Assembly: GCA_027858735.1 (NCBI GenBank)
Contig: JAQICC010000230.1
Coordinates: 1-36,097 of the forward strand
Length of the DNA: 36,097 bases
DNA from: Salinivirgaceae bacterium
GTDB taxonomy: Bacteria > Bacteroidota > Bacteroidia > Bacteroidales > SZUA-534
Direction of reading: 5' to 3'
The notes beneath the pieces were generated by a model. It was not told the origin of the DNA. It worked only from the letters and a program-made list of their open reading frames with translations, and did not search any database. This document shows positions 1-36,097 of this stretch, in pieces (positions within the stretch are counted from its first letter, which is position 1; every line of letters begins with the position of its first letter). A program made the translations under genes and the position numbers.

Positions 1-37
1 AATTGTTTGCTTTGCAAACATCATCTATTCGTGAATT

Positions 38-56
38 CCCCGAATCAAGTTCGGGG
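38..56. repeat. Short GC-rich hairpin in the leading intergenic region
   Basis: A perfect 7-bp stem (CCCCGAA at 38-44, TTCGGGG at 50-56) with a 5-nt loop stands out against the AT-rich surroundings. A smaller hairpin (TGTTTGC/GCAAACA, 4-20) precedes it and an AT-rich perfect palindrome (TTAATTGA at 167-174, TCAATTAA at 181-188) follows. None has a T-tract, so they do not look like intrinsic terminators. Apart from these and the promoter at 261-290, I see no gene in bases 1-311. Confidence 0.5.
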
Positions 57-260
57 CAGGCTGTGGTTATATATTGACGTCGGATATAAATTCCTAGCAC
101 CTCAAAATAATATTTAGCCAGAAGTACTAACTAAAAGAAACGATACTCTTGTCTAACACCCTTCAATTAATTGACTTAAATCAATTAAGCATGTAATTAA
201 TGGGTTCATAAAACAAAGCCAACACTATGTTTATTATGCTCTAAAAGAGATTTTGATAGC

Positions 261-290
261 TTTGCTTTATTATTCTTTTTAGTACATTTA
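261..290 (+). promoter_or_regulatory. Bacteroidota-type promoter of the aminopeptidase P gene
   Basis: TTTG at 261-264 and TACATTTA at 283-290 (TAnnTTTG with one mismatch) are separated by 18 nt. They lie just upstream of the ATG at 312, giving a short leader. The same -7 sequence TACATTTA occurs before malQ in this window. Confidence 0.55.
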
Positions 291-311
291 TGTCCTATAA
301 ACAACAACAAA

Positions 312-2102
312 ATGTCTTTAGATATTGTAAGAGAATTGCGTCAATTAATGGCTCAGCAACAAGTTGATGCTTTAATTATACCTACCAGTGATACACACAA
401 AAGTGAGTATATTGTTGATTACTGGAAAATTAGAGAGTGGCTTACTGGTTTTTCAGGTTCAGCCGGAACCGCTGTTATTACAAATCAAAACGCGGATCTA
501 TGGACTGATTCAAGATACTTTGTGCAAGCTAAAAATGAGCTTAAAGAACCTTTCAAACTATTCAAACTCAAAACCCGAGGACATGAATACATTGATTGGC
601 TATGCAAAGAATTAAAACCTGGAGATCGAATAGGGATAAATCCGGAATTATTTTCTCTTTCTGAAATAAAGAATTTTGAAACCAAACTTAGCAAAAGAGG
701 AATATCATTAAAGTTACAAAACGATATATTTGATTCTCTTTGGAAAAACAGACCTATACCCCAAACAAATCAAATTTATACCCACAGCATAGAATTCAAT
801 GATTTAAGCAGAATTGATAAAATTAACAAGGTAAAAAGCTACCTGATTGAAACTAACGCAGATCAAATACTAGTTTCAGCACTTGATGATATTGCGTGGC
901 TTCTGAATTTAAGAGGAAGTGATGTGAATTACAATCCTGTATTCAGAAGTTTTGTTTTAATACAGCCTAATACAACAGTATTATTTGTTGATCAGGAAAA
1001 GCTAAATAGTGACTTAAAAAATGAACTTATAAACAACGGAATTTTAATAAAAGATTATCAATTAATTGATAAATACTTAAGCGAAATATCTAATAATTCA
1101 ACTATTGAAATTGATGGCAATTCGGCAAATTACAAACTCATAAACTCAATGCCTGCAGGCATCAAAATAATTGAATCTGCTAGTATGGTTGGCAAGCTAA
1201 AAGCCATTAAAACAGATGCTGAAATTAGCCACTATAAGAATGCCCAAATTAGAGATGGAGTTGCTATGTGCAATTTTCTGCATTGGCTAGAAGACAGCGT
1301 TTCAAAAGATTTTATAACTGAAGTTGATGCCGCCATGAAATCGGAAGAATTTAGAAGTGTACAAAACAATTACATGCAATTAAGTTTTGAAACCATTTCT
1401 GCTTATGCTGAAAATGCAGCTTTGCCCCATTATTCATGCAATAATGAGAATCCGGTTTTACTCAAAACCGAAGGTCTTTATTTAATTGATAGCGGTGCTC
1501 AATATACCGATGGCACAACTGATATTACAAGAACAATAGCTCTCGGCAAGGTTACAAATGAGGAGATCACCAACTTTACGCTGGTTTTAAAAGGTCATAT
1601 AAGAGTAGCAACAGCAAAATTCCCATACGGAACAAAAGGCTTTCATATTGACACTTTAGCAAGACTTGATTTATGGCAGCAAGGAAAAGATTTTGGGCAT
1701 GGAACAGGACATGGTATTGGGTATTTCTTAAATGTGCACGAAGGGCCTCAAGGCTTTTCCCAATCACAAAATGGTTCTGCTGCCTCAATTCTTGAACCAG
1801 GCATGCTAATTACAAATGAACCCGGTATTTATGTTGAAGGCAAACATGGTATTAGAATTGAAAATGTACTTGTTTGCAAAGAAGATTTAAAAACAGAAAT
1901 GGGACAATTTTTAAGCTTTGATACTCTAAGCTACTGCCCAATTGATAAAAATCTGATTGCTGTTAAATTGCTAAATAATTTAGAAATAGATTGGGTTAAC
2001 AATTACCATAACGAGGTTTATGAATTAATCTCACCACATGTATCTGAAAAATTACTTGAATGGCTAAAAGCTAAAACATCACCTTTAGATAGGAGTAATT
2101 AA
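312..2102 (+). CDS. pepP: Xaa-Pro aminopeptidase (aminopeptidase P, M24B), three-domain type
   Basis: A cytosolic metallopeptidase that removes N-terminal residues preceding proline. At 596 aa it matches the long XPNPEP1-like form: two creatinase-N type domains (about 1-310) followed by a pita-bread catalytic domain (about 315-540) and a C-terminal tail that includes the family's TLCP-like segment (here LSYCP). All five metal ligands can be placed: D393 (IDSG), D404 (TTDITR), H467 (in GHGTGHG), E503 (NEPG) and E517 (RIEN). No signal peptide is present. The ATG at 312 follows a good promoter and the N-terminus matches the family, so the start looks right. It is monocistronic or co-transcribed with the M64 gene 63 nt downstream. 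Confidence 0.93.
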   Translation: MSLDIVRELRQLMAQQQVDALIIPTSDTHKSEYIVDYWKIREWLTGFSGSAGTAVITNQNADLWTDSRYFVQAKNELKEPFKLFKLKTRGHEYIDWLCKELKPGDRIGINPELFSLSEIKNFETKLSKRGISLKLQNDIFDSLWKNRPIPQTNQIYTHSIEFNDLSRIDKINKVKSYLIETNADQILVSALDDIAWLLNLRGSDVNYNPVFRSFVLIQPNTTVLFVDQEKLNSDLKNELINNGILIKDYQLIDKYLSEISNNSTIEIDGNSANYKLINSMPAGIKIIESASMVGKLKAIKTDAEISHYKNAQIRDGVAMCNFLHWLEDSVSKDFITEVDAAMKSEEFRSVQNNYMQLSFETISAYAENAALPHYSCNNENPVLLKTEGLYLIDSGAQYTDGTTDITRTIALGKVTNEEITNFTLVLKGHIRVATAKFPYGTKGFHIDTLARLDLWQQGKDFGHGTGHGIGYFLNVHEGPQGFSQSQNGSAASILEPGMLITNEPGIYVEGKHGIRIENVLVCKEDLKTEMGQFLSFDTLSYCPIDKNLIAVKLLNNLEIDWVNNYHNEVYELISPHVSEKLLEWLKAKTSPLDRSN

Positions 2103-2165
2103 TAAAATAACCATTCACCTGCATTTGCGTAAGCAGAGTTAGGTGTTTAAAAGCAATAATATTGT

Positions 2166-3470
2166 ATGAAAAAATTGAGAACTACTATTGTTCTTGTTTT
2201 GGTGGGAATTTCATTGAATTCATTTGCAAAGGAAAAGGAACAGATAAAACAATTCAACACTTTTTTTGAAGACAAAACATTAAGAATTGACTACTTACTT
2301 ACGGGAGATGCAAATTCGGAAGAGTTTGTGTTAAAACAATTAAAAAAACAAGCTATCTGGGCAGGACCTAAGAGATTACCAAACGGGCACGATCTTGATA
2401 TGGGTACTTATCGAGTTATGATATATGATGATAGCACTAATCAATTGATCTATAAAAAAGGGTTTTGCTCTCTGTTTAATGAATACCAAAAAACTGAAAA
2501 AGCAAAAACTACGAAAGAAAGCTATTATCATGTTAATTTAATTCCTTTTCCTAAACAAAAAATTAAATATGTACTTGAGAAAAGAAACTGGGATGATGGT
2601 AAATTCTACACTATTAAAGATTTATATATTGACCCCACCAACTATTTTATAATTGAAGAACAGGCCACACCCTATAACTTTTCTAAGATTCATGGGAATA
2701 ATAACATAAATAACAAAATTGATATCGCCTTTATTGCAGAAGGTTATACAAAAAAAGAGATGAAAAAATTCAGAGCCGATGTTAAACGTATCTGGTATTA
2801 TTTTATAACAATTCAGCCCTTCGATCAGTATAAAGATGAATTTAATGTTTACGCTGTAGAATGCCCTTCGGTAGAATCGGGAACCGATAATCCGGGCGAA
2901 CATATTTATAGAAACACAGCCCTCAACTCAACCTTTTACACTTTTGATACGGACAGGTATTTAACAACTAAAGATTTAAAATCGGTTCATGATGCAGCAG
3001 CGGTAGTACCCTACGATCATATATTTATTGTTATAAATTCAGCAAAATACGGTGGTGGTGGTTTTTACAACTATTACTCTGCAACCACTTCTAATCATAA
3101 TTATTCGCTTAAAGTAGCCATTCACGAATTTGGCCATAGCTTTGCCGGCTTAGGCGATGAGTATTATTCATCGGATGTTGCATTCAATGGGTTTTACAAT
3201 TTAAAAACAGAACCTTGGGAGCCTAATATTACCACTTTGGTAGATGTTGATAAAAAATGGAAAGATATGGTTTCTGAAGGAGTGCCTATACCCACTGAAA
3301 GAATTTACAATTTGAAAGACTCGGTCGGTGTTTATGAAGGAGGTGGATATTCAGCTGAAGGCATTTATAGTCCGTACCAAAACTGCCGCATGAAATCAAA
3401 TGTTCCAAAAGGATTTTGCCCTGTTTGCTCTAAGGCTATTAAGAATGTGATTGAATATTACACGAAATAA
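2166..3470 (+). CDS. Secreted M64 family (IgA peptidase-like) zinc metallopeptidase
   Basis: The 434-aa protein has a signal peptide ending near residue 21 (NSFA) and should be periplasmic or exported. The first half resembles the M64 N-terminal beta-sandwich. The second half is the peptidase, with the zinc motif HEFGHSFAGLGDEYY: H320, catalytic E321, H324, and D331 as the probable third ligand. A conserved Cys-rich tail (NCRMKS, FCPVCSKA) ends the domain, as in Bacteroides M64 proteins. The family was named after a Clostridium ramosum IgA protease; most Bacteroidota members have unknown substrates, so an IgA-cleaving role should not be assumed. Its 3' end overlaps by 32 bp the end of a truncated GAF-domain reading frame on the other strand. 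Confidence 0.88.
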   Translation: MKKLRTTIVLVLVGISLNSFAKEKEQIKQFNTFFEDKTLRIDYLLTGDANSEEFVLKQLKKQAIWAGPKRLPNGHDLDMGTYRVMIYDDSTNQLIYKKGFCSLFNEYQKTEKAKTTKESYYHVNLIPFPKQKIKYVLEKRNWDDGKFYTIKDLYIDPTNYFIIEEQATPYNFSKIHGNNNINNKIDIAFIAEGYTKKEMKKFRADVKRIWYYFITIQPFDQYKDEFNVYAVECPSVESGTDNPGEHIYRNTALNSTFYTFDTDRYLTTKDLKSVHDAAAVVPYDHIFIVINSAKYGGGGFYNYYSATTSNHNYSLKVAIHEFGHSFAGLGDEYYSSDVAFNGFYNLKTEPWEPNITTLVDVDKKWKDMVSEGVPIPTERIYNLKDSVGVYEGGGYSAEGIYSPYQNCRMKSNVPKGFCPVCSKAIKNVIEYYTK

Positions 3471-3711
3471 ATTGAGTACCTATCACTGTTTCACAATATA
3501 AACCATGAATAAGATTTGCTTGCTCTCCAGTCTCATATGGATTATCCTTAGTTTGACTTTTAAGAAATACTTCAATCGTTTTTCCATTTAATCGCATTAT
3601 CAATCCTGATGGTACTTCTGCAATTTCGGCAACAGTATTAATTAATGTTTGCCATTTATCAATGACTTCCTTTATGATTTTTGGTTTTAAATCAGAGCCA
3701 ATTTTAACCAC
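3439..3711 (-). pseudogene. Truncated GAF-domain sensor gene (5' fragment)
   Basis: The 90-aa frame begins at a GTG at 3711; no ATG is available upstream in frame before a stop. It reads like the first half of the GAF variety found in sensor kinases and diguanylate cyclases: WQTLINTVAEIAEVPSGL, then LIMRLNGKTIEVFLKS, then NPYETGEQANLIHGLYCETV. The usual continuation (a TQ-x-LLVPNA-like segment and the second half of the domain) is missing. After ETVIGTQ, near 3470, the frame runs into the complement of the M64 3' end and stops. The junction coincides with the M64 stop codon, so a rearrangement or deletion probably removed the rest. It is very likely a gene remnant, though a short expressed product cannot be excluded. 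Confidence 0.7.
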
Positions 3712-3768
3712 CTTTGATTCTTTTGACTCCTTATTGTAATTGTTGAAAATTTATCCAATGTTTCTTTT

Positions 3769-3820
3769 TTTTAATTGGCCATAATTGAAATATATCTTCT
3801 TTAATTGGCACTAATTAAAG
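3769..3820. repeat. Two tandem palindromic sites, period 30 nt
   Basis: TTTTAATT-N6-AATTGAAA (3769-3790) and CTTTAATT-N6-AATTAAAG (3799-3820) are nearly the same 22-nt palindrome, each with a centre starting GGC, spaced exactly 30 nt start to start. They lie upstream of the GAF remnant (minus strand) and may be an old operator pair for it. Further on, 3829-3870 contains an imperfect inverted repeat built from GTCTTCAGTC-like words. No gene is seen in 3712-4024. Confidence 0.5.
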
Positions 3821-3875
3821 TAGTCAATCCAGAGTCTTCAGTCAGTTAAGCAACCGAAGACTGGAGACCTTAACC

Positions 3876-4026
3876 TTTTTGGTATTACTACGAATTTAGT
3901 GGAAAATAATTTTATAATGAGTATTTTTTAAGTGAGAACTGAAGACTGAGAACTTCATACTTGAAAACTAAAACACTCATATAATTTTAACCTTACCCAC
4001 AAAATTGGTAGTAGAACCACCTTTTT
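3876..4026 (-). repeat. Inverted-repeat element, copy 1 (3' of malQ)
   Basis: The left arm (3876-3906) is identical over 31 nt to 33922-33952. The right arm (3996-4026) corresponds to 34099-34126, sharing CCCAC and then AATTGGT-N-GTAGAACC. Left and right arms are themselves imperfect inverted repeats (TTGGTATTACTACGAATT against AATTGGTAGTAGAACCA). Pairing continues inward: AATGAGT at 3917-3923 faces ACTCAT at 3975-3980. The interior holds GACTGAGAACT, shared with copy 2 in the opposite orientation. The right arm runs into the malQ stop codon (4025-4027). No open reading frame is inside. It could be a MITE-like element or a structured 3' UTR. Confidence 0.65.
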
Positions 4027-6757
4027 AATAATCAGTATCCCTATCTGTTTCTTTAACCAAATTACCGAGAAGCTTATTAAACTCATTGGCCTTTAGTAAG
4101 TCTTCCAAACTTAAATGCATTCTGTAATTCCAATAGTGACGCGGATTGGCCGGATCATTAATGCGCTCACCATGAGTATCTTCGCTTCTTAATTCATCAT
4201 CCATAGCCAGCAAATCCTGTATAGGAAAAACTGTCCACATAGCTGGTGAGTATAGGTGTTGTAGAATCATATCTTTACACACCCAAGGCTCTGCAAAAAA
4301 TGGTGCATCACCATATTTACCTAGCTGCTGATTGAAAAACATTTGTGTTTTCTCTCGATCCTCCTCCCACCATCCACGAATGGTTGCCATATCGTGTGTA
4401 GATGTTGTGCATACCGACATTGTAGGAGCATCACTAGGGTGAGCAAATTCTTTTTTAGGATCTTTTGGCATTCTTTGAATTTCCAAACTTAAAATACCCA
4501 TTTGGTTCATTACCTCTGGAACAGTAGCAGGTATCATACCTAAATCTTCGCCACAAATAAGCATATTAGTAGCCTCTACCAAAGCAGGAAGCTTTTCAAC
4601 AGCCTGTTCTTTCCAGAATTGTTCGTGCCTATGATAAAAATAATGAATGTAAACATTATTTAAACTGTGCTTTTGCTGATCGTCAAGCTCTTTATACGAA
4701 TAAGTTGAGTGCATTGAAATGCGAGGATGAAAATGTTCATTTAGACCATCGGCGGGTAGTAAAACTACATCAGCTGCCAGTCTTATTAATCCCCACATAA
4801 TTTTGTCATCCTTTTCCGATAAACCTTCAGGCCCTTGTTCTCCTACAAAATGATCATAAATAAGACGCTGAGTTTTAAACGCATTCTTTAAATTGAAAAC
4901 ATTGTATTCCGTTTCATTCAAATATGTATCAATAACCTCATCGGTATAAGCTGCAAAAATATCGTTTAAAAAGTGACCTCGAATGTACGGCTTGCATAAA
5001 CGGCTATAATCAAACCACACCCCATTATTTTGCAATTCATCTTTCGAAAATGGAATTGACGGACGAAAGTGCCCTAAAATACCTTGAACAGCATCGAAAG
5101 GAATTTCCCAAATACGGAAAAAACCCAAAATATGATCGATACGGTAAGCATCGAAGTATTCTGCCATTTTTGTTAGCCTATTTCGCCACCATTGGTAATT
5201 ATCTTTCTGCATTTGCTTCCAATTATAGGTTGGGAATCCCCAGTTTTGCCCATCAACTGAAAAGTCATCAGGTGGTGCTCCTGCCTGACCATCGAAGTTA
5301 AATAATTCAGGTTCGTACCAGGCATCAACACTATGGCGACTAATTCCAATAGGAATATCACCCTTAAGCACAATACCGTTTTTTCGCGCAAAACTACTAA
5401 GCTCGGCAAGCTGTTTATCTAAATAAAACTGAACAAAATACCAATAAGTTATTTCGTTAAAACTTTTCGATTGCTCATTGAAAAGGGCTTTAACCTTGGT
5501 CGATTTATAGTTTTGATAATCTGCCCATTCATTAAAATCACTAGTGCCTAAATGATCACGCAAATAGCAAAAAGCAGCATATGGTTCTAACCAGCTTTTG
5601 TTATGCTTGAAAAATTCTTGGAACTCTTTATTTTTCAAAAATTCGGTTTTCTTTTCTTTAAAAAGTTGTTTGGCATATTTAAGTTTTAAAGTCAGAACCA
5701 AATTGTAATCAACCGTTTGGTTTTTATTTAGCTTTTTTTGTTGCAACAAATATTCATCCATTAAGCCTGCATCTTTAATTTTACCCATTTTAAAGATATT
5801 GAGGTACAGCGGATGAAGGGCAAAAACGGAAATTGCTTTATAAGGGTACGAATCTAAAAAACCATGGGTAGAAATAGTATCGTTTACGGGTAAAACCTGA
5901 ATCATTTTTAGGCTGGTTTTCTTGGCCCAGTTTACAAGTTTTTTTAAGTCAAGAAATTCACCTACCCCAAAACTTTCATTGGTACGTAGCGAAAATACAG
6001 GAACCGCCACACCCGCTTTTTTAAATGAATTACCCGAAAAATGGAAAAGACCATCGCAAATTTGATAATAACTATTGTTATTTGAAGCCTCCAGATAGGC
6101 GAATCTATTGCCACCATCTTCCCAGGTAGTTATTTTACCTATTTTTTTATTTACGATTACATATTTATACTCAACAACCTGGGGTAAGTCGGCCACATTA
6201 AATGCTGTTTTCCATTCCGGAAAATCAACATCGTTTAAGGTCACCGCTTTGCTTTCATCCCAGTTCCCAAGCACATTACAATTTCCCAAAATTGCAATAT
6301 CATAATCTCTCCCTACTCGCGGTGCCATTACTTTAAACTCAATAACACTATTTACTTTTGCAGGAATTGAGTATGTTTTTGCTTGACTATCATTCCTATT
6401 AAATACAACATTAGCAAATGCCGATTTTGTCCAAACATATTGGTCATTCCCATGATAACGCCATAAATCCTTTAAGTTAATATCACCAAATCGGGATGCA
6501 TTCCCAGTAAATTTACGATTGGTTCCAAATTCATAAAAAATGGTATTCCGATTACCATCTCTCATGAAATATTTGTACTCAATTGCCACTTTTGCACTAG
6601 CCTTAAGTTCAATAATAACTTTCCACTTATCTTCAGTTATACTTTTTAAAGGAATAGCGTTTTCAATTTTCCAGCTGCCAAGTTCTTTGGTAGAACCTAC
6701 TAAAAACAATGACTGCCCCCATTCCGTAGGACAATAGCACTCAAAAGAAATATTCAT
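4025..6757 (-). CDS. malQ: 4-alpha-glucanotransferase (amylomaltase, GH77) with two N-terminal CBM20 domains
   Basis: The 910-aa enzyme disproportionates maltodextrins and starch oligosaccharides, releasing glucose, in the cytoplasm (no signal peptide). Two starch-binding CBM20 modules lie at about 1-105 and 120-235 (each with ..LGNCNVLGNWDESKAV-like segments). A long GH77 domain follows. Catalytic residues can be placed: nucleophile D541 in YRIDHILGFF, acid/base E737 in CGEDLG, and D789 in TSTHDMAT. This CBM20-CBM20-GH77 plan is the DPE2-like form common in Bacteroidota and plants. The start at 6757 opens directly into the first CBM20 (FECYCPTEWGQSL), and a good promoter lies about 50 nt upstream. 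Its 3' end abuts a repeated inverted-repeat element. Confidence 0.95.
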   Translation of the reverse strand: MNISFECYCPTEWGQSLFLVGSTKELGSWKIENAIPLKSITEDKWKVIIELKASAKVAIEYKYFMRDGNRNTIFYEFGTNRKFTGNASRFGDINLKDLWRYHGNDQYVWTKSAFANVVFNRNDSQAKTYSIPAKVNSVIEFKVMAPRVGRDYDIAILGNCNVLGNWDESKAVTLNDVDFPEWKTAFNVADLPQVVEYKYVIVNKKIGKITTWEDGGNRFAYLEASNNNSYYQICDGLFHFSGNSFKKAGVAVPVFSLRTNESFGVGEFLDLKKLVNWAKKTSLKMIQVLPVNDTISTHGFLDSYPYKAISVFALHPLYLNIFKMGKIKDAGLMDEYLLQQKKLNKNQTVDYNLVLTLKLKYAKQLFKEKKTEFLKNKEFQEFFKHNKSWLEPYAAFCYLRDHLGTSDFNEWADYQNYKSTKVKALFNEQSKSFNEITYWYFVQFYLDKQLAELSSFARKNGIVLKGDIPIGISRHSVDAWYEPELFNFDGQAGAPPDDFSVDGQNWGFPTYNWKQMQKDNYQWWRNRLTKMAEYFDAYRIDHILGFFRIWEIPFDAVQGILGHFRPSIPFSKDELQNNGVWFDYSRLCKPYIRGHFLNDIFAAYTDEVIDTYLNETEYNVFNLKNAFKTQRLIYDHFVGEQGPEGLSEKDDKIMWGLIRLAADVVLLPADGLNEHFHPRISMHSTYSYKELDDQQKHSLNNVYIHYFYHRHEQFWKEQAVEKLPALVEATNMLICGEDLGMIPATVPEVMNQMGILSLEIQRMPKDPKKEFAHPSDAPTMSVCTTSTHDMATIRGWWEEDREKTQMFFNQQLGKYGDAPFFAEPWVCKDMILQHLYSPAMWTVFPIQDLLAMDDELRSEDTHGERINDPANPRHYWNYRMHLSLEDLLKANEFNKLLGNLVKETDRDTDY

Positions 6758-6804
6758 AAGTCAATTACTTTTTACATTAAAAACCAAGGGGGGAATTGGT
6801 TTTC

Positions 6805-6834
6805 TAAATGTACAAAAAGAAACGTTATTACCAA
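6805..6834 (-). promoter_or_regulatory. Promoter of malQ
   Basis: On the minus strand, TTG (complement of 6832-6834), a 19-nt spacer, then TACATTTA (complement of 6805-6812). This fits the Bacteroidota -33/-7 consensus and gives a leader of roughly 40 nt before the ATG at 6757. Confidence 0.6.
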
Positions 6835-6926
6835 TTGTGCCTGTATATATTATATAACCTGATTGATTCATAAAATTTGACAAAAAGCACATATCTTTTT
6901 CATTATCTAAACCTTGTATTTTTTAA

Positions 6927-7070
6927 CCCCAATTATTCTTAAAAATAATTGGGGTCTCCGACAGCGACTAAGTCTCACATCCAAATTTGATGCTCAAATT
7001 TGGGTTCGGCTATGTCGGGGTAACCCGCATTTCAATTCATCATAACGGTATTTGATGAATAATGCGAGTT
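6927..7070. repeat. Three consecutive strong hairpins in the malQ-trxB intergenic region
   Basis: Hairpin 1: perfect 11-bp stem CCCCAATTATT (6927-6937) with AATAATTGGGG (6944-6954). Hairpin 2: perfect 10-bp stem CCAAATTTGA (6981-6990) with TCAAATTTGG (6994-7003), enclosed by CCGACA (6958-6963) with TGTCGG (7013-7018). Hairpin 3: AACCCGCATT (7022-7031) with AATGCGAGTT (7061-7070), one mismatch, enclosing a perfect 8-bp stem ATTCATCA (7035-7042) with TGATGAAT (7053-7060). The stems abut with almost no spacers. No long reading frame is present in 6835-7290. A structured RNA or a degenerate mobile element are both possible. Confidence 0.6.
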
Positions 7071-7290
7071 AAGTGTTGAAATTAATTTTGTCAAATTTTA
7101 CCCAAATTGAGCGATTCGCTATCACAAATCTGCTCAAGTACATTTATTTCAGCACATCTACTTCCTTGCAATCCCTTTGAAGTAGAGAACACTATGTCGG
7201 TAGGTATTTCAAGTTGTATTTGCACTAAACTAAACGCATGAATTAATCAGGATAGATGCTTTTCAACTTGCTTTACAAAATTAAGGACGC

Positions 7291-7320
7291 AAAAAAAAAG
7301 CTATGGAATTTCCCATAGCC
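7291..7320 (-). terminator. Intrinsic terminator of trxB
   Basis: On the minus strand a GCTATGG-type stem (complement of 7313-7319 paired with 7300-7306, 6-nt loop) is followed by nine T residues (complement of 7291-7299). It lies 56 nt after the trxB stop codon. Confidence 0.85.
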
Positions 7321-7376
7321 TTTATAATCTTATATTTTGTTTTTCAGCAATACCCAAATGGTATTTGCATAATGCA

Positions 7377-8384
7377 CTATTCTTTTTCAGCCAAATACCT
7401 CTCAGCATCAAGAGCTGCCATACATCCACTACCGGCAGCTGTAACTGCCTGACGGTAAATATGATCCTGCACATCACCGCAGGCAAAAACTCCTGGTACA
7501 TTCGTTTTAGCAGAATCGGGTTTAGTAATAATATAGCCTGTTTCATCGGTTTCAACATAGGGTTTAAACACGTCAGAATTGGGCGTGTGACCAATGGCTA
7601 AAAAGAAACCATCCACCTTAATTTCAACTTCCTCTTCATCGGCTTGACCTTTGCGTTTAATAAGTTTAACACCTTCAACAACGTTACCATCGCCAATTAC
7701 TTCTTTTGTGTTATGCTCAAATAAGACTTCAATATTTTCCTTCTCAAATACCCGCTTTTGCATAGCTTTTGAAGCACGTAAATAGTCTTTTCTAATTATT
7801 AAATAAACTTTTTTGCATAGGTTTGCCAAATAAGTAGCCTCTTCAGCGGCAGTGTCTCCACCTCCAACTACAGCTACATCTTTTCCACGATAAAAGAAAC
7901 CGTCGCAAGTAGCACAAGCCGAAACTCCACCACCTTTATATTTCTCTTCGGATTCAAGCCCTAAATATTTTGCTGTTGCACCGGTTGATATAATTACAGA
8001 ATCGGCTTCAATAACTTTTTCACCATCAACTATTACTTTATGTACTTTCCCTGAAAAATCAACGGCTGTTACAGAACCCCAACGCACCTCAGTACCAAAA
8101 CGCTCAGCTTGTTTTTTGAGATCTTCCATCATAGCTGTTCCATCTGTTCCATCAGGATAACCCGGAAAATTATCAACTTCGGTAGTCGTTGTAAGCTGGC
8201 CTCCAGCTTGCATTCCTTGAATTACTACAGGCTTCAAATTAGCACGTGCAGCATATATCGCAGCAGTATAACCAGCTGGTCCTGAACCTATAATTAAACA
8301 TTTTACATGCTCAGCATCGCCTGAAGGCTGAACATTTTTATCAGCACTAGACTGTGGAGTTTCCATCTTTTTAAATAAGGCCAT
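7377..8384 (-). CDS. trxB: Thioredoxin-disulfide reductase
   Basis: The FAD- and NADPH-dependent enzyme that reduces thioredoxin in the cytoplasm. Its 335 aa contain the FAD dinucleotide motif GSGPAG (33-38), the redox-active pair C157-A-T-C160-D, the NADPH motif GGGDTAAEE (from about 174) and the C-terminal FAD motif GVFACGDVQD. The enzyme core begins at about residue 27 (VKCLIIGSG), so there is a hydrophilic extension of about 26 residues compared with E. coli TrxB. A start at M7 would shorten it only slightly. The gene has its own promoter-like box and a clear terminator and appears monocistronic. Confidence 0.96.
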   Translation of the reverse strand: MALFKKMETPQSSADKNVQPSGDAEHVKCLIIGSGPAGYTAAIYAARANLKPVVIQGMQAGGQLTTTTEVDNFPGYPDGTDGTAMMEDLKKQAERFGTEVRWGSVTAVDFSGKVHKVIVDGEKVIEADSVIISTGATAKYLGLESEEKYKGGGVSACATCDGFFYRGKDVAVVGGGDTAAEEATYLANLCKKVYLIIRKDYLRASKAMQKRVFEKENIEVLFEHNTKEVIGDGNVVEGVKLIKRKGQADEEEVEIKVDGFFLAIGHTPNSDVFKPYVETDETGYIITKPDSAKTNVPGVFACGDVQDHIYRQAVTAAGSGCMAALDAERYLAEKE

Positions 8385-8425
8385 AATATGTAATTTTTTA
8401 AAATTGTTTTAAAAATATGTCGCTG

Positions 8426-8433
8426 CAAATTTA
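8426..8433 (-). promoter_or_regulatory. -7 box of trxB
   Basis: The minus strand reads TAAATTTG, an exact match to TAnnTTTG, about 42 nt upstream of the trxB ATG. A convincing -33 TTG at the usual spacing was not found. Confidence 0.4.
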
Positions 8434-8509
8434 TTAATTAAATTTAACACCTCGCTAACTTAATGTCTATACTTCCATAAAGAAAACTTATAACTGTAAA
8501 ACACATTAA

Positions 8510-8531
8510 TTAATGCAACTTATTGCATTAA
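8510..8531. promoter_or_regulatory. Probable LacI-family operator O1
   Basis: Perfect palindrome TTAATGCAA (8510-8518), spacer CTTA, TTGCATTAA (8523-8531). It sits just upstream of a possible lacI promoter (TTTTG at 8543-8547 and TATACTTA at 8565-8572). Two related palindromes lie between this regulator and the GH2 operon, which makes it likely to be the regulator's own binding site (autoregulation). Confidence 0.75.
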
Positions 8532-8584
8532 AGAAAAATCACTTTTGCTAAATTGCATTGTTTTTATACTTAAAAGCCTAAATT

Positions 8585-9607
8585 ATGCAAGGTAAAAAAA
8601 ACATTACCATTAACGATTTGGCGAAAGCCCTAAACACTTCTTCATCAACAGTTTCACGAGCTCTAAAAGATCATCCAAAAATTAGTCAGTCAATGAAATT
8701 GAAAGTGAAAGAAACGGCTATAAAATTAGGATATGTACAAAGCATTCAAGCCTCTATTCAAAAAGGCTTTAACAACCATACCCTAGGAATTATTGTACCT
8801 TCACTTAGTGAGACTAAATACAGTACCCTTATTGAATCGGCACAAAAAATTCTTAAAAACGAAGGGTTTACTGTTGTTGTAAGTTGCACATCAAATTCGA
8901 CCGAACAAGAAGAAAAAATACTGCAACTATTTAAAAATTTAAACATTAGAGGTGTAATATCGTCATTAACATCCGAAAATAAGAATCCTAAATATTACCA
9001 TACATTTATTAAAGACACACCGCTAATTCTTGTGGATAGAGTTGGAATTGAAATACCTTGCAAAAAAATTATGACCGACCATTTTCAAGTCGGATTCAGA
9101 AGTGTGCAACATTTGCTAAACATTGGCTGCCATAATATTGCTCACATTGGTGGAAACATTAACTGCCCTCTCTCCAAACAAATTTCAACAGGATACAAAA
9201 CTGCATTACGACAAAGCGGTAAGATTGCGAATCCTAAGCTTGAAGTTTTTTCTGACCAATTGCATACCGATATTATGAAAGCCACAGAATTAATATACAG
9301 CCAAAAAATAAAACCCGATGCTATTTTGGTTGATGAAATTATGGCAGCTCAAAAACTGGTGTCAATATTACAAACCCGAAAAATTAAAATACCTGACGAT
9401 GTTGCCATAATTGCCATTGGAGACGAAAAAGATTATTCCTTTTACTCCCCATCTCTAACTACAATTCAAATTCCTTACGAAAAAATTGGAAAAAGGGCTG
9501 CCCAACTATTATTGGATGAAATTGAAAATGAAGGGCGTGTTCAAAAAGATGAAATTTTGGTTGAACCTTTTCATTTAAATATCAGAAATTCAACATTAAA
9601 ATCATAA
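8585..9607 (+). CDS. LacI-family transcriptional regulator of the glucosamine/chitosan locus
   Basis: The 340-aa protein starts with the LacI helix-turn-helix and hinge helix (about 5-55: TINDLAKALNTSSSTVSRAL), followed by a periplasmic-binding-protein-like effector domain (about 62-335) that ends in the usual operator/ligand segment PSLTTIQIPYEKIGKRAAQLL. It probably senses glucosamine, GlcN-6-P or a chito-oligosaccharide, inferred from the downstream genes. Palindromes of one type lie before the gene, across its stop codon and at the operon promoter. The gene runs in the same direction as the operon but is separated from it by 171 nt containing an operator-overlapped promoter, so it is probably a separate transcription unit. 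Confidence 0.9.
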   Translation: MQGKKNITINDLAKALNTSSSTVSRALKDHPKISQSMKLKVKETAIKLGYVQSIQASIQKGFNNHTLGIIVPSLSETKYSTLIESAQKILKNEGFTVVVSCTSNSTEQEEKILQLFKNLNIRGVISSLTSENKNPKYYHTFIKDTPLILVDRVGIEIPCKKIMTDHFQVGFRSVQHLLNIGCHNIAHIGGNINCPLSKQISTGYKTALRQSGKIANPKLEVFSDQLHTDIMKATELIYSQKIKPDAILVDEIMAAQKLVSILQTRKIKIPDDVAIIAIGDEKDYSFYSPSLTTIQIPYEKIGKRAAQLLLDEIENEGRVQKDEILVEPFHLNIRNSTLKS

Positions 9608-9625
9608 TGCAACATATTGCATCGA
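9604..9625. promoter_or_regulatory. Probable LacI-family operator O2
   Basis: ATGCAA (9607-9612), spacer CATA, TTGCAT (9617-9622): the perfect core of the O1 palindrome with diverged outer bases. It overlaps the regulator's stop codon (9605-9607). Its centre is about 142 bp from that of O3, a distance compatible with DNA looping. Confidence 0.65.
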
Positions 9626-9717
9626 CAAAAAATCATTTTAAATATCTCAACACATGACTATTAACAAATATAATTGCTTGAACACATCTCATTTAGAAAC
9701 GATAAATTCACTCTTTA

Positions 9718-9748
9718 TTGGAATACAATAAATACAGCAGTAATTTTA
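9718..9748 (+). promoter_or_regulatory. Promoter of the glucosamine-utilisation operon
   Basis: TTG at 9718-9720, a 20-nt spacer and TAATTTTA at 9741-9748 (TAnnTTTG with one mismatch). The expected transcription start, near 9755, falls inside operator O3, so a bound LacI protein would block initiation. The ATG of the GH2 gene is at 9779. Confidence 0.55.
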
Positions 9749-9767
9749 ATGCAATGATTTGCACTTA
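9746..9767. promoter_or_regulatory. Probable LacI-family operator O3
   Basis: TTAATGCAA (9746-9754), spacer TGAT, TTGCACTTA (9759-9767). The left half is identical to O1; the right half departs from TTGCATTAA. It overlaps the -7 box edge and expected start of the GH2 operon, the classical repressor position. Confidence 0.7.
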
Positions 9768-9778
9768 AACTAAATATT

Positions 9779-12430
9779 ATGAATAAACTCACAGCATTTA
9801 CCCTATCATTAAGTATTATGAGTATGACAATTTCATCATGCAAAAAAAGCAATTCTCCAAGTGCTTTAGAGCTTAAAAGCAACTGGACAATTCAATCGGA
9901 AGATAAGATTGATGCAAGTGGAGCAGAAATTTCATCTAAAAACTTTTCTACATCGAATTGGCATTCCGTTTCGATTCCGAATACCATTTTGGCAGGATTA
10001 GTGGAGGCCAAGGTTTACACTGATATTTATAAAGACAGGAATCTTGAAAAAATTGACAAGTCGCAATTTAACCAGCCTTGGTGGTATCGCACTCAATTCA
10101 ATGTGGAACAAAAACAATTTCACAAACTAATACTTGAGGGTATAAACTATCGTGCTAATATTTGGTTAAATGGCGCACCTATTGCCGACTCATCAAAAAT
10201 TAAAGGGGCTTTTGGTATTTGGGAAATAGACATAACAAACCATATTGCACAAGGCAAAAACGCTTTGGCTATTCAGGTTTTTCCTCCAAAATATAATGAT
10301 TTAACCATAGGTTTTGTTGACTGGAACCCTTCACCACCCGATAAAAACTTAGGGATTTGGCGTCCGGTAAAAATTGTAACTACAGGAGCTGTTTCAATTG
10401 ACGAGCCTTTTGTAAATACCATTGTAAATACTGAAACCCTGGCCGAGGCTGAGCTAATCATAAGTACCCATGTCACAAATAATTCCGACGTAATAAAAAG
10501 GGTTACAATTCATGGTCAAATAAAAGACATAATAGTTGAAAAAAGCATAGAACTAAAACCAAACGAAGCTAAAAAAGTGATTTTTAATCCTTCGGAATTC
10601 GCCCAATTAAAAATTAAAAATCCGAAGCTTTGGTGGCCAAATTTAATGGGTGAACAAAATCTGCATACTCTGAAAATGTATGCAGCAATTGACAATAATA
10701 TTTCAGATAGCAAAGAAGTTCGTTTTGGCATTAGAAAAGTTGAAGACTACTGGACAACAGAAGGACATAAAGGCTATAAAGTAAATGGTAAAAAAGTTCT
10801 TATAAAAGGTGCCGGTTGGGTTGATGATATTTTATTGGCTGATACTGATGAAAAAGTAATTGCCCAAATGGAATATGTAAAGCATATGAATATGAACTGC
10901 GTTCGTCTTGAAGGATTTTGGGGCAGAAACAAGACGCTTTATGAAAAAGCCGACGAACTCGGATTACTCTTAATGATAGGTTGGAGTTGCCATTGGGAAT
11001 GGGAAGGCTATTGTGGCCGAGAAGAAGATGAATATATGTGTATTCGGACACCTGAAGATATGGAGCTGCAATCAAGGGCTTTTCAAGATCAGGTGATATG
11101 GCTGCGCAACCACCCTAGCATATTTACATGGGTTTATGGTAGCGATAAGCTTCCGTTGCCTGAACTTGAATCGCTGTTAAATAAGTACATAGGCGAGGTG
11201 GACAATTCGCGCCCAATTTTAGTTAGCTGCAAGGGAAGCGATTTTGATTTGGTAGAAGATGAAAACGGAAAAATTACCCAAGGATACTCGAATGTAAGTC
11301 AAATAAGTGGTCCTTCGGGTGTTAAAATGTTAGGGCCATACGCCTATACAGCTCCGAGCTATTGGTACCTCGATAAAAATGCCGGCGGTGCTTATGGATT
11401 TAATACCGAGACTGGTCCCGGTCCTCAAATACCACCAATTGAAAGTATTGAAAAAATGATTTCAGCTGATAGCCTATGGCCATTAAACGATGTTTGGAAT
11501 TATCATTCAGGCAGAAACGAATTTTCAACACTAAGCCGGTATCTAAAAGCATTTAATGCAAGATATGGAGAAGCAAACAGCGCTGAAGATTTTGCTTATA
11601 GATCACAACTATCAAACTACGAAGCCATTCGTGCCATGTTTGAGGCCTTTGAAGTTAACAAACCACGTTCAACCGGAGTTGTGCAATGGATGCTAAACTC
11701 AGCCTGGCCTGAAATGTTTTGGCAGCTTTACGACTGGTACCTAATGCCTAATGGTGCTTTTTACGGCACAAAAACGGCCTGTCAACCACTTAATGCAATT
11801 TATAATTATGGAGATAAAAATATTTATTTAAGTAATGACTTGCCAAAGGAATTTGAGAATTTGAATATTGAAGCTACCGTTTTCGATATTAATTCCAATA
11901 TTGTATTCAATAAAACAGAAAAGGTCTCAATCAACGAAATTTCATCAAAAAAAGTAATAGACCTTCCTGACTTTAGCTCTATTTCCAGCACCTACTTTCT
12001 GAAATTAAAGGTGACAGATAATAACAGTGAACTAGCTTCAAACTTTTACTGGCTAAGTACCAAGCCCGATGTTCACGATTGGGAAAATTCGCAATGGTTC
12101 TATACGCCTTATAAAAGCTATGCCGACCTTAAACAACTCAACAAATTAGAAAAAACAACCATCGCATCATCGTTTACCTCTAGCACAAATGAAAACGGAG
12201 AAATAATAGTTTCTTGCGATTTAAATAACCCTTCAGACAAAATTGCATTTTTCATTGAATTATCAATTAAGGATAAAGCTACGGGCGAAACAATATTGCC
12301 TGTATTCTGGGACGATAATTATGTATCGTTATTACCCGGTGAAAAAAGAACGGTTAGTGCCAAATTACAACAGGCATACGTTAAAAACAAAGAGCTTTCA
12401 TTTCATATTCAAGGTATTAACACAAAATAA
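9779..12430 (+). CDS. Lipoprotein GH2 exo-beta-D-glucosaminidase (CsxA-like)
   Basis: Predicted to cleave single glucosamine residues from the non-reducing ends of chitosan oligomers (EC 3.2.1.165 type). The 883-aa protein has a lipoprotein signal peptide with lipobox ISSC (Cys21), so it is probably anchored in the periplasm or at the cell surface. The GH2 order is visible: jelly-roll sugar-binding domain (about 35-210), immunoglobulin-like domain (about 215-325), TIM barrel (about 330-670) and C-terminal beta domains. CsxA-type signatures are MLGPYAY, GSD with proposed acid D456, FNTET with proposed nucleophile E544, and WMLNSAWP followed by LYDWYLMPNGAFYGTK. The acid is Asp rather than the Glu of ordinary GH2 enzymes, as in exo-glucosaminidases. 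A GH2 mannosidase is the main alternative, but the NagB and kinase neighbours favour glucosamine. Confidence 0.85.
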   Translation: MNKLTAFTLSLSIMSMTISSCKKSNSPSALELKSNWTIQSEDKIDASGAEISSKNFSTSNWHSVSIPNTILAGLVEAKVYTDIYKDRNLEKIDKSQFNQPWWYRTQFNVEQKQFHKLILEGINYRANIWLNGAPIADSSKIKGAFGIWEIDITNHIAQGKNALAIQVFPPKYNDLTIGFVDWNPSPPDKNLGIWRPVKIVTTGAVSIDEPFVNTIVNTETLAEAELIISTHVTNNSDVIKRVTIHGQIKDIIVEKSIELKPNEAKKVIFNPSEFAQLKIKNPKLWWPNLMGEQNLHTLKMYAAIDNNISDSKEVRFGIRKVEDYWTTEGHKGYKVNGKKVLIKGAGWVDDILLADTDEKVIAQMEYVKHMNMNCVRLEGFWGRNKTLYEKADELGLLLMIGWSCHWEWEGYCGREEDEYMCIRTPEDMELQSRAFQDQVIWLRNHPSIFTWVYGSDKLPLPELESLLNKYIGEVDNSRPILVSCKGSDFDLVEDENGKITQGYSNVSQISGPSGVKMLGPYAYTAPSYWYLDKNAGGAYGFNTETGPGPQIPPIESIEKMISADSLWPLNDVWNYHSGRNEFSTLSRYLKAFNARYGEANSAEDFAYRSQLSNYEAIRAMFEAFEVNKPRSTGVVQWMLNSAWPEMFWQLYDWYLMPNGAFYGTKTACQPLNAIYNYGDKNIYLSNDLPKEFENLNIEATVFDINSNIVFNKTEKVSINEISSKKVIDLPDFSSISSTYFLKLKVTDNNSELASNFYWLSTKPDVHDWENSQWFYTPYKSYADLKQLNKLEKTTIASSFTSSTNENGEIIVSCDLNNPSDKIAFFIELSIKDKATGETILPVFWDDNYVSLLPGEKRTVSAKLQQAYVKNKELSFHIQGINTK

Positions 12431-12438
12431 CTTAGCAC

Positions 12439-13719
12439 ATGAGTCAAACAAAAAATTACGGAATGGTATTGTTGGTATTTGTAACATTCTTTGTAATATC
12501 GTTTCTAAGCAATGTAATGGGACCCTTAATTCCGCTTATTAAAGATAGTTTTAGTGTAGGATTTGCAATGGCTGCCCTTTTACCATTCTTCTTCTTTGCT
12601 GCTTACGGAGTAATGTCAATTCCGGCAGGTATACTTGTAGATAAGTATAAAGAGAAAAAAATGATGCTTTTTTCATTTGCTTTAGCAACGCTTGGAGCAC
12701 TTATGTTCGCCGCATTTCCAAATTACAATAATGCCTTGGCTTCTCTTTTTATTATGGGAACCGGAATGGCCACCTTGCAGGTTGCTATAAATCCTCTACT
12801 CAGAGTATCGGGTGGTGAAGAGCACTTTGCATTCTATTCAGTATTGGCTCAATTATTTTTTGGGACTGCCTCATTCATTAGCCCATGGGTAAGCTCCGAT
12901 CTTGTTAATAGTTTGGATAATTACAATGAAAAAACTGCCAGCTTTTTATTAACGCAATTGCATAGTTTGGTTCCGTCCTCTTTGCCATGGACATCAATTT
13001 ATTGGGTAATTGCCTTGGTAGCCCTTGCAATGACACTGATTATTTTGTTTGTAAAGTTTCCTGAAGTGAAACTTAAAAGCGATGAAAAGGTAGATGGCAT
13101 CTCTACCACTTTAAAGCTGTTAAAGAATAAAACTGTTCTGCTATACTTTTTAGGTATTTTCGCTTATGTTGGCACCGAACAAGGCTTAGCCAACTGGATG
13201 TCAGAATATCTAAAGAATTATCATGACCTAAACCCCTTGGTAGAAGGCAAAAATGCCGTTTCCCTTTTTTGGGGCATGCTCACTATTGGCTGTATTTTAG
13301 GTTTAGTATTACTAAAATTCATTGATAGCCGATTGGTGCTTAAACTTTTTAGCGTTGGAGCGATGATCAGTTTAGCTTTTGCCCTATTTGGGTCGGCTAA
13401 TGTTTCACTAGTTGCATTTTCATTTAGCGGATTTTGCTTATCGGTTATGTGGTCGGTTATTTTCTCACTGTCATTAAACTCTTTACAAAAAAACCATGGC
13501 ACTTTTGCCGGAATACTATGCACCGGAATTGCCGGAGGCGCAATTATTCCGATTATAGTAGGCACTTTGGGCGATGCATTTGGATTAAAAGCAGGAATGC
13601 TTTTCCTTTTTGTTACACTGGCCTACATTTTAAGCATTGGTTTTTGGTCAAATCCACTGATTCATAACCAAACCATATCATTAAGAAAAAAACAAACTTC
13701 TAAGCTTTCTTCATTATGA
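12439..13719 (+). CDS. MFS sugar permease of the FucP/NagP type, probable glucosamine importer
   Basis: The 426-aa inner-membrane protein has about 12 hydrophobic segments. Its first helix region (FLSNVMGPLIPLIKDSF) and the MSIPAGILVDKYKEKK loop are characteristic of the fucose-galactose-glucose:H+ symporter branch of the major facilitator superfamily, which includes NagP. It starts 9 nt after the glucosaminidase stop and its TGA overlaps the next ATG, so it is in the operon. The position between an enzyme releasing GlcN and enzymes handling GlcN-6-P suggests glucosamine as substrate (inference). Import by a symporter, not a PTS, explains why a kinase gene follows. Confidence 0.85.
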   Translation: MSQTKNYGMVLLVFVTFFVISFLSNVMGPLIPLIKDSFSVGFAMAALLPFFFFAAYGVMSIPAGILVDKYKEKKMMLFSFALATLGALMFAAFPNYNNALASLFIMGTGMATLQVAINPLLRVSGGEEHFAFYSVLAQLFFGTASFISPWVSSDLVNSLDNYNEKTASFLLTQLHSLVPSSLPWTSIYWVIALVALAMTLIILFVKFPEVKLKSDEKVDGISTTLKLLKNKTVLLYFLGIFAYVGTEQGLANWMSEYLKNYHDLNPLVEGKNAVSLFWGMLTIGCILGLVLLKFIDSRLVLKLFSVGAMISLAFALFGSANVSLVAFSFSGFCLSVMWSVIFSLSLNSLQKNHGTFAGILCTGIAGGAIIPIIVGTLGDAFGLKAGMLFLFVTLAYILSIGFWSNPLIHNQTISLRKKQTSKLSSL

Positions 13720-14591
13720 TTTATCAAAATACTGAATTCACACAAACTGTTGTTGGAGTTTTTCTGGGTGGCAAAACACTGCTAGCCGGAAAAATAAAGG
13801 ACGGGAAAGTGGAAAAAAAAGTTGAAATAAGCATTGACAATTTGGCACCCGAGCAAGAAATTCTGCTTGAAGTAATACATGCTATTAACGAGGTTTTCGA
13901 TAATGAAGTTGAAGGTATTGGAGTAGGCGTTCCAAGTTTAGTGAATGTCAATAAAGGAATTGTGTACCATGTTGTTAATATTCCATCATGGCGAGAGGTG
14001 CACCTTAAAGAAATTTTGGAAGACCGCTTTAAAGTAAATGTGTTTTTAAATAACGATGCAAACTGTTTTGCAGCCGGCGAAAAGCATTTTGGTAAAGCGC
14101 AAAACTACGAGCATGTTATTGGTTTAGTAATTGGTGTAGGTTTCGGTTGCGGTATTATTACAAACAACCAACTTTATTCGGGTAATAATTGCGGAGCAGG
14201 CGAGTTTGGTTCAATTCCTTACCGGGATCACGATTACGAATATTATTGTAGCGAGGCGTATTTTAAAGAAAAATATGGCGAAAACTTTACCGATTTTGTT
14301 GCGAGAGCCAATAAAAAAGACAAAATAGCCTTGGCCCTATTTGAACAATACGGTTGCGATTTAGGCAATGCTATTAAAACTATTATGTTTACCACCGATC
14401 CGGAAATTATAGTAATAGGCGGTAAGGTAGCAAAGGCATTTCCCTTTTACCAGAAAACCATGTGGGATAAAATAAAAACCTTTCCGTACAAACACAGTGT
14501 TAAAAACATAAAAATTGAAGTAAGCACACAAAGCGATATTTCAATATTAGGAGCCGCTGCTCTTTATTATGATGCTTTAAATAAAATCTAA
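13716..14591 (+). CDS. ROK-family protein with degenerate ATP-binding motifs (possible pseudokinase)
   Basis: The 291-aa protein has the ROK fold and is clearly related to the second ROK protein of the operon. The phosphate-1 motif, DLGGT in active ROK kinases, is FLGGK here (F16, K20), and the phosphate-2 motif GTGMG is GVGFG. The catalytic-base segment NNDANCF with D114 is kept. The zinc-binding CxCGxxGC cluster is reduced to a lone YYCSEAYF, as also in the sister protein. Start and stop of neighbours overlap (ATGA at 13716-13719), indicating translational coupling with the permease. It may be a weak or altered kinase, a regulatory partner of the second ROK, or a sugar sensor. The family call is firm; activity is uncertain. 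Confidence 0.8.
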
Positions 14592-14601
14592 TACACAAAT
14601 C

Positions 14602-15417
14602 ATGAGACTAATAATTCAGCAAGACTATAAAAAGGCTTCGAAATGGACAGCAAATTATATTGCACGTCGAATTTTGAAATATAAGCCAACATCTGATAAT
14701 CCGTTTATAATGGGCTTACCAACAGGATCGTCACCCATTCAGCTTTATAAAGATTTGGTTGAACTCCATAAAAAAGGTGTTATTTCGTTTAAAAATGTGG
14801 TCACTTTTAACATGGATGAGTATATCGGCATCCCCGAAGATCATCCACAATCTTATCATTCATTTATGAATAATCATTTTTTTAGCCACATTGATATTCC
14901 AAAGGAAAATACTAACATTTTAAATGGTAACGCATCCGATTTAATACAAGAATGTGCCAATTACGAGGCTAAAATAAAATTGTACGGTGGTATTCATCTT
15001 TTTTTAGGAGGCATAGGACCCGACGGTCACTTGGCATTTAACGAACCTGGTTCGTCGCTAGCCTCACGCACTCGCATAAAAACACTTACCGAGGATACTA
15101 AAATTGCAAACTCGCGTTTTTTCGACGGCGATACTAGTAAAGTACCCAGCACTGCACTAACAGTTGGCGTGGGTACCATTTTAGATGCAAAAGAAATTGT
15201 AATTATTGCAAGTGGTAATTCTAAAGCTGCAGCCATAAAACAAGCTATTGAGCGAGGTGTTAATCATATGTGGACAGTAAGTGCGTTGCAGCTTCACGCC
15301 AAATCAATTGTAATTTGCGACGAGGAAGCTATATACGATATAAAATACAGCACCGTTAAATACTTTAAAGATATTGAATCGAAAAACCTGAATCCTGATA
15401 ATTTACTTAAAATTTAA
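14602..15417 (+). CDS. nagB: Glucosamine-6-phosphate deaminase
   Basis: Converts glucosamine-6-phosphate to fructose-6-phosphate and ammonia, feeding glycolysis. The 271-aa sequence aligns with E. coli NagB without gaps up to the active site, so residue numbers coincide: D72 (FNMDEY), D141, H143 ([11 protein letters not shown]) and E148. The segment [11 protein letters not shown], with R158 and K160 of the E. coli allosteric GlcNAc-6-P site, is also kept, so allosteric activation is possible. The gene lies between the two ROK genes, 10 nt after the first and 5 nt before the second, within the LacI-controlled operon. No nagA is in the operon, consistent with a deacetylated substrate. Confidence 0.97.
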
Positions 15418-15422
15418 TTTTT

Positions 15423-16274
15423 ATGGCACCTACAACTGCACAAATAATAGGTATTGACTTGGGTGGTACTAATGTAAGGGTTGGTTTGGTTGAAGATGGA
15501 AAAGTTATCAAACATGCATCGGCTAAAGTGCCCGTTTCAAAATCAGATCCGGAGCCTGTATTAAAATGCATAATTGATACCGTCCAAAAAATCATATCAG
15601 ATTCCGTTGTTGGAATTGGGATTGGCCTTCCTGGCGTAATGGATAAAAAAGAAGGTATTATTCGAGCTATTACAAATATTCCAAGTTTTACGAATATTCC
15701 CATAAAACAAATAGTATCAGACTACTTCAACGTTCCTGTATTTATTGATAACGATGTGAACTGCTTTGTGCTTGGCGAAAAGTTTTTTGGTGCCGGAAAA
15801 AATTTTAGGAATGTGGTTGGCTTATCATTGGGAACGGGCATGGGAACAGGAATAATTACAGGAAATACGTTGCTTGAAGATGCCAATGGCGGATCGGGAG
15901 AATTTGGTGAAGTACCCTATTTAGACGACAATATTGAAGCGTATTGTAGTGGAGAATTCTTTACCAGAGCGCTAGGTAAAACAGGTGATGAAGCTTACGA
16001 ACTTGCAAAGGCAGGGGACCAGCAAACACTCAAAATTTTCACAGAATTTGGAACTCATCTTGGTAAGGCAATACATATAATACTATTGGCTTTCGATCCT
16101 GAAATTATAATTATTGGAGGTTCTGCTGCAAATTCAAGCAAGTATTTTCACGAAGCTATGATGACAGAGCTTAATAAATTCGTATTTCAAAATTCGGTTA
16201 AAAAGTTAAAGATCGTTTACGCACAAGAAAAATACAGTCCAATTTTAGGAGCTTCCAAACTATATGACATATAA
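15423..16274 (+). CDS. ROK-family sugar kinase, probable glucosamine kinase
   Basis: The 283-aa protein has intact ROK signatures: GIDLGGTNVRVG (D12, T16), the catalytic segment IDNDVNCF with D111, the phosphate-2 motif LGTGMGTGIITG and the adenosine motif IIIGGSAANS. The zinc cluster is reduced to EAYCSGEFF, a form that I recall from other Bacteroidota ROK proteins. It would phosphorylate imported glucosamine to GlcN-6-P for NagB; glucose or N-acetylglucosamine remain possible substrates. It is the last gene of the operon, starting 5 nt after nagB. Its degenerate sister lies on the other side of nagB, as if a tandem duplication had been split. Confidence 0.87.
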   Translation: MAPTTAQIIGIDLGGTNVRVGLVEDGKVIKHASAKVPVSKSDPEPVLKCIIDTVQKIISDSVVGIGIGLPGVMDKKEGIIRAITNIPSFTNIPIKQIVSDYFNVPVFIDNDVNCFVLGEKFFGAGKNFRNVVGLSLGTGMGTGIITGNTLLEDANGGSGEFGEVPYLDDNIEAYCSGEFFTRALGKTGDEAYELAKAGDQQTLKIFTEFGTHLGKAIHIILLAFDPEIIIIGGSAANSSKYFHEAMMTELNKFVFQNSVKKLKIVYAQEKYSPILGASKLYDI

Positions 16275-16320
16275 AAAATTCAAATACTTACATGAATTTA
16301 ATACAAACCTTTAAAGTTGT

Positions 16321-16350
16321 TTTGTAAAACGTTTTTTTATTCTACATTTG
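16321..16350 (+). promoter_or_regulatory. Promoter of tRNA-Pro
   Basis: TTTG at 16321-16324, 18-nt spacer, TACATTTG at 16343-16350, an exact TAnnTTTG match. The tRNA begins 12 nt later. Confidence 0.7.
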
Positions 16351-16361
16351 CAACCATTAAT

Positions 16362-16435
16362 CGGGATGTAGCTCAGTCAGGTAGAGTACTGGTCTGGGGG
16401 ACCAGGGGTCGCAAGTTCAAGTCTTGTCATCCCGA
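16362..16435 (+). tRNA. tRNA-Pro (anticodon GGG)
   Basis: All cloverleaf arms can be drawn. The acceptor stem is CGGGATG (16362-16368) with CATCCCG (16428-16434). The D arm is GCTC...GAGT, the anticodon stem CTGGT/ACCAG with loop CTGGGGG, and the T stem GCAAG/CTTGT with loop TTCAAGT. The anticodon GGG reads proline CCC/CCU codons. The discriminator is A; CCA is not encoded. It has its own promoter and terminator. Confidence 0.95.
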
Positions 16436-16439
16436 CAAA

Positions 16440-16466
16440 AGCTTAGAGTTTACTCTAGGCTTTTTT
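16440..16466 (+). terminator. Intrinsic terminator of tRNA-Pro
   Basis: Stem GCTTAGAG (16441-16448) with CTCTAGGC (16453-16460) and a 4-nt loop, followed by six T residues that run into the complement of the DUF4268 stop codon. On the minus strand the stem is followed by only four T residues, so it is at best a weak terminator for the opposite gene. Confidence 0.85.
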
Positions 16467-16932
16467 ATTTTCCAAACTTCTCAATCATAATATCCTGAAT
16501 ATCTAAAAAATTGTTTTGAAGCACATACATATTCTCTGCCATAAACTTGAATATTTTAGGCCAATTATCACGGTTATGATATTTTATCCCCTCCCATTCA
16601 ACATAAACTCGAGCTACAACTTTACCTTCAGGTAAAACAAACTCATCATCCCAAATAAGTTCTTGCCCAAAATTATTCTCAAGAATAGTCTTGTAATTAT
16701 CGAGCTCAACAAAAATATCAAAACGTCTGTTCTCATTTTTAGCATTCATCTCTAAGGCCACCCGTACAACCTTTATATCTACATCAAACTTTAGCTCTAA
16801 TCCTTTAACACCCGTTTTATAAAGCACCCAAGCAATAGGCTCCCCTACATGCTTGGCATAATAATTTGTGTAATCCGAAAACGAAGTCCAAAACTCCTTT
16901 CTAACAATTCTTGCCTCTTCTTTATTAAACAT
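16465..16932 (-). CDS. DUF4268 domain protein
   Basis: A 155-aa cytosolic protein covering one DUF4268 domain (KEEARIVRKEFWTSFSDY, VDIKVVRVALEM and NWPKIFKFMAENM regions). Stand-alone copies are common in Bacteroidota; related domains occur at the C-termini of some nuclease-like proteins. The function of the stand-alone form is not known to me. No catalytic motif or membrane segment is evident. It overlaps the PfkB gene by 8 bp and is probably translated from the same message. Confidence 0.8.
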   Translation of the reverse strand: MFNKEEARIVRKEFWTSFSDYTNYYAKHVGEPIAWVLYKTGVKGLELKFDVDIKVVRVALEMNAKNENRRFDIFVELDNYKTILENNFGQELIWDDEFVLPEGKVVARVYVEWEGIKYHNRDNWPKIFKFMAENMYVLQNNFLDIQDIMIEKFGK

Positions 16933-17845
16933 CTGTTAAATTCTTACAATATTCTTCCGATAGGTAATTATCCATCGATTGGCATGTTTGGGCAGAAAAT
17001 TCCGTTGCCATCTCAATACATTTTTTCCAATCATCCAATTCAACTTTATCTAATTCGGCTAAATTACAACCATATTTTGTCAAAAAGTAAATAATTCCTG
17101 CCGAATAGGTATCACCTGCACCAATAGTACTTACAACTTCAATTTTTGGTGCTTTACTTTCAACCGTTCCCTTGTTTGTATGCACTTCCGATCCATCAGC
17201 ACCTTTTGTGTAAAACAGCACCTTTACTCCTTTGTCTTTCAACATCTCCCATGTTTTTTTGCCCGAATTGCAAGCAAAAATATTTTTAAAATCTTCATCC
17301 GATCCTTTAACAATATCGGCAGCAACAATATTTTTTTCTATTAAAGGCAATAACAACTGTAGCATTGGCAAATGAGGCGTTCTAAAATTGGGGTCGTAAA
17401 TGGTAATCGCTCCATTTGCTTTCGCCTTACTTAAAAATGCATGAAGTTGATTATGTACATTCCTATTAATACTAAAAAACGAACCATAATGTACAATGTC
17501 AGAATCTGAAATTTTCGGAAAAACCAAACCGTCTTTAAGATTCAAATCATCTTTATAAAAAGTATATTCTGCATTATTATACTCATTAAGGTAAGCTAGA
17601 GCCAAACTTGTTTTTATTCGATTGCTTCGGTATATATATTGACAACTTACTCCGCAACGTTCTAAAAAGTCAATAAGTAAACCCGAAGCCTTGTCATCTG
17701 ACAAAGTTGACACATGACCAGTTTTCAAGTCTAACCTGCCCAAAGAAACGGCTGTATTTAACATCGACCCTCCGGGTTTTACTTTTACATCTTCAATAGT
17801 CTTAAATATTATATCTAAAACCGTTTCACCAATAGTATAAATCAT
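16925..17845 (-). CDS. PfkB-family carbohydrate kinase (fructokinase-like)
   Basis: Phosphorylates a sugar, perhaps fructose, in the cytosol. The ribokinase fold signatures are the N-terminal GETVLDI, the glycine motif KPGGSMLNTAVSLGRL, the mid DPNFR (usual in fructokinases) and the C-terminal GAGDTYSAG with the catalytic Asp. The frame is open to an ATG at 17899, but homology begins at MIYTIGETVLDI (17845), and an exact -7 box (TAAGTTTG) lies at 17869-17876, downstream of that first ATG. The start at 17845 is therefore preferred, giving 306 aa; an ATG at 17854 is also possible. The enzyme is co-directional with the DUF4268 gene. Its substrate cannot be told from context. Confidence 0.87.
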   Translation of the reverse strand: MIYTIGETVLDIIFKTIEDVKVKPGGSMLNTAVSLGRLDLKTGHVSTLSDDKASGLLIDFLERCGVSCQYIYRSNRIKTSLALAYLNEYNNAEYTFYKDDLNLKDGLVFPKISDSDIVHYGSFFSINRNVHNQLHAFLSKAKANGAITIYDPNFRTPHLPMLQLLLPLIEKNIVAADIVKGSDEDFKNIFACNSGKKTWEMLKDKGVKVLFYTKGADGSEVHTNKGTVESKAPKIEVVSTIGAGDTYSAGIIYFLTKYGCNLAELDKVELDDWKKCIEMATEFSAQTCQSMDNYLSEEYCKNLTDV

Positions 17846-17868
17846 AAATAACATCAAATAATGATGAA

Positions 17869-17876
17869 CAAACTTA
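17869..17876 (-). promoter_or_regulatory. -7 box of the PfkB kinase gene
   Basis: The minus strand reads TAAGTTTG, an exact TAnnTTTG match, 23 nt before the ATG at 17845. It argues against the longer reading from 17899. Confidence 0.45.
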
Positions 17877-17916
17877 AAAACTATTGGTTTATCTACCATT
17901 TAAAGTGAAAAATAAA

Positions 17917-17944
17917 TTGATTCTATTTATTTTTTTTATATTTG
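17917..17944 (+). promoter_or_regulatory. Promoter of the SiaB-SiaC gene pair
   Basis: TTG at 17917-17919, 17-nt spacer, TATATTTG at 17937-17944 (exact -7 match). The siaB-like ATG is at 17976. Confidence 0.5.
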
Positions 17945-17975
17945 TTATATAGAAACCTATACATGAAGAATTAGT

Positions 17976-18521
17976 ATGGCCTTTGATGTCCAAGAATGGT
18001 TAGATAATTATAACAAGGATGAAATTTTGTTTCTTTTTAAAGGCGAGATTACCGGAACTTTAATTACGGATTCGCTGGACAAAATTGAATCGAAAACCGA
18101 GGACGCTTCAAATAAAGCCAAAAAGAAAATTTATAATGTTCTGGTTGAGTGTATGCAAAATTTATTTCATCATTCATCGGTTTTACCAACCGACGGATCA
18201 ACAAAGGAACAAGGGAAATATGGCATTTGCCTTTTGAGTAAAAATAGCGTTGGATACCATATTACAACTGGAAATTTTATACAAAAAAAGCATAAAGATT
18301 TTTTATCGAAGCATTTAAGTCATATAAATTCTTTAGATAAAGACGAATTAAAAGATTTATATAAGGATATATTAAATAACCAAGAATTCAGTGAGAAAGG
18401 TGGCGGTGGTCTTGGCATGGTTGATATATCAAGAAAATCAGGAAGTAAATTAGATTACAAATTCCACGATTATCACAAAGGATATTATTTTTTTAGTTTA
18501 AATATAAAGATTGTTGAATAA
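17976..18521 (+). CDS. SiaB-family protein kinase (DUF6272)
   Basis: A 181-aa GHKL-type ATPase related to SiaB, the kinase that phosphorylates SiaC in the Pseudomonas SiaABCD pathway. The N-box lies at about 58-66 (E-x3-QNLFHH, N62), with a glycine-rich ATP lid GGGGLGM at 142-148. There is no membrane segment and no HisKA domain, so it acts as a soluble serine/threonine kinase of a partner-switching system. Its substrate homologue follows 18 nt downstream. In Pseudomonas the pathway also has a SiaA phosphatase and a SiaD diguanylate cyclase; neither is in this window, so the output in this organism is unknown. Confidence 0.85.
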   Translation: MAFDVQEWLDNYNKDEILFLFKGEITGTLITDSLDKIESKTEDASNKAKKKIYNVLVECMQNLFHHSSVLPTDGSTKEQGKYGICLLSKNSVGYHITTGNFIQKKHKDFLSKHLSHINSLDKDELKDLYKDILNNQEFSEKGGGGLGMVDISRKSGSKLDYKFHDYHKGYYFFSLNIKIVE

Positions 18522-18539
18522 TTAAATAAGCAGAATCAT

Positions 18540-18920
18540 ATGGAACCAATTTCAATTGCAGGAACACCCAAAACCCCTACAGTACAATTTGATAGCGGAA
18601 GTGGAAAAGTTGAGATTAAGGGAAGATCAATTCCTGAAAACTCAATTGAATTCTATAAACCATTAGTTGATTGGCTTGAGAATTATCTTTCAACTCCAGC
18701 TAGCCTTACTGAGGTGAATATCCAACTTGAGTATTTCAACACAAGTAGCTCAAAATGTATTTTAGATGTATTTAAAAAACTTGAGGCTATATACAAAAGT
18801 GGAAACGAAGTAGTAATAAACTGGTATTACGAAGAGGACGATGAAGATATGCTTGAAGCCGGAGAAGACTACCAATCAATTATTAAAATTCCGTTTAAAA
18901 TGATTGAGTTGGAAGACTAA
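18540..18920 (+). CDS. SiaC-family regulatory phosphoprotein (DUF1987)
   Basis: The 126-aa protein matches SiaC: N-terminal IAGTPKTPTVQFDS, a central IQLEYFNTSSSKCILD and an acidic NWYYEEDDEDMLEAGEDY tail region. Thr68 in FNTSS occupies the position phosphorylated in Pseudomonas SiaC (T68). SiaC-type proteins resemble anti-anti-sigma (STAS-like) folds and bind a target only in one phosphorylation state. It is in an operon with the SiaB-like kinase, and a hairpin shared with the convergent ABC gene follows. Confidence 0.9.
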   Translation: MEPISIAGTPKTPTVQFDSGSGKVEIKGRSIPENSIEFYKPLVDWLENYLSTPASLTEVNIQLEYFNTSSSKCILDVFKKLEAIYKSGNEVVINWYYEEDDEDMLEAGEDYQSIIKIPFKMIELED

Positions 18921-18957
18921 TCCTTTCAATATTTGAAAATAAAATTTAAGTTGTAAT

Positions 18958-18984
18958 AAGACTGTCCGAAGTTCGGGTGGTCTT
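18958..18984. terminator. Hairpin between convergent siaC-like and ABC genes
   Basis: AAGACTGTCCGAA against TTCGGGTGGTCTT pairs over up to 13 positions, including three G-U pairs, and overlaps the ABC stop codon (18983-18985). T-tracts on either side are poor, so termination efficiency is uncertain. Its place between two convergent genes supports a transcription-end role. Confidence 0.5.
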
Positions 18985-21900
18985 ATTCTGTTTTATCTGA
19001 TTTGATAACTGTACTAAACTTCATTTTTGGAATATACTCCACTGCTCTTCTTAACAGTCTAAAATGAAGGGTAAAGTATAATAAAAGGTTATACATCCAT
19101 ATTACTCCAATATTCACCCAAAACGTATCAACATACTGTCCAAAAACTACTTTGTAAGGCGAGTAAAAGTGCGACTTTATAAAAGAACCCTTTGGATTCA
19201 TATATATCGGATCGGTTTTTTGGAACAGTTGCTGTTTATGCTCAATTATACGCTCAAGCGAATTCGAATTTCGCACAAACGAAGTTAAATTCTCATTCGT
19301 ATATTTTTGCTTTAATTGAATAAAGGCTTCCTTTTCTTGCTTTGTGGTACGCAAAGAGTTTACAAACTCATCTTTTAAGTTGTTTGCCTTATTATACTTT
19401 TTAAGATAGTAGGTATTTAATATTCCAAGATATCTGTCAGCCTCATCTAAAACATCCTTTGAAAGTAAGTCAATATTTAATTGACTAATGTATTTAAAAG
19501 TCACAATATCATTGAAATCCATTTCCTTTGAAAACTCCGTTTTCAATAACTTAAGTTCATTTTTTACATCAAGTTGCTTAACCGGATTCTTATAATGACG
19601 TCTACAAAAAGCTACTTTATTCTTTAATGTTTTTATCCAATAATTCTTTTTAAAATCAGCATTACTCATTACTTTATCGTATGGATAAAACTGTTTCTCA
19701 AACTTATTCTCTTTGTACTGATAAACAGCCAAAGCTTCATAAGCCCACCTAGCAGTAATTATTTCACCATACCAGGGTACTTTTGCTGGTGAAGAAATTG
19801 CTGGATTTAATTTATCGAAAGATACAATCACCCCACTTAAAATTAACTGAGGAATAACCAAAAATGGAATTAATATATAAATGGTTACCACAGTATCAAA
19901 ACTGTCCGATATATTCAACCCCAGCAAACTGGCAAAGAACCATGCACTAAACAGCACTAACCAATACTCGAGGTACATGCCTTTAATTCCCATTACTGAA
20001 TTGCCTAAAACAATAAATAACAATGCCTGAATTGCTGAAATTACAAAGAGAATGGCAAGTTTACTAAAGAGATAACTTGTTCGGCTTAAGTTTAGAAATT
20101 TTTCGCGTTTTAGTATTTTTCTATCCTTTATTATTTCTTCAGCACTAACCGTTAAACCAATAAAAAGTGCCACAATAACCGACATAAAAATATATACCGG
20201 TAAATTAGGATTTCCACTCAGGGAGTAACCATTGCTTGAAAAGCTATAATATTTTATGATAAAGGATAATAAAAAGGCCAACAACGGAGCTTCTGTAATA
20301 TTTATTACCAAATATTGTCTATTCGATAATTTTGAAAGAACATCACGCGTAATAAAAACAAAAAATTGTTTTAGTTTACCTGGTATTCTAAAAGATATTT
20401 TTGGTAATTCCCCGGAAATTAAATCATCAGGTAATTCAGACTGCGATGAACCCTGAAAATACCTGTACCATTCATGAGGAGTCTTTTTTCTATTATGGGT
20501 TATTGACCCATATTCATCCAATATTTTTGATTCAACAATATTAAATACTTGTTCAGGGTTAACATTCCCACACATCCTGCATTCACTATCATTCCAATTT
20601 GCATGATGAACTTTCGATTTGAAATAAATTATTGAATCAACAGGGTTCCCGTTGTAAATCAAATATCCACCCACATCAAGGATAAAAAGCTTATCAAACA
20701 TTTTAAAAATGTCTGATGACGGTTGGTGAATCACTGTAAAAATCAGTTTTCCTTTTAAAGCCAATTCCTTTAAAAGATCCATTATATTCTCTGAATCGCG
20801 TGATGATAAACCCGATGTTGGTTCATCAAGAAAAAGTACAGCCGGTTCTCGAATAAGCTCAAGTGCAATATTCAAGCGTTTACGCTGGCCTCCACTAATT
20901 TTATTATTAAGCGGACTACCAACAACCATATCTTTAATCTCAAGCAAACCTAAGTTTAGTAAAGCTTTATACACTTTTCGGTTTAATTGAAAACTGCTTA
21001 TATACCCAAAACAAAGTTTTGCATTGTAATACAAGTTCTGGTAAACGGTTAGCTCTTCAATTAATAAGTCATCTTGCGATACATGACCTATTAGCCCCTC
21101 AATCTGGTCTTTGTCGGTATGGATATCAATACCATTTATTTTTACCGAACCAGAATAAGGTTTATAACTACCATTTAACACGTTGAGTAGTGTTGATTTC
21201 CCAGCACCACTTGCTCCCATTATACCAATAAGACTTCCACCATCTTCGGCAAAACTTATGTTATTTAAGCCTTTTTTACCCCCTTTAAACAGATACTCCA
21301 CACTATCGGCTACAAACTGAATATGCTCATCAAATTCATTAAGATGGTAAGCGCTAATAATATCAGAATAGTATATCGGATTCATTTTTGAATCACGCAA
21401 TGCCGACCCTTGTGTTAAAATATACGCCCAATCGTTTACAATTAGCTGTCCATTTAAATACATCTCATGATCACCAAAACACCTGATCATATAAATATCG
21501 GCCGGAGGAAAATACATTACCCAAATAGAATCCTCAAAATTCTCGTGAGCTAAATGTCGCACCTCAGGCTTCGTTGTTGTCTTTTCTCCGTCAATTAGAA
21601 GCATTCGAGCCGAAAGAGGCATACCTTCAAACGAGCTTAGTACAAAACCTTTTATTATGTCATATTCCGATGGTGGATAGTGAAAGATATCGGCAACTGT
21701 AAAAACAAACTCAAGTTCTTGCTCTGAAATTTCAACATCAGATTTAATAAACTCGATTAAACGAATTAGAACCACAACCTTTTGTCGAAGATCGAGTTCT
21801 TCGTTTATTTGAGTACATATTTTTAGTACTTTGACTGAACTTAAGGAGAGATTTTTGGCTTTTTTACCTTCGCGCGATTGTTTCTTTTGGTACAACGCGT

Positions 21901-22060
21901 AAAAGCCATCAAATAAAGTAAGGTATTCTTCAACTAAATCTTCATTTAGTTGCTGATTCAAAAAGGATTCTACAATATTTCTCCCATTCCTATTATTACT
22001 ACGAGGTCCGGCAATAAGTGCAAAAAGTTGCATTAATGCTTTTAGAATCCTTTCGCTCAT
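18983..22060 (-). CDS. ABCG-type transporter with TerB-like and FHA-like N-terminal regions
   Basis: The 1025-aa fusion has an alpha-helical N-terminal part (about 1-150) that resembles TerB-like modules, then a beta-rich part (about 175-245, with MYLNGQLIVN) that looks like a degenerate FHA domain. The ABC ATPase occupies about 245-490: Walker A GASGAGKS (282-289), signature ISGGQ (388-392), Walker B LFLDEP (409-414), H-loop VIHQPSS. After it comes an ABC-2 membrane domain of the White/ABCG kind. A loop of about 190 residues, predicted to be extracytoplasmic and helical, separates the fifth and last membrane segments. It is last in a minus-strand operon with a lipoprotein and a small secreted protein. 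The substrate is unknown; lipid or lipoprotein export is possible. Confidence 0.82.
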   Translation of the reverse strand: MSERILKALMQLFALIAGPRSNNRNGRNIVESFLNQQLNEDLVEEYLTLFDGFYALYQKKQSREGKKAKNLSLSSVKVLKICTQINEELDLRQKVVVLIRLIEFIKSDVEISEQELEFVFTVADIFHYPPSEYDIIKGFVLSSFEGMPLSARMLLIDGEKTTTKPEVRHLAHENFEDSIWVMYFPPADIYMIRCFGDHEMYLNGQLIVNDWAYILTQGSALRDSKMNPIYYSDIISAYHLNEFDEHIQFVADSVEYLFKGGKKGLNNISFAEDGGSLIGIMGASGAGKSTLLNVLNGSYKPYSGSVKINGIDIHTDKDQIEGLIGHVSQDDLLIEELTVYQNLYYNAKLCFGYISSFQLNRKVYKALLNLGLLEIKDMVVGSPLNNKISGGQRKRLNIALELIREPAVLFLDEPTSGLSSRDSENIMDLLKELALKGKLIFTVIHQPSSDIFKMFDKLFILDVGGYLIYNGNPVDSIIYFKSKVHHANWNDSECRMCGNVNPEQVFNIVESKILDEYGSITHNRKKTPHEWYRYFQGSSQSELPDDLISGELPKISFRIPGKLKQFFVFITRDVLSKLSNRQYLVINITEAPLLAFLLSFIIKYYSFSSNGYSLSGNPNLPVYIFMSVIVALFIGLTVSAEEIIKDRKILKREKFLNLSRTSYLFSKLAILFVISAIQALLFIVLGNSVMGIKGMYLEYWLVLFSAWFFASLLGLNISDSFDTVVTIYILIPFLVIPQLILSGVIVSFDKLNPAISSPAKVPWYGEIITARWAYEALAVYQYKENKFEKQFYPYDKVMSNADFKKNYWIKTLKNKVAFCRRHYKNPVKQLDVKNELKLLKTEFSKEMDFNDIVTFKYISQLNIDLLSKDVLDEADRYLGILNTYYLKKYNKANNLKDEFVNSLRTTKQEKEAFIQLKQKYTNENLTSFVRNSNSLERIIEHKQQLFQKTDPIYMNPKGSFIKSHFYSPYKVVFGQYVDTFWVNIGVIWMYNLLLYFTLHFRLLRRAVEYIPKMKFSTVIKSDKTE

Positions 22061-22081
22061 GTAGTATTATATATTTGCCAA

Positions 22082-22504
22082 CTATTGCTGAAAGCCGATT
22101 AGTAGTACTGCAATACCTGAAGTTAAATACTTCGCATCAAGCTTTGCCTCAATTATACAATCCATGGAATAATCAAATTCAAAATCCCAATATGGTATAT
22201 TTTCGTAGTCGTTATTTGTAAAAAGTAAATTTTTTTCCTGATCGTATACCGAGAATATTATATTTCCTTCTGCTGTTCCACTATAACCAACTATGCGATA
22301 AGTGCTACCTCCGTAGAAAGTAGCGTAAAATTCAGCGACCTCATCGCCATTTAATAATGCCGTGTACGATTGCCCATCGGATAGGAAGGGTAAGTTCATA
22401 TGCGACCGGCATAGCATTATAGTTGAATCGAGCTGAGCTATAGCCTTGTTGCTAACAAACACAAATGCAAAAACTAGTGATAGTATTATTAGTGTTTTTT
22501 TCAT
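22082..22504 (-). CDS. Small secreted protein of unknown function
   Basis: A 140-aa protein with a clear signal peptide (cleavage near AIAQ, residue 24). The mature part of about 116 residues is predicted to be a beta-rich periplasmic domain, with VAEFYATFYGGSTYRIVGYS and IIFSVYDQEKNLLF suggesting a small sandwich that binds a ligand. No family is recognised. It lies 10 nt after the lipoprotein gene and 21 nt before the ABC gene, so all three are probably co-transcribed. It may be a periplasmic partner of the transporter's large extracytoplasmic loop (inference). Confidence 0.75.
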   Translation of the reverse strand: MKKTLIILSLVFAFVFVSNKAIAQLDSTIMLCRSHMNLPFLSDGQSYTALLNGDEVAEFYATFYGGSTYRIVGYSGTAEGNIIFSVYDQEKNLLFTNNDYENIPYWDFEFDYSMDCIIEAKLDAKYLTSGIAVLLIGFQQ

Positions 22505-22514
22505 CGCTTACATT

Positions 22515-23411
22515 TTAATTAATTAACAAACTTCTGATATTTCCAACTTTAGCATCAATTGTATTCAGAACATCGTCTGCTATTTTTATTTCGGAAACCG
22601 AATGAACCTTTGTAAGTTTTTGTTCAGCAATAGTTGTCGGTTCCTTGTATTCATATATTACTTCAATAGCATCAAAATCATGTGCCAAATCAATTAAATC
22701 ATCAACCAATTTTGCTACATCTTCCGATTCGTTGTAGTATGGAGATAGTATCTTAATCATATTTTCTATTGGTTGCTTATTTTCCCCTACCCTTTTAATT
22801 AATTCGGGGCTTTTTGTTTCAATAGCCAATTTTGTAAGAATATGCATTGCTTCAATAAAACCACCTGCCAAAACCAAAGCTCCTTCGCGTTGCCTTTGAT
22901 TCTCCTTTAAAAAGAAATCAACATCACGGTAAGTATTTGACATGATATATAAAAGTGAGTCTTTGTTATCAACATTTTTTTCGATACGGTTAAAAATGGT
23001 GGGACTAAATGCAGCTGATAATCCTAACTCATCGGCCAACATTTTAATAATGGAGAAATAAGTAACCGCAGAAGGCGACTGCTGATAAATGTTTAAATAA
23101 GCTAAATCGGCTCCATATATACCTAAGTTGATTGATTTTTTAAACAAACTAGTGTATTGCTTAAAATTTTCAGCCGGATTAAGTAATTCAGAATTATAAT
23201 CGGTTCCAATTTGTTTTACCAGTATTGATAATTGGTAGGGCGAAGGTAAACTAAACAACGAATTTTCAAACCTTATTACCTTGCTAGTAGTATCTAACTC
23301 TACCTCCAATGCCTTTTCAACAGTTTTATTGTTTGCTTTTTTATCTTGATTGCATGCCCCCAAAACAAGGGCAATTAGCGCTAAAATGGGCAAATACCTT
23401 TTATTCATCAT
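22515..23411 (-). CDS. Lipoprotein of unknown function associated with the ABC operon
   Basis: The 298-aa protein has a lipoprotein signal peptide (lipobox LGAC, Cys20). The mature part is mostly helical and acidic: a conserved-looking FSLPSPYQLSILVK near the start, then ENPEFKQYT-like helices around residues 70-240, with no enzyme motif. I recall similar lipoproteins in Marinilabiliales genomes but know of no function. It is first in the operon with the small secreted protein and the ABCG-type transporter. Its gene is divergent from the DPP-IV gene across a 277-nt intergenic region. Confidence 0.75.
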   Translation of the reverse strand: MMNKRYLPILALIALVLGACNQDKKANNKTVEKALEVELDTTSKVIRFENSLFSLPSPYQLSILVKQIGTDYNSELLNPAENFKQYTSLFKKSINLGIYGADLAYLNIYQQSPSAVTYFSIIKMLADELGLSAAFSPTIFNRIEKNVDNKDSLLYIMSNTYRDVDFFLKENQRQREGALVLAGGFIEAMHILTKLAIETKSPELIKRVGENKQPIENMIKILSPYYNESEDVAKLVDDLIDLAHDFDAIEVIYEYKEPTTIAEQKLTKVHSVSEIKIADDVLNTIDAKVGNIRSLLIN

Positions 23412-23584
23412 AAATCAAGTTAATTGATTGCTACTCTTTACTTATGCAAGTAATGAAAAATTTATGAATTCTCAAAGCCCCAAATCATCAACGTTCCAAC
23501 TACTTTTTAAAATATTTTTTATTATGCCCAAGCTAACTTAAAAAATCTATAATCTATCAATGTAAATATTAGGTATATGAATTG

Positions 23585-23642
23585 TATATTTGGCGAAATA
23601 TTTAACAATCACTTTTTGGCAAATAAAGGAATACTAATTTTA
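23585..23642 (+). promoter_or_regulatory. Candidate promoter boxes of the DPP-IV peptidase gene
   Basis: Two alternatives: an exact -7 box TATATTTG at 23585-23592 without an obvious -33, or TTTG at 23615-23618 with TAATTTTA at 23635-23642 (16-nt spacer). Both precede the ATG at 23689. Confidence 0.35.
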
Positions 23643-23688
23643 GCAAAAGTTAATTGATGTACACTTTATATATTATTAAAATTCAATT

Positions 23689-25830
23689 ATGCATCGAACA
23701 TTATTCTTATTTATACTATCATTCATTACTTTCTTCGGCTTTACTCAAGAAAAACTATTTAACATTGAGGAGGCCGTAATTGGTCAGTGGAAAAATCTAT
23801 ATCCACAATACATGCCCAACCTACAATGGCGAGGCGAAACAAAAAATATTACTTTTCAAGATTATACAAATGTTTATCAACAGACTATTGGTTCTGCCGA
23901 TAGCATTACAATAATAACACTTGATGAATTAAATAAGTATTTGGTATCTGCAGATCTGGACTCTATGCAGACTATTCCTACAATTATTTGGGAGAATGAA
24001 AATGAATTTCATTTTTACAATTTAAATACCTGGAGCTGTGTTTCATTAGAAAGCAAAAAAGTTATCTCCTCAATTAAATTACCCGCTGAAGCTAAAAATC
24101 AGTCGCTATGGTTCAATAGTAAAACCATTGCCTATACCTTAAACAATAATTTGTTTATTATGGGTACCGATAATTCAGCAATATCTATAACAACAGACTT
24201 AAACCCTGATATTGTAAATGGCCAAAGTGTAAGTAGGAATGAATTTGGAATAAATGGCGGAATTTTTTGGTCGCCTAAAGGCAACTTAATCGCCTATTAT
24301 CGAAAAGACGAATCGAAGGTGAAGAATTACCCTTTAGTAGATATAACAGCTCGTGAGGCAGAACTTAAAAATATAAAATATCCTATGGCAGGTATGGCAA
24401 GTGAACACATTAGCCTTGGAGTTTTCAACTTAGCCACCAAAGAAACTGTTTTTATTGAAGCTAATGATACAGTTAGCGAAAAATACCTTACAAACATTAG
24501 CTGGGATCCGGAAGAAGAAAACATTTACATTCAAGTACTAAATCGTGCTCAGAATTACATGAAACTAAATAAGTATTCAGCTGCAAATGGTAAATTAACT
24601 GCAACTTTATTTGAAGAAAAGCATGACAAATACGTTGAACCACATTCTCCTCTAATTTTCTTAGAAAACAAAAAAGATCAATTTATTTATCAAACCCGCA
24701 CCCATGGATATAATCATGCGTATTTATATAACACCAATGGCGAATTACTTAAACAAATAACCAAGGGCAAATGGGAAATAACTGAGATCGTTCATGTTAA
24801 AAAAGATATTCTTTTTTATATTTCAACAGAGGCCTGTCCTATAGAGCGTCAATTATATAAAATAAGTATAAATTCAGGTAAAAAGAAAAAACTTACACAG
24901 GCTCAAGGCGTTCATAAAATAACGATTCATAAAAATGAACGCTATTTTATTGACGAATATTCAAACACCAAAACACCTAGAATAATTGATATTTTAAGCA
25001 CTGGTGGCAAATTACAAAGAAGGGTTATTACTGCTGCAAATCCGCTTAAAGAATACAAAATGCCTGAGATGGAGATTGGCACTATAAAATCAGCTGATAG
25101 TACTACCGATTTATACTACAGACTAATTAAACCTGTAAATTTTGACTCAACAAAAAAATACCCCGCCATAGTATACGTTTACGGCGGCCCGCATGCTCAA
25201 CTAATTGAAAACAGTTGGCTTGGCGGAGCACGAATGTGGAATTATATGATGGCTCAGAAAGGCTATGTAATGCTCACAATTGACAATAGAGGCTCGGCTA
25301 ATCGCGGATTAGAATTTGAAAATGTAATTCACAGGCAATGTGGAGTAAACGAAGCAAAAGATCAAATGATGGGCATTGAATTTTTAAAGAAAACAGGTTT
25401 TGTTGATTCTGAAAAAATTGGAGTGCATGGTTGGAGTTATGGAGGATTCATGACAACTACGCTAATGACAAATCATCCCGAAACTTTTAAAGTAGGAGTT
25501 GCGGGCGGTCCGGTAATTGATTGGAAATACTATGAAATAATGTATGGTGAACGTTATATGGATACTCCAGAAGAAAACCCTGATGGATATATTTACACTT
25601 CCCTAATACATAGAGCCTCAAACTTAAAAGGCAAGCTACTAATAATACACGGAGGCATCGACCCCACTGTAGTAGTGCAGCATAGCCAGCAATTTGTTAG
25701 GGAGTGTATTAAAAACAGAGTACCTATAGATTATTTTATTTATCCACGAGCAGAACACAATGTAAGAGGCTATGATAGAATTCACCTCATGGATAAGGTT
25801 ACTCAATATTTTGATGATTATTTGAAATAA
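23689..25830 (+). CDS. S9 family dipeptidyl peptidase (DPP-IV type)
   Basis: An exported serine peptidase that removes dipeptides, typically X-Pro, from peptide N-termini. The 713-aa protein has a signal peptide (about 1-19), the DPP-IV N-terminal beta-propeller (about 80-470; FWSPKGNLIAYYRKDESKV is typical) and an alpha/beta hydrolase domain. The catalytic triad is Ser583 (GWSYGG), Asp658 (GGIDPTV) and His690 (AEHNVRG). The length fits bacterial DPP-IV. It could feed on peptide substrates together with the M64 peptidase and aminopeptidase P at the start of the window. The MATE gene follows after 44 nt. Confidence 0.92.
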   Translation: MHRTLFLFILSFITFFGFTQEKLFNIEEAVIGQWKNLYPQYMPNLQWRGETKNITFQDYTNVYQQTIGSADSITIITLDELNKYLVSADLDSMQTIPTIIWENENEFHFYNLNTWSCVSLESKKVISSIKLPAEAKNQSLWFNSKTIAYTLNNNLFIMGTDNSAISITTDLNPDIVNGQSVSRNEFGINGGIFWSPKGNLIAYYRKDESKVKNYPLVDITAREAELKNIKYPMAGMASEHISLGVFNLATKETVFIEANDTVSEKYLTNISWDPEEENIYIQVLNRAQNYMKLNKYSAANGKLTATLFEEKHDKYVEPHSPLIFLENKKDQFIYQTRTHGYNHAYLYNTNGELLKQITKGKWEITEIVHVKKDILFYISTEACPIERQLYKISINSGKKKKLTQAQGVHKITIHKNERYFIDEYSNTKTPRIIDILSTGGKLQRRVITAANPLKEYKMPEMEIGTIKSADSTTDLYYRLIKPVNFDSTKKYPAIVYVYGGPHAQLIENSWLGGARMWNYMMAQKGYVMLTIDNRGSANRGLEFENVIHRQCGVNEAKDQMMGIEFLKKTGFVDSEKIGVHGWSYGGFMTTTLMTNHPETFKVGVAGGPVIDWKYYEIMYGERYMDTPEENPDGYIYTSLIHRASNLKGKLLIIHGGIDPTVVVQHSQQFVRECIKNRVPIDYFIYPRAEHNVRGYDRIHLMDKVTQYFDDYLK

Positions 25831-25874
25831 GAAAACTCGCCGGGTTTCATCTTTTTCAAATTATTCTAATAATA

Positions 25875-27218
25875 ATGAAAGAAGATTCTGACAGTTATTT
25901 TTCGATAAAGAACATTTGGAAAATTGCCTATCCTATTATTTTGGGTAGTCTTGCTCAAGATATTATTACTGTTGTTGATACCGCTTTTATTGGCAGACTA
26001 GGTGAAATTGAACTTGGTGGAGCTGCAATTGGCAGTGTTTTCTATTTAGCTATAGTAATGATTGGTTGGGGATTTGGACTTGGCGTTCAAATTTTGGTTG
26101 CGCGCCGATTTGGCGAGAACAACATTCCTGCCATAAATAAAGTAATATTCCATTCCTTTTTTATTTTATTGATGTTGGCATTATCTGTATTTGCTATCAT
26201 CCGAATCTTTGATATCAAAATATTCAGTAGCATTATTAAATCGGCAGCTATTAGTGAGGAAAGTTTAAAATATATAAACATAAGAGTGTTTGGTATTTTC
26301 GCAGCTTTTATGAATATAAATTTTAGAGCCTTTTATATTGGCACCTCTAACACAAAAATTATTAGCTACACTACAGCTTTAATGGCTTTAATAAATATAG
26401 GACTCGATTATTTACTAATTTTTGGGATAGGTGGTTTTCCTGAAATGGGAATTCAAGGAGCTGCATTGGCTTCAGTTATTGCAGAGTATTGTGCGCTCCT
26501 ATATTTTATTGTTAGTGCGATTAAAAGCAAGAAAAACACACCCTACAAACTGTTAAAATTGCAAAGACCTGATTGGCATTTTGCAAAGGGTATTTTTTCA
26601 GTGGCGACCCCTACAATGATACAAAACTTCATTTCATTATCAGCTTGGTTTTTCTTCTTTTTAATGGTAGAAAAAATGGGTGAGACTCCATTGGCTATCT
26701 CAAATATAATTAGAAGCATTTATATTGTGGTATTAATTCCAATTATGGGATTTTCATCGGCCACAAACACATTAGTAAGTTATGCCATTGGTAATAAAAC
26801 TAAAAAAGATATTTGGCCAATAATTAAGCGAACTTTAGCACTTACAATAGGTTGTGTTGCATGTCTTGTGCTAATAGCACTTGTGTTTCCAAAACAAATT
26901 ATTGGCAGTTATACTTCAATTAAAAGTATAGCAAATGCTACCTTACCTGTTTTTTATGTAATAATGTTGGCTTCATTTACACTAGCATTTGGATTTGTGC
27001 TTTTTCAGGCAGTTTCAGGAACTGGAAATACAAAAACAGCCCTACTTATAGAAGTTATTGTTCTTTGCGGATACCTTTTAGGAATTATGCTAACCACAAC
27101 ATCAAATGCACCATCAATAATATTAGTGTGGAGTATGGAGTTTTGCTATGGCATAGGTTTAGGTACCTTAAGCTTATTATACCTTAAGTATGGAAAATGG
27201 CATTTAAAAGAAATTTAA
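25875..27218 (+). CDS. MATE family efflux transporter
   Basis: A 447-aa inner-membrane protein of about 12 helices. The N-terminal MATE signature is present (AYPIILGSLAQDIITVVDTA then FIGRLGEIELGGAAIG), as is the second-half equivalent VATPTMIQNFISLSAW. Members export cationic drugs or metabolites using Na+ or H+ gradients; no substrate can be inferred. It is co-directional with the DPP-IV gene and convergent with the M23 gene. The two stop codons share bases in the TTAA at 27215-27218. Confidence 0.92.
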   Translation: MKEDSDSYFSIKNIWKIAYPIILGSLAQDIITVVDTAFIGRLGEIELGGAAIGSVFYLAIVMIGWGFGLGVQILVARRFGENNIPAINKVIFHSFFILLMLALSVFAIIRIFDIKIFSSIIKSAAISEESLKYINIRVFGIFAAFMNINFRAFYIGTSNTKIISYTTALMALINIGLDYLLIFGIGGFPEMGIQGAALASVIAEYCALLYFIVSAIKSKKNTPYKLLKLQRPDWHFAKGIFSVATPTMIQNFISLSAWFFFFLMVEKMGETPLAISNIIRSIYIVVLIPIMGFSSATNTLVSYAIGNKTKKDIWPIIKRTLALTIGCVACLVLIALVFPKQIIGSYTSIKSIANATLPVFYVIMLASFTLAFGFVLFQAVSGTGNTKTALLIEVIVLCGYLLGIMLTTTSNAPSIILVWSMEFCYGIGLGTLSLLYLKYGKWHLKEI

Positions 27219-28174
27219 TTATTTACTGAAAGCAAACTGGTCATTTCTCTAAATTCATGATCGGTTAAATCTTCAATAAAATAAAACTTAGGATTTCGCC
27301 TAACATTGTTATAAATTACCTCATAATGTAAATGTGGACCCGTTGATGAGCCTGTATTACCCACGGTACCAACAGATTCGCCTCTTGATACCTTATCGCC
27401 TTTTTTTACATAAATTTCATTCATGTGAGCATATAAAGTTTTAAAACCGTAGCCATGTTTTATTATTACCCTATTTCCATATCCAGAATGAGATTTTCTA
27501 ATATCGACAACAACCCCATTACCTGCAGAATGAATTTTTTTGCCCCTACTTGCTGCCAAATCAATTCCTGTATGCTTATGAACTTTCCCAGTTATAGGAT
27601 GCTCTCTTATACCAAAAGGATCGGAGATACGATGAAAGTCTGCTGGAGAAATTGGTAATATTCCAGGAACTGACAATAAACTATCATGTTTTGATTGCGC
27701 AAAATATATAACTGTATCGTATGATTTTGATTGAACTCGCAGCTGATTAATTAGAATATCACTTTTTCGTGATAATTCTATTAATAAATCGCTATTCACA
27801 AAACCAGATAAATGAGTATAATTGTCGATACCACCAAAACCTGCCTGACGAACTGTGAAAGGTAAAGGCTCTATTTCTGAAATTACACGATAAAAATTAT
27901 CATCGCGTTTTTGAACATGCAATAACTGGTTGGCTATATCATCAAATTTAGCATTAACATTGCTTACTTCAGAAACCAAATTACCATTTTTCTTCTGCAG
28001 AAAGTATTTCTCTGGCGAATCAATTACCCCAGTAAAAAACAAGGACCACAAAATTAAAGCTAGCCCCCCTCCAAACACTAAATATTTTGAAAATATTTTT
28101 GCTCTCTGCTTAAATGATATCCGTTCTTTCTGAAAAACTAATTTTTCATTATCAAGAAAGTATGTATGTCCCAT
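27215..28174 (-). CDS. Membrane-anchored M23 (LytM) family metallopeptidase
   Basis: A 319-aa bitopic protein: a basic cytoplasmic start, one membrane segment (about 35-52, YLVFGGGLALILWSLFF), a coiled-coil periplasmic stretch (about 65-180) and a C-terminal LytM domain (about 190-305). Zinc ligands can be seen in HKHTGIDLAA (HxxxD) and GPHLHYE (HxH). It probably hydrolyses peptidoglycan cross-links or, as often in Bacteroidota, shapes the cell. All three metal-binding positions are present, so it should be active. A perfect -7 box (TATATTTG) precedes the gene. Confidence 0.92.
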   Translation of the reverse strand: MGHTYFLDNEKLVFQKERISFKQRAKIFSKYLVFGGGLALILWSLFFTGVIDSPEKYFLQKKNGNLVSEVSNVNAKFDDIANQLLHVQKRDDNFYRVISEIEPLPFTVRQAGFGGIDNYTHLSGFVNSDLLIELSRKSDILINQLRVQSKSYDTVIYFAQSKHDSLLSVPGILPISPADFHRISDPFGIREHPITGKVHKHTGIDLAASRGKKIHSAGNGVVVDIRKSHSGYGNRVIIKHGYGFKTLYAHMNEIYVKKGDKVSRGESVGTVGNTGSSTGPHLHYEVIYNNVRRNPKFYFIEDLTDHEFREMTSLLSVNN

Positions 28175-28194
28175 TACAAAGTCGTTCGTTGATA

Positions 28195-28202
28195 CAAATA
28201 TA
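28195..28202 (-). promoter_or_regulatory. -7 box of the M23 peptidase gene
   Basis: The minus strand reads TATATTTG, an exact match, about 20 nt upstream of the ATG at 28174. The rest of 28175-28456 is AT-rich with homopolymer T runs and no gene. Confidence 0.5.
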
Positions 28203-28456
28203 TTTTTTTTTATTAAAGATATATCATGCTAATTGTTTTTTTTCACTTTTTTACATCAATATAACATAATAATTGGTGAATAATACAAAAAAATAACCCT
28301 TTAGAACCTAAATACAGTTGAAGAAATGCACATTCACTATCAAAACATCTGATTATTGGAGAATTCATATGCTATTGTGCTTTTAAAGCATATTGCTTTC
28401 TATTACCCTTTTTTTTTTGTAAAATAGCATCGTAAAAATTGCTAACTCAATACATT

Positions 28457-31372
28457 ATGAAAGTAAAAATGAGCATTAATACCAAAATGTTGGTTTTCAT
28501 TTTAACCTCCACCTTGTTAATTAGTTTCTTAACAAATGGATACATAAGTTTAAATACACGAAAACAGGCTCTTAATGACGCGGAAAAATTAGCCACAAAA
28601 ACTGCTCAAGAAAATGCGCTGAAAATTGAAAAAAGCCTTTCTGAAGATTTAACAGTATTAAGAACACTAGCTCAAGCTTTTTCGGTTTACGAAGATATGG
28701 AAGAACAAGAATGGAAAGAGCTATTTATGAAAATGTATAAAAAGGTTTACAGCGACAATGACAATTTTTACAAATTATGGGACAGCTGGGAATTAAAATT
28801 TTTTGATGAATCATGGAATAAAGATTATGGAAGATTTGCAGTTACTCTTTTTAAGCAGAACGGTAAGATTTCAAGCAGTGAATCAATAAGAAGCCTAGAT
28901 GGTGACAGCGAACTATACACCCATGTAAAGACCATAGCAAAAGACATGCTATGGGAACCCTATTGGAATGAATTTTTAGAAGAATCAGAACAGAAAAAAT
29001 TCATGACTACGCTATCGTCACCCATTTTTAGAAATAAGGAATTTGCCGGTATTGTTGCAGCCGATATAATAATGGTAAAACTTCAACAAATAACCGACCA
29101 AATCACAGTTCATGAGGGCACATCAGCCTACCTAATTTCCAACGGAGGAACCATTGTTGCACATCCTGACCCAAACTTTGTGGGAGAAGCAGCAAGCTAC
29201 TATTTTCAGGAGTTTGAGGAACAGTTTCAATTGTCGCAAAAAATAAAAGAAGGAATTCCATTTATTTCAAGAGGAAAAGATTTCTCAAATAAAAAAGTGA
29301 TCATTGTAACTACTCCTATTCAGGTAGGAGAATATGTATCTCCATGGTCGCTAACCTTAACAATTCCATACAAGTCAATTTTAAGCGAGGCAAATAGAAC
29401 CTTAATCGTATCAATAATTGCAGGACTTTTAGGCCTACTATTACTTTGTTTAATTATATTAAGAATAACAAGTAGTATGAGTAAATCGCTTGTTAAAACT
29501 AAGGATATAATGAAAATACTTTCTACAGGTAATATTGAAGGTATTGATGATTTGGTGATAAATAGAGGCGATGAAATTGAAGATATTGCCAACTCTCTTA
29601 ATGAATTGAAAAATGGACTAAAGAATACATCTGAATTTGCTAATCAAATGGGCAAAGGCAATTTAGAATCCGACTTTATTCCACTTAGCAACAAGGACAT
29701 TATGGGCAATTCGCTGCTTGAAATGCGCCAAAGCTTAAAACATGCAAGAGAAGAAGAAGAAAAACGAAAGATAGAAGACGAAAAGCAAAACTGGGCAACA
29801 ACCGGTTTAGCTAAATTTGGTGATATTTTAAGAAGTAATTCCACCAATATTAAAGAGCTCTCGTTTAATATTATGAGCAACTTGGTTAACTATTTAGAAT
29901 TAAACCAAGGGGCGCTTTTTATAGTTGAACAAAACGATGATGACGATGAACCTTTTTTAGAATTAAAAACTGCCATTGCGTATGATCGTGATAGACTAAT
30001 GCAGAAGCGTTTAGCTTTCGGGGAATCATTGGTGGGCAGATGTGCTTTTGAAATGAAAAGTATATATATGACCGATTTGCCTCAAGAGTATATTAAAATT
30101 AAGTCAGGCATGGGAACAGCCAACCCAACTTCTATATTACTTGCTCCATTGATTTTAAACCAGGAGGTCTATGGTGTTATTGAACTCGCATCCTTTAAAG
30201 ACATAGAGCCTTTTCAAATTGAGTTTATTGAAAAACTTGGTGAAAGCATTGCCAGTACTATTGCAACTGTTAAAGTAAATGAAAAAACATCAACACTACT
30301 TGAGCAATCGAAACGTCAATCGGAAGAGCTAGCTGCTCAAGAGGAAGAAATGAGGCAAAACCTGGAAGAATTGCAGGCTACCCAAGAAGAAGCTGCTCGG
30401 CGCGAATTTGAAATGAGTGGAATAGTTAATGCCTTAGGCTCAACTGCATTTACTGTTGAATATGATTTAGATGGTACCATTTTAAGCTGTAACGAAAAGT
30501 ATGCTGAAATGCTTGGTATGTCAAAAGATAACGTTTTAGGACAAAAACACAGCGACGGTTATGATATTAATTCTGAAATGGGAACAAATTATGCCGTATT
30601 CTGGGCAGATTTATGTCGAGGAAATACAAAAAAAGAGGTTAATAAGGTAACCATTAATAATCGTGAAATATGGGTTGAAGAAACCTATACTCCAATAAAA
30701 GAACCAAACGAAACCACTCCTTATAAAATTCTTAAAATTGGGTTCGATATAACAGCCCAGCAGATTAGGGAGATTAAAATGAAGGAGCAAGAAATAGAAA
30801 TTAAAAAGGAACACCTGCTGATAGGTGAATACAAAAGTCGCATAACTGAACTTCAAGATGAATTAAATAAAGCCAATAATTCTACTAAAGAAATTGGGAA
30901 AGCAAAAAATTCTCCTGTTATTAAATCACCTCAAGTAGAACCTATAAAAGAGGCGAAAGCCACAGGCGATAATTTGCTTGACTGGAATTCTGACTTTGTT
31001 CTTGGCATTGCTGAGATGGATGAACAACATGAACAACTTGTGGATTTAGCAAACTTGATTAACTCATCGTTTAGGCTGAATAAAAACAAAAAGGAGATTA
31101 AGGAAAACTTACGAAGCTTCATCGATTTTGCATCGTATCACTTTGGCAATGAGGAACATTATTTTAATGAGTTTGGATATAAAAATACGGATGATCATAT
31201 TGCTAATCATCAGAAATTATTAAAAGAGCTTAAACAATTCCAAACAGCCTACCATAGCAATAAAACTAAAGAACTCGATGGTATTCTAGATTTTATTCAA
31301 GAATGGCTTGTAAAGCACTTCGAAGAATTTGATGCAACTTATAAGGAATTATTTAAGTCGAACGGATTATAG
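28457..31372 (+). CDS. Membrane sensor with Cache, HAMP, GAF, PAS and hemerythrin domains
   Basis: The open frame begins at a TTG (28439), but the ATG at 28457 is preferred, giving 971 aa. Order: membrane segment (about 11-31), periplasmic double-Cache sensor (about 35-310), second membrane segment (about 316-338), HAMP-like linker (about 340-440), GAF (about 465-605), coiled coil rich in Glu/Gln (about 605-650), PAS (about 651-769), another coiled coil and a C-terminal bacteriohemerythrin domain (about 840-965). All seven di-iron ligands are present: H858, H895, E899, H914, H918, H954, D959. It should sense a periplasmic ligand plus oxygen or redox state. No kinase, cyclase, phosphatase or methyl-accepting output domain is recognisable, so it must signal through partners. 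Confidence 0.87.
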   Translation: MKVKMSINTKMLVFILTSTLLISFLTNGYISLNTRKQALNDAEKLATKTAQENALKIEKSLSEDLTVLRTLAQAFSVYEDMEEQEWKELFMKMYKKVYSDNDNFYKLWDSWELKFFDESWNKDYGRFAVTLFKQNGKISSSESIRSLDGDSELYTHVKTIAKDMLWEPYWNEFLEESEQKKFMTTLSSPIFRNKEFAGIVAADIIMVKLQQITDQITVHEGTSAYLISNGGTIVAHPDPNFVGEAASYYFQEFEEQFQLSQKIKEGIPFISRGKDFSNKKVIIVTTPIQVGEYVSPWSLTLTIPYKSILSEANRTLIVSIIAGLLGLLLLCLIILRITSSMSKSLVKTKDIMKILSTGNIEGIDDLVINRGDEIEDIANSLNELKNGLKNTSEFANQMGKGNLESDFIPLSNKDIMGNSLLEMRQSLKHAREEEEKRKIEDEKQNWATTGLAKFGDILRSNSTNIKELSFNIMSNLVNYLELNQGALFIVEQNDDDDEPFLELKTAIAYDRDRLMQKRLAFGESLVGRCAFEMKSIYMTDLPQEYIKIKSGMGTANPTSILLAPLILNQEVYGVIELASFKDIEPFQIEFIEKLGESIASTIATVKVNEKTSTLLEQSKRQSEELAAQEEEMRQNLEELQATQEEAARREFEMSGIVNALGSTAFTVEYDLDGTILSCNEKYAEMLGMSKDNVLGQKHSDGYDINSEMGTNYAVFWADLCRGNTKKEVNKVTINNREIWVEETYTPIKEPNETTPYKILKIGFDITAQQIREIKMKEQEIEIKKEHLLIGEYKSRITELQDELNKANNSTKEIGKAKNSPVIKSPQVEPIKEAKATGDNLLDWNSDFVLGIAEMDEQHEQLVDLANLINSSFRLNKNKKEIKENLRSFIDFASYHFGNEEHYFNEFGYKNTDDHIANHQKLLKELKQFQTAYHSNKTKELDGILDFIQEWLVKHFEEFDATYKELFKSNGL

Positions 31373-31407
31373 GTAATTACGGATTATTGATTAATAAAGC
31401 ACTTGAT

Positions 31408-32754
31408 ATGAAGAAAATCGACATTAAGGAAATAGTTGAAAAGATTAAAAACTTTGTATTAAAAGACATCTGGACAATTCAATCTAACCATTTAAGTAAG
31501 TACCCTCGCCTTGCAATTAAAGGCTTGCGAACATTTGCTCTTGCCTTTAGAGGATTTAAAGAAGATAAAGTAAATTTAAGAGCATCGGCATTAACATTTT
31601 ATTCTGTTCTTTCAGTAGTTCCGGTAATGGCAATGGCTTTTGGAATTGCAAAAGGTTTTGGCTTTGATGATAAACTAGCTGTATTACTTGAAGAAAACCT
31701 TAAGGGACAAGAAGAAGTCGCCAGCTTTTTAATTGAGTTTTCAAACAACATGCTAAACAATGTAAGTGGTGGATGGATTTTTGGTATTGGCTTGGTTTTC
31801 TTATTATGGTCTATTTTGCAAGTACTTGGCAATATTGAAAATGCTTTTAATAGCATTTGGCAAGTTAAACGCAGTAGGGTGTTTTTTAGAAAATTTAGCG
31901 ATTATGTTGCTATTATGTTAGTGGCTCCTATTCTAATATTATTATCAAGTAGCACCCAAGTTGTAATAAGCGAAATGGTTGATAAATTAACCAACGAAAT
32001 AAGCTTTATTGGTTATGTGGGGCCTGTACTGTATTCACTAGTTAAATATATTCCTTATATTTTAATCTGGTTGCTCTTTACATTCATATATATGGTTATG
32101 CCAAATACAAAAGTAAAATTTGGCTCTGCTCTAATAGCAGGAATTGTTGCAGGAACTACTTTTCAACTTCTTCAATGGGGTTATATTCATTTTCAAGTTG
32201 GGGTATCGAAATACAATGCTATTTATGGTAGTTTTGCGGCCTTACCCCTATTTTTAGTTTGGCTAAATTGGAGTTGGCTTATTGTTTTATTCGGTGCTGA
32301 AATCTCATTTTCAGCTCAAAACCATCATCAGTATGAATACGAAAGCGATATTAAAAATCTGAGCCAAAAATCGAAAGATTTAATCACACTCTACCTCACT
32401 CATTATATCGTTAAAAATTTTGAACAAGGAGAATTACCATTAACTGCTCAAATTATATCAGAAAAATTAAAACTGCCTGTGCGCTTGGTAAGACATATAT
32501 TGTACGATTTGGTTGAAAGTAGAGTGCTCGCAGAAACTCCAAGCAAATTTTCAAAAGAACCTGCATTTTTACCTGCTCATGATATTCAAGGACTTACAAT
32601 CTTAAAAATTCTAGACAATTTGAATGAAAAAGGATATGAATACGCCTTTATTGATGAAGAGGTTGAATCGTTAACCAAAATTAAAGCTCTTCTTGAGGAA
32701 GCCCGCACTAGTTTTAAAGAAGCTTCGTTTAACAAAGCATTACGAATAATTTAA
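31408..32754 (+). CDS. YihY/BrkB family membrane protein
   Basis: The frame opens at a TTG (31387); the ATG at 31408 is preferred, giving 448 aa. The BrkB/YihY domain occupies about 45-300 with six hydrophobic segments and the family signatures RASALTFYSVLSVVP and YGSFAALPLFLVWLNWSW. A C-terminal cytoplasmic region (about 320-445) contains a winged-helix-like stretch (LTAQIISEKLKLPVRLVRHIL). The family was once called ribonuclease BN by error; its role is still unclear, with transport or envelope functions proposed. It follows the sensor gene by 35 nt on the same strand and may be co-transcribed. It is convergent with the kinase gene, 3 nt away. Confidence 0.88.
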   Translation: MKKIDIKEIVEKIKNFVLKDIWTIQSNHLSKYPRLAIKGLRTFALAFRGFKEDKVNLRASALTFYSVLSVVPVMAMAFGIAKGFGFDDKLAVLLEENLKGQEEVASFLIEFSNNMLNNVSGGWIFGIGLVFLLWSILQVLGNIENAFNSIWQVKRSRVFFRKFSDYVAIMLVAPILILLSSSTQVVISEMVDKLTNEISFIGYVGPVLYSLVKYIPYILIWLLFTFIYMVMPNTKVKFGSALIAGIVAGTTFQLLQWGYIHFQVGVSKYNAIYGSFAALPLFLVWLNWSWLIVLFGAEISFSAQNHHQYEYESDIKNLSQKSKDLITLYLTHYIVKNFEQGELPLTAQIISEKLKLPVRLVRHILYDLVESRVLAETPSKFSKEPAFLPAHDIQGLTILKILDNLNEKGYEYAFIDEEVESLTKIKALLEEARTSFKEASFNKALRII

Positions 32755-32757
32755 GTT

Positions 32758-33309
32758 TTAGACTAAACCTTTTTCTTTTAAAATACGGAGAGCATTCATT
32801 AACCTTTGATTGCCAGTTCCTGAGACTAGTTCATACTCAAATCCAAAGCTATCTAACTCTCTTTTGTAAATATCATTCAGTTTTATGCGCATCGCTCCCC
32901 CATTTTCACGTACCGAATCCGATTGCCAGGGTAAATCAATATCACATAATAAATGCAAAACTTTTGGGAGCTTATAAATTGCATCAATCAACCAATCTGG
33001 ACATTTATTGTAAACCACATCAAACCATACTTTGGTAATTATTAATCCTGTATCGAAAACTACCGTTTTTAATGGATTATTTGCTGCTACATTAAATTGA
33101 GCGATTTGCTGCTGAGCGATTATTTCAATATCATTAAAAATGTAGGGACGCTTAAGTTTTTCAACATAAGTACGCGACAACTCCGGAATCCATTCCCAAT
33201 TCAAATGATCAGCCAAATATTTCGCCAATTCGGTCTTTCCAGTTGATTCGGCACCCGTAATTACTACGATACGGGTATGGTCTGCATTTTCTTCCATTCC
33301 TTTTTCCAT
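32758..33309 (-). CDS. NadR-like ribosylnicotinamide kinase (AAA-type ATPase)
   Basis: A 183-aa P-loop protein with Walker A GAESTGKT (19-26), a following ELSRTYVE segment and VFDTGLIITKVW, as in the C-terminal kinase domain of NadR. It would phosphorylate nicotinamide riboside to NMN. Because it overlaps the 3' end of pnuC by 46 bp, import and trapping by phosphorylation are probably coupled. A second ATG at 33297 is also possible as start. The nucleotidyltransferase and helix-turn-helix parts of full NadR are absent, so it has no direct regulatory role. Confidence 0.85.
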   Translation of the reverse strand: MEKGMEENADHTRIVVITGAESTGKTELAKYLADHLNWEWIPELSRTYVEKLKRPYIFNDIEIIAQQQIAQFNVAANNPLKTVVFDTGLIITKVWFDVVYNKCPDWLIDAIYKLPKVLHLLCDIDLPWQSDSVRENGGAMRIKLNDIYKRELDSFGFEYELVSGTGNQRLMNALRILKEKGLV

Positions 33310-33866
33310 TCAATGTAGCCAATTATTGCCATTACAGCTAATACAGCAAACAACACTATTGTAAGATATAACTCTCGGTAGAAATATAAACCCATTGAAA
33401 CTGTATTTACAACGATCCAAATTAGCCAGTGCTCAATAATTTTTCTTGTCAGCATCCATGTAGCAGTAAAGCTCAATGAAGTTGTAAACGAATCGACATA
33501 AGGTATTGGCGAATCGGTAAAATGAATTAAAATTTGAGCAATAATAAAAAATAGAAACACGGTTATACTTGATGCCAGCCATATTTCCTTTTTAGTTAGG
33601 CTCGAAACCGGAAGTTCAAATTTTGCATTTGAATTATCAAGTCGTGCCCAATGAATCCAGCCGTAAATTCCCATTATAACATAGTAAGCCTGGAGCGACA
33701 TATCGGCATAAATTTTAAAGACAAAACAAAGGAATAAATACAATACTGACGATATGATACCAAATAACCAGCACCAAATATTCTGTCGTATAGAAAGAAA
33801 AATATATACCAATCCAGTTAGCACTGCTAGTATTTCAACCCCGTTTTTAAAAACCCATTCTATCAT
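33264..33866 (-). CDS. pnuC: PnuC nicotinamide riboside transporter
   Basis: A 200-aa inner-membrane protein with about seven hydrophobic segments and PnuC features: GLVYIFLSIRQNIWCW near the N-terminus and the YGWIHW motif in the middle. PnuC transporters facilitate uptake of nicotinamide riboside, which is trapped by phosphorylation. The overlapping NadR-like kinase gene supports that substrate over thiamine (PnuT) or riboflavin (PnuX). The start at 33866 matches family N-termini. An intrinsic terminator ends 11 nt upstream of the start codon, so its expression is probably controlled by attenuation or depends on read-through. Confidence 0.9.
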   Translation of the reverse strand: MIEWVFKNGVEILAVLTGLVYIFLSIRQNIWCWLFGIISSVLYLFLCFVFKIYADMSLQAYYVIMGIYGWIHWARLDNSNAKFELPVSSLTKKEIWLASSITVFLFFIIAQILIHFTDSPIPYVDSFTTSLSFTATWMLTRKIIEHWLIWIVVNTVSMGLYFYRELYLTIVLFAVLAVMAIIGYIEWKKEWKKMQTIPVS

Positions 33867-33877
33867 AAATAATTTTC

Positions 33878-33908
33878 AAAAAAAAGGATTGCTCTTAATA
33901 AGCAATCC
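33878..33908 (-). terminator. Intrinsic terminator directly before the pnuC start codon
   Basis: On the minus strand, a perfect 8-bp stem GGATTGCT/AGCAATCC (33901-33908 with 33886-33893, 7-nt loop) is followed by eight T residues (complement of 33878-33885). Only 11 nt separate the T-tract from the pnuC ATG. It may end the S41 protease transcript or act as an attenuator for pnuC, or both. Confidence 0.85.
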
Positions 33909-33921
33909 TGATATGTTAGTA

Positions 33922-34126
33922 TTTTTGGTATTACTACGAATTTAGTGGAAAAACTTATAAATAGTACATTTTTATCAATGGAATATAGTCGACAGTCTGC
34001 AGTTCTCAGTCGATAAATTGACTGTGGACTGATCCCGATAACAATCGGGAGAGAACTATTGACCTTAAAATCTAAATATGTACATCTTATAAAAAACACC
34101 CACTAATTGGTTGTAGAACCTTTTTT
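33922..34126 (-). repeat. Inverted-repeat element, copy 2 (3' of the S41 protease gene)
   Basis: The left arm (33922-33952) equals that of copy 1 over 31 nt; the right arm (34099-34126) shares CCCAC and AATTGGT-N-GTAGAACC. Pairing extends inward with sequence unlike copy 1: ACTTATAAATAGTACATTTTTA region (33953-33974) against TAAATATGTACATCTTATAA (34073-34092). Inside are CAGTCTGCAGTT against GACTGTGGACTG and a perfect small hairpin CCCGAT-AACA-ATCGGG (34033-34048). The right arm lies 6 nt from the S41 stop codon. It is about 55 nt longer than copy 1, and no reading frame is inside. Confidence 0.65.
33950..33978 (-). promoter_or_regulatory. Possible pnuC promoter within the repeat element
   Basis: On the minus strand TTG (complement of 33976-33978), an 18-nt spacer and TAAGTTTT (complement of 33950-33957, one mismatch to TAnnTTTG). 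Transcription from here would give a leader of roughly 75-80 nt containing the terminator hairpin. It is the best promoter-like match I found in the S41-pnuC gap, but it is weak. Confidence 0.3.
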
Positions 34127-34132
34127 AATCTC

Positions 34133-35749
34133 TTATTTTAAAAGCTTTGCATTGTAAGCATCCTTATCAAGAATTACACGTAGTGCCTCAAGATAAATTT
34201 GATCGGATTGATTAATTATTTCATAAAACTCACTGGTTGTAAATAGATCGCGAGCGACCAAAGCTTTTAAGTTAATTTTTAAATGGGTTAAACTTTTATT
34301 GTATTCTTCTTCGTTAAACTCAAGCTTTTCTTTTTCTGCAAAATCTAATAACGCCTTTAAAAATTCATCATCAACCTCGTAATTACTTTTAAAAAAGCTG
34401 AAATCTTTGTCTTTTTTCTTGCCTAAATACTTTTTCTCAAGTTCATTTCGATGCTCATCCATGTAGGTTAAAATAAACCTATTAATAATACCCTTGCGAA
34501 TTAAATCGCGGTAATAATCAGAGTAATCAGTAGTATCAATCGGCACAAAAATATCGGGCATAATACCCCCTCCACCATATACTGCACGCGCATTAACTAA
34601 TGTAGCGTATTTAAGAGAATCAGGAAAATGGATAGAATCTTCATTTGAAAGTTCTCCATTATTATATCGGTTAACCAGATCATGACGATAGGCTTCGTTT
34701 CCACCTTTGTACGATTTTTGAATTAACCTACCCGTAGGTGTATAATAACGTGCTATGGTTAAGCGCATAGCAGATCCATCGGGAAGGTTTAATGGACGTT
34801 GAACCAAACCTTTTCCAAAACTACGTCGGCCTACAAGAACACCACGATCCCAGTCTTGAATAGCACCACTAACAATTTCACTAGCCGATGCTGAACCTTC
34901 GTTTACCATTATTACCACCCTTCCCTCATTAAAGCTGCCTAAATTGGTAGCTTTCATATCCTGACGCGGGCTTTTTATACCTTCAGTATAAACAATCATT
35001 TGACCTCCTTTCAAAAATTCGTCGGCCAATTCATGAGCCATATTTAAGTAGCCTCCCCCATTATCGGTTAAATCGAGAATTAAATTTTCTGCGCCATCGG
35101 CTCTCAATTTTTTCATAGCCTCTCGATATTCCTGCATAGTCTTTGCTGAAAACCTGTTAAGTTTTATATATCCAACTTTTTCTTTTTCATCAACCATATA
35201 GGCAGCATCTAAACTAAAAATTGGAATTTTATCGCGAATAATTTCAAAATCGAGTAAGACATTAACTTCACGACGTTTAATAGAAACCACCACTATGGTT
35301 CCTTTTTTTCCTTTTAAACGATCGAACACCATTTGATTTGTTAAACCAATTCCGGCAACATTCTCAGTATCGATTGCTACAATACGATCGCCAGCTAAAA
35401 TCCCAACTTTCTCTGACGGCCCACCAGATATTGGTGAAACAACGAAAAGTGTATCATGCATAATATTAAACTGTACTCCAATACCTTCAAAGCTACCTTC
35501 CAAAGGTTCATTCATTTTTTTTACATCTTCTTTCGAAATATATACTGAATGTGGATCAAGTTTTTTAAGCATTTCAACCACTGCTGTTTCTACTAAATTT
35601 TCTTTATCTACAGAATCAACATAAAAATTATCGATATAGCCTAAAACCTTTGAGAACTTATAAACTTCGTCGTTAAATAACTGGGCTTTAGAAGTAAAAC
35701 TAAAAAGCAAAACTCCAAATATTAAACTTAATACAATTCTTTTTGTCAT
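34133..35749 (-). CDS. S41 family C-terminal processing peptidase (CtpA/Tsp type)
   Basis: A 538-aa exported serine protease that degrades or trims periplasmic proteins from the C-terminus. It has a signal peptide (about 1-22, TSKAQ), a helical N-terminal region, a PDZ domain (about 85-165, with EGSFEGIGVQF and GPSEKVGILAGDRI) and the S41 catalytic core. The Ser-Lys dyad can be placed at S288 (GSASASE) and K313 (SFGKG). A C-terminal helical tail (about 400-538) is the form usual in Bacteroidota. It has its own -7 box, and the inverted-repeat element and a terminator follow its stop codon. Confidence 0.94.
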   Translation of the reverse strand: MTKRIVLSLIFGVLLFSFTSKAQLFNDEVYKFSKVLGYIDNFYVDSVDKENLVETAVVEMLKKLDPHSVYISKEDVKKMNEPLEGSFEGIGVQFNIMHDTLFVVSPISGGPSEKVGILAGDRIVAIDTENVAGIGLTNQMVFDRLKGKKGTIVVVSIKRREVNVLLDFEIIRDKIPIFSLDAAYMVDEKEKVGYIKLNRFSAKTMQEYREAMKKLRADGAENLILDLTDNGGGYLNMAHELADEFLKGGQMIVYTEGIKSPRQDMKATNLGSFNEGRVVIMVNEGSASASEIVSGAIQDWDRGVLVGRRSFGKGLVQRPLNLPDGSAMRLTIARYYTPTGRLIQKSYKGGNEAYRHDLVNRYNNGELSNEDSIHFPDSLKYATLVNARAVYGGGGIMPDIFVPIDTTDYSDYYRDLIRKGIINRFILTYMDEHRNELEKKYLGKKKDKDFSFFKSNYEVDDEFLKALLDFAEKEKLEFNEEEYNKSLTHLKINLKALVARDLFTTSEFYEIINQSDQIYLEALRVILDKDAYNAKLLK

Positions 35750-35826
35750 AATTACTACTTATTTTAAGGTTATAACACGATCTTAAACCAATATATTAAT
35801 TTATATAACAGTCGTAGGATGAGCTT

Positions 35827-35834
35827 CAAAGTTA
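35827..35834 (-). promoter_or_regulatory. -7 box of the S41 protease gene
   Basis: The minus strand reads TAACTTTG, an exact TAnnTTTG match, about 78 nt upstream of the ATG at 35749. A TTTC at the -33 position is a near match to TTTG. Confidence 0.45.
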
Positions 35835-36057
35835 CAATAAATATTGATTTTTGAAATTTTGCCGCGCCTAATTCATTCCCATATTACGAAACATTTTTAA
35901 TTTTATTCATCACTTTAATTATACGCATTTTTTGCCTTATTATTATTTTTCCAACTTGTTTTCAAGCACTAAATAGATCTGTCCATAAAGTCGAGAGTTT
36001 GAGCTAAAAAGTTCAAATTCGAGGCGTGTGAAAAATTCAAACCGCAGTCCCGATATA

Positions 36058-36095
36058 GCTTTTGTAAGGTTTTTATATAAAAACCAACAAAAAGC
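36058..36095. repeat. Long nested palindrome at the window end
   Basis: GGTTTTTATATAAAAACC (36068-36085) is a perfect 18-nt palindrome, flanked by GCTTTTGT (36058-36065) and ACAAAAAGC (36087-36095), which also pair with one bulge. Nothing coding is seen in 35750-36097. The stretch from about 35990 onward is less AT-rich than the rest of the gap and may be the edge of an element cut by the window. Confidence 0.5.
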
Positions 36096-36097
36096 AG

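Follow-up and report, generated by a model that had tools for sequence, protein, structure and literature searches.

Two short sequences located just 3' of a stop codon, one beside malQ and the other beside a gene encoding a Peptidase_S41 protein, raise the question of whether they represent an RNA structure conserved at gene ends or copies of a mobile element. Both lie in a window of 36,097 nucleotides (the whole stretch of DNA analysed) from a Salinivirgaceae bacterium of the Bacteroidales. The original prediction described a two-copy inverted-repeat element with covarying stems and proposed either a MITE-like family or a conserved 3'-UTR RNA. The data presented here indicate that both sequences are very probably copies of a non-autonomous, non-coding MITE with ISL3-family ends. 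The features concerned are the following.

3873..3880, no strand: left target site duplication of copy 1, ACCTTTTT, 8 bp
3881..4018, plus strand: copy 1, 138 nt, subfamily A, in left-to-right orientation, GGTATTACTACG...GGTAGTAGAACC, both ends delimited
4019..4026, no strand: right target site duplication of copy 1, ACCTTTTT, overlapping the malQ stop by the final two bases of that codon
4025-4027, minus strand: malQ stop codon, from the gene coordinates
4025..6757, minus strand: malQ (4-alpha-glucanotransferase; PF02446, Glyco_hydro_77, E 5.7e-148), whose 3' end adjoins copy 1
33885..33909, minus strand: predicted intrinsic terminator of the S41 gene, copy 2 lying between it and the S41 stop
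33927..34120, plus strand: copy 2, 194 nt, subfamily B, flanked by GTATTTTT and TTTTTTAA without a clean duplication
34133..35749, minus strand: Peptidase S41 gene (PF03572, E 3e-48), whose 3' end adjoins copy 2

Boundaries and copies of the element

The arms that drew attention to these loci are real. A 31-nt identical left arm (3876-3906 and 33922-33952) and similar right arms were found again in the two copies, each of which can form a long imperfect hairpin according to RNA folding and has a much more stable fold than dinucleotide-shuffled sequences (z -5.4 for copy 1 and -4.4 for copy 2). The boundaries first assigned, 3876-4026 and 33922-34126, had to be moved to 3881-4018 and 33927-34120, the extra bases being an 8-bp target duplication for copy 1 and host DNA for copy 2. 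Both copies do lie just 3' of a stop codon, at distances of 6 nt (copy 1) and 12 nt (copy 2) instead of the 0-6 nt initially given, and the stop next to copy 1 overlaps the duplicated target.

The ends of the element are asymmetric (GGTATTACTACG / GGTTCTACTACC); the left one reads GGTATTACTACGAATTTAGTGGAA and the right one, read inward, GGTTCTACTACCAATTTTGTGGGTAA. They constitute terminal inverted repeats of about 22 nt, which are imperfect because the left and right ends differ at four positions. An ORF scan of both window copies found no frame of 90 aa or more, copy 1 being merely 138 nt long.

A search of the bacterium's own genome (6.0 Mb in 452 contigs, 99% complete) with copy 1 as query retrieved 63 matching stretches at a minimum of about 40 loci, a lower bound as 40 of 120 candidates were scored; about five of these loci carry the right end alone. 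The prediction of a two-copy element thus does not hold and, because about 40 loci were found, neither does the case that it regarded as contrary to itself, namely only two copies genome-wide. Using both ends, 25 complete copies could be delimited, mostly of 116-222 nt with one of 335 nt, so that the element is short, dispersed and multi-copy, as a MITE (of about 50-500 nt) should be. Grouped by eye from their sequences, the copies of this genome sort into a subfamily A, with an older A2, and a subfamily B. Related elements with unrelated interiors are present in four other genomes (G001, G002, G004 and G009) and in a Bacteroidales MAG.

Various other repeats were observed. A second group in the same genome (L127:110-446, also L123, L124, L125 and L133) terminates on the right exactly as the element does (TACCCACAAAATTGGTAGTAGAACC); its interior, however, is unrelated and does not vary between members over at least 170 nt, and its left end is other or undefined. 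A 213-nt repeat family (ACCCAAATTGAGCGATTCGC...GAATCGCTCAACTTAGGT) occurs within or adjoining several elements (L123:839-1051, L132:1012-1224 and L146:659-871), and in G009 a sequence resembling the end of this repeat starts one base past the malQ stop codon. Within the window, an imperfect palindrome of the CAGTCTTC type (GTCTTCAGTC...GAAGACTGGAGAC) at 3827-3872, beside copy 1 and outside its duplication, is perhaps the remnant of an older element, and a 35-nt direct repeat (8511-8545 and 9605-9639; 83% identity), partly palindromic (TAATGCAACTTATTGCATTA), flanks an ORF at 8585-9607.

Target duplications and the probable ISL3 parent

Copy 1 is bordered on both sides by ACCTTTTT, a perfect 8-bp target duplication. 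Among the 25 complete copies, such duplications are exact in six and carry one mismatch in seven, whereas left flanks paired with the right flanks of other copies give means of 0.09 (exact) and 0.33 (at most one mismatch), with maxima of 2 and 4 over 5000 trials. Exact flank repeats peak at a length of 8. Of 400 flank bases, 350 are A or T, so that the targets are A+T-rich. Flank repeats of 8 bp are what transposition leaves behind when the target is cut with an 8-bp stagger. The remaining 12 copies, including copy 2, display no recognisable duplication, as would be expected of copies that may be old.

Palindromic and intergenic sequences carrying GTAG/CTAC in their ends could also evoke palindromes of the REP/BIME type, which a RAYT enzyme (IS200/IS605-like) would mobilise, a reading that deserves almost no credence. 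IS200/IS605-type transposition is not known to produce a target duplication, and the 8-bp duplications observed here contradict this reading; the ISL3-like ends and the length of most copies (116-222 nt) also speak against it. REP/RAYT elements are defined as palindromes of 20-40 bp without target duplication (compare PMC3733652), so that a length of at least 116 nt and 8-bp duplications exclude this candidate.

In G026 and G001, the right end of the element matches the 3' end of an ISL3 transposase gene, stop and final codons included; the encoded protein ends in GGLDLYPQKW (PF01610, E 3.5e-14). Three contigs of G001 terminate within such an ISL3 element, which is expected if that element is multi-copy. 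Complete ISL3 elements of 1277 bp, whose open frames span 409-412 codons, were found in G322 and G201, which belong to other families of the same order; the G322 transposase matches NF033550 (E 7e-85) and PF01610 (E 4e-73). In both, left and right ends are asymmetric in the way seen for the small element, the ends in G201 being GGTTCTACCACGATTTAAGTGGAA (left) and GGTTCTACTGTTATTTTAATGGGTA (right). The G201 copy is flanked on both sides by TTTTTTAT, an 8-bp duplication, and none surrounds the complete copy in G322. The ends are therefore common to ISL3 elements of G001, G026, G201 and G322. With ISL3-family insertion sequences (PF01610 / NF033550) the element shares asymmetric ends and an 8-bp target duplication, but these insertion sequences measure 1277 bp and carry a transposase gene, while the element has about 140-220 nt and no gene. 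Because it combines ISL3 ends, an 8-bp duplication and the lack of any gene, the element is assigned to the ISL3-type MITEs.

The element is probably moved by an ISL3 transposase. Provided in trans, this enzyme would recognise both ends of the element and place it in intergenic, A+T-rich DNA with an 8-bp target duplication; surviving insertions would be found mainly just past stops, since promoters and reading frames are spared there. No transposase gene with the ends of the element was found in the 452-contig draft of its own genome, where two ISL3 genes lack these ends, and a search of viral contigs and plasmids for the transposase gave nothing close. Across 84,980 species genomes, the exact left-end pattern has a single match, in the Bacteroidales MAG. 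The matching transposase may be either lost from the genome or unassembled, and this is the main gap in the case; its presence in the same genome is needed for current mobility and unnecessary for the origin of the element.

In G026, two inverted ISL3 transposase ends bracket about 3.3 kb with one frame for an MFS-like transporter and another of 672 aa (L061:387-4734), an arrangement that resembles a composite transposon or, alternatively, two insertion sequences after rearrangement.

Neighbouring genes, empty sites and pairing of the arms

In relatives, no element was found within 450 nt of the stop of malQ (0 of 9 orthologues) or of the S41 gene (0 of 9). In G002 and G004, a terminator (GGATTGC...GCAATCC followed by eight T) lies about 25-30 nt past the S41 stop, and in the window copy 2 has the same stop on one side and a similar terminator on the other. 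The site of copy 2 is thus empty in these two genomes, stop and terminator being present. Furthermore, the S41 gene and its own terminator lie on either side of copy 2, an argument against copy 2 being that terminator. Many copies, exact 8-bp duplications, the match to ISL3 ends and the empty sites of relatives together give strong support to the MITE-like family that had been proposed.

Genes around the copies were called by a simple gene finder based on codon usage, the output of which was checked on the window; gene starts are approximate. Among 26 elements examined, 16 are bordered by a stop and, at the opposite edge, by a start. Their orientation to genes is random (8:8 over those 16 copies), so the shared orientation to the upstream gene, initially noticed in the two window copies, is due to chance and was rejected as a property of the element. 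These insertions are shifted towards the stop (mean relative position 0.31, p 0.004), seven being within 12 nt of it against 2.5 expected (p 0.005), although numbers are small and the 12-nt threshold was chosen post hoc. The proposed preference for 3' ends is therefore retained as a modest enrichment near stops in a small sample, which selection against promoter insertions explains as well as target preference does.

This proximity to stops and the strong folding of both copies could suggest a conserved structured RNA, or a 3'-UTR processing or termination signal, under selection for base pairing. Such a reading would predict compensatory changes in the arms. The inner sequences of copy 1 (A) and copy 2 (B) differ as a block, and the stems appear to covary because the two copies come from separate subfamilies. 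When 22 or 25 copies are considered, the consensus fold retains only six outer pairs, with no excess of covariation. Among the 16 A/A2 copies, six pairs are changed on both sides, versus 6.1 in shuffles; helices 1-4 (outer and subterminal, 33 pairs) contain one such pair, and the subterminal helices 2-4 none. The nine B-type copies likewise have no such pairs in helices 1-3 (outer and subterminal), and their excess (9 pairs versus 4.5 in shuffles) is confined to the central hairpin, where counts are small and depend on how the heptamer repeats, which are abundant and hard to align, are aligned. In an arm-swap test, left inner arms show no pairing advantage with their own right arms over those of other subfamilies (p 0.70). 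The covariation check thus yields nothing in the subterminal stems and, for subfamily B alone, a weak signal in the central hairpin; the covariation suggested by the inner arms is not borne out within subfamilies.

The excess in the B hairpin is the one observation on pairing changes that favours a conserved RNA. Against it stand insertion, as shown by target duplications, a position that is not fixed at malQ or S41 orthologues, random orientation, the negative arm-swap result, subterminal stems devoid of compensatory change, a consensus fold limited to the outer pairs, the intact native terminator downstream of copy 2 and an Rfam search of the window that matched only a tRNA. A 3'-UTR RNA structure, the second option of the original prediction, is hardly credible on these grounds.

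A more plausible variant, though still a doubtful one, is a MITE whose palindrome is actively maintained, by template-switch (quasi-palindrome) correction or by hairpin selection during transposition, so that the arms, chiefly in the repeat-rich tip, stay complementary while their sequence changes. In several genera, subfamilies with unrelated interiors nonetheless form long imperfect palindromes, and covariation, where seen, sits in the central hairpin, that is, in the heptamer-repeat region. However, in most copies the pairing of the inner arms does not surpass that of swapped or shuffled A+T-rich arms, no excess is seen in subfamily A, the larger set, and the few changes in the central hairpin hinge on the repeat alignment. 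A palindrome inherited within each subfamily is the most economical reading; template-switch mutation in the repeat-rich tip could nevertheless account for some real covariation without any RNA function.

The tip of most copies, across genera, consists of CAGTC-like heptamers, and G002 (L070) has an array of a 6-nt type. In one copy (L130:819-1011), the centre has grown to 27.6 heptamer units (AGTCTTC), forming a minisatellite within a MITE.

Related elements and significance

The closest described case, and a precedent, is an ISL3-type MITE of Microcystis aeruginosa, a 187-nt element with ISL3-like ends (GGCTCTTCG), 8-nt direct repeats and 31-33 copies (PMC11448079). Both are non-coding, mainly intergenic stem-loop elements of similar length and copy number with 8-nt repeats, but they differ in sequence and lineage; moreover, the Microcystis copies are identical, whereas those described here have diverged into subfamilies and their own genome lacks a matching transposase. 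Within the same phylum, BrickBuilt from Porphyromonas gingivalis is also a multi-copy MITE with an internal tandem-repeat array, of a 23-nt unit (PMC4596501). Its ends, however, are like those of ISPg1/ISPg9, and an array is prominent in one copy only of the present family. No published description of this family was found in a literature coverage that is incomplete. The element is confidently identified as a new family of a known kind, the ISL3-type MITEs.

A function may attach to the central hairpin and to the preference for sites no more than about 12 nt from a stop, the element having been co-opted as a portable 3'-UTR structure. This is highly unlikely; if true, it would affect the mRNA ends or the stability of many genes. 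No special function is indicated for the element, which is an ordinary genomic passenger rather than an RNA signal conserved at the ends of genes. Two diverged palindromic copies can mimic RNA covariation if just one pair is compared. Globally, these results add to a Bacteroidales lineage a family of ISL3-type MITEs whose subfamilies extend over several genera and which is otherwise an ordinary mobile element.
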